Assembly (NCBI GenBank): GCA_003150615.1
Contig: QALN01000004.1
Coordinates: 106,517 to 170,516 of the forward strand
DNA: 64,000 nt
Source of the DNA: Flavobacteriales bacterium
GTDB lineage: Bacteria; Bacteroidota; Bacteroidia; Flavobacteriales; UBA1820
Direction: 5' to 3'
A model generated the notes under the pieces. That model was not told the origin of the DNA. It did not search any database and saw only the letters and a program-made list of their open reading frames with translations. Position numbers and translations under genes: made by a program. Positions 1-64,000 of the stretch are shown one piece after another; the first letter of the stretch is position 1; each line of letters starts with the position of its first letter.

Positions 1-404
1 TCGAGGAAGTTTACGGTCAGTTCCGGGTTGGTCCTCTGGAGGATGTAAAGTGCCGGAAGCGTGAATATGGCTCCCGCCACTATGACGCCCGAACATGCGC
101 CTATGGACTGTATTATAACGTTTTCGCCCAATGCGTTCTTGCGTTTTGCCGCACCGGACAGTCCTACGGCTATTATGGCTATCGGTATCGCGGCTTCGAA
201 TACCTGTCCCACTTTAAGACCGAGAAAGGCGGCTGCCGCGGAAAACAGCACGGCCATGACTATGCCCCATGAAACGGACCACAAGGTAACTTCCGGATAA
301 TTTCCTTCGGCGGGCATCACCGGGCGGTATTCTTCGCCGGGGGCAAGCTCGCGGAATGCGTTTTCGGGTAGTTCCACTTGTTGTTTTTCAGTTGTTTCTG
401 CCAT
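1..404 (-). CDS. OPT family oligopeptide transporter, N-terminal part (cut by window start)
   Basis: Only about the first 134 residues are present; the gene runs off the left edge. The start codon is at 402-404 on the minus strand. After a short hydrophilic head (residues 1-35, rich in E and P) come hydrophobic segments with the sequence VTLWSVSWGIVMAVLFSAAA followed by AFLGLKVGQVFEAAIPIAII and, further on, ALGENVIIQSIGACSGVIVAGA. The pattern 'xAYLGLKVG...SIP...N..QS..S.GE..AAGVIFTLPAL' is typical of the first helices of OPT/YSL transporters, which import small peptides or metal chelates across the inner membrane by proton coupling. Substrate cannot be told from this part. It lies 66 bp downstream of serB on the same strand. 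Confidence 0.8.
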   Translation of the reverse strand, partial: MAETTEKQQVELPENAFRELAPGEEYRPVMPAEGNYPEVTLWSVSWGIVMAVLFSAAAAFLGLKVGQVFEAAIPIAIIAVGLSGAAKRKNALGENVIIQSIGACSGVIVAGAIFTLPALYILQRTNPELTVNFL

Positions 405-470
405 TGTTTTATACTATGTCTTTAGTGTTAATTATATGTGTTGTGTCAAATGCCGAAAGTTGTTTTTTTT

Positions 471-1799
471 CTATAAGTTGTTTTCCCCGCGACGGGTTAC
501 CTTGCGTTTCAGGCGCCTTAGTTTGCGTTGTTGGGCCGGGGGCTGTTCGTCCTCGCCAGGCATGGGCAGTATGTGTCTGTCGCGGTAGCCCAAAAGGTAC
601 AGCACGCCGTCCAGTCCCATGGCCGATATGGCGTGGCTGGCGTTGGCCCTTACCATTGGTTTTGCCTGGAATGCCACACCGAGCCCTGCCAGACGCAGCA
701 TGGGCAGGTCGTTGGCTCCGTCGCCTATGGCTATTACCTGTTCGGTGGAGATGCCTTCCTTTTCGGCCAGCATCTTCAGGCATTCGGCTTTTTTAGCCCC
801 GTCGACAATTTCGCCTATGTAACCGCCTGTCAGGCGGCCGTCCACGATTTCCAGTTCGTTGGAAAAGACGTAGTCTATGCCCAGGCGTTTCTGCAGATAG
901 CGGCCGAAGTAGGCGAAGCCTCCCGATACGATAGCAGTTTTGTAACCGTAGGCTTTAAGGGTAGAGATGAGCCTTTCGGCCCCTTCGGTAAGGGGAAGTG
1001 TTTCGGCTATTTCGGCCAATACGCTTTCTGGCAGTCCGGCGAGCGTTTTTATGCGTTCTTTGAAGCTTTCCTTGAAGTCTATTTCACCGCGCATTGCTTT
1101 TTCGGTGATGGCGCGCACCATGTCTCCGGAGCCTGCGCGTTTGGCCAATTCGTCTATAACTTCGACCTGTATCAGGGTGGAGTCCATGTCGAAACATACC
1201 AGGCGGCGGTTTCGGTAGTACATGTTGTCTTCCTGGAAAGCTATATCTACCCCGACCCGGGATGATACTTCGAGGAATTGCATGGTCATGGCTTTTTTGT
1301 CCGGTATTTCGCCTTCGACCTTAAGTTCGAGACATATCTTGCGGTCCGTTTCGTCGGGAAGAGGGCGGTGGGTTACGCGGTATATGGTACGTATGTTAAG
1401 GTTATTGGAGGCTATCACACGCGTGACTTCGTGTATCTGGAGTGCGGTCAGGCGGCGTCCGAGCACGGTGATTATGTGGCGTTTTTTGCTGCGGTTGTTG
1501 GCCCAGAGCTCGTATTCCTCGCGGGAGAGTGGCGTGAACTTTATGTTGAGGCCAAGTTCGTAGCTTTTCATAAGGATGTCTTTGAGCAGAGGGGCTGATT
1601 CAGCATCCTCGCCCATTTCAAACACTATGGCCAGATTGAGCGATTTGTGTATATCGGCCTGGCCGATGTCGAGTATCGATGCGTCGTAGGAGGCGAGTAT
1701 GCCTGTAAGGGTGCTGGTAAGGCCGGGGCGGTCTTCTCCCGATACGGTCAGCAGTATTATCTGTTTCTGCTGTTTCAGTTTTTTATCTTTTCTGTTCAT
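471..1799 (-). CDS. serB: phosphoserine phosphatase with N-terminal ACT domains
   Basis: Catalyses the last step of serine synthesis, phosphoserine to serine plus phosphate, in the cytoplasm. I use the Met at 1799 (MNRKDKK...), six codons inside the longest frame. Residues 15-90 (LLTVSGEDRPGLTSTLTGIL) and about 108-180 form two ACT-like regulatory domains; the HAD catalytic domain follows with the nucleophile motif DMDSTL near residue 204, the SGGF motif, and GDGANDLPML for magnesium binding. At about 442 residues it is longer than the E. coli enzyme (322) and resembles two-ACT SerB2 proteins. The C-terminal 30 residues are rich in Arg, Lys and Gln and look unstructured. ACT domains suggest allosteric control by an amino acid, probably serine (inference). 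Confidence 0.95.
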   Translation of the reverse strand: MNRKDKKLKQQKQIILLTVSGEDRPGLTSTLTGILASYDASILDIGQADIHKSLNLAIVFEMGEDAESAPLLKDILMKSYELGLNIKFTPLSREEYELWANNRSKKRHIITVLGRRLTALQIHEVTRVIASNNLNIRTIYRVTHRPLPDETDRKICLELKVEGEIPDKKAMTMQFLEVSSRVGVDIAFQEDNMYYRNRRLVCFDMDSTLIQVEVIDELAKRAGSGDMVRAITEKAMRGEIDFKESFKERIKTLAGLPESVLAEIAETLPLTEGAERLISTLKAYGYKTAIVSGGFAYFGRYLQKRLGIDYVFSNELEIVDGRLTGGYIGEIVDGAKKAECLKMLAEKEGISTEQVIAIGDGANDLPMLRLAGLGVAFQAKPMVRANASHAISAMGLDGVLYLLGYRDRHILPMPGEDEQPPAQQRKLRRLKRKVTRRGENNL

Positions 1800-1817
1800 G
1801 CCTATTGATGTACACAC

Positions 1818-2135
1818 AACGGTTATCGGTAATACGAGTTCCGTGACATTCCGCAGGGCCTGTCGGCGGACTAATATTTATAAGGTGCTAATGTATGTTT
1901 ATTTTCCGTAAAAGCGTGTGAAAAATCGTTTAAAATGTGCCTGGGGCGGGGCTTTTTACAGCAAAAGAATAAACTGAAGGGGGTTTTATGTGAAAAATCC
2001 TCAAAAGCCGGGTTATCCCGCAGGCATAGCCTGTTCGATATTAACAACTGGTGTTAAACACAATCAGGCTCTGCCTGTAGCGGACAAAAAAAAACGCCAA
2101 ACAGCCTTTGCCTGTGTCAAGTGGCCGCAGGTGTT
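1818..2135. other. intergenic region between serB and der
   Basis: 318 bases without a convincing gene. It holds the serB leader and the 3' flank of der. A run of nine A at about 2086-2094 on the plus strand would be a T-run downstream of der, preceded by a poor inverted repeat (about 2096-2135), so a weak der terminator is possible. No promoter of the TAnnTTTG type was found for serB. Confidence 0.4.
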
Positions 2136-3503
2136 TTATTTTTTTCTGAAGTATATCTCGACAGGTACTCCGGAGAAGTCGAAATTTTCACGCAGCTTAT
2201 TTTCCACGAAGCGTTTGTACGGGTCTTTTATGTACTGCGGCAGATTGGCGAAAAATGCGAACTTGGGCGTATGCGTTGGCAGTTGCGTACAAAATTTGAT
2301 TTTTATGTACTTGCCTTTGGTGGCAGGAGGCGGGGTAGATTCTATGATGGGCAGCATTACCTCGTTCAATTCGCGTGTTTTTATGCGGCGTATGCGGTTG
2401 TGGTATACCTGCACGGCGGTTTCAATGGCCTTGAATATACGCTGTTTTTCCAGTGCCGACATGAATACTATCGGAACGTCGGTAAACGGGGCTATCTTCT
2501 CGCGTATTTTTTTCTCGAATTCCCGTGAGGTGTTGTTGCCTTTTTCCACCAGGTCCCATTTGTTTACCAGTATCACGATGCCTTTGCCGTTGCGGTCGGC
2601 CAGGTGAAAGATGTTCATGTCCTGTGCTTCGAAACCCTGTGTGGCGTCTATCAGCAGGATACTTACGTCGCTGTTTTCGATGGCTCTTACCGAGCGCATG
2701 ACGGAGTAAAACTCGAGGTCTTCTTCGACTTTGTTCTTTTTCCTCAGCCCGGCGGTGTCTACCAGGTAGAATTTGTGCCCGAAGCGATTGTAGAGGGTGT
2801 TTATCGAATCGCGGGTAGTTCCTGCGATGTCCGTTACGATGTTGCGGTCCTGTCCGAGAAGGGCGTTGACGAACGATGATTTGCCCACATTGGGACGTCC
2901 AACTATGGCAAAGCGCGGGAGTTCGTCGTCTCCTTTTTTAGGTATTATCTCGCCGTTTTCGTCCGTTTCTTCCTGTTCGGCAACGTCGTTTTCAGCCGTG
3001 TTTTCTTCTTTTGGGAATGAGGCTATCACGTCGTCCAGAAGATCGCCCGTGCCGCTGCCGTTGATGGCTGAAATAGAGTATGGATGTCCCAGACCGAGTG
3101 AATAGAAGTCAGCAGTAAGGGATTCGTGTACGGAACTGTCCACTTTGTTTACGACCAGAAAGACAGGTTTTCTGCTCTTGCGCAGAATGTCGGCCACTTC
3201 CTGATCCATGCCGGTTACACCTTGCTGGGCATCGGTGACGAAAACTATGGAGTTGGCCTCTTCGATTGCCAGGTGTACCTGCTTTGCTATTTCTTCCTCG
3301 AAAATGTCGTCGGAGCCTGTCACGTAGCCTCCCGTGTCTATTACGGAAAATTCCACGCCGTTCCAGTCGCTCTTGCCGTAATGCCGGTCGCGTGTGACTC
3401 CGGCAGTGGAGTCGACTATGGCCTGGCGTGTCTGTGTCAGGCGGTTGAAAAATGTTGATTTTCCTACGTTGGGACGTCCAACGATGGCCAGCATGTTAGG
3501 CAT
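2136..3503 (-). CDS. der: ribosome biogenesis GTPase Der (EngA)
   Basis: Double GTPase needed for maturation of the 50S ribosomal subunit. Two GTPase domains in tandem are visible: GRPNVGKST at residues 9-17 with DTGG near 56-59 and NKVD near 119-122, and a second GRPNVGKSS at about 202-210 with DTAG and NKWD. They are joined by an acidic linker (about 165-195, many E and D). A C-terminal KH-like domain follows (about 350-455), containing the usual PPPATKGK segment. The length of 455 residues is normal for the family. A TAnnTTTG promoter element lies 44 bp upstream (3547-3554, minus), so it is probably transcribed separately from the PPTase gene upstream. Confidence 0.97.
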
Positions 3504-3546
3504 AGGTATTTGCGGTTCTTAATATGTTGTTACTCGTTTGGAAAAA

Positions 3547-3554
3547 CAAAGATA
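3547..3554 (-). promoter_or_regulatory. Bacteroidetes -7 promoter element for der
   Basis: Minus-strand TATCTTTG, matching TAnnTTTG, 44 bp before the der start. No clear -33 element is seen, so this is a tentative promoter. Confidence 0.45.
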
Positions 3555-3597
3555 CGGAGAATTTCCCGGATTTTTTTACGCAGGGCTTTTCCGGCGT

Positions 3598-4239
3598 TTA
3601 TTTCGCCGGGGCGTCGAAGCCGGCGTAAAGCGCATGTACCCATACGTATTTGCCCCAGTGGCCGTAGTATAGGCGGAAACGTATTTTCTGTTCTTTTGTC
3701 AGTATTCCGGCAAAACTGCCTGAGTCGTTTATCTCGCGCGGTATGCGTACGTAAAAATCCCTCAGTGAAATACCGGGGTTGCCCACGAGTTTGAAAAGGG
3801 CTTCTTTTGCAGCCCATATAAGCGAGAGGCGCAGCAGGTTGTCGTGCCGTTCCACTTTCAGCTCGCGGGCGTGCAGGAACCAGGCAGCCACACGCGAGAG
3901 TTTTGCACTGCGTTTCTGTATGTCGATGCCGATAGGGTAGTCCGATACTGCCACGCATACCACGTGCGAAGTATGCGAGATGCTTACGTAGCGCCCGCTT
4001 TTAAGATAAGGTTTCCCTTCCGGCCCGTAGTAGAGATCGCTGTCGGAAATGCCCATGCGGTGCATCAGCCGGCGTGCGGCGAGTATTTCGCTACGGCGGC
4101 GGGAAGAACGCGAGGACGATATTTTGTCCATCGTGGCGGGCGATAGGGTTATCCCGGCGCGTAACGAGGCTTCGCTTTCTACTGCGTGCCAGAAACCTAT
4201 GCGTGCATTGTTTTCGTATTTTTCCTCTATAAAGGGCAT
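3598..4239 (-). CDS. 4'-phosphopantetheinyl transferase superfamily protein
   Basis: Transfers the phosphopantetheine arm of CoA to a serine of a carrier protein, most often acyl carrier protein. The Sfp/AcpT-like layout is visible in 213 residues: GPEGKPYL at 72-79, SISHT at 86-90, the magnesium-binding GIDI at 104-107 and the signature WAAKEALFK at 142-150. The two-lobed length (over 200 residues) fits the Sfp-type rather than the short AcpS-type. It is the last gene of a minus-strand run purM-prfA-CDF-pyrF-PPTase, starting 46 bp after pyrF, so it is probably cotranscribed. The carrier protein substrate is not given by the context; a holo-ACP role is possible if the genome lacks acpS. Confidence 0.88.
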   Translation of the reverse strand: MPFIEEKYENNARIGFWHAVESEASLRAGITLSPATMDKISSSRSSRRRSEILAARRLMHRMGISDSDLYYGPEGKPYLKSGRYVSISHTSHVVCVAVSDYPIGIDIQKRSAKLSRVAAWFLHARELKVERHDNLLRLSLIWAAKEALFKLVGNPGISLRDFYVRIPREINDSGSFAGILTKEQKIRFRLYYGHWGKYVWVHALYAGFDAPAK

Positions 4240-4285
4240 ACGTGCTTGTTGTTATGAATGTGTTTACGGGCAGGCGGGCGTTGTG

Positions 4286-5116
4286 TCAGATTATGCCGGC
4301 TCCGGACAGTATTTTTTCCATTTGGGATTGCAGCCTTGCGGCTTCTTCCCCTGCGCGGGAGGCAAAATCACGGTCGGCAGAGGCGTATATTATGCCGCGC
4401 GACGAGTTGACCAGCAGCCCGCAGTCCCTGTTCAGACCGTAACGGCATACGTCTTCCAGACTTCCTCCCTGGGCGCCTACGCCTGGAACGAGCAGGAAGT
4501 GACGGGGGGCTGTTTCGCGTATCTGCCGGAAATATTCGGCTTTGGTCGCGCCTGCCACGTACATCATTTCGTTTTCCGAAGCCCAGTCCATCGACGTTTC
4601 CATGACTTTTTTCCACAACGGTTTCCCGTCGGCCATACGTGCGAGCTGGAAATCGGCAGCACCCGGATTGGACGTGAGTGCCAGCAGAATGACCCATTTG
4701 CCAGGTTTGCCTAAAAATGGCTTTACCGAATCCGAGCCCATGTAAGGGGCTGCTGTCACGGCGTCGAAGTCCGCGTTATCGAGCAGGGCACGGCCGTACA
4801 TGGCCGATGTATTGCCTATGTCGCCGCGTTTGGCGTCGGCAATGAGGAATATGTCGGGGTATTTCTCCCGTATGTAGCTCGCGGTTTTGCAGAGGCTGTC
4901 CCAGCCGGCGCTGCCTTCGGTTTCAAAGAAGGCGGTGTTAGGTTTGTAAGCCACGCAGCGGGTGGCTGTGGCGTCGACTATGGCGCGGCAGAATTCGAAA
5001 AGAGGGTCTTCGGTCTGAAGGAGGTGTTCCGGTATTTTTTTTATGTCGGGGTCAAGGCCTACGCAAAGGAATGATTTTTTTAGCCGTATCTGTCCTGCGA
5101 GTTCTTCGTATGTCAT
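4286..5116 (-). CDS. pyrF: orotidine 5'-phosphate decarboxylase (type 2)
   Basis: Converts OMP to UMP, the last step of pyrimidine synthesis, in the cytoplasm. The 276 residues match the longer bacterial subfamily 2: LDPD at 21-24, and the catalytic D-x-K-R-G-D tetrad motif (DAKRGD, residues 94-99) followed by IGNTS. The phosphate-binding PGVGAQGG sits in the C-terminal third. It stands 39 bp after the CDF transporter gene and 46 bp before the PPTase gene on the same strand, consistent with one operon headed by purM. Confidence 0.96.
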
Positions 5117-5155
5117 AATCTGGCGGATGTGTGTTATTGTGTTTTCTTTCAGTAT

Positions 5156-6094
5156 TTAATTTTTACGTGCACAGGGACCGAACACGCCGGATTCTATCGG
5201 TTCGACATGCAGGTTTATGTGGGTATCCTGGCCGAACCGGCCGCGCAGGCGTTTTTCTATTGTTTTGGTCAGTTCGTGGGCGTATGACACTGTGGCGGCT
5301 GCATCCACGCGTATATGCACTTCTATTGCTATGGAGTTGCCTATGCGGCGAGTACACAAGTTGTGGGGATCGCTTACTCCGGGTGTGTCCATTATAAGCG
5401 ATATTATTTCGTCCTCGGTGTCTTTTGGCAGAGACTTTTCGAGCAGTTCGTCAACGGCCGGTTTTACGAGCGAAAAAGCCACTTTTACGATAAGTACGCT
5501 CACGAGTATTGCCGCAAGAGGATCGAGTATCCTCCACGAGGGGCCAAGGAGTATAGCGCCTCCGATACCCAGCGCCGTGCCTATGGAAGAAAACGCGTCC
5601 GAACGGTGGTGCCATGCATTGGCCGTTACGGCGGGACTGTTTTCCCTGCGTCCGACGGTTGCCGTATAGCGATACAGCGCTTCCTTGACGGCTATCGATA
5701 CCAATGCAGCCATGAGTGCTATTGTCCCGGGGCTTTCCAGTTCGAGGTCCAGGAAGTAATGTCCGTATATTTTCTTTGCCCCGTCCCACATGAGTCCCGC
5801 TCCGACGAAAAACAGCACTATACCGATGACCGAAGTGGCCAGGGTTTCGTATTTGCCGTGACCGTAGTCGTGGGTGTCGTCCTTGGGTTTTGCGGATATG
5901 TTTACAAAGAGGAGGACTACGATGTCGGTGGCGAAATCCGAGAGAGAGTGTACGGCGTCGGCTATCATGGCGCCGCTTCGTCCCAGGATTCCTGCGGCGA
6001 ACTTGAATGCAAGCAAAAAGAAATTGGCCAGCGTCCCGACGAGCGTGACTTTGACTATTTCCTTTTTGCGTTCATGACTTTGTTGCCGTTGCAT
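5156..6094 (-). CDS. cation diffusion facilitator family transporter
   Basis: Inner-membrane efflux pump for divalent metals (zinc, iron, cobalt or manganese) driven by protons. Six hydrophobic segments lie in residues 13-215; the metal-site signatures are DAVHSLSD (residues 46-53) in the second helix and HHRSD in the fifth. The hydrophilic C-terminal domain (about 220-300) is the usual cytoplasmic ferredoxin-like metal sensor with HIRVD and HVEP. Length 312 is typical for FieF/MntE-like proteins. The gene sits between prfA and pyrF with gaps of 48 and 39 bp, so it is probably cotranscribed with them, which is functionally unexpected. The metal cannot be assigned from the residues alone. Confidence 0.93.
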   Translation of the reverse strand: MQRQQSHERKKEIVKVTLVGTLANFFLLAFKFAAGILGRSGAMIADAVHSLSDFATDIVVLLFVNISAKPKDDTHDYGHGKYETLATSVIGIVLFFVGAGLMWDGAKKIYGHYFLDLELESPGTIALMAALVSIAVKEALYRYTATVGRRENSPAVTANAWHHRSDAFSSIGTALGIGGAILLGPSWRILDPLAAILVSVLIVKVAFSLVKPAVDELLEKSLPKDTEDEIISLIMDTPGVSDPHNLCTRRIGNSIAIEVHIRVDAAATVSYAHELTKTIEKRLRGRFGQDTHINLHVEPIESGVFGPCARKN

Positions 6095-6142
6095 CGTATT
6101 TGCTGCGTTTTCGTGGTTTGACGAACGAGGAAAGAACGGTTA

Positions 6143-7222
6143 TTATTCGCCTTCCTTGAGTTTTTCCGCGTTTTCGGCTATCGTCAGTTCGTCTATTATG
6201 CGCTGTATGTCTCCGTTGATAATGTCGGAGAGATTGTATAGAGTGAGCCCTATGCGGTGGTCGGTCACGCGTCCCTGCGGGTAGTTGTACGTCCGTATTT
6301 TGGCGGAACGGTCGCCGGTGGATACCATGGATTTGCGCTTTGAGGCTTCTTCTTCGAGGCGTTTCTGGTATTCTATCTCGTAAAGGCGGGAGCGGAGTAC
6401 GGTCATGCACTTTTCGAGGTTTTTTATCTGCGAGCGTTCGTCCTGACATTGGGCTACTATACCCGTGGGTATGTGCGTAAGACGTACGGCGGAGTAGGTA
6501 GTGTTGACCGACTGTCCTCCCGCGCCCGACGAACAGAACGTGTCCTTGCGGATGTCTTTAGGGTCGATGTAAATGTCGAATTCTTCTGCTTCGGGCATTA
6601 CGATACATGTGGCGGCCGATGTGTGTACGCGTCCCTGGGTTTCGGTGGCGGGTACGCGCTGTACGCGGTGTACTCCGGCTTCGAATTTCATGGTTCCGTA
6701 AACGTCTTCGCCGGAGAGCTTGAATATGATTTCCTTGTAGCCTCCGGATGTGCCTTCGTTGAAGTCGATGATTTCCTGTCTCCAGCCCTTGCTTTCGGCA
6801 AATTTGGTGTACATGCGGTACAGGTCGCCGGCGAAAATGGCGGCTTCGTCGCCTCCTGTGCCTCCGCGGAGTTCGACTACGGCGTTCTTGGCGTCGGCCG
6901 GGTCCCTGGGTATGAGCATAACTTTTATTTCCTCTTCGAGAGGCGCGACCTGAGGTTCGGCTTCTTCGAGTTCTGCGCGTGCCATTTCGGTCATTTCGGC
7001 GTCCGAGCCGTCTTTTATTATCTCGCGCGCTTCTTCGATGTCCGAGAGCAGTTTTTTGTATTTTTTGTAAGCTCCGACTATTTTTTCAAGCTGTTTGTAC
7101 TGACGCCCCAGTTCGACGTAGCGTTTTTGGTCGGCGATGACCTCCGGCTGTATGATAAGGTCGGCAACTTCGTCAAAGCGGGTCCTTATGCCTTCGAGTT
7201 TTTCCAGAAGTGTGGATGCCAT
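6143..7222 (-). CDS. prfA: peptide chain release factor 1
   Basis: Recognises UAA and UAG in the ribosomal A site and releases the finished peptide. The PxT tripeptide that reads the stop codon is present as PAT (residues 191-193), which separates it from RF2 (SPF), and the catalytic GGQ is at 235-237 within GAGGQSVN. Length 359 is standard. There is no internal frameshift. It is 38 bp after purM and 48 bp before the CDF gene. GGQ is normally methylated by PrmC, which is not encoded in this window. Confidence 0.97.
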
Positions 7223-7260
7223 ATTTTTTCCTTGTCTTTTCCTTGGTTCGTTATAAAAAA

Positions 7261-8433
7261 TCAGTATTCGAACGTGCCTTTGTCCGATTTTATGGTAAGG
7301 CGTTTACCTTCCGGGCAAGCTTCGACGCGGCCCACAACACGGGCTGGAATGCCGAACGATTCGGATATGGAAACGATATCCTGTGCGATATCCTGCGGTA
7401 CGTAAAATTCCATACGGTGTCCCATGTTGAATACCTGGTACATTTCCTTCCAGTCGGTGCCGCTTTCACTTTGTATCATGTCGAACAGCGGAGGTACGGG
7501 GAACATGTTGTCCTTTATCACATGGAGGTCGTTTACGAAATGCAGTATTTTGGTTTGCGCGCCTCCGGAACAATGTACCATGCCGTGTATTGAGTGACGC
7601 ATGGAGTCGAGCACTTTTTTGACAACCGGGGCGTACGTGCGGGTGGGGGACAGGACGAGTAGCCCGGCGTTGAGAGGCGAGCCTTCGACAGCGTCCGTAA
7701 GGTCTTTCGAACCGCAGTACACGAGCGATGGATCTGTGGCGTGGTCGTAACTTTCGGGGAATTCGCCGGCGAGGGACTTTTTAAAGACGTCGTGCCGTGC
7801 CGAAGTAAGTCCGTTGGATCCCATGCCGCCGTTGTATCGGTTTTCATAAACGGACTGCCCGTATGATGCCAGAGCGACTATGACGTCGCCCGGGCATATG
7901 TTCGAGTTGTCGATCACGTCCGAGCGTTTCATGCGTGCCGTAATTGTGGAATCGACTATGATGGTGCGTACCAGGTCGCCTACGTCGGCGGTTTCACCGC
8001 CGGTGGAGATGATATTGACTCCGTAGCCGCGCATTTCCTCAAGAAGTTCTTCCGTGCCGTTTATTATGGCCGAGATTACTTCGCCCGGTATAAGGTTCTT
8101 GTTGCGTCCGATGGTCGAGGAAAGCAGTATATTGTCGGTGGCGCCTACGCATAGCAGATCGTCGATGTTCATTATAAGGGCGTCCTGGGCTATGCCTTTC
8201 CATACCGACAGGTCTCCCGTGCGCCGCCAGTACATGTAAGCCAGCGCTGATTTGGTGCCGGCTCCGTCGGCGTGCATGACGGTGCAGTACTGACTGTCGC
8301 CGCACAGGTAGTCGGGTATTATTTTGCAGAACGCGCCGGGAAAAAGCCCTTTATCCACGTTCCTGATTGCGTTGTGTACGTCTTCTTTCGATGCCGAGAC
8401 TCCACGTCCGGCGTACCTTTTGCTTACTTCCAT
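7261..8433 (-). CDS. purM: phosphoribosylformylglycinamidine cyclo-ligase (AIR synthase)
   Basis: Makes aminoimidazole ribotide from FGAM with ATP, step five of purine synthesis. The protein has the PurM two-domain layout: an N-terminal [16 protein letters not shown] segment (here [12 protein letters not shown], about 55-66), [15 protein letters not shown] around 85-100, GGETADVGD (about 144) and the glycine-rich SYGQS/SNG region. At 390 residues it is longer than E. coli PurM (345) and matches the Bacteroidetes form. It appears to be the first gene of the purM-prfA-CDF-pyrF-PPTase run; cdaA lies 97 bp upstream on the same strand. Confidence 0.93.
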
Positions 8434-8530
8434 CCTTTGTTTCTAAAAAAAAGCCGTAGTCTGCGGCCGTTTATACGCGTTAGTTGTGTGTTCGTTATTT
8501 AAAATGCTGAAAATAATTGCATTTACAGCA

Positions 8531-9304
8531 TTATAGTTCAAGTTCTTCGTTAAGTCTTTTCTCCAGTTCTTCAGGGTCTTTCATTATAGTCAGCGTGTTT
8601 CCTTTTACGTAACTGACCTTGCCCCGTTCCTCGGAAACCACTATACAGGCGGCATCCGAGCGTTCGCCTATGCCTATGGCGGCGCGGTGTCGCGTGCCAT
8701 ATTCTTCTGGCAGGGTTTTGTCACGCGATACGGGCAGGATGACGCGTGTGGCTACAATACGTCCGTTTTCTATCACTATTGCGCCGTCGTGCAACGGGCT
8801 GTTCTTGTAAAATATGCTCTCTAATATGCTTTGCGTGGGTACGATGTTCTGTACGTCGCCTGTGGTGGCTTCTTTGAGGTCGAACATGGATTTTTTTATC
8901 ACTATCAGGGCGCCGGTACGGGTTTTGGCCATTTCAAAGCAGGCGTTCACTATCTCTTTGACTTCTATTTTTTCAGGTATCGCCCTGCGGCGTTTTATTT
9001 TGGAAAAGAAGTGCTTGACGAAAAAGTTGTTCGTGCCTATCAATATCAGAAAACGTCGTATTTCCTGCTGGAAGAGTATGACCACCGCCAGTACGCCGAT
9101 GCTCATGAATTGTCCCAGGATGCCGCTAAGGAGCGTCATTTGCAGCGCTTCGACTAGTTTCCACAACAGGAACAGGACTATCATGCCCACGAATATGTTC
9201 ACCGCTACCGTGCCGCGCACCAGCCTGTACGCCTGGAACACGAGGAACACCACCACGGCGATGTCTATGAAGTCCTTTATTCCGAATGTTATGAAATCGA
9301 ACAT
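8531..9304 (-). CDS. cdaA: diadenylate cyclase CdaA
   Basis: Makes the second messenger cyclic di-AMP from two ATP at the inner membrane, controlling potassium and osmolyte balance and wall homeostasis. Three N-terminal membrane helices (about residues 10-28, 34-50 and 62-78) are followed by a DisA_N catalytic domain with the DGA motif at 173-175 (within LHDGAIVI) and RHR at 205-207. Length 257 is normal. In Firmicutes cdaA is followed by cdaR and glmM; neither is next to it here. A short inverted repeat at about 8503-8533 overlaps its stop and may act as a weak terminator. Confidence 0.95.
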   Translation of the reverse strand: MFDFITFGIKDFIDIAVVVFLVFQAYRLVRGTVAVNIFVGMIVLFLLWKLVEALQMTLLSGILGQFMSIGVLAVVILFQQEIRRFLILIGTNNFFVKHFFSKIKRRRAIPEKIEVKEIVNACFEMAKTRTGALIVIKKSMFDLKEATTGDVQNIVPTQSILESIFYKNSPLHDGAIVIENGRIVATRVILPVSRDKTLPEEYGTRHRAAIGIGERSDAACIVVSEERGKVSYVKGNTLTIMKDPEELEKRLNEELEL

Positions 9305-9381
9305 TTATTATGTTTGTTTTTTTTTGATACCAGTCGCTGTACGGCCTATTTGAGAACCATTTTAGACGCAATATTCCGCCA

Positions 9382-9560
9382 CGGTCATAGCCCGTTCGAT
9401 GTTTTTTTGTTCACCGACATCACTCGGCACGGGAATAGGCTGTTCGACGGTCATAGAACGTTTGACGCTTATTTCTGTCCCGCCGGGGCAATCATGTCGC
9501 AGGCAGAAACTGTCTGATGTTGATATTTGTTCCGCCGGGATCACCCGGCTGTCCAGCGAG
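9382..9560. repeat. dispersed intergenic repeat, locus 1
   Basis: The 312-base gap between rimO and cdaA has no gene. It contains two imperfect copies of a short unit of the form cggtcatagaccgttcgatg (9382-9401 and 9448-9467) and a second unit reading tgatgttgatatttgttccg followed by ccgggatcacc (about 9513-9545). The same two units, in related order, occur after era (12992-13075), and a diverged one near 54876. This looks like a REP-like noncoding family. Confidence 0.6.
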
Positions 9561-9616
9561 GCCACTCGCCATCCTGTCCGGTCAAAAATACGCAAATACT
9601 TCCAATGTACGGCAAC

Positions 9617-10927
9617 TTAAGGTACCGGTATCCCGAAAAGGTCGTACACACCGGCGGATGTCACTTCCACCTTGACGAAACCGCCTGTCGGCACGCGGTA
9701 TTTCTCGCGGTCGATGAACACGTCGTTGTCCACTTCGGGCGAATCGTACTCCGTACGGCCGATGTAAACGTCCGGCTGTTCCGTGTCGATTAGCACGCGG
9801 AGCGTCTTTCCGACTTTTTCCTCGTTTTTTTGCAGGGATATTTCACGCTGAACCTCCATGAGCTCCTCAACGCGGCGTTGTTTTTCTTCGTCGGGCACGT
9901 CGTCTTCCAGTTGTGCGGCCGATGTGCCTTCTTCCTCGGAATAGGCGAAGCATCCCATGCGGTCGAAACGTTGTCCCTGCACCCATGCTTTGAGTTCTTC
10001 GAATTCTTCGGGCGTTTCTCCGGGATAACCGACGATAAGAGTGGTGCGGAGCGCTACTCCAGGCACTTTTTCGCGTATTTTGTCCAAAAGGGCGTTTATC
10101 TGTTCTTTTGTCGAGCCGCGTTTCATGGATTTGAGTATGCGGTCCGAAATGTGCTGCAACGGTATATCGAGATACTTGCATACTTTCGGTTCGGAAGCCA
10201 TGACTTCTAGAACATCCTCCGGGAAACCGTTCGGATAGGCATAGTGCAGGCGTATCCACTCTATGCCGTCCACTTCGGCTATCCCGCGCACCAGGTCGGC
10301 AAGACGGCGGCGGCCGTAGAGGTCCATCCCGTAGTATGTCAGGTCCTGTGCGATGAGTATAAGTTCTTTAACCCCTTTGGAGGCAAGGATACGCGCCTCT
10401 TCGATGAGTTCTTCAACGGGTCTCGATATGTGTTTGCCGCGTATAAGTGGTATGGCGCAATACGAGCACGCACGGTCGCAGCCTTCGGAAATCTTCAGGT
10501 ATGCGTAATGCCGCGGGGTGGAGAGCAGCCGTTCCCCTGCAAGTTCTTTTTTGTAATCGGCGCCAAGGACGGCGAGTATGGCTTTCATGTCGTTTACTCC
10601 GTAAAAACCGTCCACTTCGGGCAGTTCCCCGCGCAGTTCGTCCATATAGCGCTGCGACAGGCAGCCCGATACGTACAGCCGGTCTATTTCGCCGCGGCGT
10701 TTGCGTTCGACCTGTTCCAGTATGGCGTTTACCGACTGTTCCTTGGCATCGCCGATAAATCCGCACGTGTTCACCACGACGATATTGCCATGGCCTTCGT
10801 GAGATACTTCACGGCCTTGTTTTTCGAGTTGTCCGGCCAGTGTTTCCGAGTCGTACAGGTTTTTGGAACATCCGAGGGTTATAATGTTCACTGCGGGTTG
10901 TTTGCGCCCGTTTTCCTTGGTCTTCAT
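9617..10927 (-). CDS. rimO: ribosomal protein S12 methylthiotransferase RimO
   Basis: Radical SAM enzyme that adds a methylthio group to the conserved aspartate of ribosomal protein S12. The N-terminal MTTase domain carries its iron-sulfur cysteines at 20 (in ITLGCSKN), 55 and 89; the radical SAM CxxxCxxC is at 150, 154 and 157 (CDRACSYC); a TRAM RNA-binding domain ends the protein (about 370-436). The segment SKNLYDSE and the length of 436 fit RimO rather than the tRNA enzyme MiaB. Its start is 10 bp after the Gfo/Idh gene, so the two share a transcript. Confidence 0.96.
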   Translation of the reverse strand: MKTKENGRKQPAVNIITLGCSKNLYDSETLAGQLEKQGREVSHEGHGNIVVVNTCGFIGDAKEQSVNAILEQVERKRRGEIDRLYVSGCLSQRYMDELRGELPEVDGFYGVNDMKAILAVLGADYKKELAGERLLSTPRHYAYLKISEGCDRACSYCAIPLIRGKHISRPVEELIEEARILASKGVKELILIAQDLTYYGMDLYGRRRLADLVRGIAEVDGIEWIRLHYAYPNGFPEDVLEVMASEPKVCKYLDIPLQHISDRILKSMKRGSTKEQINALLDKIREKVPGVALRTTLIVGYPGETPEEFEELKAWVQGQRFDRMGCFAYSEEEGTSAAQLEDDVPDEEKQRRVEELMEVQREISLQKNEEKVGKTLRVLIDTEQPDVYIGRTEYDSPEVDNDVFIDREKYRVPTGGFVKVEVTSAGVYDLFGIPVP

Positions 10928-10937
10928 ACTCTCTTTT

Positions 10938-11933
10938 TTATTTGGAGGAATTTTCGAACCTGCCTGCGTGGCGGTCTATGTCGCGCATTATGTCGAGGGC
11001 TACCTTAAGCGCGGCTGTGCCTTGTTCGATCGTAACGGGAGGGGTCGTGCCTTGTTCGATCGCGCGTGCGAAAGAGTTCAGTTCGTCCAGTATGGCGTTA
11101 TTCTGCGGGGCCTGTGGCTTTTCGAAGATTATCTGTTTGCTCACGCCTTCGGCGTTGGTCAGTATCATGTCGTAGTCGCCGGGCGATTGAGGAGCGTCGT
11201 GTATGCGCAGTATCTCGGCTTCTTTTTTCAGGAAATCGACTGCTATGTAGGCGTCGCGCTGGAAAATGCGTGTCTTGCGCATATTTTTCATCGATATGCG
11301 GCTGGTGGTAAGGTTGGCTACGCAGCCGTTTTCGAACTCGATGCGGGCATTGGCTATGTCGGGCGTGTCGCTGATCACGCGTGCGCCGCTGGCTGAAAGC
11401 GTTTTCACGGGTGAGCCTACGATGTTCAGTATGGCGTCGATGTCGTGTATCATAAGGTCCAGAACGACCGGCACGTCCGTGCCGCGCGGGTTGAACTCCG
11501 AGAGGCGGTGGGCTTCGATGAACGCCGGATTTTTTATGTGGGGACGAACGGCGGTGAATGCCGGATTGAACCTTTCGACGTGGCCGACCTGCGCTTTGAG
11601 TCCTTTTTCAGCCAGCATGAGCATAAGTTCTTCGGCCTGCTGGACGGTGGTTGTGACCGGTTTTTCGATAAAGACGTGGCGGCCTTTTTCAATGGCTCTT
11701 TTGGCGCATTCGAAGTGGTGAATGGTAGGGGTTACTATGTCCACCACGTCCACGTCGTCAATAAGGCTGTCCATGTCCGGATAGGCCTTTACGCCCAGTT
11801 CTTCGGATACTTTGGCGGCGTTTTCGGCGCACGGGTCGTAAAATCCGACCAGGGAGTAATGTTCCGACTGGCCGAGAAGGCGCAGATGTATTTTTCCCAA
11901 ATGTCCTGCTCCCAGGACTCCGGCTTTGAGCAT
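10938..11933 (-). CDS. Gfo/Idh/MocA family oxidoreductase
   Basis: NAD(P)-dependent sugar or polyol dehydrogenase type protein. The Rossmann motif GVLGAGHLGKIHLRL opens the protein, EKPVTTT lies near residue 93, and the C-terminal alpha/beta domain contains the DLMIHDIDAIL segment where the family has its catalytic Lys/His/Asp region. I chose the Met at 11933 because a promoter element (11967-11974) overlaps the longer alternative start at 11969. Length 331. Substrate is unknown; in other Bacteroidetes such a gene is found next to rimO or lipid A sugar genes, but no sugar pathway is seen here. It leads the operon with rimO. Confidence 0.9.
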   Translation of the reverse strand: MLKAGVLGAGHLGKIHLRLLGQSEHYSLVGFYDPCAENAAKVSEELGVKAYPDMDSLIDDVDVVDIVTPTIHHFECAKRAIEKGRHVFIEKPVTTTVQQAEELMLMLAEKGLKAQVGHVERFNPAFTAVRPHIKNPAFIEAHRLSEFNPRGTDVPVVLDLMIHDIDAILNIVGSPVKTLSASGARVISDTPDIANARIEFENGCVANLTTSRISMKNMRKTRIFQRDAYIAVDFLKKEAEILRIHDAPQSPGDYDMILTNAEGVSKQIIFEKPQAPQNNAILDELNSFARAIEQGTTPPVTIEQGTAALKVALDIMRDIDRHAGRFENSSK

Positions 11934-11966
11934 GGTATTTTTCGTATTTAAGATTTTTATCGCTTG

Positions 11967-11974
11967 CAAATTTA
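11967..11974 (-). promoter_or_regulatory. promoter -7 element for the gfo/idh-rimO operon
   Basis: Minus-strand TAAATTTG fits TAnnTTTG and lies 34 bp before the chosen start at 11933. It argues against translation from the upstream in-frame ATG at 11969. Confidence 0.5.
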
Positions 11975-12085
11975 CTAAGAATTCACCGAAAAGCCATGTT
12001 TTTACGGCGGTAATGGCGTTTGCAGGCGAGAAATAAATACCGGGCCGGAAATGGCGTATGGATAAAAATTCGTTACTTTGCCGTT

Positions 12086-12982
12086 ATGGAAAAGGAAAAA
12101 AACAAGCATAAATCGGGTTTTGTCAATATCATAGGCAATCCGAATGTAGGCAAATCTACGTTGATGAACGCCCTTGTGGGACGCGAGTTGTCGATAATCA
12201 CATCCAAGGCCCAGACTACGCGGCACCGGATATTGGGTATAGTCAGCGGCGATGATTTCCAGATAGTGTTTTCGGATACTCCGGGGATAATAAAGCCGGC
12301 ATACAAACTTCAGGAGTCGATGATGGGTTTCGTGAAAGAGGCGTTCGACGATGCCGACGTGTTGTTGTACATGGTCGAGCCTGGAATGAAAGACCTCAAA
12401 GACGATGCTTTTTACCGCAAGATAGAAAATTCGCAGGTGCCTGTGTTTTTGATAATAAACAAGATAGATACGATAGACCAGAAGACGCTTGAGGAAACGG
12501 TTGCGTACTGGCACGGGAGGTTGCCCGTAGCGGAAATATTCCCGTTGTCGGCGTTGGAAAAATTCGGTGTGGAAAACCTCCTGTCGGGTATTGTGGAAGC
12601 GCTTCCGGAAGGCCCGGCCTATTATCCGAAAGATTCGCTGACCGACAAACCGGAGCGTTTTTTCGTCAATGAGATAATACGCCAGAAAATACTGCTCAAC
12701 TACAAGAAGGAAGTGCCTTATTCGGTCGAGGTGGAGACGGAGGAATTCCTGGAGGAGCAGGATATCATACGCATACGGGCCGTGATATATGTCGAACGGC
12801 AGAGCCAGCGCGGGATATTGATAGGCCACAAGGGCAGCGCATTGAAAAAGGTAGGTATGCAGGCTCGCATGGACATCGAAAAATTCTTCGGCAAGAAAGT
12901 GTTCCTCGAAACTTTTGTAAAGGTGGACGACAATTGGCGCAGCGACCAGCGGAAGCTCCGCCGTTACGGTTACGAACACTGA
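12086..12982 (+). CDS. era: GTPase Era
   Basis: Membrane-associated GTPase that binds 16S rRNA near its 3' end and helps 30S assembly. P-loop GNPNVGKST at 17-25, switch region with TTRHR, DTPG at about 64-67, NKID near 127, and a C-terminal KH domain with the loop IGHKGSALK (about 255). The start at 12086 gives 298 residues, the family's normal length; an in-frame ATG at 12020 would add a 22-residue tail unlike the family. It is divergent from the Gfo/Idh gene. Confidence 0.96.
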   Translation: MEKEKNKHKSGFVNIIGNPNVGKSTLMNALVGRELSIITSKAQTTRHRILGIVSGDDFQIVFSDTPGIIKPAYKLQESMMGFVKEAFDDADVLLYMVEPGMKDLKDDAFYRKIENSQVPVFLIINKIDTIDQKTLEETVAYWHGRLPVAEIFPLSALEKFGVENLLSGIVEALPEGPAYYPKDSLTDKPERFFVNEIIRQKILLNYKKEVPYSVEVETEEFLEEQDIIRIRAVIYVERQSQRGILIGHKGSALKKVGMQARMDIEKFFGKKVFLETFVKVDDNWRSDQRKLRRYGYEH

Positions 12983-12991
12983 CGCAGGCCG

Positions 12992-13075
12992 CGGTCATAG
13001 ACCGTTCGATGTTAATCATCAGATGTTAATATCTGTTTCGCCGGGACCACCTGCGGTCCATAGACCGTTTGATGT
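12992..13075. repeat. dispersed intergenic repeat, locus 2
   Basis: Just after era. Contains cggtcatagaccgttcgatg at 12992-13011, a middle unit (about 13020-13050: agatgttaatatctgtttcg then ccgggaccacc) and a second cggtccatagaccgtttgatg-like copy ending near 13075. The unit includes a small palindrome (cggtc...gaccg). Matches locus 1 at 9382-9560. Confidence 0.6.
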
Positions 13076-13129
13076 TTGTTTTTGTCGCTATAAAGAGTAT
13101 GTAATTCAAATTGAAATACGCTTGTAAAA

Positions 13130-13327
13130 ATGAATACGTCTTTGATACATCGCGCACTGGCAGTTACGGCAGTGGTTCTGCTCGTACTTTCGTTCACCGG
13201 TTACGTGCCGGAGGATTCCTCGCTTACTGTAAAACTGATAGCGGCCGTAATGCTGGCGTTGGCTGTGATACTGCGCGCGGTTGAAAAAAACAGGGAAAAG
13301 AAGAACAACACAACCAAAAAACGATAA
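13130..13327 (+). CDS. small two-helix membrane protein, unknown function
   Basis: 65 residues. Two hydrophobic segments (about 9-25 and 33-50) are joined by a short VPEDSS loop; the C-terminus is a highly charged tail rich in K, R and N (residues 51-65), probably cytoplasmic. No known motif is recognised. It ends 5 bp before the nitroreductase gene, so the two are likely translated from one transcript, and it may be a membrane partner of that protein (inference). A near-consensus promoter word (tacgcttg, about 13116) precedes it. Confidence 0.65.
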   Translation: MNTSLIHRALAVTAVVLLVLSFTGYVPEDSSLTVKLIAAVMLALAVILRAVEKNREKKNNTTKKR

Positions 13328-13332
13328 ATATT

Positions 13333-13917
13333 ATGAAAACATTAGTCTTTTCGCTCGTGCTTACGGCGGTATGCACCGTCTGTGCGGCACAGGACGGGCA
13401 AAAACCCGTAAGATTGGAAAAACCGGATATTGAGCGTCCGGGTACGGTCATGAAAGCTCTTTCGGAGAGAAAATCCACACGGGAGTTTTCCCGGAAAGAA
13501 CTGTCGCTGCGCGATTTGTCGGACTTGCTGTGGGCAGCCAACGGGGTAAACCGTCCGGACGGCAGACGCACAGCTCCCTCGGCGTTGAACAAACAGGATA
13601 TAAGCGTTTATGTCTGCATGGCCGGCGGTTCTTACCTGTACGACCATAAATCGCACTCGCTCGTGCCGGTGTCCGCAGGCGATACCCGTCCGGTTAAAGA
13701 GGCCCCGGTGTGTCTGGTTCTGGTGGCCGACGAAGATACGCCTTGGGCGGGAATGGATGCCGGCATAGTGTCGCAGAACATATCGGTATTCTGCTCGTCG
13801 GCAAATCTGGCTACCGTTCCACGCGGTTCTATGGATAAAAAGGCACTGGCGCAGGCTCTTAAACTGGATGGAAAACAGGTTCCTTTGCTGAACCATCCGG
13901 TAGGGTATTTCAAATAA
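13333..13917 (+). CDS. secreted SagB/ThcOx-like nitroreductase family protein
   Basis: 194 residues. A Sec signal peptide (residues 1-19, ending VCAAQ) precedes a compact nitroreductase fold: RKSTREFS near 48-55 is the FMN-phosphate motif, LSDLLWAANGVNRPDGRRT is typical of SagB-type flavin proteins, and the C-terminal part (NISVFCSSANLATVPRGS, LNHPVGYFK) completes the flavin site. Such enzymes use FMN and NAD(P)H; export to the periplasm of a flavin enzyme is notable. Substrate unknown; the usual azoline peptide partners (cyclodehydratases) are absent, so a toxin/bacteriocin role is not supported. Confidence 0.85.
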   Translation: MKTLVFSLVLTAVCTVCAAQDGQKPVRLEKPDIERPGTVMKALSERKSTREFSRKELSLRDLSDLLWAANGVNRPDGRRTAPSALNKQDISVYVCMAGGSYLYDHKSHSLVPVSAGDTRPVKEAPVCLVLVADEDTPWAGMDAGIVSQNISVFCSSANLATVPRGSMDKKALAQALKLDGKQVPLLNHPVGYFK

Positions 13918-13940
13918 ACGCGGGGATACGGCCTTGCGTC

Positions 13941-13998
13941 GCATAAGAACACAAAAGCCCGGAACGGAATGCCGTTCCGGGCTTTTGTGTTCTTATGC
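13941..13998. terminator. bidirectional terminator, perfect 27-bp stem
   Basis: Left arm 13941-13967 and right arm 13972-13998 pair perfectly around a 4-base loop (aatg). It contains cccggaacgg in the core and A/T-rich outer arms, and separates the convergent nitroreductase and LuxR-type genes. Confidence 0.85.
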
Positions 13999-14009
13999 GG
14001 ATATGTATT

Positions 14010-14597
14010 TTAGCCGTAGATATACAGGCTCATCAGTTCTACCATGTTGTTGACTCCGAGTTTGCGGAAAAGGCGGTTTTTGTAAGTGCTGACGGTTTTG
14101 TCGTTTATGCCGAGTTGTTTTGATATCTGAACCAGCTGGCGTCCTTCGATAAGGTTCACTAGTATATCCGTCTCCCTGCGCGATAGTTTTCTCATACGGC
14201 TGCCGAACGAGGGGGCGGGCATGCTGGCTTTTCCATTCGCCGCTTTTTTTATTCCGGATTTGATGTCTTCGATGCTGCTGTCGCCTGGCAATATGCCGTC
14301 GGCTCCTTCCATGGAAGCCATAAGGTTGAACAGGTAGCTGTTTTTACCGGGGCTGTAAAGTATTATTTTCATATTGGGTTGCAGCTCCTTGAAACTCTTG
14401 ACGAGTCCCAGTCCGTCGCGGTCGGCAAACTGTCTCGACATTAGAAAAATTTCTATTTCTTTGGATTTTATTTTGTCGAGCGTTTCTTTGCTGTCGGCAG
14501 AGCTTCCGACTACTGAAAAATCGCCGTCATCCTTAAATATCGATGTTAGATATTCGCAAACAATGTTTTGCGGGTGCGAAATGAATAGTTTTATCAT
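14010..14597 (-). CDS. LuxR-family DNA-binding regulator with degenerate receiver domain
   Basis: 195 residues. C-terminal LuxR/NarL helix-turn-helix is clear: LSRRETDILVNLIEGRQ at about 136-152 and the recognition region DKTVSTYKNRLFRKLG. The N-terminal 115 residues have receiver length and pattern, but the acidic pair near the start is replaced (KLFISHPQ), the phospho-acceptor Asp is Ser (IFLMSRQF, about residue 54) and the conserved Lys in the GA-D-G-ILPGD segment is missing. It therefore cannot be phosphorylated in the usual way and may respond to another signal or act constitutively (inference). Possible promoter TATTTTTG on the minus strand at 14629-14636. No kinase gene is adjacent. 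Confidence 0.88.
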   Translation of the reverse strand: MIKLFISHPQNIVCEYLTSIFKDDGDFSVVGSSADSKETLDKIKSKEIEIFLMSRQFADRDGLGLVKSFKELQPNMKIILYSPGKNSYLFNLMASMEGADGILPGDSSIEDIKSGIKKAANGKASMPAPSFGSRMRKLSRRETDILVNLIEGRQLVQISKQLGINDKTVSTYKNRLFRKLGVNNMVELMSLYIYG

Positions 14598-14932
14598 GGC
14601 GCCATTTATTTTCTTATAAACTTTCGCACAAAAATATCTATTTATTTTTCGTTAGAAAAATTTCTAATATAGATTTTTCACTAATGGATAGTTAATTTTT
14701 ACTCTAAGCTCAATAATAGACTGTACGGAATTTTGCTTTTCCGTAAACCGCATCCACGCGTCCTGTAGCAAGCAGTCCGGACGAAAGAATGCGGGATGAA
14801 AGATGAGCGGTATGACATGGCCGGTATTTTTAATGTTTTTTACGTTCAATAAAATGCAGTCCGCAATAAAAATGTGCGGAAAAAAGATTATATTTGCATG
14901 CAATTATTAACCAATCAAAAAATAATTGCATA
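14598..14932. other. divergent intergenic region, LuxR-type gene / guaB
   Basis: 335 bases. Holds the minus-strand promoter word TATTTTTG (14629-14636) and the guaB promoter word TATATTTG (14889-14896). The middle is AT-rich. A 79-codon minus-strand frame at 14664-14903 has no family features and I do not call it. Confidence 0.5.
14889..14896 (+). promoter_or_regulatory. promoter -7 element for guaB
   Basis: TATATTTG, exact TAnnTTTG match, 37 bp before the guaB start; supports the start at 14933 rather than the in-frame ATG at 14894, which would lie on the expected transcript start. Confidence 0.6.
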
Positions 14933-16402
14933 ATGCCTGACTTCAGCGATAAAATAGTAGGGCTGGGACTCACTTACGACGACGTACTACTGGTTCCGGC
15001 GTATTCCTCGGTAATACCCAAAGACGTTTCCATAAAAAGCCGTTTTTCGCGCAACATAGTGCTCAACACCCCTGTGGTGTCTTCTGCTATGGACACGGTG
15101 ACAGAGACCGCTATGGCCATAGCTATGGCTCAGGAAGGCGGCATAGGCGTGATACACAAGAATATGAGCGTGGCCGAACAGGCAAAGATGATCGCTACCG
15201 TAAAGCGCGAGGAAAGCGGAATGATACTCGATCCGATAATGCTGCCTCCCGATGCTACGGTGGCCGATGCCAAGAGCTGCATGCATGAGTATTCGATAGG
15301 TGGGATACCTATCGTGGACGGCGATAAAAAACTGATAGGCATAGTGACCAACCGCGACCTGCGTTTTGAAAAACAGGGCGACAAGCCGCTGTCCAGAATA
15401 ATGAGCACCAAACTGATAACGTGCCCCGTGGGTACTACTCTGGACCAGGCCGAGGAGATACTGCAGCAGCACAAGATAGAAAAACTGCCGGTTGTGGACG
15501 AAGCGGGCACGCTGAAAGGGCTGATAACGTTCCGCGACATAACAAAGGTAAAAACTCACCCTAATGCCAACAAGGATAAATACGGACGCTTGCGTGTGGC
15601 TGCGGCCATAGGCGTGGGAGCCGAAAATCTGGCTCGTGCGCGCGCATTGGTAGAGGCGGGGGTTGACGCTTTGGTGATAGACACCGCGCACGGGCATTCG
15701 GTAAATGTGGTAGATATACTCAGGAACGTGAAGAAAGAATTTCCTGCGATAGACGTGGTGGTAGGCAATATAGCTACTGGAGAGGCGGCTAAATTCCTGG
15801 TGGAGCAGGGAGCCGACGCTGTGAAAGTTGGCATAGGGCCCGGTTCGATATGCACGACAAGGGTAGTGGCCGGAGTGGGTTATCCGCAGTTCTCCGCAGT
15901 GATGGAAGTTGCAAAGGCGATAGAAGGTTCCGGTGTGCCTATCATTGCCGACGGAGGTGTAAAATATACTGGCGACATACCGAAGGCTATCGCTGCCGGC
16001 GCCGATTGCGTGATGTTGGGCTCTATGTTGGCAGGTACGCAGGAGAGTCCGGGCGAGACTATCATTTACGAAGGGCGCAAATACAAGACATACAGGGGTA
16101 TGGGCTCGATAGAGGCTATGGAAAAAGGTTCCAAGGACCGTTATTTCCAAAGCGGCGAGAACGACAACCGAAAACTCGTCCCGGAAGGTATAGTGGGACG
16201 TGTGCCGTATAAGGGGACGTTGTCGGAATCCATGCATCAGTTTATCGGCGGGCTTCGCGCTGGCATGGGTTATTGCGGAGCGCCTGATGTGGATACGATG
16301 AAAAAATCCGCACGTTTCGTGCAGATAACTTCTTCGGGCATACGCGAGTCCCACCCGCACGATATAACGATAACCAAGGAGGCGCCTAATTATTCGCGTT
16401 GA
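14933..16402 (+). CDS. guaB: IMP dehydrogenase
   Basis: Oxidises IMP to XMP with NAD, the committed step of GMP synthesis. The 489-residue protein has the TIM-barrel catalytic domain interrupted by two CBS domains (about residues 92-205, with [11 protein letters not shown] and [10 protein letters not shown]). The catalytic Cys is in [11 protein letters not shown] (about residue 307), the phosphate loop is in [11 protein letters not shown], and the flap contains [10 protein letters not shown] and DRYFQ. Start chosen at 14933 from protein alignment logic and the promoter position. Single-gene transcript closed by a strong hairpin at 16427. Confidence 0.97.
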
Positions 16403-16426
16403 TGCGCTAAGGCGAATAACATACGG

Positions 16427-16456
16427 AAAAGCCGGGGAATTTTCCCCGGCTTTTTT
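16427..16456 (+). terminator. guaB terminator
   Basis: Stem gccgggg/ccccggc with flanking A-run and T-run (16427-16456), 25 bp after the guaB stop. Confidence 0.85.
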
Positions 16457-16589
16457 ATGCTTTATTTTACTTAATAGTACTTTTATCGGTATAAATGTTT
16501 AATTCCGCCCGTCTATATCGGCAGGCTGTCCGGCTTTTTTTTGTTGATAAATTGTAGAATAAAAACTTCCGCCCTTGCCCGTCCCTTTT

Positions 16590-16597
16590 TATATTTG
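16590..16597 (+). promoter_or_regulatory. promoter -7 element for tdk-folB
   Basis: TATATTTG, 81 bp before the tdk start; exact TAnnTTTG match. The upstream TTG at 16575 is closer than usual (12 bp). Confidence 0.5.
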
Positions 16598-16677
16598 CCG
16601 TAACCGGAAATGCTGTGAACGCTGCCGGAGATAACTCATATTAATCTGCGGCCGTATGCGCCGCATCGGTAAAAAAG

Positions 16678-17304
16678 ATGTTTTTAGAGAATACGATAAA
16701 CCACTCCGAATACAGCGGATGGATAGAAGTGATATGCGGTTCCATGTTTTCCGGAAAGACCGAGGAACTGATAAGGAGGCTCAAACGCGCTAAGTTCGCA
16801 CGGCAGAAAGTAGAGATATTCAAGCCTGCGATAGACGTGCGCTATGACGAAGTCAAGGTGGTATCGCACGACCACAACGAGATAATTTCCACGCCGGTTT
16901 CCCATTCGAGCGAGATATTGCTACGCGCGTCGGGCGTGGATGTGGTCGGGATAGATGAGGCGCAGTTCTTCGATGATGGCATTGTAGAAGTCTGCAATAC
17001 GCTTGCCAATACCGGGGTGAGGGTGGTCGTAGCGGGACTCGATATGGATTATCTCGGCCGTCCTTTCGGTCCGATGCCTAATCTGATGGCTACGGCCGAA
17101 TATGTGACCAAGGTGCATGCCGTGTGTACGCGCACGGGCAATCTGGCCAATTATACGCACCGGTTGACCAGGAACGATTCCCTGGTGCTGCTTGGCGAAA
17201 CTCAGGATTACGAACCGCTTTCCCGCAAGGCTTATTTCATGGCTATGAGGGAACAGGCTGAACACACTGCACCGGAGGATGGAAAACAGGATAACGATAA
17301 ATGA
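16678..17304 (+). CDS. tdk: thymidine kinase
   Basis: Phosphorylates thymidine to dTMP in the salvage pathway. P-loop GSMFSGKT at residues 21-28, DEAQFF at 93-98, the lasso-loop segment [17 protein letters not shown], and YxxxC-like zinc region with VCTRTG. Length 208. It overlaps folB by 26 bp in another frame, so the two are cotranscribed and probably translationally coupled. Confidence 0.95.
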
Positions 17305-17632
17305 TATCAGGTCGTACGCCTTTCACGGATGTATGGCTGAAGAGGAAAAGACGGGAGCGTTTTTCCGTACGGATGTGGAAATGGAAACCGATTTCCGTCA
17401 GGCGGCCGAAAATGACGATATTTCCGGTACGGTGAATTATGCGGCGGTGTACGGCATAGTGCAGGCGGAAATGAAGATACGTTCGCGTCTGATAGAGAAT
17501 GTAGCATACAGGATATTCGTTTCGATTAAAAAAACTTTTCCGCAGATAAAACATCTCAGGATACGCGTGGCTAAACTTAACCCTCCGATGGACGGAAATG
17601 TGGGCAGCGCTGCGGTCGAAATAAACGACTGA
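17279..17632 (+). CDS. folB: dihydroneopterin aldolase
   Basis: Cleaves dihydroneopterin to the hydroxymethyl pterin and glycolaldehyde in folate synthesis. The 117 residues show the family pattern: [20 protein letters not shown] at the start with the FHG and catalytic Glu, [10 protein letters not shown] at about 53-62, [10 protein letters not shown] with the conserved Glu, and [10 protein letters not shown] near the end with the PP of the substrate pocket. Length is normal. The start lies inside the tdk 3' end (26-bp overlap). Confidence 0.93.
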
Positions 17633-17643
17633 AAGTTCCCTTT

Positions 17644-17675
17644 TTTGGTATTGGATTAAAATATACATATATTTG
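17644..17675 (+). promoter_or_regulatory. promoter for the TPR sensor kinase
   Basis: TTTG at 17644-17647, 20 bp spacer, TATATTTG at 17668-17675. This places the transcript start just before the ATG at 17699 and supports that ATG as the original start of the kinase gene. Confidence 0.6.
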
Positions 17676-17698
17676 TAAATTAAGGAATGTCCTGATTT

Positions 17699-17812
17699 AT
17701 GAATAAAAATATATTGTCTTTAATATCAATACTGCTTTTCATTACTGTAAAAACGGCATCGGCACAGCCCGACCGCCCGCCTGAGATTGACAGCGTGCTT
17801 TAAAGTTATTTC
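17699..17812 (+). pseudogene. signal-peptide segment of the sensor kinase, cut off by an in-frame stop
   Basis: ATG at 17699 opens a typical signal peptide (MNKNILSLISILLFITVKTA then SAQ) and continues PDRPPEIDSVL, then TAA at 17801-17803. Reading on in the same frame gives SYF and then the Met of the downstream 628-codon frame. The two pieces together form one gene of about 666 codons with one nonsense codon at position 35. Confidence 0.8.
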
Positions 17813-19699
17813 ATGAAATGCGCTTCCAAGAGCAAATCGTACGAAGTTATGGCGTTGGCCGATACTCTGTCCGATCTGGCAGGAAAACAGGACAACCGCC
17901 GCATGCAGGCTGCGGCACTGTCGTACAAGACGGACTATTATTACTACAAGGGCGACAAGGACAGCATGCTTTACTACATGAAGCAATGCCAGGATTTTTC
18001 CAGTCGGTACGGTCAGCTGACACATTATTACTTCGTGTGGACCAAACTTATATCCTATTACAGCAACCGCAAACAATTCAACCTGGCCCTGCACGAGATA
18101 AACAAGATGCTGGAGCAGGCGAAAAAGGATGGTTACAAGGAAGGCATATACAGAAGCTACATAGCCACGGCAAATATCTATTTTCTCCAGTACATGGCCA
18201 ATATCGCCATACGGTATTATAAAATGGCGATAGAATACATGAAGGAAAACGACATAAAGGATTACAACATTCATGTGCTGTATACCTCGCTCGCCAAAGC
18301 CCTGGTGAATGAAAAAAGGTATGACGAGGCACTGGACGTATTGCATGAGGCGGAAAAAAATCTGTCGAACAAGCGGTATCTGGCAAATATAAAACACGGG
18401 TATTTCAGCGTTTATCTCGATATGGGCGAAACGGAAAAGGCCCGCAAATACCTCGACCGTATAATAAGCATGGATGAAGGGGATGTTGCCCTTAAAAAAA
18501 CGGAAATTCTCAATGCCGAAAAAGCGTATGCGAATGCCACAGGCGATTGGAAGAAAGTGATAGAGCTGTCCGATGAACTGGTTCCGATATACAGGAATGC
18601 CGGCATCGACTCCAGCGTAACCATACAGGATCTGAGGATTAAAGCCAAGGCATATTTCAACCTTGGGGATACGCTTAAAGGAGTAAAATGCCTCCAGGAT
18701 TTCATATCGCGGTATATAAAGAATACCGAAGCGGAAACCAAATCCAAACTCAACGAATTTTCGGTTATGCTCGAGGTGGATAAACTATCCGCCGAGAAAA
18801 AAGAACTCGAAATAAATTCACAAAAAGAAAAGATAAGGTATAACAGGATGCTCATACTCGTTTTGTCATGTCTGCTTATACTCGGTCTGATATTCATATT
18901 GTTCGTTTCAAACCTGAACCGCAGGTTGACGAAATCTAACCGGACGATAGAAAAAAAGAACCATAAACTTCTCGTATCGCAGCAGGAGTTGGCCGCAGCC
19001 AAGGAAAAGGCGGAGAAGGCCAACGAAGTGAAAACGATGTTCCTCCAGAGCATAACGCACGAGATACGTACCCCGCTGAATGCAATAGTCGGGTTCAGCG
19101 ACCTTCTGGCGTCGCATATACAGGACAGCGACAAGGAAGCCAAGGAATATTCCGATATTATACATCAGAACAGCGACCTGCTGTTGGGTTTGATAGATAG
19201 CGTGCTGTATATCTCCGATTTGGAATTTTCCGATATCACGGGCGTAAAAGTGGAAATGGGTGTCGATATATGCTGCCTCGATTGCATAGAAAGGGTTCGT
19301 CCGTCCGTAAAGGAAGGCGTGGAAATAGTATTTACGGACAAATACGACGGAGGACTGGTTCTGAACGCTTATTTCGGGTATATATCCGAGGTATTGGTAA
19401 GGCTTCTCGATAATGCCGCCAAATTTACCGATCAGGGCCGTATAGAGTTGTCGTACGATATGTCGCAGGACGACAAATTCATAGTCTTTTCTGTTACGGA
19501 TACCGGTATGGGGATTCCCGAAGGTATCGAAGAAAAAATATTCGATATGTTCGCCAAAGGCAATATGTTTATGCCTGGTATAGGATTGGGGCTGTCCATA
19601 ACGAGGGTAATAGCCGAAAAACTCGGAGGAAGCATTACCCTGGACAGGGAATACAAGGAGAAAGGCAGCCGTTTTCTGTTTTCGGTTCCCATAGACTGA
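17813..19699 (+). CDS. TPR sensor histidine kinase (N-terminus separated by a stop codon)
   Basis: Residues 1-300 carry TPR-like helical repeats (for example DEALDVLHEAEKNL) that in related Bacteroidetes kinases are periplasmic; one membrane helix is at about 346-366, then a coiled coil, HisKA with the phosphorylated His 416 in ITHEIRTPLNA, and HATPase_c with DNAAKFT, DTGMGIP and GIGLGLS. It is an orphan hybrid-less kinase: no receiver follows and no regulator is adjacent. Without the upstream signal peptide (see 17699-17812) the sensor part would not be exported, so the gene is either inactive, read through, or initiated here with altered topology. The frame after the stop is otherwise intact, suggesting a recent event or a base error. 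Confidence 0.85.
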   Translation: MKCASKSKSYEVMALADTLSDLAGKQDNRRMQAAALSYKTDYYYYKGDKDSMLYYMKQCQDFSSRYGQLTHYYFVWTKLISYYSNRKQFNLALHEINKMLEQAKKDGYKEGIYRSYIATANIYFLQYMANIAIRYYKMAIEYMKENDIKDYNIHVLYTSLAKALVNEKRYDEALDVLHEAEKNLSNKRYLANIKHGYFSVYLDMGETEKARKYLDRIISMDEGDVALKKTEILNAEKAYANATGDWKKVIELSDELVPIYRNAGIDSSVTIQDLRIKAKAYFNLGDTLKGVKCLQDFISRYIKNTEAETKSKLNEFSVMLEVDKLSAEKKELEINSQKEKIRYNRMLILVLSCLLILGLIFILFVSNLNRRLTKSNRTIEKKNHKLLVSQQELAAAKEKAEKANEVKTMFLQSITHEIRTPLNAIVGFSDLLASHIQDSDKEAKEYSDIIHQNSDLLLGLIDSVLYISDLEFSDITGVKVEMGVDICCLDCIERVRPSVKEGVEIVFTDKYDGGLVLNAYFGYISEVLVRLLDNAAKFTDQGRIELSYDMSQDDKFIVFSVTDTGMGIPEGIEEKIFDMFAKGNMFMPGIGLGLSITRVIAEKLGGSITLDREYKEKGSRFLFSVPID

Positions 19700-19805
19700 A
19701 CGGAAATATCGAATGGCTTTGTGTTAGTTGGCGGAAGGGTGGCATCTTAGGACAAAAATATCTAGCGGTCTGAGGCTGCCGGCGGAACGGACAATTTCCA
19801 GCCAA

Positions 19806-19845
19806 ATAAAAATGTCCTCCCATTATACGGGAGGACATTTTTATT
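19806..19845. terminator. bidirectional terminator between kinase and alkaline phosphatase
   Basis: Arms about 19808-19821 and 19829-19842 (aatgtcctccc / gggaggacatt) with A and T runs on both sides, between convergent genes. Confidence 0.8.
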
Positions 19846-19866
19846 TTCAAATGAGTTTTAATCGGG

Positions 19867-21072
19867 CTATTTGGCTTTCGAGAGTATTTCGATTATCTTT
19901 TTGTGGATGTCGATGTTTTCCTGTACTCCGCGGAATTCCTGGGAATAGGGACCGTATGCGTAAACGGGAACCATTATTCCGGAGTGGCCTGCGGTAGTGT
20001 AGAGGGCTTTCACCGATTTCTTTGCGTAATTGCCGTTGGGGATGGTCATACCTCCGGTTTCGTGGTCGGCGGTGATGATAACGAGAGTATGTCCGTCTTT
20101 GTCGGCAAATTTAAGGGCTTCGCTTACTGCCTTGTCGAAATCTATCACTTCGGTTACGGTGTATTTCACGTCGTTGTTGTGGCTGCCCCAGTCTATCTGT
20201 GCGCCTTCCACCATCAGGAAGAAGCCTTTTTTCGACTTGGAGGACAGGAAATCTATCGCCTGACGCGTGGTGGACGGCAAAAAGTCACCGCGTCCGTTCA
20301 TTATTGGCTGGATGTCCTTGTCGGCGGCAATAACGCCTATGCGTTTTGCTGAAGCGTTTTCAGATATTTTGTTATAATCGTTGATGACGGTAAATCCTGC
20401 TTTGGACAGTTCGGCAACCTGTTCCGGAGCGTATTTGTTCCATAGGGTAACGCATCCCGCTGCGAAAAAGTCGAGTTTGGAGCCGGGGAGCTGTGCCAGT
20501 ATCTCGGACGTGGCTTTGCGGCTGGCGCTGTGGGCATAGAATACCGAAGGCGTTGCTCCGGATATGTTGTCTGTCGATATTACGCCGGTAGCGAATCCTT
20601 TTGGAGATATTTTTTCAGGTATGTTTGCCGCCGGCAGGCTGTCGGGCGTGGTTCCGATAAAGCCGTTGGTGGTTTTTACCCCGCAGGCGTATGTCGTGCC
20701 CGAAGCGGCCGAGTCGGTCGTAAAGTGCGATGCGGAATACGTGCGTACAAATCCCATGTTCTTCAGTTTCATTATCGCAAGGTCATTGCCGTTGGCGTAG
20801 TAACCTGCTACGGCCTGCGCCATGCCCATACCGTCGCCTATAAGCAGTATCACGTTCTTTATTTTACCTTTCGTACCGTCGGTTTTGAATGTTGGGGTAT
20901 AAGGCTTGTAGAGAAAATCGTTCGCATATGTGTCCGGTATTTTGGACTGCACTTTTTCCGTCGAGTTCTCGTCGGCTTTTTTGTTTTCGGCGGCCGGAGT
21001 ACCTTTTTCCTGTGCGAAGGCAAAAGCGAAACTCAAAAGCAGCGCCGAGCATAGAAGCATCGTTTTTTTCAT
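19867..21072 (-). CDS. secreted alkaline phosphatase (PhoA family)
   Basis: Periplasmic phosphomonoesterase. Signal peptide 1-20 (ends FAFAQ). The PhoA motifs are present: first metal Asp at 80 in LIGDGMGMAQ, nucleophile Ser 121 in TTDSAASGT, ADHETGG near 335 for zinc and magnesium binding, and TTAGHSG with the last metal His. A low-complexity linker rich in K, E, A and N (21-45) follows the signal. 401 residues. Alone on its transcript. Induction by phosphate starvation is common for the family but no Pho box can be judged here. Confidence 0.93.
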   Translation of the reverse strand: MKKTMLLCSALLLSFAFAFAQEKGTPAAENKKADENSTEKVQSKIPDTYANDFLYKPYTPTFKTDGTKGKIKNVILLIGDGMGMAQAVAGYYANGNDLAIMKLKNMGFVRTYSASHFTTDSAASGTTYACGVKTTNGFIGTTPDSLPAANIPEKISPKGFATGVISTDNISGATPSVFYAHSASRKATSEILAQLPGSKLDFFAAGCVTLWNKYAPEQVAELSKAGFTVINDYNKISENASAKRIGVIAADKDIQPIMNGRGDFLPSTTRQAIDFLSSKSKKGFFLMVEGAQIDWGSHNNDVKYTVTEVIDFDKAVSEALKFADKDGHTLVIITADHETGGMTIPNGNYAKKSVKALYTTAGHSGIMVPVYAYGPYSQEFRGVQENIDIHKKIIEILSKAK

Positions 21073-21112
21073 TGTTCTTACTTTGTTTGTTTTGATTGTT
21101 ATTTAAGTTCGA

Positions 21113-22105
21113 TCATTTCATGTTTTTTGACCTCAGGGCATCGAAAAACACCGAAGCGTCCACGTTTCCGCCGCTGAGGATTATTCCCACGCGCGCCTTT
21201 GAGAATATTTCCGGATGGCGAAGCACCGCTGCCAGAGGCACGGCCGACGATGGTTCTATTATTATTTTCATGCGTTCCCAGACAAGACGCATGGCGCCGG
21301 TTATTTCGTCTTCGTCCGTCAGCAGTATGTCACGGAGGTAACGTCGGAGCGTGAAAAGTGTTTTATCGCCGAGTGCGGTGCGTAGTCCGTCTGCTATCGT
21401 CCGTGGAGGGAATGCCGGGTGTATGGTCCCGTCCCGCAGCGACAGTACGGCGTCGCCCGCCAGAGCAGGTTCCGCTCCGTACGGCACACATTGCGGGGCA
21501 AAAGCGGCAGTGGCCATTGCAGTACCGGACATCAGTCCCCCGCCGCCCACGGGAGCAAGTATGAAATCGAGTCCTTTTACGTCTTCGTGCAGTTCCACGG
21601 CGGCCGTTCCCTGTCCGTACATGACGTTCCAGTCGTTGTAAGGGTGAAGAGCGGTCATGCCTTTTTCAAGGACTACTTTTTCCAGTGCGGATTCGCGCGC
21701 CTCTTGTGTCGGTTCGCATTCTACCACCTGTGCACCGTAACCGCGTACAGCGTCCTTTTTAACCTGCGGCGCGTTTTCCGGCATTACGATACATGCCGGC
21801 ACGCCTAGTTTGCGGGCGGAAAGCGCTACTGCCTGAGCGAAATTGCCTGAGGAGTGGGTGGCAAGTCCTTTGGACAGTTCATCCTCAGGAAGGCAGAGTG
21901 CGGCGTTTACGGCTCCGCGCATCTTGAAAGCGCCTATTTTCTGTAAGTTTTCGCATTTGAAAAATATGTTGCATCCGGCTATCGAGTCCAATGCCGAAGA
22001 AGTCATGACAGGCGTGCGGTGGACGTACGGCCTTACACGCGAACAGACGGCTTCCCAGAAGTCTTTTCCGGGAGCCGATTTTGCGGAAAAATCATCGTTT
22101 TGCAT
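21113..22105 (-). CDS. PLP-dependent serine/threonine dehydratase family protein
   Basis: Fold-type II PLP enzyme of the IlvA / catabolic dehydratase / serine racemase group. PLP lysine 61 lies in KIGAFKMRGA, HSSGNFAQAVALSA is the phosphate/substrate loop (about 85-98), and the glycine loop VGGGGLMSG (about 186-194) binds the cofactor phosphate. There is no C-terminal ACT domain (330 residues in all), so it is a short, catabolic-like or racemase-like form rather than the biosynthetic IlvA. The gene begins 62 bp after the ABC ATPase gene on the same strand and may be the last cistron of the riboswitch-controlled operon (inference). Confidence 0.88.
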   Translation of the reverse strand: MQNDDFSAKSAPGKDFWEAVCSRVRPYVHRTPVMTSSALDSIAGCNIFFKCENLQKIGAFKMRGAVNAALCLPEDELSKGLATHSSGNFAQAVALSARKLGVPACIVMPENAPQVKKDAVRGYGAQVVECEPTQEARESALEKVVLEKGMTALHPYNDWNVMYGQGTAAVELHEDVKGLDFILAPVGGGGLMSGTAMATAAFAPQCVPYGAEPALAGDAVLSLRDGTIHPAFPPRTIADGLRTALGDKTLFTLRRYLRDILLTDEDEITGAMRLVWERMKIIIEPSSAVPLAAVLRHPEIFSKARVGIILSGGNVDASVFFDALRSKNMK

Positions 22106-22167
22106 AAGGAGGCTGCCTTCTTGTAAAGGTCCGGGTAAAGTTATGATTTTACCGCCAATTAAAGGCT

Positions 22168-22941
22168 CTACAATTTTAAAAAATCTTTAATGAGCTCTCC
22201 TTTAACGCCGAATACGTCATCGACGATGGCGTTTTTGTCGGCCCAGGGACGATTTTCCTGGCGTACCGCGCCGTCGCTGCGCATCACCCACAGGCTGTCG
22301 GCGAAATGCAGCGCGAGGTCTATGTCGTGGGTGGAAAGCACGAGCGATTTGCCCTCTGCCTGCGCGAGGTTTTTCAGTATGTTCATAATCTCTACTTTGG
22401 CAGGCATATCGAGAAATGACAGCGGTTCGTCGAGAAGAATTACGTCGGTATCCTGAGCCAGAGCTTTGGCTATCATTACCTTTTGCCGTTGCCCGTCGCT
22501 TATTTCGGCCATTGTCCTGCCGGCAAGGTGTTCGACACCTGCGGTTTTCATTGCGCGGTTAACGGCAGTGCGGTCTTCCTGACCGAGGGTAGCGAAACAG
22601 TCGCAGTAAGGGTAACGGCCTGTTTCGACAGTCTGGCGTACGGTCAGGTAGTTTATCTCGCCGAGCATTTCGGTCAGTACGACGCTCATTTTCCGTGAAA
22701 GTTCCTTCCTCGAGTAGCTGTCTGCGGGTTTTCCATTCAATGTTACGGTTCCCGAAAGCGGGGATTGGAAACCGCACATCGTCCGTAGCAACGTGGATTT
22801 GCCTGCGCCGTTGCGGCCGATGAGGCATGAGAGGCTTCCCCGTGCCAGGCTGACGGATATGCCGCTGCGCAATATTCCGGAATCTTTATAGCCTATCGAA
22901 AGGTTTTCGGCTGACAGTACGATGTTTTTTTCCTGTGCCAT
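22168..22941 (-). CDS. ABC transporter ATPase, cobalamin/iron-siderophore type (BtuD/FecE-like)
   Basis: Cytoplasmic ATPase of a type II importer. Walker A is GRNGAGKST (about 38-46), signature ISDGQRQKVMIAKAL, Walker B VILLDEPLSFLD, switch His in STHDIDLAL. I take the Met at 22941 (MAQEKNIVLS); a longer frame to 23076 would run into the permease gene and lacks family sequence. It starts 8 bp after the permease stop. The operon's riboswitch points to vitamin B12 as substrate. Confidence 0.9.
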   Translation of the reverse strand: MAQEKNIVLSAENLSIGYKDSGILRSGISVSLARGSLSCLIGRNGAGKSTLLRTMCGFQSPLSGTVTLNGKPADSYSRKELSRKMSVVLTEMLGEINYLTVRQTVETGRYPYCDCFATLGQEDRTAVNRAMKTAGVEHLAGRTMAEISDGQRQKVMIAKALAQDTDVILLDEPLSFLDMPAKVEIMNILKNLAQAEGKSLVLSTHDIDLALHFADSLWVMRSDGAVRQENRPWADKNAIVDDVFGVKGELIKDFLKL

Positions 22942-22949
22942 AGTTGTTT

Positions 22950-23975
22950 TTACCTGTTTCTTCCGGATGAATTTTTCAGTACGGCCATTATCACTATCGG
23001 CGCTCCTATGAGCGAGGTAACGGCATTTACCGGGAGCATATACCCGAATACCGCTTGTTTTGCCACGAGGCTGCATACGAGCGTTATGACGCCTCCTGCA
23101 ATGACCGTAAGCGGCACGAGTGTACGCCGGTCGGCGCTTCCGGTAAGATATCTCACGATATGCGGTACGGCCAGCCCTATGAAAGCAACGGGACCGCAGT
23201 ATGCCGTAACGGTCCCTGCGAGCAGGGCGGTGAGCAGTATTATTTTCGTCCTTGCCGTGCGTATGTCCACGCCGAGGTTGCGGGCGTAGTTCTCACCGAG
23301 CAAAAGGGCGTTGAGCGTGCGTATCATGAAAAACGAAAGGATTATTCCTGCAGCGCATACTGCTGTGAATACGGCGAAGAAACCGTCGGCCGAGGCACGG
23401 GAAAAACTGCCCTGGCTCCACATTACGAACGCGAAGTTAGCCCTTTCGCCGCCGGAGTATTGGAGTACCGATACCACTGCCGAAGTCAGGTAACCTGTCA
23501 TTATGCCTGTTATAAGAAGAGCTGTGTTGCCTACCATGCGTTTCGAGACGGCCAAAAGGAATATTAGTACTCCTGCGCTGCCTGCAAGCGCAGCCAGTAT
23601 TTGCCACAAGGGATTGATGACAGAAGATAATCCTAACAGGCCCGCGCAGAATACCACTATGGCTACGGCAAGCGTAGCTCCGGAACTGATGCCAAGTATC
23701 GACGGGTCGGCCAGGGGATTGCGGAAGAGTGTCTGCATCATAAGGCCGCATACGGCCAGGGTACATCCTGCCGTGAAAGCGGTGAATGCTTCCGGTATGC
23801 GTTTTTCGAGTACGATGACAGAACTGACGGTATCCCCTCCGCGGCCCGTGATGGCGGAAAACACTTCGGACAATGGTATCGATACCGTGCCGAAAGCTAT
23901 ATTGGCAGCCAGAAGCAGTACGGCCAGTATGCACAGCGATACCCCGATGTGTACGGGGTGCAGTTTACTTTTCAT
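22950..23975 (-). CDS. ABC transporter permease, FecCD/BtuC family
   Basis: Inner-membrane channel of a metal-chelate or B12 importer. About ten hydrophobic helices over 341 residues. Family landmarks: RIPEAFTAFTAGCTLAVCGL then MQTLFRNPLADPSILGISSG near 65-100, and GPVAFIGLAVPHIVRYLTG near 265-283, which carries the cytoplasmic coupling loop. It overlaps the binding-protein gene by 11 bp. Confidence 0.93.
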   Translation of the reverse strand: MKSKLHPVHIGVSLCILAVLLLAANIAFGTVSIPLSEVFSAITGRGGDTVSSVIVLEKRIPEAFTAFTAGCTLAVCGLMMQTLFRNPLADPSILGISSGATLAVAIVVFCAGLLGLSSVINPLWQILAALAGSAGVLIFLLAVSKRMVGNTALLITGIMTGYLTSAVVSVLQYSGGERANFAFVMWSQGSFSRASADGFFAVFTAVCAAGIILSFFMIRTLNALLLGENYARNLGVDIRTARTKIILLTALLAGTVTAYCGPVAFIGLAVPHIVRYLTGSADRRTLVPLTVIAGGVITLVCSLVAKQAVFGYMLPVNAVTSLIGAPIVIMAVLKNSSGRNR

Positions 23976-25104
23976 CCGACGATGTTATTTTACGGTAGTA
24001 AAACGGTGTGTATGAACTGTCCCCGCGCGAAAGGAAAGCGAAATCCGACAGTATCCTGTCGGGTTCCATTATGCCACGTTCGAAATACGGCATGTCCCCC
24101 GTGTTGCATACGAATATGTTCCCCATGGCGAAGGCTTTGAAATGTGCGTATAGTTTATTCTGTGCTTTCAGGTCGGAGAGCGTTGGCGTTTTGCCAAGTC
24201 CTGTCTCGAAAAACCATACCTGGGCATCGGAACCTTTGCTCATTACCGTTTCGAAATCCAGGGCAAGCGAGCCTGTGCCTTTGCTGTCGGCCCAGGGAAA
24301 ACGTAGTCCGGCATCCCGGTACATCACGCTTTTGTAGCTTCCTCCGTCGGGCATGTACCATACGCCATGATAGGGCAGTGAAGAGAGTACGGACGGTGAT
24401 GAACCGCTGGATGAGGCTTTGGATTTTACGTCGATGTAGCGTTTTTCTATTGCGTTGAACAAGCTGTCGGCCCGGTCCCTCAGGCAAAAGAATTCAGCGG
24501 CGAATTTGACCCATTCGGTGCGTGCGAGGGGGTGCGTTTCCCATGGCGACATGTCCAGAAGCATGGGCGAGGGGACTTTGTTCTCCACGGACGAGAGGTC
24601 TTCGTTGCCTCCGGGAGAGAAGAATACGCCGTCGGGGTTCAATGAGAGCAGTTTTTCTATGTCGAACTGCCAACCGTTGAAAAATTCTCCCAGGTCTTTG
24701 CGGTTTTCGAGTACGGAGTTTTTTTCCAGATACGCCTTTGCGCCTACGCTTTTTATCCTGTCCGCCACTCCGAGTGCCGATAGGAAGCCTATCTGGGTAA
24801 CATGGGCGCAGCCGGCTTTTTCAAGCGGTACTTTTACGGGGATGATACCATCAGGCAATCCGGCGGGTATTTCAGCGCCTTTTTCGTATAGGAAATACCT
24901 GCGGAACGGCGTCAGGGTGTCCGAAGGCTGGTAAACGTTTGCGATAATGCCGCCGTAGGCATGTCCCGTTTCAAACAGGCGGGCGTAGGACGGTTTTTCC
25001 ATCCGGATTTCGTTTCCCGGAGAGGAAGTTTTTCCGGAGGTGCAGGAGATAAGCAGCGCAGTCAGTACGCCGGTGGCAAACAGTCTGAAAAATCGTGAGG
25101 TCAT
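23965..25104 (-). CDS. ABC transporter substrate-binding lipoprotein (cobalamin or siderophore)
   Basis: Periplasmic binding protein of the TroA/FecB/BtuF superfamily. The signal ends in a lipobox (LLISC, Cys about 21), so it is lipid-anchored. Two lobes are visible: TQIGFLSALGVADRIKSVGAK (about 108-128) and the second lobe after a long helix (FNAIEKRYIDVKSK). First gene of a three-gene uptake operon, 28 bp after a cobalamin riboswitch, so a BtuF-like role is likely. No TonB-dependent receptor gene is next to it. Confidence 0.88.
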   Translation of the reverse strand: MTSRFFRLFATGVLTALLISCTSGKTSSPGNEIRMEKPSYARLFETGHAYGGIIANVYQPSDTLTPFRRYFLYEKGAEIPAGLPDGIIPVKVPLEKAGCAHVTQIGFLSALGVADRIKSVGAKAYLEKNSVLENRKDLGEFFNGWQFDIEKLLSLNPDGVFFSPGGNEDLSSVENKVPSPMLLDMSPWETHPLARTEWVKFAAEFFCLRDRADSLFNAIEKRYIDVKSKASSSGSSPSVLSSLPYHGVWYMPDGGSYKSVMYRDAGLRFPWADSKGTGSLALDFETVMSKGSDAQVWFFETGLGKTPTLSDLKAQNKLYAHFKAFAMGNIFVCNTGDMPYFERGIMEPDRILSDFAFLSRGDSSYTPFYYRKITSSDEK

Positions 25105-25132
25105 AACTTTGCTCCCAAGTCGTTAAATTCAT

Positions 25133-25241
25133 CCGAGGCAGGTATCCCGGCTCACCGCGCCTTTTCTGGAAAAGGCTTGCGGTTCACGGTTGTGGGCACA
25201 GCTGCGGCTTGTCATACTTACCGCATTCCCCCGCCTAGGGA
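25133..25241 (-). promoter_or_regulatory. cobalamin riboswitch (compact form)
   Basis: On the minus strand, P1 is formed by CCTAGGCGGGG (25241 side) and the 3' CCTGCCTCGG (25133-25142). Between lie a GCGG/CCGC hairpin, the conserved core AGCTGTGCCCACAACCGTGA, a stem ACCGC/GCGGT enclosing a second hairpin, and the B12 box AGCCGGGATACCTGCC. The usual GCCACTG element and large peripheral arms are missing. It ends about 30 bp before the binding-protein start, so it probably controls translation of the uptake operon. Confidence 0.85.
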
Positions 25242-25277
25242 CGTTTTGTTTTGTAAAATAAGATAATTTGCTTGCAG

Positions 25278-25285
25278 CAAATGTA
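25278..25285 (-). promoter_or_regulatory. promoter -7 element for the B12 uptake operon
   Basis: Minus-strand TACATTTG (TAnnTTTG), 37 bp upstream of the riboswitch 5' edge. No clear -33. Confidence 0.5.
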
Positions 25286-25481
25286 TGGAAAAATAATACG
25301 TCGTCGGGAAAAAATATGACACATATGAGCATGTTGCAGGAGAAACAATGTAAGGCCCGATGTGTTTTTTTGCTATTTTTGAAAGATACTACGGCAATTC
25401 TTTTTGGGTTAAAACCATGAAAACATATCTTATACCGGATATGTCAGGTAAAATAGTACATTAAACTTAACCAAAAATGTT

Positions 25482-26066
25482 ATGGAAAGCCGGAAATATA
25501 ATCAATGGATTCTACACACGGTGTGTATATCTGCCGCATTAATTTGCATCGTTTTGACGTTCTGGGGTAATTTTAAATCCGGAGGAGTAATAACGATCGA
25601 CGCCTACATAGGCGTAATGGCTACTTTTATCGGCATTTGTGCGGCTATCGTCGTTGGTTTTCAGTTGTATAGTTATTTTGAATTCAGAAGGCTGAAAGAG
25701 CGTATAGATAAAGCGGAGGCTTTGAAGAATGAATGGGACGATGAAATGCATATAACGAAAAAAGGAGTAGCCAATGCTTTCCGTTTGTTATACAGACTTA
25801 ACCGTGCCAATCCCATCGCTCCGGTCATGGCGGTCGTATCTATCCTCACTTACGATTTGAAAAGAATCGATAAAGACACGTCAAGATTTATGAGAAGCAG
25901 ATACCGGCAATTGGATTATATGCTTGGAAAATGTAACTATAATCACCGTTTGCTGAAAAAATACATACCGGATTTAAGGGCTATGGAAATACCGAAAGAA
26001 CTCGAACATTACAAGGAAATCATAAAATTGCATTACAAGGTGATATCCGGTATTGAAAATGCTTAG
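25482..26066 (+). CDS. hypothetical membrane protein with two N-terminal helices
   Basis: 194 residues, not recognised. Two hydrophobic segments (about 10-28 and 42-66) are followed by a basic, helical cytoplasmic part: a short coiled coil (FEFRRLKERIDKAEALKNEW) and a C-terminal region rich in Lys, Arg and Tyr. The region before it (25300-25480) is AT-rich and shows no clear regulatory site. It stands alone between the riboswitch operon (divergent) and a terminator. The topology resembles small membrane-bound accessory proteins, but no function can be given. Confidence 0.7.
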   Translation: MESRKYNQWILHTVCISAALICIVLTFWGNFKSGGVITIDAYIGVMATFIGICAAIVVGFQLYSYFEFRRLKERIDKAEALKNEWDDEMHITKKGVANAFRLLYRLNRANPIAPVMAVVSILTYDLKRIDKDTSRFMRSRYRQLDYMLGKCNYNHRLLKKYIPDLRAMEIPKELEHYKEIIKLHYKVISGIENA

Positions 26067-26180
26067 TCGTTTTGCATAATGTCGACCCGGAAAAAAATAA
26101 ATTCGGCACTCAAAACATCATACGTATGTTTGCGGTAACAAAGTAGGGAGTAGCGATTTCTTCTCCCGAACGTACAATTG

Positions 26181-26218
26181 AAAAACCGGCGGTCCCGTAA
26201 GGACCGCCGGTTTTAATT
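26181..26218. terminator. bidirectional terminator
   Basis: Stem ccggcggtcc / ggaccgccgg (26185-26194 and 26201-26210) with A-run before and T-run after, between the convergent hypothetical and DUF4251 genes. Confidence 0.85.
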
Positions 26219-26270
26219 TCGGCATAATTGAATAACGCGTCGGGACGTTATTTGCCAAATATCGTTCGTA

Positions 26271-26843
26271 TTACCACGAGAGTCCTTTGAATACGTTGGA
26301 TTCCGATGTTGGGAGTAACGTACCGTTGAACGACATGGTCTGGTTGTTGAAGTTCGGTATCACGTCTGCCGAGCATACGGCCGAGCCGTATGGTATGCTC
26401 AGTTCCACTTTTGCCGATACTCCGCGGCCTATTACCATCATAGAGAATGTGAGGTTGCCTTTGGAGTCCACATTGTATTTTATGGAACTTGCGTTGCCTT
26501 CCACGGTCACGCCTCCCAGTCCGTTAGCGCCGGCTACTGCATTGTTGGGCGCTATCTGTATGCTGGCCCTTCCGCCTTTGAGGGCTATGAAGTTCGTGTT
26601 GGGGTTTACGTAGGAAGTCTGTCCGCGTTTGAATACCAACTGGTTGGCTTCAAGTACGAAATCGCGAGCTTCTAGCGCTCCTTTGGCCTGATTGTATTCC
26701 ACCATTTTTTCGGCGTTCTGTGCAGCGCGGCGAGCCTCTTTCTCCGCCTGTTTGGCCGCTTTTTTCGCTTCCTTGGAAGTTTGCTGTGCATAAACTCCTG
26801 TTATCGTTGCGAGAGCCAGTGCGATGATCAATAACTTTTTCAT
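26271..26843 (-). CDS. DUF4251 domain-containing secreted protein
   Basis: 190 residues. Signal peptide 1-19 (ends VYAQ), then a Lys/Ala/Glu-rich helix (22-48, repeated AKKAAKQAEKEAR) and a beta-rich domain with FVLEANQLVFKRGQTSYVNP, which is typical of DUF4251 proteins found throughout Bacteroidetes. Function of the family is unknown; it is probably periplasmic or outer-membrane associated. Single gene. Confidence 0.85.
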   Translation of the reverse strand: MKKLLIIALALATITGVYAQQTSKEAKKAAKQAEKEARRAAQNAEKMVEYNQAKGALEARDFVLEANQLVFKRGQTSYVNPNTNFIALKGGRASIQIAPNNAVAGANGLGGVTVEGNASSIKYNVDSKGNLTFSMMVIGRGVSAKVELSIPYGSAVCSADVIPNFNNQTMSFNGTLLPTSESNVFKGLSW

Positions 26844-27037
26844 AATGTTTGAATGTTTAAAGATTCAGTGTTTTTTAATGTTTTGTTATGTAAAGATAAT
26901 AAATCGCATGGATATACGTACGGTTTTATGTTTTATTTATAACAAAGTTAAACCAGTACACGTTTCTGATATATGTATAATGTGTTTTTTAACAAAACAA
27001 TACTTGCGCCTGTCCGGTTAAAGGGCGTTTGTACGGA

Positions 27038-27067
27038 TTGTTACTTGCGGTATTTTTGATACATTTG
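27038..27067 (+). promoter_or_regulatory. rnpB promoter
   Basis: TTG at 27038-27040, 19 bp spacer, TACATTTG at 27060-27067; the RNA starts about 12 bp later. Confidence 0.7.
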
Positions 27068-27078
27068 CAATACATATA

Positions 27079-27502
27079 ACGACAGGGTGTCTTGCCGCCG
27101 GTACCGACTTCAGGTACGGGAGGAAAGTCCGGGCACCGCAGGGCGCCGTACTTCCTAACAGGAAGGCGCGGGGAGTTTTGTGAGAAATGCTTCCCGCGAC
27201 AGACAGTGCAACAGAAAATAACCGCCTCCGGGGCTTTTCCAACCCTTGGTCACGGAGGTAAGGGTGAAAAGGCGGGGTAAGAGCCCACCGCCGCAGCGGT
27301 GACGCTGCGGGCATATGTAAACCTTACGGGGTGAAATGCCATGTACACCGGGAGCCCGAAAGGGCAGGCGCTGCCCGCGCCGTTTTCCCCGGGGGGTAGG
27401 CAGATTGAGGCTGCGGGTGACCGCAGTCCTGGATAAATGGCAAGAGCCGGCGCGCTCATTAAGGCGCGGCGGTACAGAACCCGGCTTACAGCCCTGTCGT
27501 TT
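27079..27502 (+). ncRNA. rnpB: RNase P RNA
   Basis: Catalytic RNA that matures tRNA 5' ends. P1 is formed by acgacaggg (27079-27087) and ccctgtcgt (27492-27500). The universal 5' core gaggaaagtccgggc is at 27119-27133, the conserved gtaagagcccaccg core near 27277-27290, and the 3' core acagaacccggcttac near 27474-27489. About 420 nt, bacterial type A. A T-run follows P1 directly and should terminate transcription. Confidence 0.95.
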
Positions 27503-27631
27503 TTTATTTGAAACAATAATACTGCGGTGGGCTCGCACGACAAACCATAAAACAAACCGTAAACAGAACGCAGCAACTTTACCCCCCTGTTAAAGAACAT
27601 ATACTTAAAATCAAAACTAATATCATCTGAA

Positions 27632-28831
27632 ATGAAACTATACGGAAAAACGGTTGCGGCTCTGGCTGTGATATGCCTGCCCATGCTGGCGCAGGCCGGA
27701 AAATACACGGTAAGCGGAGTAGTGGAAGGCTCGCGGGAAGGAGATAAAGTCGTACTTGCCATACACTCTTCGTACAATTACTCCCCGGAAAAAGGCGACA
27801 GATGCGATACGCTGGAGCTGGATGGGGAAGGGCGTTTTTCGTTTTCGGGCAAACTGAAATCGGGACGTCCTGCACACCTTATGTACATCAGTTCTTCGCC
27901 CGATGCGCCTGTTTTTCCGCCCAAGGTTTACTTTGCCCTCACGCCGTCGAAGATGCTGATAAGGGCAAATGCGGCTTCTTTCAGCGACGCTTCGATATCC
28001 GGCGGGTTGTACGACGACCCGCGCAATACGGCTTTCGTAAAGGCTGAAAAAGAGGCCGAGGCATGCATTGATTCACTGCGTATGCGCAGCAGGAAAGCTT
28101 CGGCGGCAGGAGATACCGTTGCGATGAAGGCTTTGAAAGAACAATCGGAGGAACAACGTTCTCAATACGAACGTATGCTTTACTCATTTTTTAAGGAAGA
28201 CACGCCTTTCGCCCCGTTCCAATATATAAGCACTGCAAGGATATACCGTGACGATGCCGACGGCATCGCCGGCGTATGCGCTTCGTTCGGACGCAGGGCT
28301 GCCAAATCCGGTTTTGCGGACATTGTAAAGCAAAGGAGGGATTACGCTATGGCCATGAAAAGCGGACGTCCGTGTCCCGAACTGTTGCTTACCGACCGCG
28401 ACGGGCGGATTGTGTCTCTGTCGGATTACAAGGGCAAATACCTGCTCGTGTCGCATTGGTCGGCCGGATGCGGGGGATCGCACTACGCAGATCCGCTGAT
28501 AAGCAAGGTTTATGAAAAATACAGGCAGTACGGGTTGGAAGTACTGGGCACGACAGACCCTTCGGCTGTTCACTTCAAACCGAAAGACGGAAGCGGGCCG
28601 GTTGATATGAAAAAAATGGTTTTCGGCATTTTTAAACACGAATATAAGGATATAGACCTTTCGGAAGGCGATAACTACATGTTCGAGAAACGTTTCAACG
28701 TGAACGGTACGCCGTATTTCGTATTCGTTTCCCCTGAAGGGATTATAATAGAGGCAGGACTCGGTGTTGAAGTTCTCGACACAGTTAACAAGACGATGGA
28801 ATCGGTACGTGTTGCTGCTGAAGGAAAATAA
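27632..28831 (+). CDS. secreted thioredoxin-fold protein (TlpA/AhpC-like) with DUF4369-like N-terminus
   Basis: 399 residues. Signal peptide 1-22 (MLAQAG). Residues 25-115 form a beta-rich domain like DUF4369 (VSGVVEGSREGDKVVLAI), the middle 125-235 is helical, and 250-395 is a thioredoxin-like domain with LTDRDGRIVSLSDYKGKYLL and the cis-Pro segment NGTPYFVFVSPEG. The active-site motif is CGGS (HWSAGCGGSH) where family members have CxxC, so the second Cys is lost and ordinary disulfide reductase chemistry is not expected. Followed 51 bp later by the FMN enzyme gene on the same strand. Confidence 0.85.
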   Translation: MKLYGKTVAALAVICLPMLAQAGKYTVSGVVEGSREGDKVVLAIHSSYNYSPEKGDRCDTLELDGEGRFSFSGKLKSGRPAHLMYISSSPDAPVFPPKVYFALTPSKMLIRANAASFSDASISGGLYDDPRNTAFVKAEKEAEACIDSLRMRSRKASAAGDTVAMKALKEQSEEQRSQYERMLYSFFKEDTPFAPFQYISTARIYRDDADGIAGVCASFGRRAAKSGFADIVKQRRDYAMAMKSGRPCPELLLTDRDGRIVSLSDYKGKYLLVSHWSAGCGGSHYADPLISKVYEKYRQYGLEVLGTTDPSAVHFKPKDGSGPVDMKKMVFGIFKHEYKDIDLSEGDNYMFEKRFNVNGTPYFVFVSPEGIIIEAGLGVEVLDTVNKTMESVRVAAEGK

Positions 28832-28882
28832 TGATAACCCGGTGCTTCGCATGAGGCGGGGCACGCAAAAAATATATACGGT

Positions 28883-29833
28883 ATGGAAAACAAAATATGC
28901 AAACTTTTCGGGATACAGCACCCGATAGTACAAGGCGGAATGGTATGGATAAGCGGTGCGAGACTGGCAGCGGCAGTGTCCGAAGCGGGAGGCCTGGGGC
29001 TTATCGGTTCGGGGTCGATGCCGGCCGACGTGCTGCGGGAGCACATCCGTAAAGCAAAATCGCTTACGGATAAACCTTTCGGAGTAAATGTTCCGATGCT
29101 TTATTCAAAGGTGGACCAGACTATACAGGTTATGGAGGAAGAAGGAGTGAAGATAATATTCACTTCGGCCGGCAACCCGGCTGCGTTTACCCCTGCGCTG
29201 AAAGAAAAAGGGTTTACCGTAGTACATGTGGTTTCCAGCGTGAAATTCGCTTTGAAAGCGCAGGCGGCGGGAGTGGATGCCGTGGTAGCCGAAGGTTTCG
29301 AGGCCGGAGGGCATAACGGACGCGAAGAGACCGCGACGATGGCGCTGACGCCGGCTGTGGTACGCGCAGTGGACATACCAGTCATTTCCGCAGGTGGGAT
29401 AGCTTCTGGAGAAGCTATGGCTGCGGCGATGGTCCTCGGTGCGGACGGCGTGCAGATAGGCTCGCTGTTTGCCGTGGCTGACGAGAGTTCGGCTCATCCG
29501 GAGTTTAAAAAAGCCGTGCTGGAGGCCGGTGACGGGGCTACGATGCTTACACTTAAGGAGCTGGCTCCGGTACGTCTGCTGAAAAACAAATTCTATGAAC
29601 AAGTACAACAGGCTTACGCTTCGGGTGCTTCTGCCGACCAGCTGAAAGAACTGCTCGGAAAAGGCCGGGCCAGACTCGGTATTTTCGAGGGTGATATGGA
29701 CAACGGCGAACTGGAAATCGGTCAGATAGCTTCCGTTATAGACCGTGCTATGCCTGCCGCAGAGATGGTGCGCGAGATAATTTCAGGTTATAATGCCGCC
29801 GTAAAACGTCTGGAAAATATGATGTTCCGATAA
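28883..29833 (+). CDS. FMN-dependent NAD(P)H oxidoreductase, nitronate monooxygenase / FabK-like
   Basis: 316 residues, TIM barrel. HPIVQGGMVWISGARLAAAV (12-31) and SEAGGLGLIGSG are the family opening; EGFEAGGHNGREET (about 137-150) carries the active-site His; ISAGGIASGEAMAAAMVLGADGVQIGS binds FMN phosphate. The C-terminal GDMDNGELEIGQIASVI is close to the FabK enoyl-ACP reductase pattern. It could reduce enoyl-ACP or oxidise nitronates; the sequence alone does not settle this. Confidence 0.88.
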   Translation: MENKICKLFGIQHPIVQGGMVWISGARLAAAVSEAGGLGLIGSGSMPADVLREHIRKAKSLTDKPFGVNVPMLYSKVDQTIQVMEEEGVKIIFTSAGNPAAFTPALKEKGFTVVHVVSSVKFALKAQAAGVDAVVAEGFEAGGHNGREETATMALTPAVVRAVDIPVISAGGIASGEAMAAAMVLGADGVQIGSLFAVADESSAHPEFKKAVLEAGDGATMLTLKELAPVRLLKNKFYEQVQQAYASGASADQLKELLGKGRARLGIFEGDMDNGELEIGQIASVIDRAMPAAEMVREIISGYNAAVKRLENMMFR

Positions 29834-29868
29834 AAAAAAGAAAAACGCCCCGGATTTAACGGTTTTAG

Positions 29869-29900
29869 TTTGAAAACTCCGGGTGTGTTTACTACATTTG
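29869..29900 (+). promoter_or_regulatory. ferredoxin promoter
   Basis: TTTG at 29869-29872, 20 bp spacer, TACATTTG at 29893-29900, 56 bp before the ferredoxin start. Confidence 0.7.
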
Positions 29901-29955
29901 TCACATCAAAATTTTTTATAAGATCAATATTTATTAACAGTAAACATCGAAAATT

Positions 29956-30246
29956 ATGCCAATCAAAATCATTGACGATTGCATCAGCTGCGGTGCGTGC
30001 CAGGCTGAGTGCCCTAATGACGCTATCTACGAAGGCGGCGTCGATTGGGAACTCAAAGGTGAAACGCATCCTGCCAAGAGCGATGACCACTTCTATGTGG
30101 CTACGGACAAATGCACAGAGTGCGTCGGATTTTTCGACGAACCGCAGTGCGCATCCGTATGCCCTACGGACAGCTGTCAGAAAGACGAGTCGGTTCAGAT
30201 GTCGCACGACGAACTGATGGCCCGCAAAGTTGCTCTGCATTCGTAG
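29956..30246 (+). CDS. 4Fe-4S dicluster ferredoxin (YfhL-like)
   Basis: 96 residues, cytoplasmic electron carrier. First cluster motif CISCGACQAECP (residues 10-21), second CTECVGFFDEPQCASVCP (about 54-71) with the long insertion typical of YfhL/Allochromatium-type ferredoxins. A consensus promoter and a strong terminator make it a single-gene unit, and it is likely highly expressed. Partner enzymes are not identifiable from the neighbours, although the FMN enzyme lies just upstream. Confidence 0.93.
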   Translation: MPIKIIDDCISCGACQAECPNDAIYEGGVDWELKGETHPAKSDDHFYVATDKCTECVGFFDEPQCASVCPTDSCQKDESVQMSHDELMARKVALHS

Positions 30247-30272
30247 GAAATAATTCCAAAAAGGTTTGTTTG

Positions 30273-30318
30273 AAAAACACCAGGATTGTCCTTATCCAAA
30301 CAATCCTGGTGTTTTTTA
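30273..30318 (+). terminator. ferredoxin terminator
   Basis: Arms 30273-30289 and 30300-30316 (acaccaggattgt / acaatcctggtgt) followed by a T-run. Confidence 0.9.
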
Positions 30319-30412
30319 TTTTAGTTCATAGTTTAATTATTGTTATGTCCTGTATATAGTTTTCAGTATATTTACGCTTTATAACCAGGACTTTTTATTT
30401 AAAAATAAACCA

Positions 30413-31189
30413 GTGAAAACCAAACAAGTATTATTATCTGCACTTTTGTTTTTATCTGCCTGCACGGCGTTTGCCTGGGGACCTAAGGGCCATGCCGTGG
30501 TGGCTGACGTAGCCGCATCGCATATCAGCAGGAAGGCGGCAAAAAAAATAGAAAATATACTCGACGGACATACAATGGTGGACGTATCGTCGTGGATGGA
30601 CGGACTCAGGGGTATTCCCAAATACGAACATGTGCGCACATGGCACTATCTTAACATAGACCCCGGCTACACTTACGAAACGATGGAAAAGAACCCGGCA
30701 GGGGATGTGTACATAAAACTTTTCCATGTAATAGAACAACTAAAAAGCGGCAAACTGTCGCACGAAGACGAAAAAGACTATCTTCGATTCCTTATACACA
30801 TGGTAGGCGACCTGCATTGCCCGATGCATGCCGGATACAGGTTCGATGTGGGCGGAAATCTTCACGATGTGCAATGGTTCGGAAAGCCTACTAGCCTTCA
30901 CAGCGTATGGGACAGCAAACTGATAGAAAGTTGCCGCCCGTGGAGTTATTCGGAATGGACTGAAAATATCGATATAACGGATAAAAAAGAAATACGCCGC
31001 ATAACAGGCTCTCCGATAGACGCATGGAGGGACGAATGCCTTGTCGTTCGCGACGACATATATGCCAATTCCCCGAAAGGCGCCGATCTTTCATACGCTT
31101 ATTGCGAAAAATATGCAGTAGCGGTACAAAAGCAATTGCTTTATGCCGGTCTTCGACTTGCCATGCTTCTGGACGAAATATATAAATAG
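30413..31189 (+). CDS. secreted S1/P1 family nuclease
   Basis: 258 residues. Zinc-dependent single-strand nuclease / 3'-nucleotidase of the periplasm. The signal ends so that Trp 22 (AFA then WGPKGH) would be the mature N-terminus, the zinc ligand position in P1 nuclease; further ligands are His 27 in the same motif, HYLN, HMVGDLHCPMHAG (two metal ligands) and NLHDVQWF. Probably used to scavenge nucleic acids. rmuC follows by 15 bp but has no functional link. Confidence 0.92.
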   Translation: MKTKQVLLSALLFLSACTAFAWGPKGHAVVADVAASHISRKAAKKIENILDGHTMVDVSSWMDGLRGIPKYEHVRTWHYLNIDPGYTYETMEKNPAGDVYIKLFHVIEQLKSGKLSHEDEKDYLRFLIHMVGDLHCPMHAGYRFDVGGNLHDVQWFGKPTSLHSVWDSKLIESCRPWSYSEWTENIDITDKKEIRRITGSPIDAWRDECLVVRDDIYANSPKGADLSYAYCEKYAVAVQKQLLYAGLRLAMLLDEIYK

Positions 31190-31204
31190 GAAGAAACGTT
31201 TACC

Positions 31205-32608
31205 ATGACAGAAATACTCCTGGCAGTAGCCATAACGTTGTTACTCGTTCTGATATTCCTTTACCTGAGGAACCGGCCGTCGGAGGATGCAGGGGCCGAG
31301 ATACAGGCTGTGTCCGAGCGTATGGAGCGCACTGTCAGGGAGGAAAACAAGCAATCCAGGGCAGAAGCCGGGGAGAATTTTTCACGTTTCCAGAGGGAGC
31401 TGAAAGACGATATGGCCCGCCAGGAAATACGTTCGCGCGAGGATTCTAAATCGCTCAGGGAATCGTTCGAGCAGTTTTCGGCCCATCTCGACGCAGGATT
31501 GGAAAAGAATTTCAAGACTTTCGATGAAACTATCAGGGAGCGTTTCAACCAGATGGCCAAATATTCAGCCGAACAGAACGAACGCATAACAGCCGTACTG
31601 AAGGATACTACCGAGATACTCGATAAAAAACTCCAGAACATACGCGAGGACAACGAAAAACAACTCGAACGTATGCGGGTGACTGTGGACGAAAAGCTCC
31701 AGACCACGCTCGAAAAACGCCTTACCGAATCGTTTAACCGCGTTACGGACCTGCTCGGCACGGTACATAAGGGCCTTGGCGAGATGCACTCGCTGGCAGT
31801 CAACGTGGGTGACCTTAAAAACGTGCTTACCAACGTGAAAATACGTGGCACGTGGGGCGAGTACCAGCTCGGCAATATACTCGAACAGATGCTTTCCCCG
31901 GAACAATACGAATACAACGCCCATCCGAACCCGTCGAAACCTGCCGGAGTGGTGGAGTACGCCGTAAAGATGCCGGGACGCGACGATTCCGACGCTCCGG
32001 TTTACCTGCCGATAGACTCGAAATTCCCGAAGGAGGACTACGAAATGCTGGTAAACGCATCCGAAGCGGGCGACCCTGACGGTGTGGCCGCTGCCAGGAA
32101 AAACCTTTTGGCCCGTGTCAAATCGTTCGCCAGGGAGATACGCGAAAAATATATCGAACCGCCATATACGACTAATTTCGCCATAATGTTCATGCCTGTG
32201 GAAGCCATATACGCCGAAATCCTGCGCGAACCGGGTTTTTTCGAAGACCTCCAGCGCACTTACAAGGTGACTATCACCGGGCCTACCACGCTTGCGGCGT
32301 ACCTTAACAGTCTCCAGATGGGTTTCCGTACGTTGGCCATAACCAAGCGGAGCGACGAGATATGGAAAACGCTCTCGGCCGTGAAAACGGAGTTCGGAAC
32401 TTTCAGCGCCGCGCTGGACAAGGTTTATACGCAGGTTACGACGGCTCAGACCACTCTAGGCAAACTGCGCACCACGCGCGTTAACAAGATGAATACGCGG
32501 CTTAAAGGATTGGAGACGATAGACGGCAACGAAGCCCAGAGCTTATTGGGGCTGGACGATACACGCGATATAGAATACGAGCAGGACGAACAGGACAATA
32601 ACAACTGA
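31205..32608 (+). CDS. rmuC: DNA recombination protein RmuC homologue
   Basis: 467 residues. One N-terminal membrane helix (3-22), a long coiled coil (about 30-190, E/R/K-rich) and a C-terminal RmuC nuclease-like domain with the hallmark VKIRGTWGEYQLGNILEQML (about 214-233) and LPIDSKFPKEDYE (about 263-275), the PD-(D/E)XK-like core. RmuC limits inversions at short inverted repeats in E. coli. In a plus-strand run between the S1/P1 nuclease gene (15 bp) and pssA (16 bp). Confidence 0.93.
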   Translation: MTEILLAVAITLLLVLIFLYLRNRPSEDAGAEIQAVSERMERTVREENKQSRAEAGENFSRFQRELKDDMARQEIRSREDSKSLRESFEQFSAHLDAGLEKNFKTFDETIRERFNQMAKYSAEQNERITAVLKDTTEILDKKLQNIREDNEKQLERMRVTVDEKLQTTLEKRLTESFNRVTDLLGTVHKGLGEMHSLAVNVGDLKNVLTNVKIRGTWGEYQLGNILEQMLSPEQYEYNAHPNPSKPAGVVEYAVKMPGRDDSDAPVYLPIDSKFPKEDYEMLVNASEAGDPDGVAAARKNLLARVKSFAREIREKYIEPPYTTNFAIMFMPVEAIYAEILREPGFFEDLQRTYKVTITGPTTLAAYLNSLQMGFRTLAITKRSDEIWKTLSAVKTEFGTFSAALDKVYTQVTTAQTTLGKLRTTRVNKMNTRLKGLETIDGNEAQSLLGLDDTRDIEYEQDEQDNNN

Positions 32609-32624
32609 CATAAAAAGTAAAAAA

Positions 32625-33362
32625 ATGCAGTTCAAAAAATACATTCCCAATACCATAACCCTGTGCAACCTTTTTTGCGGGGTGGTAGCCACGATTTTTG
32701 CGTACAACGACTATTATTACCATGCGGCGGCATTTTTCCTGCTTGGCATAACGTTTGATTTTTTCGACGGTTTTGCAGCGCGAATGCTGCACGTTAAAAG
32801 CGATATAGGCAAGGAACTCGATTCGCTGGCCGACTGCATAACGTCCGGCCTGCTACCGTCGATGGTCATGTTTTCGATGATGCGTTCGGCTCTTTCCCCA
32901 TCGTTGGGGACGGACTGGGTGGCTGATTGGATGCCTGTGTCGATGACCGATATAGTGTCGGCTTCGGCGTTCCTGATAGTGCTGTTTTCGGCTCTCCGCC
33001 TGGCGAAGTTCAATCTCGACACACGCCAGACGGATTCTTTCATCGGTCTGCCGACCCCGGCATGCGGGCTTATAGTGGTGTTCCTGCCTTTTTTGAGGGA
33101 ACTTCCGTACCTGAATGATGCTTTGACCAACTATTGGGTGCTTCTGGTTGTTACGGTGATATGTTCGCTGTTGCTTGTCAGTGAAATACATCTTTTCGCC
33201 CTGAAGTTCAAAAGTTTCGGATGGAAAGGAAATGCACGCCGTTGGGCATTGATACTGATTTCGGCCGTACTCATACTTACGCTCGGACTGAAGGCTTTCC
33301 CGCTTATCATCGTAATATATCTGGTGATGTCTCTGATCCGGGTGAATCAGGCTGGCGTATAG
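32625..33362 (+). CDS. pssA: CDP-diacylglycerol-serine O-phosphatidyltransferase
   Basis: Makes phosphatidylserine, the precursor of phosphatidylethanolamine, at the inner membrane. The CDP-alcohol phosphatidyltransferase motif DG(x2)AR(x8)G(x3)D(x3)D is exact, from DGFAAR (about 48) to the last Asp of LDSLAD. Several hydrophobic helices; NTITLCNLFCGVVA at the start is typical of PssA type II. 245 residues. Sixteen bp after rmuC. Confidence 0.95.
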   Translation: MQFKKYIPNTITLCNLFCGVVATIFAYNDYYYHAAAFFLLGITFDFFDGFAARMLHVKSDIGKELDSLADCITSGLLPSMVMFSMMRSALSPSLGTDWVADWMPVSMTDIVSASAFLIVLFSALRLAKFNLDTRQTDSFIGLPTPACGLIVVFLPFLRELPYLNDALTNYWVLLVVTVICSLLLVSEIHLFALKFKSFGWKGNARRWALILISAVLILTLGLKAFPLIIVIYLVMSLIRVNQAGV

Positions 33363-33425
33363 TCCGACAGTCAATGATCGTGCCGGCCGGTGCCGGTGAA
33401 CGATAAAAAGACTCGTATGTTATGA

Positions 33426-33459
33426 TAAAAAAAGCCGCGCATTCGCGCGGCTTTTTTTA
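33426..33459. terminator. bidirectional terminator, pssA / FadL-type gene
   Basis: gccgcgc att(c) gcgcggc stem with A-run and T-run. Core is identical to the one after proS (38005-38036). Confidence 0.85.
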
Positions 33460-33481
33460 CTCGTTGTTCCGAAGTGGAATA

Positions 33482-35026
33482 TCAAATCCTGAAGGTAACG
33501 CCAAGGCTTATGTAGCTGGAAGATATCTTGTTCTTTGCCGCATCGACCAGTGCGGGTTCGTACAGGTAGTGGTACGTCGTGGCCGAACTGTTCACGTAAG
33601 CGGCGTCTATGGTCAGGAAATTGCCGACCGAATAGCCGAGACCTGCGGAAAAACCTATCGTATCGCCTACGCCCTGAGGCAGTGTCACGTAGCCTTGAGT
33701 GCCAGGCACTGACTGCGATACCCTTGTCACTGTCACGTCCTTGTATGGCGAACTTATGTAGCTGAATCCGGCGCGCAGGGTCAGGGGATAAAGCCTCGCT
33801 TCGGCGCCTACGCGCAACGTCTGCGATATTTTCATCTGGTCTTTTATTATCTCGTTTTCACGTTCGAAACCAGGGTTCTTAAACCTCATTTTCGAATAGT
33901 CCTTGAGCATGTAGTCAACGCTGAGCAGACCGAACTGACCGAATACGTAAGAACCGCTGAATGTCCACTCAGATGCCGTTTTAAACGTATATGAATTGGG
34001 ATATGCGAACGTCGGGTTTTCCGTGCCGGAAGCCTCTGAACCGTCGAAGAAACGGGCTCCCATGGCATAGCTGTAATATTCGTCAATGTTTATTCGTGCG
34101 GCTGTTTTCCATGAAAACCCAAGGCGGAAGTCGTTCGTCACGCGGCCTATTATGCCGAGCGTGAAAGCGCTTCCCCAGCCGCTTTGCGATGTGTAACGAT
34201 CGTAATACAGGTTCGACACGCCGCCATTGGCAAAAGACTGGTAATTGCTCGTAAAGCCGTATTCGTCGAGATACGTGTTGTTGTCGTCCAGATTTATGGA
34301 TATAAGGTCGAATGAAGCCCCCACATAGATGCGTTCGGTGATGCCTACTCCGATGGAAAATGTGGTCACGTCGCTCGATCCGCGCGATAGTATCCTCGCA
34401 GCCTGGTCTATATTGAGGTATTCGGCACCGGGATAAATACCGTCATCAGTCCTGTCCAGTACTTTCAAATCGGATGCCAGATCGACAACCGTTCCATTGA
34501 CACCGTCTATTGCATTGCGGAAAAAACTTTCGATGACGGACGAACCTATTGCCGAACCGTCCAGCCAGTCGGTAATGGTGTTATTCCGCCCGGAAAAGGA
34601 AAAATCGTTGTTGAAATTATTCCTGCGGCTGTAATTGACAGCCAGGTTTACCGAAGTGGTGGTGTAATATGCCGGGTCGAACAGGATGACATAATTGACT
34701 CCTGCCTGGTAAAAAGCGGCTTTGGCCTTACTGTTTGTATTGGTAGAGGTGTTGTAAAAATCGACTTTGTTGTTGTTCCATTCCACACCCATCGTAGCGC
34801 TTATTTCCGTTTTTACGGCCATAGCGCCTCCGGCCGGGTTGATGGATATGGCCGATACGTCGCCGCCCACAGCGCCGAAAGCTCCGCTCATGCCCATAAA
34901 GCGCGGAGTGCCGTACGGGATGGTTTTGTTCTGCATGGCAAAGATGTCGTTCATGTTCTGCCCGTACGATGCGGTACACGCCAGTAACAACGCCGCGGAA
35001 AACACGGCTTTGCATTTTGCTCGCAT
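33482..35026 (-). CDS. outer membrane protein, OmpP1/FadL/TodX family
   Basis: 514 residues from the Met at 35026 (MRAKCKAVFS), which gives a proper signal peptide; an upstream ATG at 35059 adds eleven unlikely residues. After the signal (ends SYGQ) comes an N-terminal hatch-like region with YGTPRFMGMSGAFGAVGGD and SAISINPAGGA, standard for this family, then alternating aromatic beta strands to the C-terminus. It should form a 14-stranded outer-membrane channel for hydrophobic compounds. Substrate unknown. Confidence 0.9.
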   Translation of the reverse strand: MRAKCKAVFSAALLLACTASYGQNMNDIFAMQNKTIPYGTPRFMGMSGAFGAVGGDVSAISINPAGGAMAVKTEISATMGVEWNNNKVDFYNTSTNTNSKAKAAFYQAGVNYVILFDPAYYTTTSVNLAVNYSRRNNFNNDFSFSGRNNTITDWLDGSAIGSSVIESFFRNAIDGVNGTVVDLASDLKVLDRTDDGIYPGAEYLNIDQAARILSRGSSDVTTFSIGVGITERIYVGASFDLISINLDDNNTYLDEYGFTSNYQSFANGGVSNLYYDRYTSQSGWGSAFTLGIIGRVTNDFRLGFSWKTAARINIDEYYSYAMGARFFDGSEASGTENPTFAYPNSYTFKTASEWTFSGSYVFGQFGLLSVDYMLKDYSKMRFKNPGFERENEIIKDQMKISQTLRVGAEARLYPLTLRAGFSYISSPYKDVTVTRVSQSVPGTQGYVTLPQGVGDTIGFSAGLGYSVGNFLTIDAAYVNSSATTYHYLYEPALVDAAKNKISSSYISLGVTFRI

Positions 35027-35111
35027 GATACCGATGCAGGTAATATATTTTATGTACATAATATATGACTTTCTTTTGTTTCGATTAAATGTTCCTTCTG
35101 TCTTACCAGTC

Positions 35112-36317
35112 TTATCTTCTTACCGAACCGCCGGAAGATGCCGATCCTGAGGAGGATGACGAGCTGCCGCCGCTGCCGGATGAACTTCTGCTCGATGAGG
35201 ATGAAGAAGACGAAGGCGTGTAACTCCTTGTCGAAGATGTATTGCCGGACGAACTTCTCGTTGACGACGACTGGGAAGGCGTATAGCTCCTTGTCGATGA
35301 AGACGAGGAAGAACTGCTCCTTGGCGAATAATAGCGTCTCGGCGAGGATGACGAACTGCCCGACCCGGAAGAATTCCTTATGTCACGATATTCGGATCTC
35401 TGACCGCTCGTTCCCGAAGGACGTGTGGACGGGGCAGTGGAGGAACTGCTGCCGTTAGTGCCGGAAGGACGGTACGTACTGGTGCCGGAGCCGGTGGTAG
35501 GACGGCGGTTATAACCTTGGGTGCTCGTTCCGGTAGGGGGTTGAGTCGGGCGTGAAGGGTTGCGTACGTCGCTTCCGCCGCCTGTCGAAGGTCGGGTGGA
35601 AGGGCGAGGATACTGGCTTACCTGAGTGCCTGTGGAATAACGTCTTGGCGGGCGATGAGACGGCGGTATGCCGCCTCCGGGGCGATGGTGGTGATCGTAC
35701 CATGGATCATACCATCCGCCGGGGCCCCAAGGGCCTCCGTACCAAGGATGTCCCCAGCCATAGTACGGACCGTACCATGGGTTGTAATACCAGGGGTCGT
35801 ACCAACCTCTCCACCCCCAATTCCAGGATGGATAGTACCAAGGGTCGTAATACCAGGGGTCATACCATGAATTGCCCCACGATATGCCGAATCCCCATGA
35901 AGGACCGTACCATCCGCCGCCCCAGCCGTAGCCGAGCGATATGCTGATTTTGGGTGCCGATGGATTTTTTTCCACGTATCTTGAGTCGTAATAGTTGTTC
36001 ACTATTTTCACTTGGCCGTCACCTTTGTAAGACGAGGGCATGGTGCTCCAGTATGCTTGTTCAAGCGGTGTGGCAGGTTCTTCCTCTACGTAATATTCCT
36101 GTTGCTGTTGTGTCTGATTCGTCCTGTAATACTGCTCTTCCTGTTCGGCGGCATACCTGGCAGCACGCGCATCCCTCTCCGGGTCTTTCATGGGGTTGTA
36201 ATACACGCCGTCGGCCTCCCTGCTCATAGTGGGCATGTATGTGTAGCATCCCTGAAGAAAGGCAGCCAGTACTGCGACAGCGGCCGCAGTTCCGACCTTA
36301 TGCGTAAACCTTCTCAT
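35112..36317 (-). CDS. lipoprotein with Trp/Tyr/Gly-rich and Ser-rich low-complexity regions
   Basis: 401 residues. Lipobox FLQGC (Cys 24) predicts a lipid anchor, probably outer membrane. Residues 25-125 are hydrophilic (Q-rich near 65-75). Residues about 126-215 are dominated by W, Y, G, P and D with repeats such as WYDPWYY and PWYGPYYGWG. Residues 215-401 are rich in S, T, R and G with repeats such as SSSTRSYTPS. No enzyme fold is visible. Similar lipoproteins occur in Bacteroidales, usually unannotated; an envelope structural or adhesive role is only a guess. It lies 52 bp before the FadL-type start on the same strand. Confidence 0.85.
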   Translation of the reverse strand: MRRFTHKVGTAAAVAVLAAFLQGCYTYMPTMSREADGVYYNPMKDPERDARAARYAAEQEEQYYRTNQTQQQQEYYVEEEPATPLEQAYWSTMPSSYKGDGQVKIVNNYYDSRYVEKNPSAPKISISLGYGWGGGWYGPSWGFGISWGNSWYDPWYYDPWYYPSWNWGWRGWYDPWYYNPWYGPYYGWGHPWYGGPWGPGGWYDPWYDHHHRPGGGIPPSHRPPRRYSTGTQVSQYPRPSTRPSTGGGSDVRNPSRPTQPPTGTSTQGYNRRPTTGSGTSTYRPSGTNGSSSSTAPSTRPSGTSGQRSEYRDIRNSSGSGSSSSSPRRYYSPRSSSSSSSSTRSYTPSQSSSTRSSSGNTSSTRSYTPSSSSSSSSRSSSGSGGSSSSSSGSASSGGSVRR

Positions 36318-36504
36318 AATTTGCTTGCCTTTTTAGTTTATAAATAAGTAAATTTGCAGCTATTGTTCAAATATAGCAGTTTTTTGGATAAGAAAATGAA
36401 AAATTTGTTATAACATTATACTAAACAAAATATAACATTATTCAGTAAGCCTACCGTTACATACGAAACGGAAGAGATTAAATAAGACAATACAAGAGAT
36501 AAAG

Positions 36505-37980
36505 ATGAGCAAAAAACTTACCACACGCGCCGAGGATTATTCGCGCTGGTACAACGAACTGGTAGTACGCGCCGATTTGGCCGAACAGTCCGGCGTCAGG
36601 GGATGTATGGTGATAAAACCCTACGGATATGCCATATGGGAGAAAATGCACGATTACCTGGACAAGAAATTCAAGGAAACGGGCCACCAGAATGCGTATT
36701 TCCCGATATTCATTCCTAAATCGTATTTTTCGAAAGAAGCCCATCATGTGGACGGTTTCGCGAAAGAATGCGCAGTGGTGACGCATTACCGCCTCAAAAA
36801 CGCCGAGGACGGCAGCGGTATAGTGGTGGATCCGGATGCCAAACTCGAAGAGGAACTGATAGTGCGCCCGACTTCGGAGACCATAATATGGGACACATAC
36901 CGCCGGTGGATACAATCGTACCGCGACCTGCCGATACTGGTGAACCAGTGGGCCAATGTCGTGCGCTGGGAAATGCGCACCCGCTTGTTCCTGCGTACGG
37001 CCGAATTCCTGTGGCAGGAGGGACATACGGCACATGCCACAAAGGAAGAGGCCGTGGCCGAAGCTCGCAAGATGCTGGACGTATATGCCGATTTTGCCGA
37101 GAACGTGATGGCCGTGCCCGTGATAAAAGGGTACAAGACGCCTACCGAACGTTTCGCCGGAGCGGAGGATACTTATTGTATCGAAGCTATGATGCAGGAC
37201 GGCAAGGCCCTCCAGGCCGGTACTTCACACTTTTTGGGACAGAATTTCGCCAAAGCGTTCGATGTGAAATATTCGGACAAGGACAACAACATGAGTTACG
37301 TATGGGCTACTTCATGGGGGGTATCGACCCGCCTTATGGGTGCGCTTATAATGACGCATTCGGACGACAACGGGCTGGTACTGCCTCCTGCCCTGGCGCC
37401 GATAGAAGTTGTCATGGTGCCTATTTATAAAACCGGCGAGCAGTACGACGTGCTGTGCAAAAAACTGCACGAGACAGCCGCCGAACTGCGCAAGGCGGGG
37501 CTTAGCGTCAAGGTGGACGATGACGACAGCCAAAAACCTGGCTGGAAGTTCCACGAATATGAGCTCAAAGGTGTGCCTGTACGTATGGTGTTGGGACCGA
37601 ATGATTTGGAAAAAAATCAGTTCGAGGTTGCCCGCCGGGATACGATGGCAAAGGAATTCATGCCTATGGACAATATTGCTGAAAACATCAAGAAGCTGCT
37701 TGCCGACATACAGAAAAACCTGTTCGACAAGGCGGCTACTCTCCGTTCGCAGCGCACTTACAAGGTAGATACGTGGGACGAATTCGTCGATGTGATAGAG
37801 AACAAATCTGGTTTCGCCCTGGCACATTGGGACGGTTCTGCCGAAACGGAAGAGAAGATAAAAGAACTTACAAAGGCTACGATACGCTGCATACCGATGG
37901 ATGCTGTGGAAGAAGAGGGAAAGGACGTTCTGACAGGAAAACCTTCGTCGCGCCGTGTTGTCTTTGCAAAGGCTTATTAA
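36505..37980 (+). CDS. proS: prolyl-tRNA synthetase (eukaryote/archaeal type)
   Basis: Charges tRNA-Pro. 491 residues without the editing insertion of the usual bacterial type. Class II motif 2 is in [20 protein letters not shown] (about 156-176), motif 1 near [11 protein letters not shown], and motif 3 near [16 protein letters not shown] (about 272-288). The C-terminal anticodon-binding domain and an extra C-terminal domain end in the conserved aromatic KAY. This form is normal for Bacteroidetes. Confidence 0.96.
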
Positions 37981-38004
37981 ACACATTAATTGCTGATATA
38001 AACG

Positions 38005-38036
38005 CAAAAAAGCCGCGCATTCGCGCGGCTTTTTTG
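38005..38036 (+). terminator. proS terminator
   Basis: gccgcgc/gcgcggc stem in an A-run/T-run, 25 bp after the proS stop; same core sequence as 33426-33459. Confidence 0.85.
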
Positions 38037-38114
38037 TATTTGCACGTGAAATAACCTTATAGCTCAATATGTAATGAAAATTCTACAAATGGTATTTTGT
38101 AATATTTAAATTGT

Positions 38115-38122
38115 TATATTTG
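38115..38122 (+). promoter_or_regulatory. promoter -7 element of the small secreted protein
   Basis: TATATTTG, 60 bp before the start at 38182; TTTG at 38096-38099 is 15 bp upstream. Confidence 0.5.
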
Positions 38123-38181
38123 CCGCAGACCACTTTGATCGTTGACTCATTGAGTAATTTATTTTTAAAACTATCTTAATT

Positions 38182-38571
38182 ATGAAACACAACATTTTAA
38201 AACGCGCCGCCGGCATAATGGTATTGTTTGCCGTGGCATTTGCAATCAGTTCGTTTACAGTAGTTCCGCAAACAACCGGAAAAGCACAGGATGCTCAGCA
38301 GGCACGCGGCGGTGGGCCTTACGATTATTTCATACATGCCACTGCCGAAGACACCTATGTCCAATTCGAATTGGCCGAAGGATGCTGGATAACGGTCCAG
38401 GATTATGAATATACATTCGAAGGAGGGATGGTCAGAATAATAATAGGCGCTAACAATAATCCGTATCCCAGGGAAATCAGCATCACTTTTTCAAGCGATT
38501 GCATGGGTATGGACCGCGTATTGCTGGTAGGTCAGGACGGTACGGAAGAGCCCTATAATCCGGAGAAATAA
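38182..38571 (+). CDS. small secreted protein, possibly BACON-like
   Basis: 129 residues. Signal peptide about 1-26 (basic start, then VLFAVAFAISSF). The mature part after a Q/A/G-rich linker is beta-rich, with WITVQDYEYTFEGG, VRIIIGANNNPYPREISITF and a terminal RVLLVGQDG, the spacing seen in BACON-type immunoglobulin-like domains of Bacteroidetes (W-I-x-V ... x-R-x-A-x-I-x-F ... V-x-Q). Two Cys may form a disulfide. Single-gene unit with its own promoter and terminator. Function unknown. Confidence 0.7.
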   Translation: MKHNILKRAAGIMVLFAVAFAISSFTVVPQTTGKAQDAQQARGGGPYDYFIHATAEDTYVQFELAEGCWITVQDYEYTFEGGMVRIIIGANNNPYPREISITFSSDCMGMDRVLLVGQDGTEEPYNPEK

Positions 38572-38618
38572 AACCCTTTCCAAAAACAGAACAAACTAAA
38601 ATCTAAGGTGGTTTTTTT

Positions 38619-38648
38619 CAGCCGGCGCAACAGCGCCGGCTGTTTTTT
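38619..38648. terminator. terminator between convergent genes
   Basis: cagccggcgc (38619-38628) pairs with gcgccggctg (38633-38642) followed by a T-run; a T-run on the left also serves the luxE-like gene. Confidence 0.85.
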
Positions 38649-38698
38649 ACGTATTGCCGCCATTGGTGACAATTAATACTATATGTAAATGAGTAGGA

Positions 38699-39706
38699 TC
38701 ATTCGGCGACCATCAGGTTGCATCCGCGTATATCCGAACCGGTAATGCGTCCGAGCACTTCGAATGTGCCGTCTTCGTGGTTTATACCAAGGTCTTCGGT
38801 GGATATGAAGCAGCAAGAGTCGATATTGGCCAGGTCGGTAACGTCTATGCCGCCGCGATGTCCCGTCCCGGCCAATGGCGACAACGGATCGTGGGCGTCG
38901 CGGATACGTATCCGCATCCAAGGCGGAGTGGTGTAAAGTCCTGCGCCTTTGGAGTACGCCTGGGACAAGAGTTCGGTCATGCCGTATTCCGAATGTATCG
39001 AACGCACGCCGAAACCTTCTTTTAAAATGGCATGCAGCTCTTCGCGAACCATTTCCTTGCGGCGGCCTTTCATTCCTCCTGTTTCCATGACTACGGCTGT
39101 TTCAGGTAATTTTACGCTGTATTTTTCCACGAAATCCAAAAGGGCGAAAGAAACACCGAGAAGTAGTATTTTCACTCCCGAAGACGATAGTTTTTCAAGT
39201 CTGTCGCGCAGCTCTTCGTGCTGGTACAGGAAGAAACCGCTTTCCGGGTGGCGGCTGCGTTTTATGAAACCGTCGGCCATAACTATCAGCGACGAGCCTT
39301 CGCGTTCCAGATAGGATGGCAAAAGCGCCAATACGGCGTAATCTTCCACCGGGCCGTAATGGAGTTCCCACGATGTGAAGAAACTGCGCCGGTACAATTC
39401 TAGGGACTTCACATAATGACGGCTTTGCGCCATGCCGGTCGTACCGCTTGAGGTGAACACTTCCTGCGGGATGAAACCGCCGGTTACGACTTTCATCGAT
39501 TTGAAAAGGCTTATGGGCAGAAAAGGTATTTTATGTATGCTGTCCACTGAGGCTGCATCGACGCCTAACGCTTTTATAAACCGTCCGTAAACATCGTTTT
39601 CAGCACTCTGGTATCTGAAGGCCTCCATTGCAAGCGCCTCGAAAGCCGCCGCATCCCCTTTCTTAAGGGAAAAAATCCTGTCCGCAAAAGAATTCGTATC
39701 GAACAT
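38699..39706 (-). CDS. LuxE/PaaK-like acyl-protein synthetase family enzyme
   Basis: 335 residues, AMP-forming adenylate enzyme fold. The ATP loop FTSSGTTG (about 85-92) is clear, as are KILLLGVSFALLDF and HSEYGMTELLSQ (about 237-248), which matches the A5 motif region; the end (STEDLGINHEDGTFEVLGRITGSDIRG) is the usual hinge. In lux systems LuxE activates fatty acids; no luxC or luxD neighbour exists here, so the substrate is unknown and could be an acyl group for a surface polymer. A consensus promoter lies at 39763-39794 on the minus strand. Confidence 0.85.
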   Translation of the reverse strand: MFDTNSFADRIFSLKKGDAAAFEALAMEAFRYQSAENDVYGRFIKALGVDAASVDSIHKIPFLPISLFKSMKVVTGGFIPQEVFTSSGTTGMAQSRHYVKSLELYRRSFFTSWELHYGPVEDYAVLALLPSYLEREGSSLIVMADGFIKRSRHPESGFFLYQHEELRDRLEKLSSSGVKILLLGVSFALLDFVEKYSVKLPETAVVMETGGMKGRRKEMVREELHAILKEGFGVRSIHSEYGMTELLSQAYSKGAGLYTTPPWMRIRIRDAHDPLSPLAGTGHRGGIDVTDLANIDSCCFISTEDLGINHEDGTFEVLGRITGSDIRGCNLMVAE

Positions 39707-39762
39707 CGCAATATTGTTTTAGATGCAACACTCTGCCGTTCAAAAATTGTCTTATTACACGG

Positions 39763-39794
39763 CAAATATACGCAAAGGGACGGGCGATATCAAA
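39763..39794 (-). promoter_or_regulatory. promoter of the luxE-like gene
   Basis: Minus strand TTTG (39791-39794), 20 bp spacer, TATATTTG (39763-39770), 57 bp before the start codon. Confidence 0.7.
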
Positions 39795-39936
39795 AAACAG
39801 TGCCTTATCCGGGATGCCATGTATCCAAAACCGCTCCGGCCGCAATATTGGCCAAAGCAGAGGATTGGATTATTTTTATTAAATTTACGCTTCCTTAAGC
39901 CGATAAATCGATAACCATAAAATACACAAGAAAAAG

Positions 39937-40968
39937 ATGAATTTAAAAAAACTGTTGTTAGCAGGGATAGTGGCTGTTATGGCCGTTTCCTGCGATAAAT
40001 ACGCAGACCTTCCTGACGGGATTTACGCTTCGGTGAAAACGGACAAGGGCACGGAACTGCTGCTCCGCCTGGATTACGAGAACACCCCGATGACGGTCGG
40101 CAATTTCGTTGCTTTAGCCGAAGGAACCATGAAAGGCGAACTTGATACCGCCTTTGCAGGGAAAAAATATTACGACGGACTGGTATTCCATCGTGTGATA
40201 CGCGGATTTATGATACAGGGCGGCGACCCCACCGGTACAGGTGCCGGAGGCCCCGGATACGAATTTCCTAACGAGACGTCGGATTCGATGAAACACCGTC
40301 CGGGCGTTATAGCGATGGCAAATGCAGGTCCGGACACCAACGGCTCTCAGTTCTACATCACGGAAGCCGAAACACCGTGGCTGGACGGCAATTACACAGT
40401 ATTCGGATGCCTTGTCAACCCCGAAGACGTATCGAAAGTCAGCACTGTGGAACAAGGCGACAGGATAAAGGAAGTGAAGATAATCCGCCGTGGGGAAAAA
40501 GCTGCCGATTGGGACGCTTACAAGGCTTTTTCGGAAAACAAGCCCCTGGTAGAAGCACGTAACAAAGCCATCGCCGAAGAAAAAGCTGCAGCCGTGAAAG
40601 CGGCGGTGGATGCGAAATTCGCCGATGCAACGGTTACCGAAAGCGGCCTTAAAGTTCTGGTGACCGAAAAAGGCAAAGGGCGCAGGTACAAGGCCGGAGA
40701 GCAGGCTACGGTACATTACACAGGAACGCTTGAAGACGGTACGATATTCGATTCGTCGGTAGCGCACGGCAAACCTTTTACCTTTACTTTAGGTCGTGGA
40801 GAGGTGATAAAAGGCTGGGACGAGGCCGTAGCCATGCTTCCCATAGGTACAAAAGCGACCGTTTATCTGCCTTCCGACCTGGCATACGGCCAGCGCGGGG
40901 CGGCCGGGGTTATACCTCCGGGAGCCAATCTGATATTCGATATCGAAATACTGGAACCACAGAAATAA
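39937..40968 (+). CDS. cyclophilin-FKBP fusion peptidyl-prolyl isomerase, lipoprotein
   Basis: 343 residues. Lipobox VAVSC (about Cys 19) predicts a periplasmic lipid-anchored foldase. Residues 30-190 are a cyclophilin domain ([19 protein letters not shown] with the catalytic Arg, NGSQFYIT); a charged helix (about 195-230) links to an FKBP domain (235-343; [44 protein letters not shown]). Two unrelated isomerase folds in one chain is uncommon. It is followed after 26 bp by a second fusion without a signal. Confidence 0.92.
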
Positions 40969-40994
40969 AGCAACTTAAAAAACGAACAATACAA

Positions 40995-41927
40995 ATGCAG
41001 GACGGACTTTACGCAAAAATACGCACATCCAAAGGCGACATACTGGTAAAGCTTGAGGATGAGAAAACTCCGGTTACGGTAGCCAATTTCGTGGGCCTTG
41101 CCGAAGGCTCGATTAAAAACACGGCAAAAAAAGAAGGTGAACCGTATTACGACGGACTGAAATTTCACCGTGTGATAAACGACTTCATGATACAGGGCGG
41201 CGACCCCAAAGGAACTGGCGCTGGCGGACCGGGATATCATTTCGACGATGAGTTCCATCCTTCGCTCAGACATGACGGACCGGGAGTGCTGTCCATGGCC
41301 AATGCCGGCCCCGGCACCAACGGCTCGCAGTTCTTCATAACGCACGTGGCTACACCATGGCTGGACGACAAACATACGGTATTCGGACGTGTGGTGGAAG
41401 GTCAGAATGTGGTTGATTCGATAGCTCAGGGCGATGAAATTAAAAGCGTCGAAATAATCCGCAAGGGGGAAAGAGCCGAAAAATTCGATGCTCCGGCAAT
41501 ATTCGCCAAAGCGGACGAGATAAAAAAGGAAAGACAGTTGGCCATTAAGAAGCAGATAGAAGATGAACTCGGCAGGCTTTCTCAGGGTTTTGAAAAAACT
41601 CCGAGCGGACTGCGCATACGCATAGACAAACCGGGAGAAGGCCCGAACGTAAAAGCCGGACAAGCGGCAACGGTACATTATACCGGTATGTTTCCTGACG
41701 GCAGGGTGTTCGATTCGTCTGTCCGCAGGAACGATCCGTTCACGTTTGTCGTTGGGCAGGGGCGCGTGATACCCGGCTGGGACGAAGCTCTCCAACACCT
41801 TAACAAAGGGGCTAAAGCTACCGTGATACTTCCTCCCGAACTGGCTTACGGGCAGTACGGAGCAGGCGGCGTGATACCGCCAAATGCCATACTCAAGTTC
41901 GAGATAGAAGTATTGGGAACTAAGTAA
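40995..41927 (+). CDS. cyclophilin-FKBP fusion peptidyl-prolyl isomerase, cytoplasmic form
   Basis: 310 residues, no signal peptide. Cyclophilin domain about 3-160 ([42 protein letters not shown]), a charged helical linker (about 160-200), FKBP domain about 203-310 ([45 protein letters not shown]). The layout matches the preceding gene domain for domain, so the pair is a duplication in which one copy gained or lost the export signal. Probably cotranscribed with it; closed by the hairpin at 41950. Confidence 0.92.
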
Positions 41928-41949
41928 CAACAAAAAAACGGATGCAGAT

Positions 41950-41986
41950 AAAAACCGCCGCCTTTAACAGGACGGCGGTTTTTTTA
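41950..41986 (+). terminator. terminator of the immunophilin pair
   Basis: aaaccgccg (41952-41960) pairs with cggcggttt (41973-41981), followed by a T-run. Confidence 0.8.
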
Positions 41987-42092
41987 TAGAACATCGGTCA
42001 TCGGCAGCTTGATATTTTTTTCTGCTCACCGGTATAGGTCGGCACGGAAATTGTTTCGTAATTTTACGGGAAAATACTAAAATATTTATCTT

Positions 42093-42788
42093 ATGATGAT
42101 CAGGATACTGTCGTTCGTTTTGTCTTGCTTTGCTGTTCCCGCGTTGACAGCACAGACGGACCACAAACCATTAGCCCCGATTGATGGAATACATAGCCTT
42201 ACATATTCCATTTCTCTGAACGGTAATCAGTTAGGCACAAGGGTGAGGACTGTGAAAAACGTGGATACATGCGGTGATACTACCGTAGTCGAGCTGGAAT
42301 GTTCCGATACTATGTCCCCGGTATCAGGAAGCAAAACCGTCCATGAATCGATTGTGGCAACGAATGATACTACATTTTACCTGATAAAGGTGCCGAATGA
42401 ATTTTACGATCTGATGGAAAAGTCTGGCGCCGAAAACATAGTCTGTGAAACCGGTGATATGGCACTCCCGCATGATGTTAAAGTCGGCGACAGGCTTAAG
42501 GACTATTTCTTCAATGTGTCGGCAACCGTCAGGGGTAATGCTTTTTCCCAGTCCGTTAAAAGCACATGGCGTACTGTAATGGGAAAAAACGAAGTGGAAA
42601 CCCCGGCAGGAAAATTCGGCTGTATAACTGTAAAAGATGTGTTGGATGTAGGTCAGGGAGGCGGCAAAGTAACCCAGGTTACGGACTATTCGCCTGGCAT
42701 AGGAATAGTGAGGCAGGCGATTACAGCAGGTGATGGCGATTTTAAGATGGAGCAGGTATTTACGCTCGTTTCTTTGGACAAACGATAA
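42093..42788 (+). CDS. TapB/DUF3108-like secreted protein
   Basis: 231 residues, signal peptide 1-20 (ends LTAQ). The beta-rich body ends with VETPAGKFGCITVKD and DYSPGIGIVRQ, the pattern of TapB-like / DUF3108 proteins, in which a long beta sheet binds or measures something at the envelope. Function is not known. Single gene, convergent with the esterase. Confidence 0.7.
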   Translation: MMIRILSFVLSCFAVPALTAQTDHKPLAPIDGIHSLTYSISLNGNQLGTRVRTVKNVDTCGDTTVVELECSDTMSPVSGSKTVHESIVATNDTTFYLIKVPNEFYDLMEKSGAENIVCETGDMALPHDVKVGDRLKDYFFNVSATVRGNAFSQSVKSTWRTVMGKNEVETPAGKFGCITVKDVLDVGQGGGKVTQVTDYSPGIGIVRQAITAGDGDFKMEQVFTLVSLDKR

Positions 42789-42793
42789 CAAAC

Positions 42794-42828
42794 AAAAAAA
42801 TCCGCTCCATTCGGGGCGGATTTTTTTG
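42794..42828. terminator. bidirectional terminator
   Basis: aaaaatccgctcc / ggggcggattttt stem (42796-42827) between convergent genes. Confidence 0.8.
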
Positions 42829-42842
42829 TTTGTAAATGCCGG

Positions 42843-44135
42843 TTAGTCCATTCCGAACTGTGTCCTCAGCCATTTGACTCCTTCGTTGACATGCCATGGG
42901 TACAGCCAGTGGCCTGCATCGAGCGCCAGTTCCAGCCGTTTCGGGGCGTTTATCACGTTGTAGGCCGAAAAAGTGGAAGTGGGGCAGCACGTGAGATCGT
43001 TGAATCCCCACGAATAATATCCCGGAATATTTATAAAACGTGCGAAATTTACCGTATCGTAATATTTCGACGTGTTTATGCGTGCTTGTATATTGGTTTC
43101 GTTTTTATTGATGAACAGGTGCGGCCATCCTCCTGCGCGGCCGTTGTAATAGCCGGTAACGTCGCAGAAAGCGGGATAGTGGCATACCATGTATTTCACC
43201 CGGTCATCAAGCGAGGCGGTAACGATGGACAGCATGCCTCCCTGGCTGCCGCCGTAAACGGCAAGACGTTCCTTGTCGAACTTGTCGAGTGTAAAGAGAA
43301 AATCTACAGCCCTGACGCAACCCACATATACCTTTTTGTAGTAAAAAGTGTCGCGGTTGTCCAGTCCCATCGCAGCGTATCCGGCCAGCGAACCGCTCTG
43401 AAGCGCGGAATATATCTCCGGACTCTGATCAACCGGTATGCCGTGAATACCTATCTCAAACACTATCATACCTTCGTAAGCCAAAGGATTTGGTCCCGAA
43501 AAACCCCTTACGGATGCTCCCGGCAGCCTCAGCACCGCAGGGAAAGGGCCTTCGCCCTTCGGTATCGTCAGAACGCCGTACACGTAGTTGCCCCGGCGGT
43601 AGCTCTGAACGCGGACATAATAAACGTCGGCTTTATCGTTGCTTTTTTCCGGGCTGAATGTCATACGTATGTCCATAGGGACTTCGGATGCTTTTTTGAG
43701 AACATCGTCCCAATAGCTGCGGAAATCGTCGGGCAGGGTGGTTGTGGGTTTTATCGAATAAGGGTCGAAGCCTATCGTGGTATAACCCGAATAATTGCCG
43801 CACGGAAGTTCTACTGAGGCTTTTACGGTAACGAATCCCGGAGCTTTGGCGCCCGGTACTTTTATAGTCGCTTCACCGTTTTTGCCGGTTTTTACGCTTC
43901 CTTTGAACACGGCAGGCAATTTTTCAGGCCCGTATTCGTATTGCAGCGTTACACCCTGCAATTTCACATTGTCTTTTATGGCGTACAGGGTAAAATGCGC
44001 CTCTTCGCCTGGTTTATACACCCAATCCGCATGGTCGGGCGATACGACTACCGTCACGTACTGGCGCGCGGGTTGCGCATAACCTGAAACCATGACGGCC
44101 ATGAAAATGATAATTAACGATAATGTACGTTTCAT
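42843..44135 (-). CDS. secreted acetylxylan esterase family protein (CE7-like)
   Basis: 430 residues. Signal peptide 1-20 (ends SGYAQ), an N-terminal immunoglobulin-like domain (about 25-122), then an alpha/beta hydrolase with the nucleophile elbow GGSQGG (Ser 297), the oxyanion region and RDTFYYKKVYVGCVRAVDFL, which is the typical CE7 segment before it. The catalytic His is probably in LDAGHWLYP near the end. CE7 enzymes remove acetyl groups from xylan or small sugars. No glycoside hydrolase neighbours. Confidence 0.9.
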   Translation of the reverse strand: MKRTLSLIIIFMAVMVSGYAQPARQYVTVVVSPDHADWVYKPGEEAHFTLYAIKDNVKLQGVTLQYEYGPEKLPAVFKGSVKTGKNGEATIKVPGAKAPGFVTVKASVELPCGNYSGYTTIGFDPYSIKPTTTLPDDFRSYWDDVLKKASEVPMDIRMTFSPEKSNDKADVYYVRVQSYRRGNYVYGVLTIPKGEGPFPAVLRLPGASVRGFSGPNPLAYEGMIVFEIGIHGIPVDQSPEIYSALQSGSLAGYAAMGLDNRDTFYYKKVYVGCVRAVDFLFTLDKFDKERLAVYGGSQGGMLSIVTASLDDRVKYMVCHYPAFCDVTGYYNGRAGGWPHLFINKNETNIQARINTSKYYDTVNFARFINIPGYYSWGFNDLTCCPTSTFSAYNVINAPKRLELALDAGHWLYPWHVNEGVKWLRTQFGMD

Positions 44136-44218
44136 TGTGTTATATATTAGTGATTTTTAACATATTATGTACTGTGTGCTACTAAAGTACTTCAAGTGTG
44201 GAAAGAATGTGTTTGAAA

Positions 44219-46354
<2,136 letters not shown>

Positions 46355-46509
46355 TTACGAAAAGCGCGTTTATTTTCTTTAAGTTTGCATAAAAATAAGG
46401 CGGGAGATTGTTATGGACCTTTTAAAGAAAGCGGAAATAAGAAAATCGGCAACGCTGTTTAAACAATAACTTTTACAAAAGCAAAAAAACTATGGATACC
46501 GTTTACATC

Positions 46510-47445
46510 ATGCGCAGGACGTATCTTACAGTCATACTGAGCGTCGTTTTCTGTGCCTGTGCATTTTGCCGCGAGGCTCCAGGGAAAAACCGGATACGGA
46601 TGGCTTTTTACAATACGGAGAATATGTTCGACACGCTGGCCTCGAAGACATACGATGACGCCGAGTTCACGCCTTCCGGAAAAAACGCATGGGACGGGCG
46701 CAAATACCGCACCAAGATAAAAAATACGGCACGCGTACTTGCGGACATGAACGCCGACATTATAGGTCTGGCAGAAATAGAGAACGACGGCGTACTGGCC
46801 GACCTGGTGGGTTCATTGCCGGCGGGATACGGGTATGTGCATATGGAAACGGCCGACAACAGGGGGATAGACCCTGCGCTATTGTACAAAAAAGAAGTTT
46901 TCAGCCCTGTGTCGTGGACGCTGGAGGTGAGCCCTATGAACGAACGGGGTATCCTGCATGTAAAAGGCGTGCTGAAAACCACAGGAGATACGCTGCACGT
47001 GATGGTAAATCACTGGACTTCGCGCTATATGGGACAGAAAGCGACGGAAGCCTCACGGGTGGATATGGGACGGCTTTCGGCTGAAACGGCCAATGCTATC
47101 CTTTCGTCAAACCCTCATGCGCTTATTTTCGCCTGCGGCGACCTTAACGACGATCCGTACGATGTGTCGGTACAGACTTTGCTCCGCCTGTCCCCGCAAA
47201 TGCGCAGCCACAGCGATGCAGCAAAAACACCCGGATACTATTATCAGAAACAATGGTATTCGTTTGACCAGATTTTTACTAATTTTGCGCCTGAAGGATC
47301 GATGATGTCCGTATTCCGCCGGCCGTATATGCTTACAGACGGTGGAGTGCCGCTCAGGACATTCCAGGGACCGGTGTACAAAGGAGGGTACAGCGACCAC
47401 CTGCCTGTTTTCATAGATGTGGAAATAAGTGATTTAAAACAATAG
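46510..47445 (+). CDS. secreted endonuclease/exonuclease/phosphatase family protein
   Basis: 311 residues from the Met at 46510 (MRRTYLTV), which gives a good signal peptide; an ATG at 46492 adds six residues. EEP fold landmarks: FYNTENMFDT (Asn and Glu metal site), IIGLAEIEND (catalytic Glu), VNHWTSR, FACGDLNDDPYD (Asp-x-Asn), and the final SDHLPVFIDV (Asp-His). Targets could be nucleic acid, phosphoinositide-like or lipid phosphates. The glycosidase gene follows after 15 bp. Confidence 0.9.
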   Translation: MRRTYLTVILSVVFCACAFCREAPGKNRIRMAFYNTENMFDTLASKTYDDAEFTPSGKNAWDGRKYRTKIKNTARVLADMNADIIGLAEIENDGVLADLVGSLPAGYGYVHMETADNRGIDPALLYKKEVFSPVSWTLEVSPMNERGILHVKGVLKTTGDTLHVMVNHWTSRYMGQKATEASRVDMGRLSAETANAILSSNPHALIFACGDLNDDPYDVSVQTLLRLSPQMRSHSDAAKTPGYYYQKQWYSFDQIFTNFAPEGSMMSVFRRPYMLTDGGVPLRTFQGPVYKGGYSDHLPVFIDVEISDLKQ

Positions 47446-47460
47446 ATAAAACTAATTAAA

Positions 47461-48327
47461 ATGCTCAAAAAGAAAACATTACTTTTAACAATCGCGCTGT
47501 TTGCCGCATCTGCGGGACTATGGGCGCAGCAAAACGATTCGCTAACGTTCGCCAAGGCTAAATGGGATACCAAAAAAGTAGCCAAAGGCATCGTATGGAA
47601 ACAATATCACTTTAAGGACGCAGAGAAAATATTCGGAGCCGAAGAGTTCGTAAACGTGATAGAGATAGACCAGAAAAAAACCAAAAAGCGTTTTGCGTTT
47701 TACCACAAGCCGGAGAATCTTTCCCGCACGAGCAACGCCGCAATTGAAAAGGACGCGGTAGTGGCAATTAACGGCACGTTTTACAACATGCGTCCTCCGT
47801 ACAACTCCGTTTGCTTTTTCAAAGTGGACGGCCGGATAATATACGCCCGTAAAGGCAATATGGCCGACCGCGAAAACGGTACGGTACTCATAGACGGAAA
47901 AGGGCGCCTGTCGCTCTCCGCTGTAGACGGCACGGAAGACAAATGGGAGGAAAAACAGGATGCCCCCTCTATGATGAGTTCCGGCCCTATGCTGGTAGAC
48001 GGCTCCAAGCGCATAGAACTGTCCAAATCATCGTTCAATACCCTGCGTCATCCGCGTACGGCCATAGCTACGGACGGCAACAAAGTTTACCTGATAACGG
48101 TGGACGGCCGTTCCAAAGGCAATTCGCTGGGGGTAAACCTTAACGAACTGGCTTCGATGCTCATATGGCTCGGAGCCGAGAAAGGGCTGAATCTGGATGG
48201 CGGCGGATCGACAACGATGTACGTGAAAGGAGAGCCGGAAAACGGCATAGTAAACCGTCCGAGCGACAACCAGAAATTCGACAATAAAGGAGAACGGCGC
48301 GTGGCGAATTCCATCCTCCTGCTCTGA
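47461..48327 (+). CDS. secreted phosphodiester glycosidase family protein
   Basis: 288 residues. Signal peptide 1-22 (ends GLWAQ). NAGPA-type fold (PF09992): AINGTFYNM (about 101-109), SSGPMLVDG, HPRTAIATDGNKVYLITVDGR (about 198-218) and NLDGGGSTTM (about 242-251) are all present. Members cleave GlcNAc-1-phosphodiesters or act on polysaccharide phosphodiesters (family knowledge). Cotranscribed with the EEP gene 15 bp upstream, so both may act on envelope phosphodiesters (inference). Confidence 0.92.
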   Translation: MLKKKTLLLTIALFAASAGLWAQQNDSLTFAKAKWDTKKVAKGIVWKQYHFKDAEKIFGAEEFVNVIEIDQKKTKKRFAFYHKPENLSRTSNAAIEKDAVVAINGTFYNMRPPYNSVCFFKVDGRIIYARKGNMADRENGTVLIDGKGRLSLSAVDGTEDKWEEKQDAPSMMSSGPMLVDGSKRIELSKSSFNTLRHPRTAIATDGNKVYLITVDGRSKGNSLGVNLNELASMLIWLGAEKGLNLDGGGSTTMYVKGEPENGIVNRPSDNQKFDNKGERRVANSILLL

Positions 48328-48412
48328 TAAAAAATATACAAGCGTACGGGGCGGATGCCCCGTAGCTTTTTAACCGCAAATGCGCAACACGAGGCGCAAT
48401 AATGATGTCGAT

Positions 48413-49183
48413 ATGAGATACGCAATATGTCCGCTTTCCGTCGTGCCGGTACGCAGCGAACCTTCGGATACGGCGGAAATAACGACCGAGGTACTGTTCG
48501 GGGAATTTTTCAAAGTGCTGGAGCGCCGCGCTTCGTGGAGCCGTATAAGACTGGCGCACGACGGCTATGAAGGCTGGGTGAGCAACAAACAGTATACCGA
48601 GATAGACAAGCAACAGTATGACGATTTGTGTGCCGACAAAAAAGAGGTGTTCTGCGCCCAAAGCGTCGGTGTGTGCAAAAAGGAAGACGGCACTTCGCTG
48701 CCTATACTCATAGGTTCCCGATTGCCGATGTATGCCGACGGTTGCTTTTCCATTGCGGGAGAAAAATATTCCTTCGACGGGTATGTCGCCTGCGGCAAAA
48801 AGCCGAAAAGCGACATAGCCAAAGTAGCCAGAGGCTTTTTGAATGCTCCGTACCTGTGGGGCGGACGTTCGTTTTTCGGCATAGACTGTTCCGGACTGGT
48901 ACAGTTGTGCTACCGTTTGTGCGGGCGCAAACTGCCGCGCGACGCTAAAGACCAGGCGCAGGGCGGTGAAGTGCTTTCTTTCATAGAAGAAGCGGAAGAA
49001 GGCGATTTGGCGTTTTTCGACAACGAAGAAGGCGTGATAGTACATGTGGGAATAGTACTGGCCGATCACATGATAATACACGCAAGCGGGCAGGTGAGGG
49101 TAGACCGTCTGGACCAGACCGGTATTTACAACTCACAGATAAACAAATACACCCATAAGCTGCGTCTTCTCAAAAGGATGTGA
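48413..49183 (+). CDS. NlpC/P60 (C40) peptidase with SH3 domains
   Basis: 256 residues from the Met at 48413 (MRYAICPLS). Two bacterial SH3-like regions (about 1-65 and 80-130) precede the NlpC/P60 domain with catalytic Cys in GIDCSGLVQLCY, His in VIVHVGIVL and the third residue in IHASGQVRVD. No signal peptide, so it resembles cytoplasmic muropeptide endopeptidases of the YkfC type, cutting after D-Glu in recycled wall peptides. A few other start codons upstream are possible (48380). Confidence 0.9.
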   Translation: MRYAICPLSVVPVRSEPSDTAEITTEVLFGEFFKVLERRASWSRIRLAHDGYEGWVSNKQYTEIDKQQYDDLCADKKEVFCAQSVGVCKKEDGTSLPILIGSRLPMYADGCFSIAGEKYSFDGYVACGKKPKSDIAKVARGFLNAPYLWGGRSFFGIDCSGLVQLCYRLCGRKLPRDAKDQAQGGEVLSFIEEAEEGDLAFFDNEEGVIVHVGIVLADHMIIHASGQVRVDRLDQTGIYNSQINKYTHKLRLLKRM

Positions 49184-49203
49184 CCAAATGCGGTTTCATT
49201 TGT

Positions 49204-49255
49204 AAAAGCCGACAGCGTCTGGACAAATTTATGTCCGGACGCTGTCGGCTTTTCA
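49204..49255. terminator. bidirectional terminator
   Basis: Arms 49204-49225 and 49232-49253, one mismatch in 22 bp, between the convergent NlpC and PAP2 genes. Confidence 0.85.
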
Positions 49256-49335
49256 GTGTTTTTTATTTACTCCCATGCCCACGGTTCTCTCATACCTTAC
49301 ATGGTAGTTACTCAATAACAGGCGCGGCAGATCAT

Positions 49336-50031
49336 TTAATGTAGAAAACGGGATTTTATCTGCCGGAAAGGACTCGTGCTTATAAACTTCAGATTATTTA
49401 CCCACCGGGCTTTCGACAGCAGGCAATATGCCGCTACGGCTGTCACGACACCGATTAGCGAACCGGCATACACGTCTTCGAAAAAATGCTGCATAAGGTA
49501 AATACGGCTGTACCCTACTGCCAAGGCAAGCACGAAGGCCGCAAATTTGAGTACACGGTTGCGCATGAAAAGCGCACACGTGCAAAAAAGAGCGAAAGCG
49601 GTAGCCGTATGTCCGGAAGGAAAGCTGTTGCAGCATTTCATTGCATATCCGGGGACGGTGTTTATGCTCTCCAACAAGTTCATCTCCGCCAATACGGTAA
49701 GCGGACGCGGGTGTACGAACAGATATTTAAGCAGGGTAGAGCTCACTACCATTACAATGCCGGTCACGGATAAATACAACGAAAAACGGTACGACAGCAA
49801 AGACCCGATAAAAAATACCGCCAGAAAGAAAAAAGTATCGCCCATGTCCGTTACTGTCATCCATATGTCATTTTGCCATGGAGAATAAAAACCGTTGGCC
49901 CATATTTGTATGGATACTTTGTCGTATATGGCCAGAATGACAGCCCCGGTTATCCATACTACCAGACATGGGATAAGAAATGCTTTGTTTTCCGAGAATA
50001 CGTTCTTATTATTATCGTTTTCGTACTCCAT
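49336..50031 (-). CDS. PAP2 superfamily membrane phosphatase
   Basis: 231 residues, six membrane helices. The three-part phosphatase signature is present: VHPRPL (motif 1), PSGHTATAF (motif 2) and SRIYLMQHFFEDV (motif 3, S-R-x5-H-x3-D). Acts on phosphatidic acid, undecaprenyl diphosphate or lipid A phosphate. The position gives no substrate. Not in an operon with the START-like gene (about 490 bp away upstream). Confidence 0.92.
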   Translation of the reverse strand: MEYENDNNKNVFSENKAFLIPCLVVWITGAVILAIYDKVSIQIWANGFYSPWQNDIWMTVTDMGDTFFFLAVFFIGSLLSYRFSLYLSVTGIVMVVSSTLLKYLFVHPRPLTVLAEMNLLESINTVPGYAMKCCNSFPSGHTATAFALFCTCALFMRNRVLKFAAFVLALAVGYSRIYLMQHFFEDVYAGSLIGVVTAVAAYCLLSKARWVNNLKFISTSPFRQIKSRFLH

Positions 50032-50138
50032 AATCGTTTTTTGGGCGTTCCGGCAAATTATTTTCCGTCAACGGCAACGGTGTATCCGCAATTGCCGGAG
50101 CCATTATGCGACACTGCCGGCATACGTGGGCGGCAAGT

Positions 50139-50522
50139 CTACGCTCCTATGACCTTACGCAGGTTGGTTACGGAGTTGTCCCACAATTGGCGGGCATCGG
50201 AAGTTTCCTCCGGATAAGCGAAATCGGTGACTACGAGCGATACGTCGCCCGTCAGTTCGTCCTGTTCCACTTTTATCTCGAAAAAATACTTGTCGTTTTC
50301 GTCGGCTTCCCACCTGAAGCGCACCAGGGAATCCCTGCGCCGGGCTATAAGAGTGGCTTTTTCCTCACTTCCCGCCCATGTGAAAGTAAACAGGTTGCCC
50401 TTTGACTGTACGCTGTCCGCGAACCATTCGGCCAATCCGGATGGTGTCGAAACGTATTGGTACAGCATTTCCGGCGAAGCCTTCAGAAGGTACTCGATGT
50501 GGAATTTTTGTTTTTCAGCCAT
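50139..50522 (-). CDS. START-like (SRPBCC) domain protein
   Basis: 127 residues from the Met at 50522 (MAEKQKFHIEYLLKAS); an upstream ATG at 50561 adds a basic 13-residue tail. The pattern VSTPSGLAEWFADSV and a beta-strand series FTFTWAGSEEKATLI, VRFRWE ... matches the Bacteroidetes START-like family, relatives of AHSA1. The fold binds hydrophobic ligands; the function is unknown. Probably monocistronic. Confidence 0.85.
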   Translation of the reverse strand: MAEKQKFHIEYLLKASPEMLYQYVSTPSGLAEWFADSVQSKGNLFTFTWAGSEEKATLIARRRDSLVRFRWEADENDKYFFEIKVEQDELTGDVSLVVTDFAYPEETSDARQLWDNSVTNLRKVIGA

Positions 50523-50664
50523 TATCCTGATACGTTTTTTTGTTAGTTGTCTGTCGCGCAATTTATATATTTACGATTATATATTAAAAGAAAAAAAGTT
50601 CGTTTTTTCCTTTGCCAGGAAATAATATTTATATACTTTTGCAATCGTTTAAAGGCACTTTTAT

Positions 50665-50738
50665 GGCGAGGTAGCTCAGCTGGTTAGAGCGTCGGATTCA
50701 TAACCCGGAGGTCGGGGGATCATGCCCCCCTCTCGCTA
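50665..50738 (+). tRNA. tRNA-Met (anticodon CAT)
   Basis: Cloverleaf: acceptor GGCGAGG (50665-50671) with TCTCGCT (50731-50737, G-T at both ends), D arm GCTC/GAGC, anticodon loop ttcataa with CAT at about 50699-50701, variable aggtc, T stem ggggg/ccccc with loop atcatgc. No CCA encoded. The T loop is not the usual TTCRANY and the 31-39 pair is A-C. Initiator versus elongator (or Ile2) cannot be decided. Confidence 0.85.
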
Positions 50739-50747
50739 CTGAAAAAC

Positions 50748-50791
50748 AAAAGAGAAAGCCGCATCGTAATTACGATGCGGCTTTCTCTTTT
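50748..50791 (+). terminator. terminator after tRNA-Met
   Basis: Perfect 22-bp palindrome centred at 50769/50770, with gccgcatcg core and T-rich end. Confidence 0.85.
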
Positions 50792-51017
50792 ATATCCGTG
50801 CCAGGCTTGTTTTCCCGGCGGTAAATATGGTTAACAGGTATGCCGGACGCATTTTTTTGCACGAAACGTATTTGCGAATACAATCTTTGTTTATATTTGT
50901 AATTGCTGCATAACAAACGCAAGTTATGCAAAGGTAGATGTATTTCTATATAATTCCAAATTATTTTAGAGGTTTTTCTAAAAATAATTTGCAAATATCT
51001 TGTAAATGATTTGAAAT

Positions 51018-51452
51018 ATGGGTGTTAGCGAGAGAATTAAAGAATTTATAAAACACACTGGATTGTCTGTAAGCCGTTTTGAAAAGATGTGCGGGTTATC
51101 CAACGGATATATAGCAAATATAAAACACGGAATAGGGGCTATGAAATTAGAGGTAATTCAAAGCCGTTTCCCGGAACTTAACAAAGATTGGCTGTTATAC
51201 GGACGCGGTGAAATGATAAGGCAGAAATCCGGAAACGATATAGGCGAAGCGGGGTCGGCATACCGCACGGGATATGAAATGGGGATGGCCGACGATATAG
51301 TATCTGTTTACAGACTGTTGTGCCGGGAAAAAGATATGCGAATAAAAGACCTGGAGGGCAGGATAACCGATTTCGGAGACCGTATAGAAGATCTCAACGG
51401 CAGAATAAAGGACAAAGAAGAAATAATATCGATATTAAAGAAAGAACGCTGA
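51018..51452 (+). CDS. HTH regulator, phage-repressor-like N-terminus with coiled-coil tail
   Basis: 144 residues. Residues 1-60 form a lambda-repressor-type helix-turn-helix (GVSERIKEFIKHTGLSVSRF then EKMCGLSNGYIANIK; PELNKDWLLYGRGEM is the usual Bacteroidetes phage-repressor linker). Residues 95-144 are a charged coiled coil (repeated KDLEGRI/EDLNGRIKD). No peptidase S24 domain follows. It lies 280 bp downstream of tRNA-Met in AT-rich DNA. Probably a remnant or an orphan element regulator. Confidence 0.75.
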   Translation: MGVSERIKEFIKHTGLSVSRFEKMCGLSNGYIANIKHGIGAMKLEVIQSRFPELNKDWLLYGRGEMIRQKSGNDIGEAGSAYRTGYEMGMADDIVSVYRLLCREKDMRIKDLEGRITDFGDRIEDLNGRIKDKEEIISILKKER

Positions 51453-51476
51453 TGCCATGCATCAGCGTTCTGCGTT
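51443..51476. terminator. terminator overlapping the HTH gene stop
   Basis: agaacgctgatg (51443-51454) pairs with catcagcgttct (51460-51471); loop ccatg. It includes the stop codon at 51450-51452 and stands between convergent genes. Confidence 0.7.
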
Positions 51477-51517
51477 TTATAAGATTGCCGTACGGTGTTT
51501 GTTTCGGTACGGCGAGT

Positions 51518-53929
51518 TTACTCTTCCAAGGCCAGAGGTATTACCTCTTCCATTTTTCTCACGTAATGGAATGTCAGGCCATCCAGATAGTCATGTTTTA
51601 TTTCCTCGATATCTTTGCGGTTGTCCTGGCAAAGGATGATTTCCTTTATCCCCGAACGTTTTGCCGCGAGGATTTTTTCCTTTATTCCGCCTACTGGCAG
51701 TACCTTTCCGCGCAGGGTTATCTCGCCGGTCATGGCTATCGAAGGTTTTACCTTGCGTCCGGTGAGTATGGACACGAGAGAGGTAAGCATCGTTATGCCG
51801 GCAGAAGGCCCGTCTTTCGGCGTTGCTCCTTCAGGTACATGCACGTGGATATTATAGCCGTTTATCGTGTCCACGTCGAGTCCGAAATGCCCGGCGTTGG
51901 CTTTGATGTACTGCATGGCTATGGTGGCCGATTCCTTCATCACGTTGCCAAGGTTACCTGTCATGGTCAGTTCTCCCTTGCCTTTTGATTTGGTAGATTC
52001 GATGAACAGTATATCGCCTCCTACGGCAGTCCATGCCAGCCCGGTAACTACGCCAGGAGTGTCTATCGTTTCGTATTTGTCGGATTCGCGCGGTACGCCG
52101 AGTATTTTTTCCACGTCCTCGAATGTAATGTCGGCGTTGTATTTTTCCTTCATCACGTAACTCTTGGCGCAGTGGCGTACTATCTGGGCGAGTTTTTTGT
52201 CCAACTGACGGACTCCTGATTCGCGTGTGTAGGCATCGATTATCCTGCCGAGGACTTCCTCGGAAATGGTCACTTGGTGTTTCTTCATACCGTGTTCGGC
52301 CAACTGGCGTGGCAACAGATGGCGTCGTGCTATCTGCACCTTTTCCTCAAGCGTATAACCGTTTATTTCGATCACCTCCATACGGTCCAGAAGAGCCGGC
52401 TGGATGGTGGAAAGGCTGTTGGCAGTGGCTATGAAGAGCACTTTGGACAGGTCGTAGCCCGTTTCCACGAAATTGTCGTAAAACGAATTGTTCTGTTCCG
52501 GATCCAGCACTTCGAGCATGGCCGACGACGGGTCTCCCTGCATGCCGACGGCGAGTTTGTCTATTTCATCCAGAACGAACACAGGATTGGATACCTTAGC
52601 TTTTTTAAGCGACTGTATTATACGTCCCGGCATAGCTCCGATATATGTCTTGCGGTGGCCGCGTATTTCGGATTCGTCCCTCAGACCGCCTAGCGATATG
52701 CGGACGTACTTGCGCCCAAGAGCTTCGGCTATCGAATGTCCGAGCGATGTCTTACCCACTCCTGGAGGGCCGTAAAGGCACAGTATTGGAGCTTTCATAT
52801 CGCCTTTCAGTTTCAGTACGGCTATGTATTCGAGTATGCGTTTCTTTACGTCTTCCAACCCGTAATGGTCGCGTTCGAGTATCTTGCCGGCGCGGCGAAG
52901 GTCGAACTTGTCCTTTGAATATTCGCCCCACGGCAGGTCGAGAAGGAGCTCCAGATAGTTCCTCTGCACCGAATAGTCAGGTGTCTGAGGATTCATTCTC
53001 TGGAGTTTGGCCAGTTCTTTTTCAAAGATTTTGCCTATTTCATCGCTCCATTTTTTCTTTTTGGCCTTTTCGCGCATATCTTCCGCTTCGCTTTCTGCCG
53101 AACCTCCGCCGAGTTCTTCGGCTATGGTCTTCATTTGCTGATGAAGGAAATATTCCCTTTGCTGCTGGTCGATGTCTTCGCGTACTTTAGACTGTATGTC
53201 GTTACGCAGGGCAGCTTTTTTCAGCTCGAAATTGAGAAAACGCAGGGCCGTTAGTCCCCTCTGGCGCACGTCGTCCATGGCCAGAAGTTCGTATTTCTGT
53301 TCGACGGGAAGACTCATGTTGGCCGAGATGAAGTTGATGAGGAACTTGCGGTTTTTTATGTTCTCCATCGCGAAAATCATTTCGGACGACATATTTGCGT
53401 TTTCCGACGACAGTTTTCTCATCGTTTCCTTCAGTTCGTCCAGTATCACGGCAAATTCCGACGTATCGGTGTCGGTGTTCGTCTCCTCACGCATGACCAC
53501 CGAAGCTTTAAGGTAAGGAACGGTTTCCACGACAGCTTCTATGTCCACGCGGCGAAGGCCCTGCAATATAGCAGTGTAGCTGCCGTCGGGCATTTTGAAG
53601 CACTTGAGTACGCGCGCTACTACTCCAGTACGGTATATATCGTTCTGTCCCGGCGTTTCCAGGCGCGCATCCGTCTGTGTGGATACGGCTATCGGGCCGC
53701 CGCTGTTTTCCATGTCCTCGATGAGTTTTATGCTCGACGGACGGCCTACGCTCACAGGCATTATCACGCCGGGAAAAAGTACCATATTGCGAAGTGGCAG
53801 AAGTGGCAGCACGGCAGGATAAAGTATGAACGGTTCGTTGTTGTCCTCCTCGCCGGAGGTGATTACGGGTATTATTTCCGAGTCAGCTGAGAGAAGATGC
53901 TCCAGTGACAAATTGTCCAGTTTAGTCAT
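51518..53929 (-). CDS. lon: ATP-dependent protease Lon
   Basis: 803 residues. N-terminal LAN domain (about 35-240, VLPLLPLRNMVLFPGVIMPV), helical region, AAA+ ATPase with Walker A GPPGVGKTS and Walker B FVLDEIDK, and the Lon catalytic domain with Ser 709 in PKDGPSAGITM and Lys 752 in GGIKEKILAAKR. Degrades misfolded and regulatory proteins in the cytoplasm. Stops 66 bp from the convergent HTH gene. A TAnnTTTG element is at 53983-53990 on the minus strand. Confidence 0.97.
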   Translation of the reverse strand: MTKLDNLSLEHLLSADSEIIPVITSGEEDNNEPFILYPAVLPLLPLRNMVLFPGVIMPVSVGRPSSIKLIEDMENSGGPIAVSTQTDARLETPGQNDIYRTGVVARVLKCFKMPDGSYTAILQGLRRVDIEAVVETVPYLKASVVMREETNTDTDTSEFAVILDELKETMRKLSSENANMSSEMIFAMENIKNRKFLINFISANMSLPVEQKYELLAMDDVRQRGLTALRFLNFELKKAALRNDIQSKVREDIDQQQREYFLHQQMKTIAEELGGGSAESEAEDMREKAKKKKWSDEIGKIFEKELAKLQRMNPQTPDYSVQRNYLELLLDLPWGEYSKDKFDLRRAGKILERDHYGLEDVKKRILEYIAVLKLKGDMKAPILCLYGPPGVGKTSLGHSIAEALGRKYVRISLGGLRDESEIRGHRKTYIGAMPGRIIQSLKKAKVSNPVFVLDEIDKLAVGMQGDPSSAMLEVLDPEQNNSFYDNFVETGYDLSKVLFIATANSLSTIQPALLDRMEVIEINGYTLEEKVQIARRHLLPRQLAEHGMKKHQVTISEEVLGRIIDAYTRESGVRQLDKKLAQIVRHCAKSYVMKEKYNADITFEDVEKILGVPRESDKYETIDTPGVVTGLAWTAVGGDILFIESTKSKGKGELTMTGNLGNVMKESATIAMQYIKANAGHFGLDVDTINGYNIHVHVPEGATPKDGPSAGITMLTSLVSILTGRKVKPSIAMTGEITLRGKVLPVGGIKEKILAAKRSGIKEIILCQDNRKDIEEIKHDYLDGLTFHYVRKMEEVIPLALEE

Positions 53930-53982
53930 ATGTCAGATATCCTATTTCTTTAAGTTCCTAATTATTCACGTCAAAATGTCAG

Positions 53983-53990
53983 CAAATTTA
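53983..53990 (-). promoter_or_regulatory. promoter -7 element for lon
   Basis: Minus-strand TAAATTTG, 54 bp before the lon start. Confidence 0.5.
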
Positions 53991-54147
53991 TGCAGAAAAA
54001 GGTCCAAATCCATGTGAAACCCTCCTTTTAATACTGTTTAGACGTTCATTATCTGCATAATACGCTTCGTTTCCACATACTAAAAAGCAAATACCGTGCC
54101 ATGTGTGCCACGAGTTTAAAAAGGGTAGTGCGAATTGAAAAAAACTT

Positions 54148-54155
54148 TACCTTTG
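54148..54155 (+). promoter_or_regulatory. promoter -7 element for the MarC gene
   Basis: TACCTTTG. It lies after the first possible ATG (54101) and so supports the start at 54215. Confidence 0.5.
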
Positions 54156-54214
54156 CAAGGTTAATCATACCTGTACAAAAACAACTTATCGGACAGGGCA
54201 AGGCCCTGAAGGAC

Positions 54215-54847
54215 ATGAGAGAGTTATTCACATTCGCCCTGACAGTGTTCATAGGCTACTTCGCCGTGATGAACCCGCTGACAAAAGCTCCGGTGTTCAT
54301 AAGCCTCACACGCGGGGCCGGCATAGAAAAAGAGCACCGTGTAGCGCGGAAAGCCGGTATAGCGGCATTTATAATACTTGTCAGTTTCGTACTGCTGGGA
54401 AAATACATTTTCTTTTTCTTCGGGCTTACGATACCGGCATTCAAGATAACGGGAGGAATAGTAATATTTTTCGTAGGTTTTGAAATGTTGCAGTCCAAGC
54501 GTTCGTCGATCAATAATCCGCGTTCGGTCAATTTCGACGAGAGCATATCCATTTCCCCGTTGGCCATACCTATCATGAGCGGTCCGGGAACGATAATAAC
54601 GGGCATGAACTTCGTGACTAACGCCGACTGGATACACATACTCATAGTAGTGCTGATGTCTGCGCTAATATGTTACCTCAATTACCTGGCGTATTATTGG
54701 AGCGGGGCTCTGATGAAGTTCCTGGGAGAAAATATGATGGTAGCCATACATAAGCTGATGGGGATGGTGTTGGCCATACTGGGCACGAACATGGTTCTGG
54801 ACGGTATAGACATTTTCATAAAGTCCGGCCTGCTGTCGGCGGCATAG
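54215..54847 (+). CDS. MarC family integral membrane protein
   Basis: 210 residues from the Met at 54215 (MRELFTFALTVFIGY), with about six membrane helices and the family motifs VMNPLTKAPVFISL near residue 17 and AIPIMSGPGTIIT near 119, which form the conserved half-helix loop. The ATG at 54101 would add 38 unlikely residues and lies before the promoter word at 54148. The family's transport function is not established. Convergent with fsa. Confidence 0.9.
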   Translation: MRELFTFALTVFIGYFAVMNPLTKAPVFISLTRGAGIEKEHRVARKAGIAAFIILVSFVLLGKYIFFFFGLTIPAFKITGGIVIFFVGFEMLQSKRSSINNPRSVNFDESISISPLAIPIMSGPGTIITGMNFVTNADWIHILIVVLMSALICYLNYLAYYWSGALMKFLGENMMVAIHKLMGMVLAILGTNMVLDGIDIFIKSGLLSAA

Positions 54848-54869
54848 CCGGACGTTGTCCGCAAAACGT

Positions 54870-54905
54870 CGCATACCGTTCGATATTCTTCTGTCCGGCA
54901 AGGTA
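54870..54905. repeat. diverged copy of the dispersed intergenic repeat
   Basis: cgcataccgttcgatattct followed by tctgtccggcaaggtatcgc resembles the units at 9382 and 12992. Weak similarity; a third locus is tentative. Confidence 0.35.
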
Positions 54906-54916
54906 TCGCCGGAAAA

Positions 54917-54960
54917 ATTGAAAAGCCTCAGGCAAATAATATGCCTGAGGCTTTTCAATT
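54917..54960. terminator. bidirectional terminator
   Basis: Perfect 19-bp arms 54917-54935 and 54942-54960 (aagcctcaggca / tgcctgaggctt core) between marC-like and fsa. Confidence 0.9.
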
Positions 54961-54985
54961 GTTAAATATCGAACGGGATGTTACG

Positions 54986-55642
54986 CTATTCCATTTTCTT
55001 TGCGTCCTCGACGAATTTTTTCAGCCCGTTTTCGGTAAGAGGATGCACGAGCATTGCTTTTATTGCCGAGAGCGGAGCTGTGACCACGTCGGCTCCCAGA
55101 AGTGCGCATCCGGTTATGTGGGCTACGTTGCGTATGGAAGCTCCGAGGATTTTAGTGCCTATGCCGTAATTGTCGTAAATTTCCCTTATCTCCCTGACGA
55201 GCTCCAGTCCGTCGGAGTCGATATCGTCCAGACGTCCGAGGAACGGGGATACGTATGTAGCACCGGCTTTGGCAGCCAGAAGAGCCTGAGCTGCCGAGAA
55301 TACCAGCGTGCAGTTGGTCTTTATGCCGCTATCGGCAAAAGTCTTTATGGCGCGCATACCGTCGGCGGTTATAGGTACTTTTACCACTATCTGAGGATTT
55401 AGGGCTGCCAGTTCGCGGCCTTCGGCAATCATTGATGCGTAATCGGTGGAGAGTACTTCGGCGCTTATGGCTCCGCCGGGAACCAAGTGGCATATTTTCC
55501 TGTAATGAGCCAGTATGTTGTCTTTTCCCGTGATGCCTTCTTTGGCCATAAGGGAAGGGTTGGTGGTCACTCCGTCGAGGATGCCCATTGCCTGTGCCTC
55601 AGCTATCTGGTCGAGGTTGGCCGTGTCGATAAAGAATTTCAT
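54986..55642 (-). CDS. fsa: fructose-6-phosphate aldolase / transaldolase-like protein
   Basis: 218 residues of the short transaldolase subfamily (Fsa/TalC). FFIDTANLDQI opens the barrel, DGVTTNPSL is at 23-31, the Schiff-base Lys 88 lies in IVVKVPIT, and the C-terminal AIKAMLVHPLTENGLKKF is typical. It may work as a transaldolase in the pentose phosphate pathway or as an F6P aldolase. The upstream EEP gene ends one base before its start (shared transcript). Confidence 0.92.
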   Translation of the reverse strand: MKFFIDTANLDQIAEAQAMGILDGVTTNPSLMAKEGITGKDNILAHYRKICHLVPGGAISAEVLSTDYASMIAEGRELAALNPQIVVKVPITADGMRAIKTFADSGIKTNCTLVFSAAQALLAAKAGATYVSPFLGRLDDIDSDGLELVREIREIYDNYGIGTKILGASIRNVAHITGCALLGADVVTAPLSAIKAMLVHPLTENGLKKFVEDAKKME

Positions 55643-55643
55643 G

Positions 55644-56420
55644 TTATTCGGTGTATTCGAGGGTTACTATTACGGGGCAGTGGTCCGAAAGCGGCGAATC
55701 GACTACGCGTTCGTAACTTACGGTTTTCCATGTGCCTTTTCCTTTTGCCAGTATGTAATCTATTTTCTTCTTCGGCGAAGTTTCCGGATATGTGGGATCG
55801 TCCCCGCACATCTTGTGCCATGAACCGAGAGCGGCTTTTATGGATGCGTCGTCGGGCGTAGCATTGAAATCCCCTGCCAGTATGGACGGTATTTCGTCAC
55901 CGGATAGCCACTTGGTGAGGGCCTCCACCTGTGCACGGCGTATTTCCTGTGTGGGCAGGTCCAGATGGGTGGACGTAAAACGCACCGGCATGCCTTTTTT
56001 CACTTCGGCCACGGCGCTCACGGCCACACGTGGTTCGTACGAACCTTCAGGCTGTGGCAGGCAGAACATCCTGGAAGAGAGAAGAGGCGTTTTCGACAAA
56101 AGGCCCACGCCGTACTGTCCTTCGGAGTAGTACATCGACGGGCCGTAAGCGAAATACATTCCGGTAAGGCCTGCCAAATCGCCCAAAAAGTCTTCTTTTT
56201 TAAATCTTTTGGTCATGTAGTCTATTTCCTGTACGGCTACGAAATCGGGGTCGTATTTCTTTATAAATTCCGCGTATTTTTCTGTCGGAAGGCGTTTGCC
56301 GGCCTGTACGTTATACGTCATAACCGTTATGCGCAACGGTTTAGGGTTTTTGGCCGTTACGGTGGAAAAAGGGGCGGAAAATAACAGCGCCGCTATGCAC
56401 GCTATCGTGAAACGTTTCAT
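55644..56420 (-). CDS. secreted endonuclease/exonuclease/phosphatase family protein
   Basis: 258 residues, signal peptide 1-23 (ends TVTAK). EEP fold: ITVMTYNVQAG (Asn site), FVAVQEIDYMT (Glu), FTSTHLDLP, LAGDFNATPDD (Asp-x-Asn) and LSDHCPVIVTLE (Asp-His). Second such protein in the window, only distantly like the one at 46510. It precedes fsa by one base on the same strand, so they are cotranscribed. Substrate unknown. Confidence 0.92.
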   Translation of the reverse strand: MKRFTIACIAALLFSAPFSTVTAKNPKPLRITVMTYNVQAGKRLPTEKYAEFIKKYDPDFVAVQEIDYMTKRFKKEDFLGDLAGLTGMYFAYGPSMYYSEGQYGVGLLSKTPLLSSRMFCLPQPEGSYEPRVAVSAVAEVKKGMPVRFTSTHLDLPTQEIRRAQVEALTKWLSGDEIPSILAGDFNATPDDASIKAALGSWHKMCGDDPTYPETSPKKKIDYILAKGKGTWKTVSYERVVDSPLSDHCPVIVTLEYTE

Positions 56421-56483
56421 CTTTCTATTGTTTTTATTGTTGTTATACGTATATAGTGATTATCCCTATCGTGTTTTGACTGT

Positions 56484-57611
56484 TCAGTGTTTGTCCGCCG
56501 TATCTTTTCCTGCGGAGCGTTTTTTCTCTCTCGCACGTCCGAGCATGAAACCGAGAGCGAACGGTATGCTGAAAAGCACGGCTATGAACAATGCCAGATA
56601 CAGCAGTATGCTTCCGACAAGGGCAGGAACACCGTCCATCGTGCGGTCGATGGCTGCCGCCACGCTAGCATCGGCTTCTTTCATAAGGCGTACACGCTGT
56701 GTGTCGATGAATACTTCGAGCGCGGCACGTTGAGTGTCTATGTTGGAAAACGCATTGTCCAGACTGCGGTTTATCGTATTTATCAGTTCCGTAAGCTGGG
56801 CATTCATGTCGTCGGTTATGGAAGCCATTATCTCCGGCGAATTTTCGAGTACAAGGCTCATGCGGTGGAAATCCGCGTAAAGGCTGTCCATACGGCTTTT
56901 CAGTTCGTCGCCGGCGGTGCTTCCGTCCAAACGCGCAGTAAACATATCCTTGGTCCATGATATTTCATTGGCCCATTGCGAAGAGTACCCGCTCATTTTG
57001 TCGCTCATGTCGGCTATAGTCTGGGATATGCTGCCCTGACTTTTCACGTAGGACGTGTCGCTCTGCCCGGTAAACGCTATCCACTTGAGCAACATGTCTT
57101 TTTGTACTGCCGGATCTTTCAGAGAGGAGTTTTCCGCTACGAAATCCTTCATGAGTCTGTAACGTTGCCCGGGGAGCACCTTTGCTGCAAGAGAATCTAT
57201 TTTTAAGTTCATATTTGCGGATACTTCGCGCGCCAGGTGACTTTGAGCTCCGAAAAGCAGGCTGTCGGGAGCCGAGGACATATACATGTCCATAGTATTG
57301 CAAAACAGCCATGTGTTAATCAGCGACATCTCCGGCAGGGACCCGTAAGCAGTACCGGCGCAGATGGAGGTCGCGTCCATTTTCCAGCGCATAGCACGTA
57401 TTTTAGTGTCCAGATCCGGCGAAAGGGACACTATGCTGTCCGCCGCGTTTATTATCCCTGCGGAAAAGTCCCTGTAAAAAGCCCGTACCATAACGCGGGT
57501 ATTGACGTCGGTGGCTGGTATGGGTTCGTCGCCCATATCGACCGAGAACTTCAGGAGAGAACACGACTGTATAGCCGCCATGCATACGGCAAGCGCAAAA
57601 AATTTCTTCAT
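56484..57611 (-). CDS. hypothetical lipoprotein with C-terminal membrane helix
   Basis: 375 residues from the Met at 57611 (MKKFFALAVC), which gives a lipobox IQSC (Cys about 17). The body is helical, rich in Met, Ser, Asp and Ala, with a segment (about 285-320) that looks like a coiled coil. A strong membrane helix lies at about 332-358 (LLYLALFIAVLFSIPFALGF), with a basic tail. A protein with both a lipid anchor and a C-terminal helix would bridge membranes. Function not recognised. Promoter word TAGATTTG (57638-57645, minus). Confidence 0.7.
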   Translation of the reverse strand: MKKFFALAVCMAAIQSCSLLKFSVDMGDEPIPATDVNTRVMVRAFYRDFSAGIINAADSIVSLSPDLDTKIRAMRWKMDATSICAGTAYGSLPEMSLINTWLFCNTMDMYMSSAPDSLLFGAQSHLAREVSANMNLKIDSLAAKVLPGQRYRLMKDFVAENSSLKDPAVQKDMLLKWIAFTGQSDTSYVKSQGSISQTIADMSDKMSGYSSQWANEISWTKDMFTARLDGSTAGDELKSRMDSLYADFHRMSLVLENSPEIMASITDDMNAQLTELINTINRSLDNAFSNIDTQRAALEVFIDTQRVRLMKEADASVAAAIDRTMDGVPALVGSILLYLALFIAVLFSIPFALGFMLGRAREKKRSAGKDTADKH

Positions 57612-57637
57612 TTTTACAATATAACCTATCATTCATA

Positions 57638-57645
57638 CAAATCTA
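57638..57645 (-). promoter_or_regulatory. promoter -7 element of the hypothetical lipoprotein gene
   Basis: Minus-strand TAGATTTG, 27 bp before the start at 57611. Confidence 0.45.
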
Positions 57646-57817
57646 AACAAAAACCACCTTATGAAAAAGGGATTTATATACTTAAATTACACGGGCGCCT
57701 TTCTTCGGGACACGAATAAACAACTTATGCAAAACATCAAACGGGCTATGCACGTGAAAATATTGCCCCAAACTCGAAATAAAATACTAATTTAGCGGTC
57801 GTAAATTATTTACACGG

Positions 57818-59686
57818 ATGAAATACACATTGCGCCTTTTCGGAAACCTCGGCCATTTTAAAAAACTGATAACGGGAACCGTAATATTCAATATACTGAC
57901 GGTAATTTTTACCCTTGCGTCCACCTACGCGCTTATACCTGTGCTAAGCCTCATTTTCGGCGAATCGGAAAAAGTGTACGTGCGTCCTGAATGGATAACG
58001 GACGGACAGAGCGTATATGAAACCGGCGGCGTTAGCGGTGTAAAGGAGTACGCGATGAGCATGTACGATTACTACACCACGTCTTACATTGATCAGAACG
58101 GCCTGGAATGGGTGCTTTTCTGGGTATGCCTTATCGGTTTTCTTATGTTCGCCTTTAAAAACATATCGAGGTACTTCGCCGGACTTTTGCTGTCGTATAT
58201 CAACATAGGCATAGAACAGCGCTTGCGCAAAAGGATACATGACAAGATATTGGCGTTGAACTTGTCGTTCTTTTCCGAACAGCGAAAAGGCGATATACTT
58301 TCCAGGATAACGTCGGATGTGACCGAAGTGCAGTGGGCCATATTCTCGTCGCTCTCACGCTCGGTACAGGACCCTTTGATGATAATCGGCATATTGGTAT
58401 CCCTGATCATAATGAGCCCAAAACTGACGGTTTTCATAGTATTTTTGCTGCCGTTCACGGCATACGCCATAACCAGGATAAGCAAATCGCTGAAAGAGCC
58501 GTCGGAAAAAGCGCGCCGCAAGTACGGCGAACTGCTGTCCATGGTCGAGGAAGACCTGTCGGGACTTAAAGTGATAAAATCATACAATGCCGAACCGATA
58601 TCCGAAAAACGTTTCGATTCGGTCAACGGCAATTATTCGGACCAGCTTGCTCGAATATCGCGCCGCCGCGAGCTCGCCTCGCCGATGAGTGAAATGATCG
58701 GCTCTGCCATTATCATCTCGATAATAGGTTATGCAGGGGTGCTCATCGTGCGTGATTCGGCACTGACAGCCCCTGTGTTCATAGCCTACATAGCTCTCTT
58801 TTACCAGATACTCCAACCGGCGAAGAACATAGCCATGGCCATTGCCGATATAAAACGCGGTGAAGCGGCCGCGCAGCGTATTTACGAAGTGATAGACGCA
58901 CCCATTGCAATAAAGGACGACGAACACTCGCTTGTCAAGAAATCGTTCGACGGCAGCATTGTGTTCGACGACGTACACTTTACGTATCCCGACGGGACAA
59001 AAGAAGCCGTGGCAGGTTTTTCGCTCGAAGTGCCAAAAGGAAAAACCGTTGCCCTGGTAGGGCAGTCCGGAAGCGGGAAATCCACGATAACGAACCTGAT
59101 ATGCCGTTTTTACGACATAGACCGTGGCAGCATAACTATGGACGGGGTGGATATACGCCGTTACCGCACGGACGATTTACGCGGCCTGTGCGCCCTTGTA
59201 ACGCAGGAATCCGTACTGTTCAACGACACCATAAAGAATAACCTTCTGATAGGAAACCCTCAGGCAACGGACGATGACATACTGCGCGCGGCAAAAGTGG
59301 CCAATGCATATGAATTTATAGAAAAAATGCCGGAAGGTTTCGACTCGAACATAGGCGATGGCGGAGGCCGTTTGTCCGGAGGACAGCGGCAGAGGCTGTG
59401 CATAGCTCGCGCAGTACTGAAAAACGCACCGATACTCCTTCTCGACGAAGCTACCTCGGCGTTGGATACCGAGAGCGAAAAACTGGTACAGGACGCGCTG
59501 GAACGCCTTATGGACGGGCATACTAGTTTTGTGGTGGCTCACCGTCTCTCGACCATACAGAAAGCCGATATGATCGTGGTGATGCACGAAGGGAGGATAG
59601 TGGAGCAGGGTACCCACGAAGAACTACTGGCCCTCGACGGCATGTATGCCAAACTGATACACATGCAATCGTTTTCGGCCGCTTAG
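57818..59686 (+). CDS. ABC exporter, fused permease and ATPase (MsbA-like)
   Basis: 622 residues. N-terminal membrane part with six helices (about 20-350), a cytoplasmic extension (ERLRKRIHDKILALNLSFFS), then ATPase with Walker A GQSGSGKST (about 414-422), Q-loop VTQESVLFND, signature LSGGQRQRLCIARAV and Walker B ILLLDEATSALD. Homodimeric exporters of this type move lipid A or other lipids outward. The loop between helices 1 and 2 is unusually long (about 45-105). Convergent with the LPS-type kinase gene, which it overlaps by 4 bp. Confidence 0.92.
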   Translation: MKYTLRLFGNLGHFKKLITGTVIFNILTVIFTLASTYALIPVLSLIFGESEKVYVRPEWITDGQSVYETGGVSGVKEYAMSMYDYYTTSYIDQNGLEWVLFWVCLIGFLMFAFKNISRYFAGLLLSYINIGIEQRLRKRIHDKILALNLSFFSEQRKGDILSRITSDVTEVQWAIFSSLSRSVQDPLMIIGILVSLIIMSPKLTVFIVFLLPFTAYAITRISKSLKEPSEKARRKYGELLSMVEEDLSGLKVIKSYNAEPISEKRFDSVNGNYSDQLARISRRRELASPMSEMIGSAIIISIIGYAGVLIVRDSALTAPVFIAYIALFYQILQPAKNIAMAIADIKRGEAAAQRIYEVIDAPIAIKDDEHSLVKKSFDGSIVFDDVHFTYPDGTKEAVAGFSLEVPKGKTVALVGQSGSGKSTITNLICRFYDIDRGSITMDGVDIRRYRTDDLRGLCALVTQESVLFNDTIKNNLLIGNPQATDDDILRAAKVANAYEFIEKMPEGFDSNIGDGGGRLSGGQRQRLCIARAVLKNAPILLLDEATSALDTESEKLVQDALERLMDGHTSFVVAHRLSTIQKADMIVVMHEGRIVEQGTHEELLALDGMYAKLIHMQSFSAA

Positions 59687-60453
59687 GTAAAACGCCTCTC
59701 TTCCCCTGTGCGGGGAGCTATACCGAGGAAAGATTTCAACCGGCTTTTAAGCCGGTTTTTTATTCCGCTTCCTTTCTTGATAAATAAAAAAGCCATCAGG
59801 GCATCATATACATCCAGTCCCCGCAATGTCGCGTAACGTATGAAGCCGCCTATCTGGGCGACGGTAAGTCCGAGCTGGTCGAAGGCTTTCATACTGTCTG
59901 CCAGGCTCGCTTTTCCGAAACGGAAACGGTTTATATCGATCAGCGCGAAATGAAAACGGCAGTTGCGCTTATAGTACATTATGTTGCCCCTGTTGTAATC
60001 TCCGGGGAACATGCCCGATTCGTGCAACCGTGCGGTGAACAGCACGAAATCGTCGGCCAGCCATTGTTTTTCCGTGTCGGTAAGGTGTTCCGTATGTTCT
60101 AGAGTGGCATAGGGTAGATATTCGGATATGAAATATCCGGTGTGGAAAAAACCGTATCTCTTTTTTTCGATGTAAGCTACCGGCCGCGCTGTTTCTATAC
60201 CTCGGTCGAGAAGTTTTTCGGCATATTCGTATGCCCTGCGCGCCTTTCCGGGTCTGAAAAAAGTGTATATGAAGCAATTGGCCAGAGTAGGGCGCTTGTA
60301 TCTTTTTACCACAAGCTCGACTCCGCCGGCGGAGGTCTTCACTACGGTGTTTCTGGCATTGCAGAACACACGCTCCTGCGGGAAGTCCCAAAGCGGTATT
60401 TTCCGCACGAAATCCGCAAGATGTGCGAATTTTTCGTTAACGACTATTTTCAT
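59683..60453 (-). CDS. lipopolysaccharide kinase family protein (WaaP/Kdo kinase-like)
   Basis: 256 residues from the Met at 60453 (MKIVVNEKF). Protein-kinase-like fold: LVVKRYKRP (Lys, about 52), and the catalytic loop GDYNRGNIMYY followed by FALIDINRFRFGK, matching the Asp-x-x-x-x-Asn and metal Asp of WaaP/InaA-type sugar kinases. It probably phosphorylates a core LPS sugar (Kdo or heptose). Neighbour MsbA-like exporter supports an LPS role (inference). Confidence 0.85.
   Translation of the reverse strand: MKIVVNEKFAHLADFVRKIPLWDFPQERVFCNARNTVVKTSAGGVELVVKRYKRPTLANCFIYTFFRPGKARRAYEYAEKLLDRGIETARPVAYIEKKRYGFFHTGYFISEYLPYATLEHTEHLTDTEKQWLADDFVLFTARLHESGMFPGDYNRGNIMYYKRNCRFHFALIDINRFRFGKASLADSMKAFDQLGLTVAQIGGFIRYATLRGLDVYDALMAFLFIKKGSGIKNRLKSRLKSFLGIAPRTGEERRFT
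59738..59763 (+). terminator. terminator of the MsbA-like gene, inside the kinase 3' end
   Basis: aaccggct (59738-59745) pairs with agccggtt (59750-59757), followed by a T-run on the plus strand. It lies within the last 80 bp of the convergent kinase gene. Confidence 0.7.
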
Positions 60454-60579
60454 ACCGTGTAAAGTTTTCCAGTTACCATTTTCTTGCAAAAATATGTACT
60501 GAAAACGGCAGTATGTTGTCGTTATTTGCCGCTAACTTATCCTGTTTATCCTGTTTTTGCCAGAACAACAATTTGTTTG

Positions 60580-61461
60580 TCAGGAATTTCTGTATTTAGT
60601 GGGCGCCATACCCGTCAGTTGTTTGAAGTAACGGCCGAAAAAAGATTGGTTGGCGAAATTGAGCTCTTCGCTGATTTGCTGTATCGTCATGTCCGAGGAG
60701 CGCAACAGGACTTTGGCCTGAAGCAGTACGTAATCGTCGATAAGTTGCCCGGCTTTTTTGCCAGTGACGGCTTTAAGGGTGGCGGAGAGGTACTTCGGCG
60801 TAAGGAATAGCTTGTCGGCATAGAACGATACGGAACGGCTGTCCTTATAGTGTTTCATCAACAGGCTCATAAAGTTCTTGCATATTTCGTCCTTGCGCGA
60901 GAGTTTCTTATTGTTTTTAGGCAGGTACTCCCCGTAAAAGGATGTCATTTCCATGAAAAACGCACCGACCAGGTTCTGTATTATTTCCTTTTTCATCTTG
61001 TCGGCCGGATTTCTGACCCGTTCCCTCAGGAATGAAAAATATTCGTGGAACAGGTGGATCATATCGTTGTCCACAGGCATGCACGGATTGTCGCGCAGAG
61101 TAAAAAAATCCGAAATATCGCCATGCCGCATGGTGCGCGTACCGGCGTCGGACAGAAGACGTGTGGACATGTATATGCATTTACCGGAGAAATCGGCACT
61201 GTGTTCCTTGTACTGAAGTATCTGGCCGGGCAGGATTATGGCTATATCGCCAGCCGAAATACGGTAATCTATCAGGTTTATTCCTATTTCCATCTTTCCG
61301 GCGGTACATAATATAAATAACAACCCTTCCATTTTGTATGGAGAGTTGCCTATCATAACGCGGTCGAACTGATCGAATACCGCAAAATAATCGTTTATCT
61401 TATCTATAGCATCGAAATCTTCCACACTGTCGGTATCGGAGCCGATTTTATGTATATTCAT
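60580..61461 (-). CDS. AraC family transcriptional regulator
   Basis: 293 residues. N-terminal cupin-like sensor domain (about 40-135; ISAGDIAIILPGQI), a linker, and a C-terminal AraC domain with two helix-turn-helix units: SVSFYADKLFLTPKYLSATL (about 215-234) and MTIQQISEELNFANQSFFGR followed by YFKQLTGMAPTKYR. The target is unknown; it is divergent from no gene and stands upstream of the kinase (126 bp gap, same strand). Its promoter is at 61491. Confidence 0.92.
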   Translation of the reverse strand: MNIHKIGSDTDSVEDFDAIDKINDYFAVFDQFDRVMIGNSPYKMEGLLFILCTAGKMEIGINLIDYRISAGDIAIILPGQILQYKEHSADFSGKCIYMSTRLLSDAGTRTMRHGDISDFFTLRDNPCMPVDNDMIHLFHEYFSFLRERVRNPADKMKKEIIQNLVGAFFMEMTSFYGEYLPKNNKKLSRKDEICKNFMSLLMKHYKDSRSVSFYADKLFLTPKYLSATLKAVTGKKAGQLIDDYVLLQAKVLLRSSDMTIQQISEELNFANQSFFGRYFKQLTGMAPTKYRNS

Positions 61462-61490
61462 TTATTATCTATCTGAAATCCGTTATAATA

Positions 61491-61521
61491 CAAACATACG
61501 AATTTTTGAATTAGTCCCAAA
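61491..61521 (-). promoter_or_regulatory. promoter of the AraC regulator
   Basis: Minus strand TTTG (61518-61521), 19 bp spacer, TATGTTTG (61491-61498), 30 bp before the start. Confidence 0.65.
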
Positions 61522-61602
61522 ACCCATGCATACACACGGAATCGACAGTAATATTTTCTGGATACTCATGGCGATGGCAGTATTACCGCCAGGATCATTT
61601 AT

Positions 61603-62154
61603 TTACTCTTCATACACAACATCATCTACCGGCTGGTTATTGCCATAGTATTTTACCCTGTAAATCTTTACGGAGTCCCGTGTCACTTCGCCGAAATCAG
61701 GGTTTTTGTCGATAAAGAACACACGTTTGTCCTGGAGTGTATTGGTAAACTCCCATATCTCTTCCTTGGTCTTTGCCGAGAACATCTCGTCTATGTCTAT
61801 GACATTATTATTCTCAAGGAACGAAACAGGCTCGGTACGGACATACAGGCTGTCTTCCCATGTCAACTCCCTATATGTCCTTAAAACCTCAAAATTATAC
61901 TCGGCATATACGAAGTATGCCTGGGCTTTATTTTCATTTAAATATGAAAAGTTTATGGGGTTAATTTTATCTGTATCATGCATTTCCATAGTGTGCCTAT
62001 GAACCCCATTTCTGACATAAGTATCACTATTTATAGATGTGAATGTCAGATATATTGGCGCATACGGAGAATTGTTGTCATCATCGCGCTGGGCGTATGA
62101 TGATATTGTTGTTATCGCAATTAAAAGGCTGAGGGTGAATATCAGTTTTTTCAT
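61603..62154 (-). CDS. secreted array protein A, copy 1, unknown function
   Basis: 183 residues from MKKLIF at 62154; a longer frame to 62184 runs into the leader hairpin. Signal peptide 1-21 (ends SSYAQ). Mature protein beta-rich, acidic, no Cys-based anchor; segments YLTFTS, VIDIDEMF, KEEIWEF and FIDKNPDFGEV are shared with the next two genes. Nucleotide sequence is the same as copy 4 (63432-63983) except one synonymous base (61672). Not recognised as any known family. Confidence 0.75.
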   Translation of the reverse strand: MKKLIFTLSLLIAITTISSYAQRDDDNNSPYAPIYLTFTSINSDTYVRNGVHRHTMEMHDTDKINPINFSYLNENKAQAYFVYAEYNFEVLRTYRELTWEDSLYVRTEPVSFLENNNVIDIDEMFSAKTKEEIWEFTNTLQDKRVFFIDKNPDFGEVTRDSVKIYRVKYYGNNQPVDDVVYEE

Positions 62155-62175
62155 GGTACAGAAAAGAGTATAATA

Positions 62176-62201
62176 CCCCGGCAAATATATACTTGCCGGG
62201 G
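62176..62201 (-). promoter_or_regulatory. leader hairpin before copy 1
   Basis: ccccggcaa (62176-62184) pairs with ttgccgggg (62193-62201), 22 bp before the start at 62154. The loop contains a minus-strand TATATTTG (62182-62189). Confidence 0.65.
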
Positions 62202-62210
62202 GTAATAAAT

Positions 62211-62762
62211 TCAGTTTCTGATAATAGCGTCATTTTTTGGAGGTCGATTTGTTCCGAGGCATTTAACCTGCGTTACCTTTACGCTGTCATCGGTTATCTC
62301 TCCGAAATCCGGATTTTTATCCACAATGTAGATTCTTTTTCCTCTCCACGTTTCTACTATTTCCCATATTTCCTCTTTTGACATTCCGGAAAAAAGTTCG
62401 TCAATATCTATGAAATTGTTCTCTTCCATAAATTTGATAGGGTATGTGGCTACGGTAAGAGAATCATCATATTGAAGTTCTCCGCCCATGTCCCTTCTCC
62501 TGTATTCGAGATCAAGTTCGACATATATTAAAAATATTGAAACATTTGAATCTGCATTTTGGTATGTGTAATTAATAGGGCGTGATATAAAAGGATGAAT
62601 TTCATCCCCAAAATTTCTGTAAACACCGTTTCCTATGTTTTCATATCCGGTTTTGGATGTGAATGTCAAATACAAAGGAGGATGTTCCATGTCTTCTTCC
62701 TGTGAATATCCGTTAAACACAGATGCTATTATGATTGTGAGGATGAATATCAGTTTTTTCAT
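62211..62762 (-). CDS. secreted array protein B, unknown function
   Basis: 183 residues, MKKLIF start at 62762, signal peptide 1-20 (ends NGYSQ). Same skeleton as A (YLTFTSKTG, FIDIDELFSGMSKEEIWEI, IVDKNPDFGEITDDSVKV) with an ending GTNRPPKNDAIIRN shared only with B'. The middle (about residues 48-75) differs strongly from B'. Membrane or enzyme motifs are not seen. Similar length to the others; preceded by a hairpin leader. Confidence 0.75.
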   Translation of the reverse strand: MKKLIFILTIIIASVFNGYSQEEDMEHPPLYLTFTSKTGYENIGNGVYRNFGDEIHPFISRPINYTYQNADSNVSIFLIYVELDLEYRRRDMGGELQYDDSLTVATYPIKFMEENNFIDIDELFSGMSKEEIWEIVETWRGKRIYIVDKNPDFGEITDDSVKVTQVKCLGTNRPPKNDAIIRN

Positions 62763-62783
62763 GATATAGAAAAGAGTATGATA

Positions 62784-62807
62784 CCCCGGCAAGTATATTT
62801 GCCGGGG
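62784..62807 (-). promoter_or_regulatory. leader hairpin before copy B
   Basis: ccccggcaa (62784-62792) pairs with ttgccgggg (62799-62807), 22 bp before the start at 62762. Confidence 0.65.
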
Positions 62808-62816
62808 GTAATAAAT

Positions 62817-63371
62817 TCAGTTTCTGATAATAGCGTCATTTTTTGGAGGTCGATTTGTTCCGGCGTATTTTACTTGAGTTACCTTTACACTGTCCTCAGT
62901 TATCTCTCCGAAATCCGGATTTTTATCAACGATATATACTCTTTTATCTTCCCATGTACTTACAATTTCCCATATTTCCTCTTTGGACATCCTGGAAAAA
63001 AGTTCGTCAATATCTATGAAATTGTTCTCTTCCATAAATTTGATAGGGTATGTGGCTACGGTAAGGGAGTCGTCGTAAAGTAGCTCTCCGCCCATGTCCC
63101 TCCTCCTGTATTCGAGGTCAAATTCAACGTACAATAAATGCACTGAAACATTTACATCTGCATTTCTATATGTATAGTAGATAGGCAATGTTCTATACAT
63201 GGGCCATAGTTTGTTTGCCTTATTTTTGTAAACACCGTTTCCTATGTTTTCATATCCGGTTTTGGATGTGAATGTCAAGTACAAAGGAGGATGTTCCATG
63301 TCTTCTTCCTGTGAATATCCGTTAAACACAGATGCTATTATGATTGTGAGGGTTAATATCAGTTTTTTCAT
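62817..63371 (-). CDS. secreted array protein B', unknown function
   Basis: 184 residues, start at 63371, signal as in B. Residues 1-46 and 85-184 nearly match B; residues about 48-75 (KNKANKLWPMYRTLPIYYTY versus RNFGDEIHPFISRPINYTYQ in B) are diverged. Charged changes also occur around WEIVSTWEDKR. Not recognised. Starts after the same kind of leader hairpin (63393-63418). Confidence 0.75.
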   Translation of the reverse strand: MKKLILTLTIIIASVFNGYSQEEDMEHPPLYLTFTSKTGYENIGNGVYKNKANKLWPMYRTLPIYYTYRNADVNVSVHLLYVEFDLEYRRRDMGGELLYDDSLTVATYPIKFMEENNFIDIDELFSRMSKEEIWEIVSTWEDKRVYIVDKNPDFGEITEDSVKVTQVKYAGTNRPPKNDAIIRN

Positions 63372-63392
63372 GATATAGAAAAGAGTATGATA

Positions 63393-63418
63393 CCCCGGCA
63401 AGTATATATTTGCCGGGG
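63393..63418 (-). promoter_or_regulatory. leader hairpin before copy B'
   Basis: ccccggcaa (63393-63401) pairs with ttgccgggg (63410-63418), 22 bp before the start at 63371. Confidence 0.65.
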
Positions 63419-63431
63419 TGGGGTGGTTTAT

Positions 63432-63983
63432 TTACTCTTCATACACAACATCATCTACCGGCTGGTTATTGCCATAGTATTTTACCCTGTAAATCTTTAC
63501 TGAGTCCCGTGTCACTTCGCCGAAATCAGGGTTTTTGTCGATAAAGAACACACGTTTGTCCTGGAGTGTATTGGTAAACTCCCATATCTCTTCCTTGGTC
63601 TTTGCCGAGAACATCTCGTCTATGTCTATGACATTATTATTCTCAAGGAACGAAACAGGCTCGGTACGGACATACAGGCTGTCTTCCCATGTCAACTCCC
63701 TATATGTCCTTAAAACCTCAAAATTATACTCGGCATATACGAAGTATGCCTGGGCTTTATTTTCATTTAAATATGAAAAGTTTATGGGGTTAATTTTATC
63801 TGTATCATGCATTTCCATAGTGTGCCTATGAACCCCATTTCTGACATAAGTATCACTATTTATAGATGTGAATGTCAGATATATTGGCGCATACGGAGAA
63901 TTGTTGTCATCATCGCGCTGGGCGTATGATGATATTGTTGTTATCGCAATTAAAAGGCTGAGGGTGAATATCAGTTTTTTCAT
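63432..63983 (-). CDS. secreted array protein A, copy 2 (fourth array gene)
   Basis: 183 residues, protein identical to the gene at 61603-62154; DNA differs only at 63501 (T for G, synonymous Ser codon). Signal peptide 1-21. The start and the first 17 bp of its leader are in the window, but the hairpin expected upstream is beyond the end. The near-zero divergence from copy 1, while B and B' differ a lot, points to recent duplication or gene conversion. Confidence 0.8.
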   Translation of the reverse strand: MKKLIFTLSLLIAITTISSYAQRDDDNNSPYAPIYLTFTSINSDTYVRNGVHRHTMEMHDTDKINPINFSYLNENKAQAYFVYAEYNFEVLRTYRELTWEDSLYVRTEPVSFLENNNVIDIDEMFSAKTKEEIWEFTNTLQDKRVFFIDKNPDFGEVTRDSVKIYRVKYYGNNQPVDDVVYEE

Positions 63984-64000
63984 GGTACAGAAAAGAGTAT

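Follow-up and report, generated by a model that had tools for sequence, protein, structure and literature searches.

What might a bacterium do with four closely related genes for small exported proteins, set head to tail on one strand and resembling no family that can be named? The question is raised by the right-hand end of a 64,000-nucleotide stretch of DNA from a Flavobacteriales bacterium (contig QALN01000004.1), the whole of which is referred to below as the window. The original prediction, made from the sequence alone, was of a tandem array of signal-peptide proteins that runs off the window and might serve in immunity, antigen variation, or binding.

A tandem array of four related genes

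The array in the window is real and comprises four complete minus-strand open reading frames (ORFs), head to tail at positions 61603 to 63983, in the order A-B-B'-A along the window and transcribed in the order A2, B', B, A1. The genes are 183 to 184 codons long and are separated by spacers of 54 to 60 nt. The first visible gene, A2 (63432 to 63983, minus strand), encodes an exported protein of 183 amino acids (aa) and is followed on the same strand by B' (62817 to 63371), whose 184-aa product is 84% identical to B and 45% identical to A; by B itself (62211 to 62762), a 183-aa paralogue; and by A1 (61603 to 62154; 183 aa), with which the array ends. Only 1 of 552 bases distinguishes A1 from A2, and the encoded proteins are identical.

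All four proteins share the skeleton YLTFTS ... IDIDE-F ... KEEIWE ... DKNPDFGE, and a 29-nt leader/start motif (up to 3 mismatches) occurs four times in the 64 kb, compared to no occurrences in 100 shuffles. The ORFs, the skeleton, and the leader thus bear out the description of four related same-strand signal-peptide genes of about 183 residues. The statement that the array runs off the window stands in part: A2 itself is complete, but its upstream region crosses the right end. The array is also the 2.4-kb stretch of lowest G+C content (0.379 compared to a window mean of 0.494), ranking first among 308 overlapping segments.

Spacers and the neighboring regulator gene

Each spacer holds a minus-strand hairpin. 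The A2-B' hairpin lies at 63393 to 63418, in a spacer that folds at -19.5 kcal/mol (z, -5.4); the B'-B hairpin, a 24-nt form placed by hand, lies at 62784 to 62807 (spacer, -18.1 kcal/mol; z, -4.9); and the B-A1 hairpin, the reverse complement of the A2-B' form, lies at 62176 to 62201 (spacer, -19.9 kcal/mol; z, -3.8). The sequence TATATTTG is on the gene-sense strand in the B-A1 spacer only and on the opposite strand in the other two. It would fit the TAnnTTTG -7 box of Bacteroidota promoters, a box that is not rare in the window (55 occurrences compared to 41 expected). No run of T residues accompanies the hairpins, and a scan for sigma-70 promoters and terminators gave fewer hits than the shuffle mean. 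The hairpins may serve as processing sites, as terminators, or as promoters.

Two Rfam matches to a Listeria small RNA were rejected, as they scored 20.4 bits against a cutoff of 100 and lay inside coding sequence. Integron-like cassettes, considered on account of the regular spacers, were likewise set aside when no attC-type site was seen by eye. Tandem Repeats Finder (minimum score, 30) returned no rows for positions 61400 to 64000; aside from that test, short runs of six to seven A residues follow the array start codons.

Just downstream of the array, on the same strand, an ORF at 60580 to 61461 encodes an AraC-family regulator. We rejected it as the regulator of the array, because its best relatives in two related genomes (G001 and G002, described below; 48 to 49% identity) have no gene of the array family within the roughly 1.5 kb read on each side. 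The AraC-family gene is probably independent of the array.

An undescribed family of exported proteins

Judged by eye, each array protein begins with a Sec-type signal peptide (MKKLI...YAQ or YSQ) and has no lipobox in its leader, features best explained if the proteins are periplasmic or secreted and nonlipidated. The mature part of B gave an AlphaFold model with a pLDDT of 85.8 and a pTM of 0.80. Set beside the 8-stranded outer-membrane barrel of Opa-like proteins, the predicted structure mixes strands and helices. A fold search, which the original prediction had called for, was run with two fair AlphaFold models of the family against the PDB; it returned nothing significant and turned up no well-known family with a settled function. 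A resemblance to sortase-type beta-barrels was weak and structural only, with Z far below significance, and the invariant and nearly invariant columns of the family alignment contain no Cys, His, or Arg of a sortase active site.

Sequence searches agreed with this result. Nothing in Pfam or NCBIfam scored above cutoff, PHROGs gave zero matches, and a search of A and B', together with one DUF5128 protein, against the anti-phage defense models of PADLOC gave none at an E value of ≤0.1. Nor did A, B, or B' match the Pfam model of DUF5128 (PF17170), the lipoprotein family discussed below, at an E value of ≤10. The claim that no family can be named therefore holds, and the family is undescribed. 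It was also not described in those parts of the open-license PMC literature available to us, which included propeller and Bacteroides papers (PMC10434189).

Distribution in gut Bacteroidota

Protein searches with B' as the query gave 37 proteins from 69 candidates, a 13-row alignment gave 95 from 2,286 at an E value of ≤0.01, and a 66-row alignment gave 100 from 3,422 at an E value of ≤1, with fragments and some weak rows included in all three counts. The counts thus level off at about 100 clusters, so that the family is nearly closed; it divides into three subfamilies of about 183, 177, and 160 aa. One distant relative (P0101) stands alone outside the subfamilies and still carries YVTFTS and YFIDKN. 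Three of the database proteins carry an organism name, in each case Flavobacteriales bacterium.

The original prediction had proposed searching for the same array in related genomes. Using the ABC transporter of the window, we picked G001 and G002, two close relatives among 45 loci (79 to 80% identity); the closeness of the window's organism to them is that of this one protein. Both are MAGs labeled Flavobacteriales bacterium, recovered from the cecum of water buffalo and the colon of water deer. The search did find the family, with four intact copies in G001 and one in G002, but these copies are dispersed over the chromosome. Whole-genome searches found the family in three of the four genomes of the small family to which G001 belongs and in the same three among 395 across its order. 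A class-wide search matched 7 of 395 genomes at an E value of ≤0.01, of which we judged G001 the sole real match. The other six (E values, 0.0018 to 0.0089) were rejected as chance signal-peptide matches, and no ORF of at least 100 aa among up to the six longest at each of those loci carried the YxTFTS and FIDKN marks.

Among the remaining relatives, the only copy in G003 is broken and is flanked by tRNA genes and a gene for a BspA-type leucine-rich-repeat protein, and G004 has none, so the family is dispensable. No relatives were found in plasmids and phages by tblastn, in viral contigs by scans with an A1 profile, B', and the spacer hairpin at the sensitivity used, or in genome contigs by an A1 profile pattern scan. 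Since copies in G001 and G002 escaped the pattern scan and came to light in the whole-genome search, such scans do not exclude distant relatives. The distribution is best explained if the family is restricted to one small group of gut Bacteroidota.

Mosaic structure of the family

The signal peptide and C-terminal half of the proteins are constant, the middle (residues ~41 to 88) is hypervariable, and the tails are exchangeable. When each subfamily was analyzed separately, column entropy was high at residues 41 to 80 as well as in the tail, with low values at about residues 101 to 165, and the hypervariable segment fell at the same place in all three, with a weaker contrast in the 160-aa subfamily. 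From these profiles, and for B and B' also from their comparison, we placed the minus-strand hypervariable blocks by hand at 63720 to 63863 in A2 (residues 41 to 88), 63114 to 63263 in B' (residues ~37 to 86), 62508 to 62654 in B (residues ~37 to 85), and 61891 to 62034 in A1 (residues 41 to 88).

In their nucleotide sequences, B and B' switch between identical and diverged blocks, with 78 differences in 549 sites. Runs of identity as long as theirs (72, 72, and 52 nt) arose in 6, 0, and 0 of 20,000 shuffles, and synonymous divergence rises from 0.045 in the N-terminal part to 0.80 in the variable part and 0.51 in the C-terminal half. Gene conversion would be expected to give such a jump, and protein-level selection alone would not.

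Clustering of the 92 of 105 sequences that are at least 150 aa long gave 11 leader, 24 variable, 8 mid-part, and 16 tail types, which occur in many combinations; one variable type can be joined to several different tails, as V3 is to T2, T3, and T4. Pairs with variable parts at least 95% identical and tails at most 70% identical numbered 27 of 741, 29 of 780, and 5 of 78 in the three subfamilies, counts in which at least one pair (P0001 with B') stems from a truncated end and which chimeric assemblies may inflate, since short metagenome contigs are the source of many mosaic proteins in the databases. The genes of the window and the copies in G001 and G002 show the mosaic pattern independently of those proteins. 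Along the five dispersed copies, identity varied more than in 1,000 of 1,000 shuffles for 9 of 10 pairs and 995 of 1,000 for the tenth, a variation to which uneven constraint along the protein also contributes. The pattern suggests that gene conversion makes parts of the scaffold uniform and that discrete variable types, limited in number, are kept and recombined with different tails. Tandem duplication by unequal exchange would account for the near-identity of A1 and A2.

Constraint on the variable region

Among the five dispersed copies, dN/dS was 0.05 to 0.18 in the C-terminal half for all 10 pairs and 0.14 to 0.45 in the variable part for nine of them. These values are below 1 and thus do not indicate diversifying selection. 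The tenth pair occupies one orthologous site (C42 in G001 and C32 in G002). Here, the variable part had a dN of 0 over 59 codons, compared to 0.085 in the leader and 0.026 in the C-terminal half. It looks as if, in this one pair, the variable type is the identity of the locus and is kept while the scaffold is exchanged. Synonymous divergence was also lowest in the variable part (0.10 compared to 0.31 and 0.23), so a C42/C32 block that was recently inherited from a common ancestor, or exchanged, may account for the lack of change with no need for selection.

These values bear on two other explanations. According to the first, the proteins are fast-changing surface proteins that evade host immunity, phages, or predators, as at the Neisseria Opa loci. 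A constant frame with a hypervariable segment, copies both in tandem and dispersed, and modular recombination would all suit antigenic or phage-receptor variation of this kind. We nevertheless consider it improbable, as dN/dS between paralogues is below 1, the array contains no tandem repeats, and the variable region is the best-conserved part of the orthologous pair. This last point argues weakly against fast antigenic variation, the low dS of the same region being taken into account. Given the lack of a repeat tract in the array and the stability of the orthologous pair, we did not file the family under antigenic variation.

A second explanation is neutral concerted evolution, in which the copies are dosage duplicates of one exported protein and the variable part is merely the least constrained, with no specificity. 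Tandem duplication and gene conversion can produce mosaics by themselves, and dN/dS is below 1 in every pair for which it could be computed. What makes us think this account unlikely is that discrete variable types recur with several tails, that one type is protein-identical between two species while its flanks have changed, and that three subfamilies vary at the same place.

DUF5128 genes beside the dispersed copies

The recurrent neighbor of the family in the relatives is a gene for a DUF5128 protein (PF17170), a 6-bladed beta-propeller lipoprotein. Four of the five intact family genes lie directly beside one (C1, C8a, and C42 in G001 and C32 in G002; the adjacency at C42 is read from the 3' end of a DUF5128 gene upstream). 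The fifth intact copy, G1C8b, has neither the leader nor a DUF5128 neighbor. The linkage comes from these two relatives, and no DUF5128 gene is present in the 64-kb window.

The two kinds of gene also share upstream sequence. In G001 and G002, a 17-nt leader motif (up to 1 mismatch) has 15 matches, 12 of which precede genes of the array family (4) or DUF5128 genes (8, of which seven came up in the search with PF17170 and the eighth, assigned by similarity, is a 65-codon fragment where a contig ends); a control pattern had none. The remaining three precede an FtsX-like gene (2) and a glycosyltransferase-like gene (1), both named by eye. When the region upstream of the DUF5128 gene at G001 C71 was used as the reference, the block extended over 169 nt at 98% identity before the array-family gene of G001 C1 and the family gene of G001 C8 has 103 nt of it (79%). 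At two other sites in G002, the block precedes DUF5128 genes over 165 nt (92%) and 168 nt (87%), and further matches span 195 nt at 87% (G002 C2) and 110 nt at 94% (G001 C72). Where a family gene is the second of a pair, as happens twice, the stretch was only 43 to 44 nt long; none preceded G1C8b, and the block was absent from the two DUF5128 genes looked at in this respect (G2C12 and G1C136).

DUF5128 paralogues are themselves mosaic, in that windowed identity varied more than in any of 1,000 shuffles in all four pairs tested. Over stretches of 330 to 1,323 nt, several of them cut by contig ends, DUF5128 genes at matched sites in G001 and G002 were 66 to 76% identical at three of four sites and 94% identical at the fourth; within one genome, six of seven compared pairs were 82 to 96% identical and one was 61% identical. 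G1C136 is 97% identical to G2C32, at a different site. These cross-site identities indicate two types that are present in both species and have changed places, rather than simple homogenization within a genome. L112, a small protein encoded beside DUF5128 in G001, had no Pfam match. Of 14 control genomes, 3 (including a Bacteroides) carry DUF5128, and a search of open-license PMC papers found none that names PF17170 or DUF5128.

The neighbors also bear on the proposal that the array holds immunity genes against the secreted toxins of competitors. Small exported tandem paralogues with an accessory distribution would fit such a role, and the original prediction had proposed noting any adjacent toxin, secretion, or SusD-type genes. 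With gene names assigned partly by eye, we recognized no toxin or secretion gene among the neighbors read in the window, G001, G002, and G003 and no SusD-type gene in the visible flank. Given also that PADLOC gave no match and that the recurrent neighbor is DUF5128, we regard an immunity array as very unlikely.

Site polymorphism between relatives

Several sites differ in content between the relatives. Between an acyl-synthase gene and an FtsE-like ABC gene, G003 has 96 nt without an insert, G001 has an array-family gene, and G002 has a DUF5128 gene that points the same way as the G001 gene with respect to the synthase; the G001 and G002 inserts have no leader in common. At this site, the acyl synthase of G002 is a Pfam match, and that of G003 is split over two contigs; the names FtsE, MlaD, LepA, DnaJ, and amidase were assigned by eye. 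Upstream (5') of an MlaD-like gene, G001 has an array-family gene and a DUF5128 fragment that reaches the contig end, and G002 and G003 have an amidase gene directly upstream. Beside a glycogen synthase gene and tRNA-Arg, an array-family gene and DUF5128 occur together in G001, and DUF5128 occurs by itself in G002; in G003, where 290 nt separate a LepA-like gene from the synthase, neither is present. We noticed neither an integrase or recombinase nor a terminal repeat or target duplication on reading the variable sites.

Selfish or mobile cassettes, short transcription units of little use to the host that insert at intergenic sites and spread through homology in the upstream block they share, would account for the low G+C content, the empty and occupied sites, the differing contents at one site, and the upstream block itself, but the lack of any noticed recombinase, terminal repeat, or target duplication and the purifying selection on the coding sequence leave them only a slim chance.

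Discussion

We tentatively favor, as the most probable explanation, a recombining repertoire of exported recognition or binding proteins, deployed in the relatives together with DUF5128 lipoproteins. Each protein would be built on a constant scaffold, consisting of the signal peptide, the YxTFTS strand, and a C-terminal half in which IDxD and DKN occur; on this scaffold would sit a variable beta-sheet region (residues ~41 to 88) and a variable tail. We infer that the variable region would set the binding specificity of each copy and that the cell would deploy the resulting repertoire of binders in its envelope alongside the DUF5128 lipoproteins, perhaps as partners. The three roles first proposed are narrowed. 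Binding is left as the most likely; immunity lost ground because no toxin gene was recognized among the neighbors read, and antigen variation did so because the array has no phase-variation repeat and the orthologous variable region is unchanged.

The closest known pattern appears, by analogy, to be Opa-like multilocus variation. Neisseria Opa proteins are described as dispersed, multilocus, mosaic surface proteins (PMC13183285, PMC2265424), and on that description they resemble the array family in having several loci per genome, a constant frame with variable regions, near-identical copies within a genome, and recombination. The family differs from Opa in its sequence, in the absence of a matching predicted fold, and in that no phase-variation repeat tract was found in the array. 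It differs further in that its genes in the relatives stand mostly beside DUF5128 genes and that one orthologous variable region is conserved across two species. Within the Bacteroidota, domain rearrangement and allelic exchange are reported for surface proteins of Porphyromonas gingivalis (PMC5266723). Those proteins are virulence factors of another lineage, and the likeness is one of description.

The DUF5128 lipoproteins resemble the array family in a different way, through a common leader, common chromosomal sites in G001 and G002, and a similar constant/variable mosaic. They are unlike it in being unrelated in sequence, about 440 aa long, and furnished, as judged by eye, with an N-terminal lipoprotein-type Cys. 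A more far-reaching reading, unlikely as a whole, is that the two families make up a two-component combinatorial envelope recognition system. Its cassettes would sit under a shared control block at dispersed sites, with contents differing between species, and its constant scaffolds would bear variable faces shuffled by gene conversion.

If the favored explanation of a recombining binder repertoire is true, the array would add to uncultured gut Bacteroidota a mosaic repertoire system as well as a protein family for which fold searches have so far given no significant match. It would also provide a first testable handle on the DUF5128 lipoproteins. Should the variable face indeed set specificity, the 24 variable types would constitute a ready panel for ligand finding.

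Sequence features of the window

The spacers of the array, a minus-strand run of genes for small exported proteins, carry a hairpin in two forms that are inverted relative to each other, one between B and A1 (window 62176-62201) and the other between A2 and B' (63393-63418). A perfect TAnnTTTG box was observed on the gene-sense strand in the B-A1 form only. These opposite orientations may reflect inversion of the hairpin during replication, or they may reflect a promoter effect.

Within A2 (gene at window 63432-63983), residues 149-160, DKNPDFGEVTRD, resemble a calcium loop of the DxNxD pattern; in the family alignment, the second Asp of this candidate segment is not conserved in the 160-aa subfamily. 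Elsewhere in the window, an isolated gene of low G+C content (39%; 25482-26066) encodes a 194-aa protein that has no match in Pfam and, judged by eye from its sequence, looks membrane-anchored.

Array-family copies in related genomes

In the metagenome-assembled genomes G001 (water buffalo cecum) and G002 (water deer colon), most intact array-family genes lie directly beside a gene for a DUF5128 propeller lipoprotein (PF17170). Because contigs end within DUF5128 genes (G001 C71, C72, C1, C8, and C136; G002 C2 and C36), the real copy number in both genomes may be above that assembled. Directly upstream of the DUF5128 gene on G001 C136 lies a gene (L112:993-1370) whose 126-aa product looks exported and contains several cysteines; this product had no Pfam match and was absent from the list of open reading frames of at least 80 aa in the corresponding G002 stretch.

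The sole copy found in a third related genome, G003 (contig C149, L056:10065-10560), is broken near its start and has tRNA-Gly/tRNA-Tyr genes on one side and, on the other, a leucine-rich-repeat gene of the BspA type. A database protein, P0101 (150 aa, on an 8.5-kb contig), represents a distant fourth type of the family; despite an identity of 22%, it retains the YVTFTS and YFIDKN marks. P0101 may be the root of the array family or its sister.
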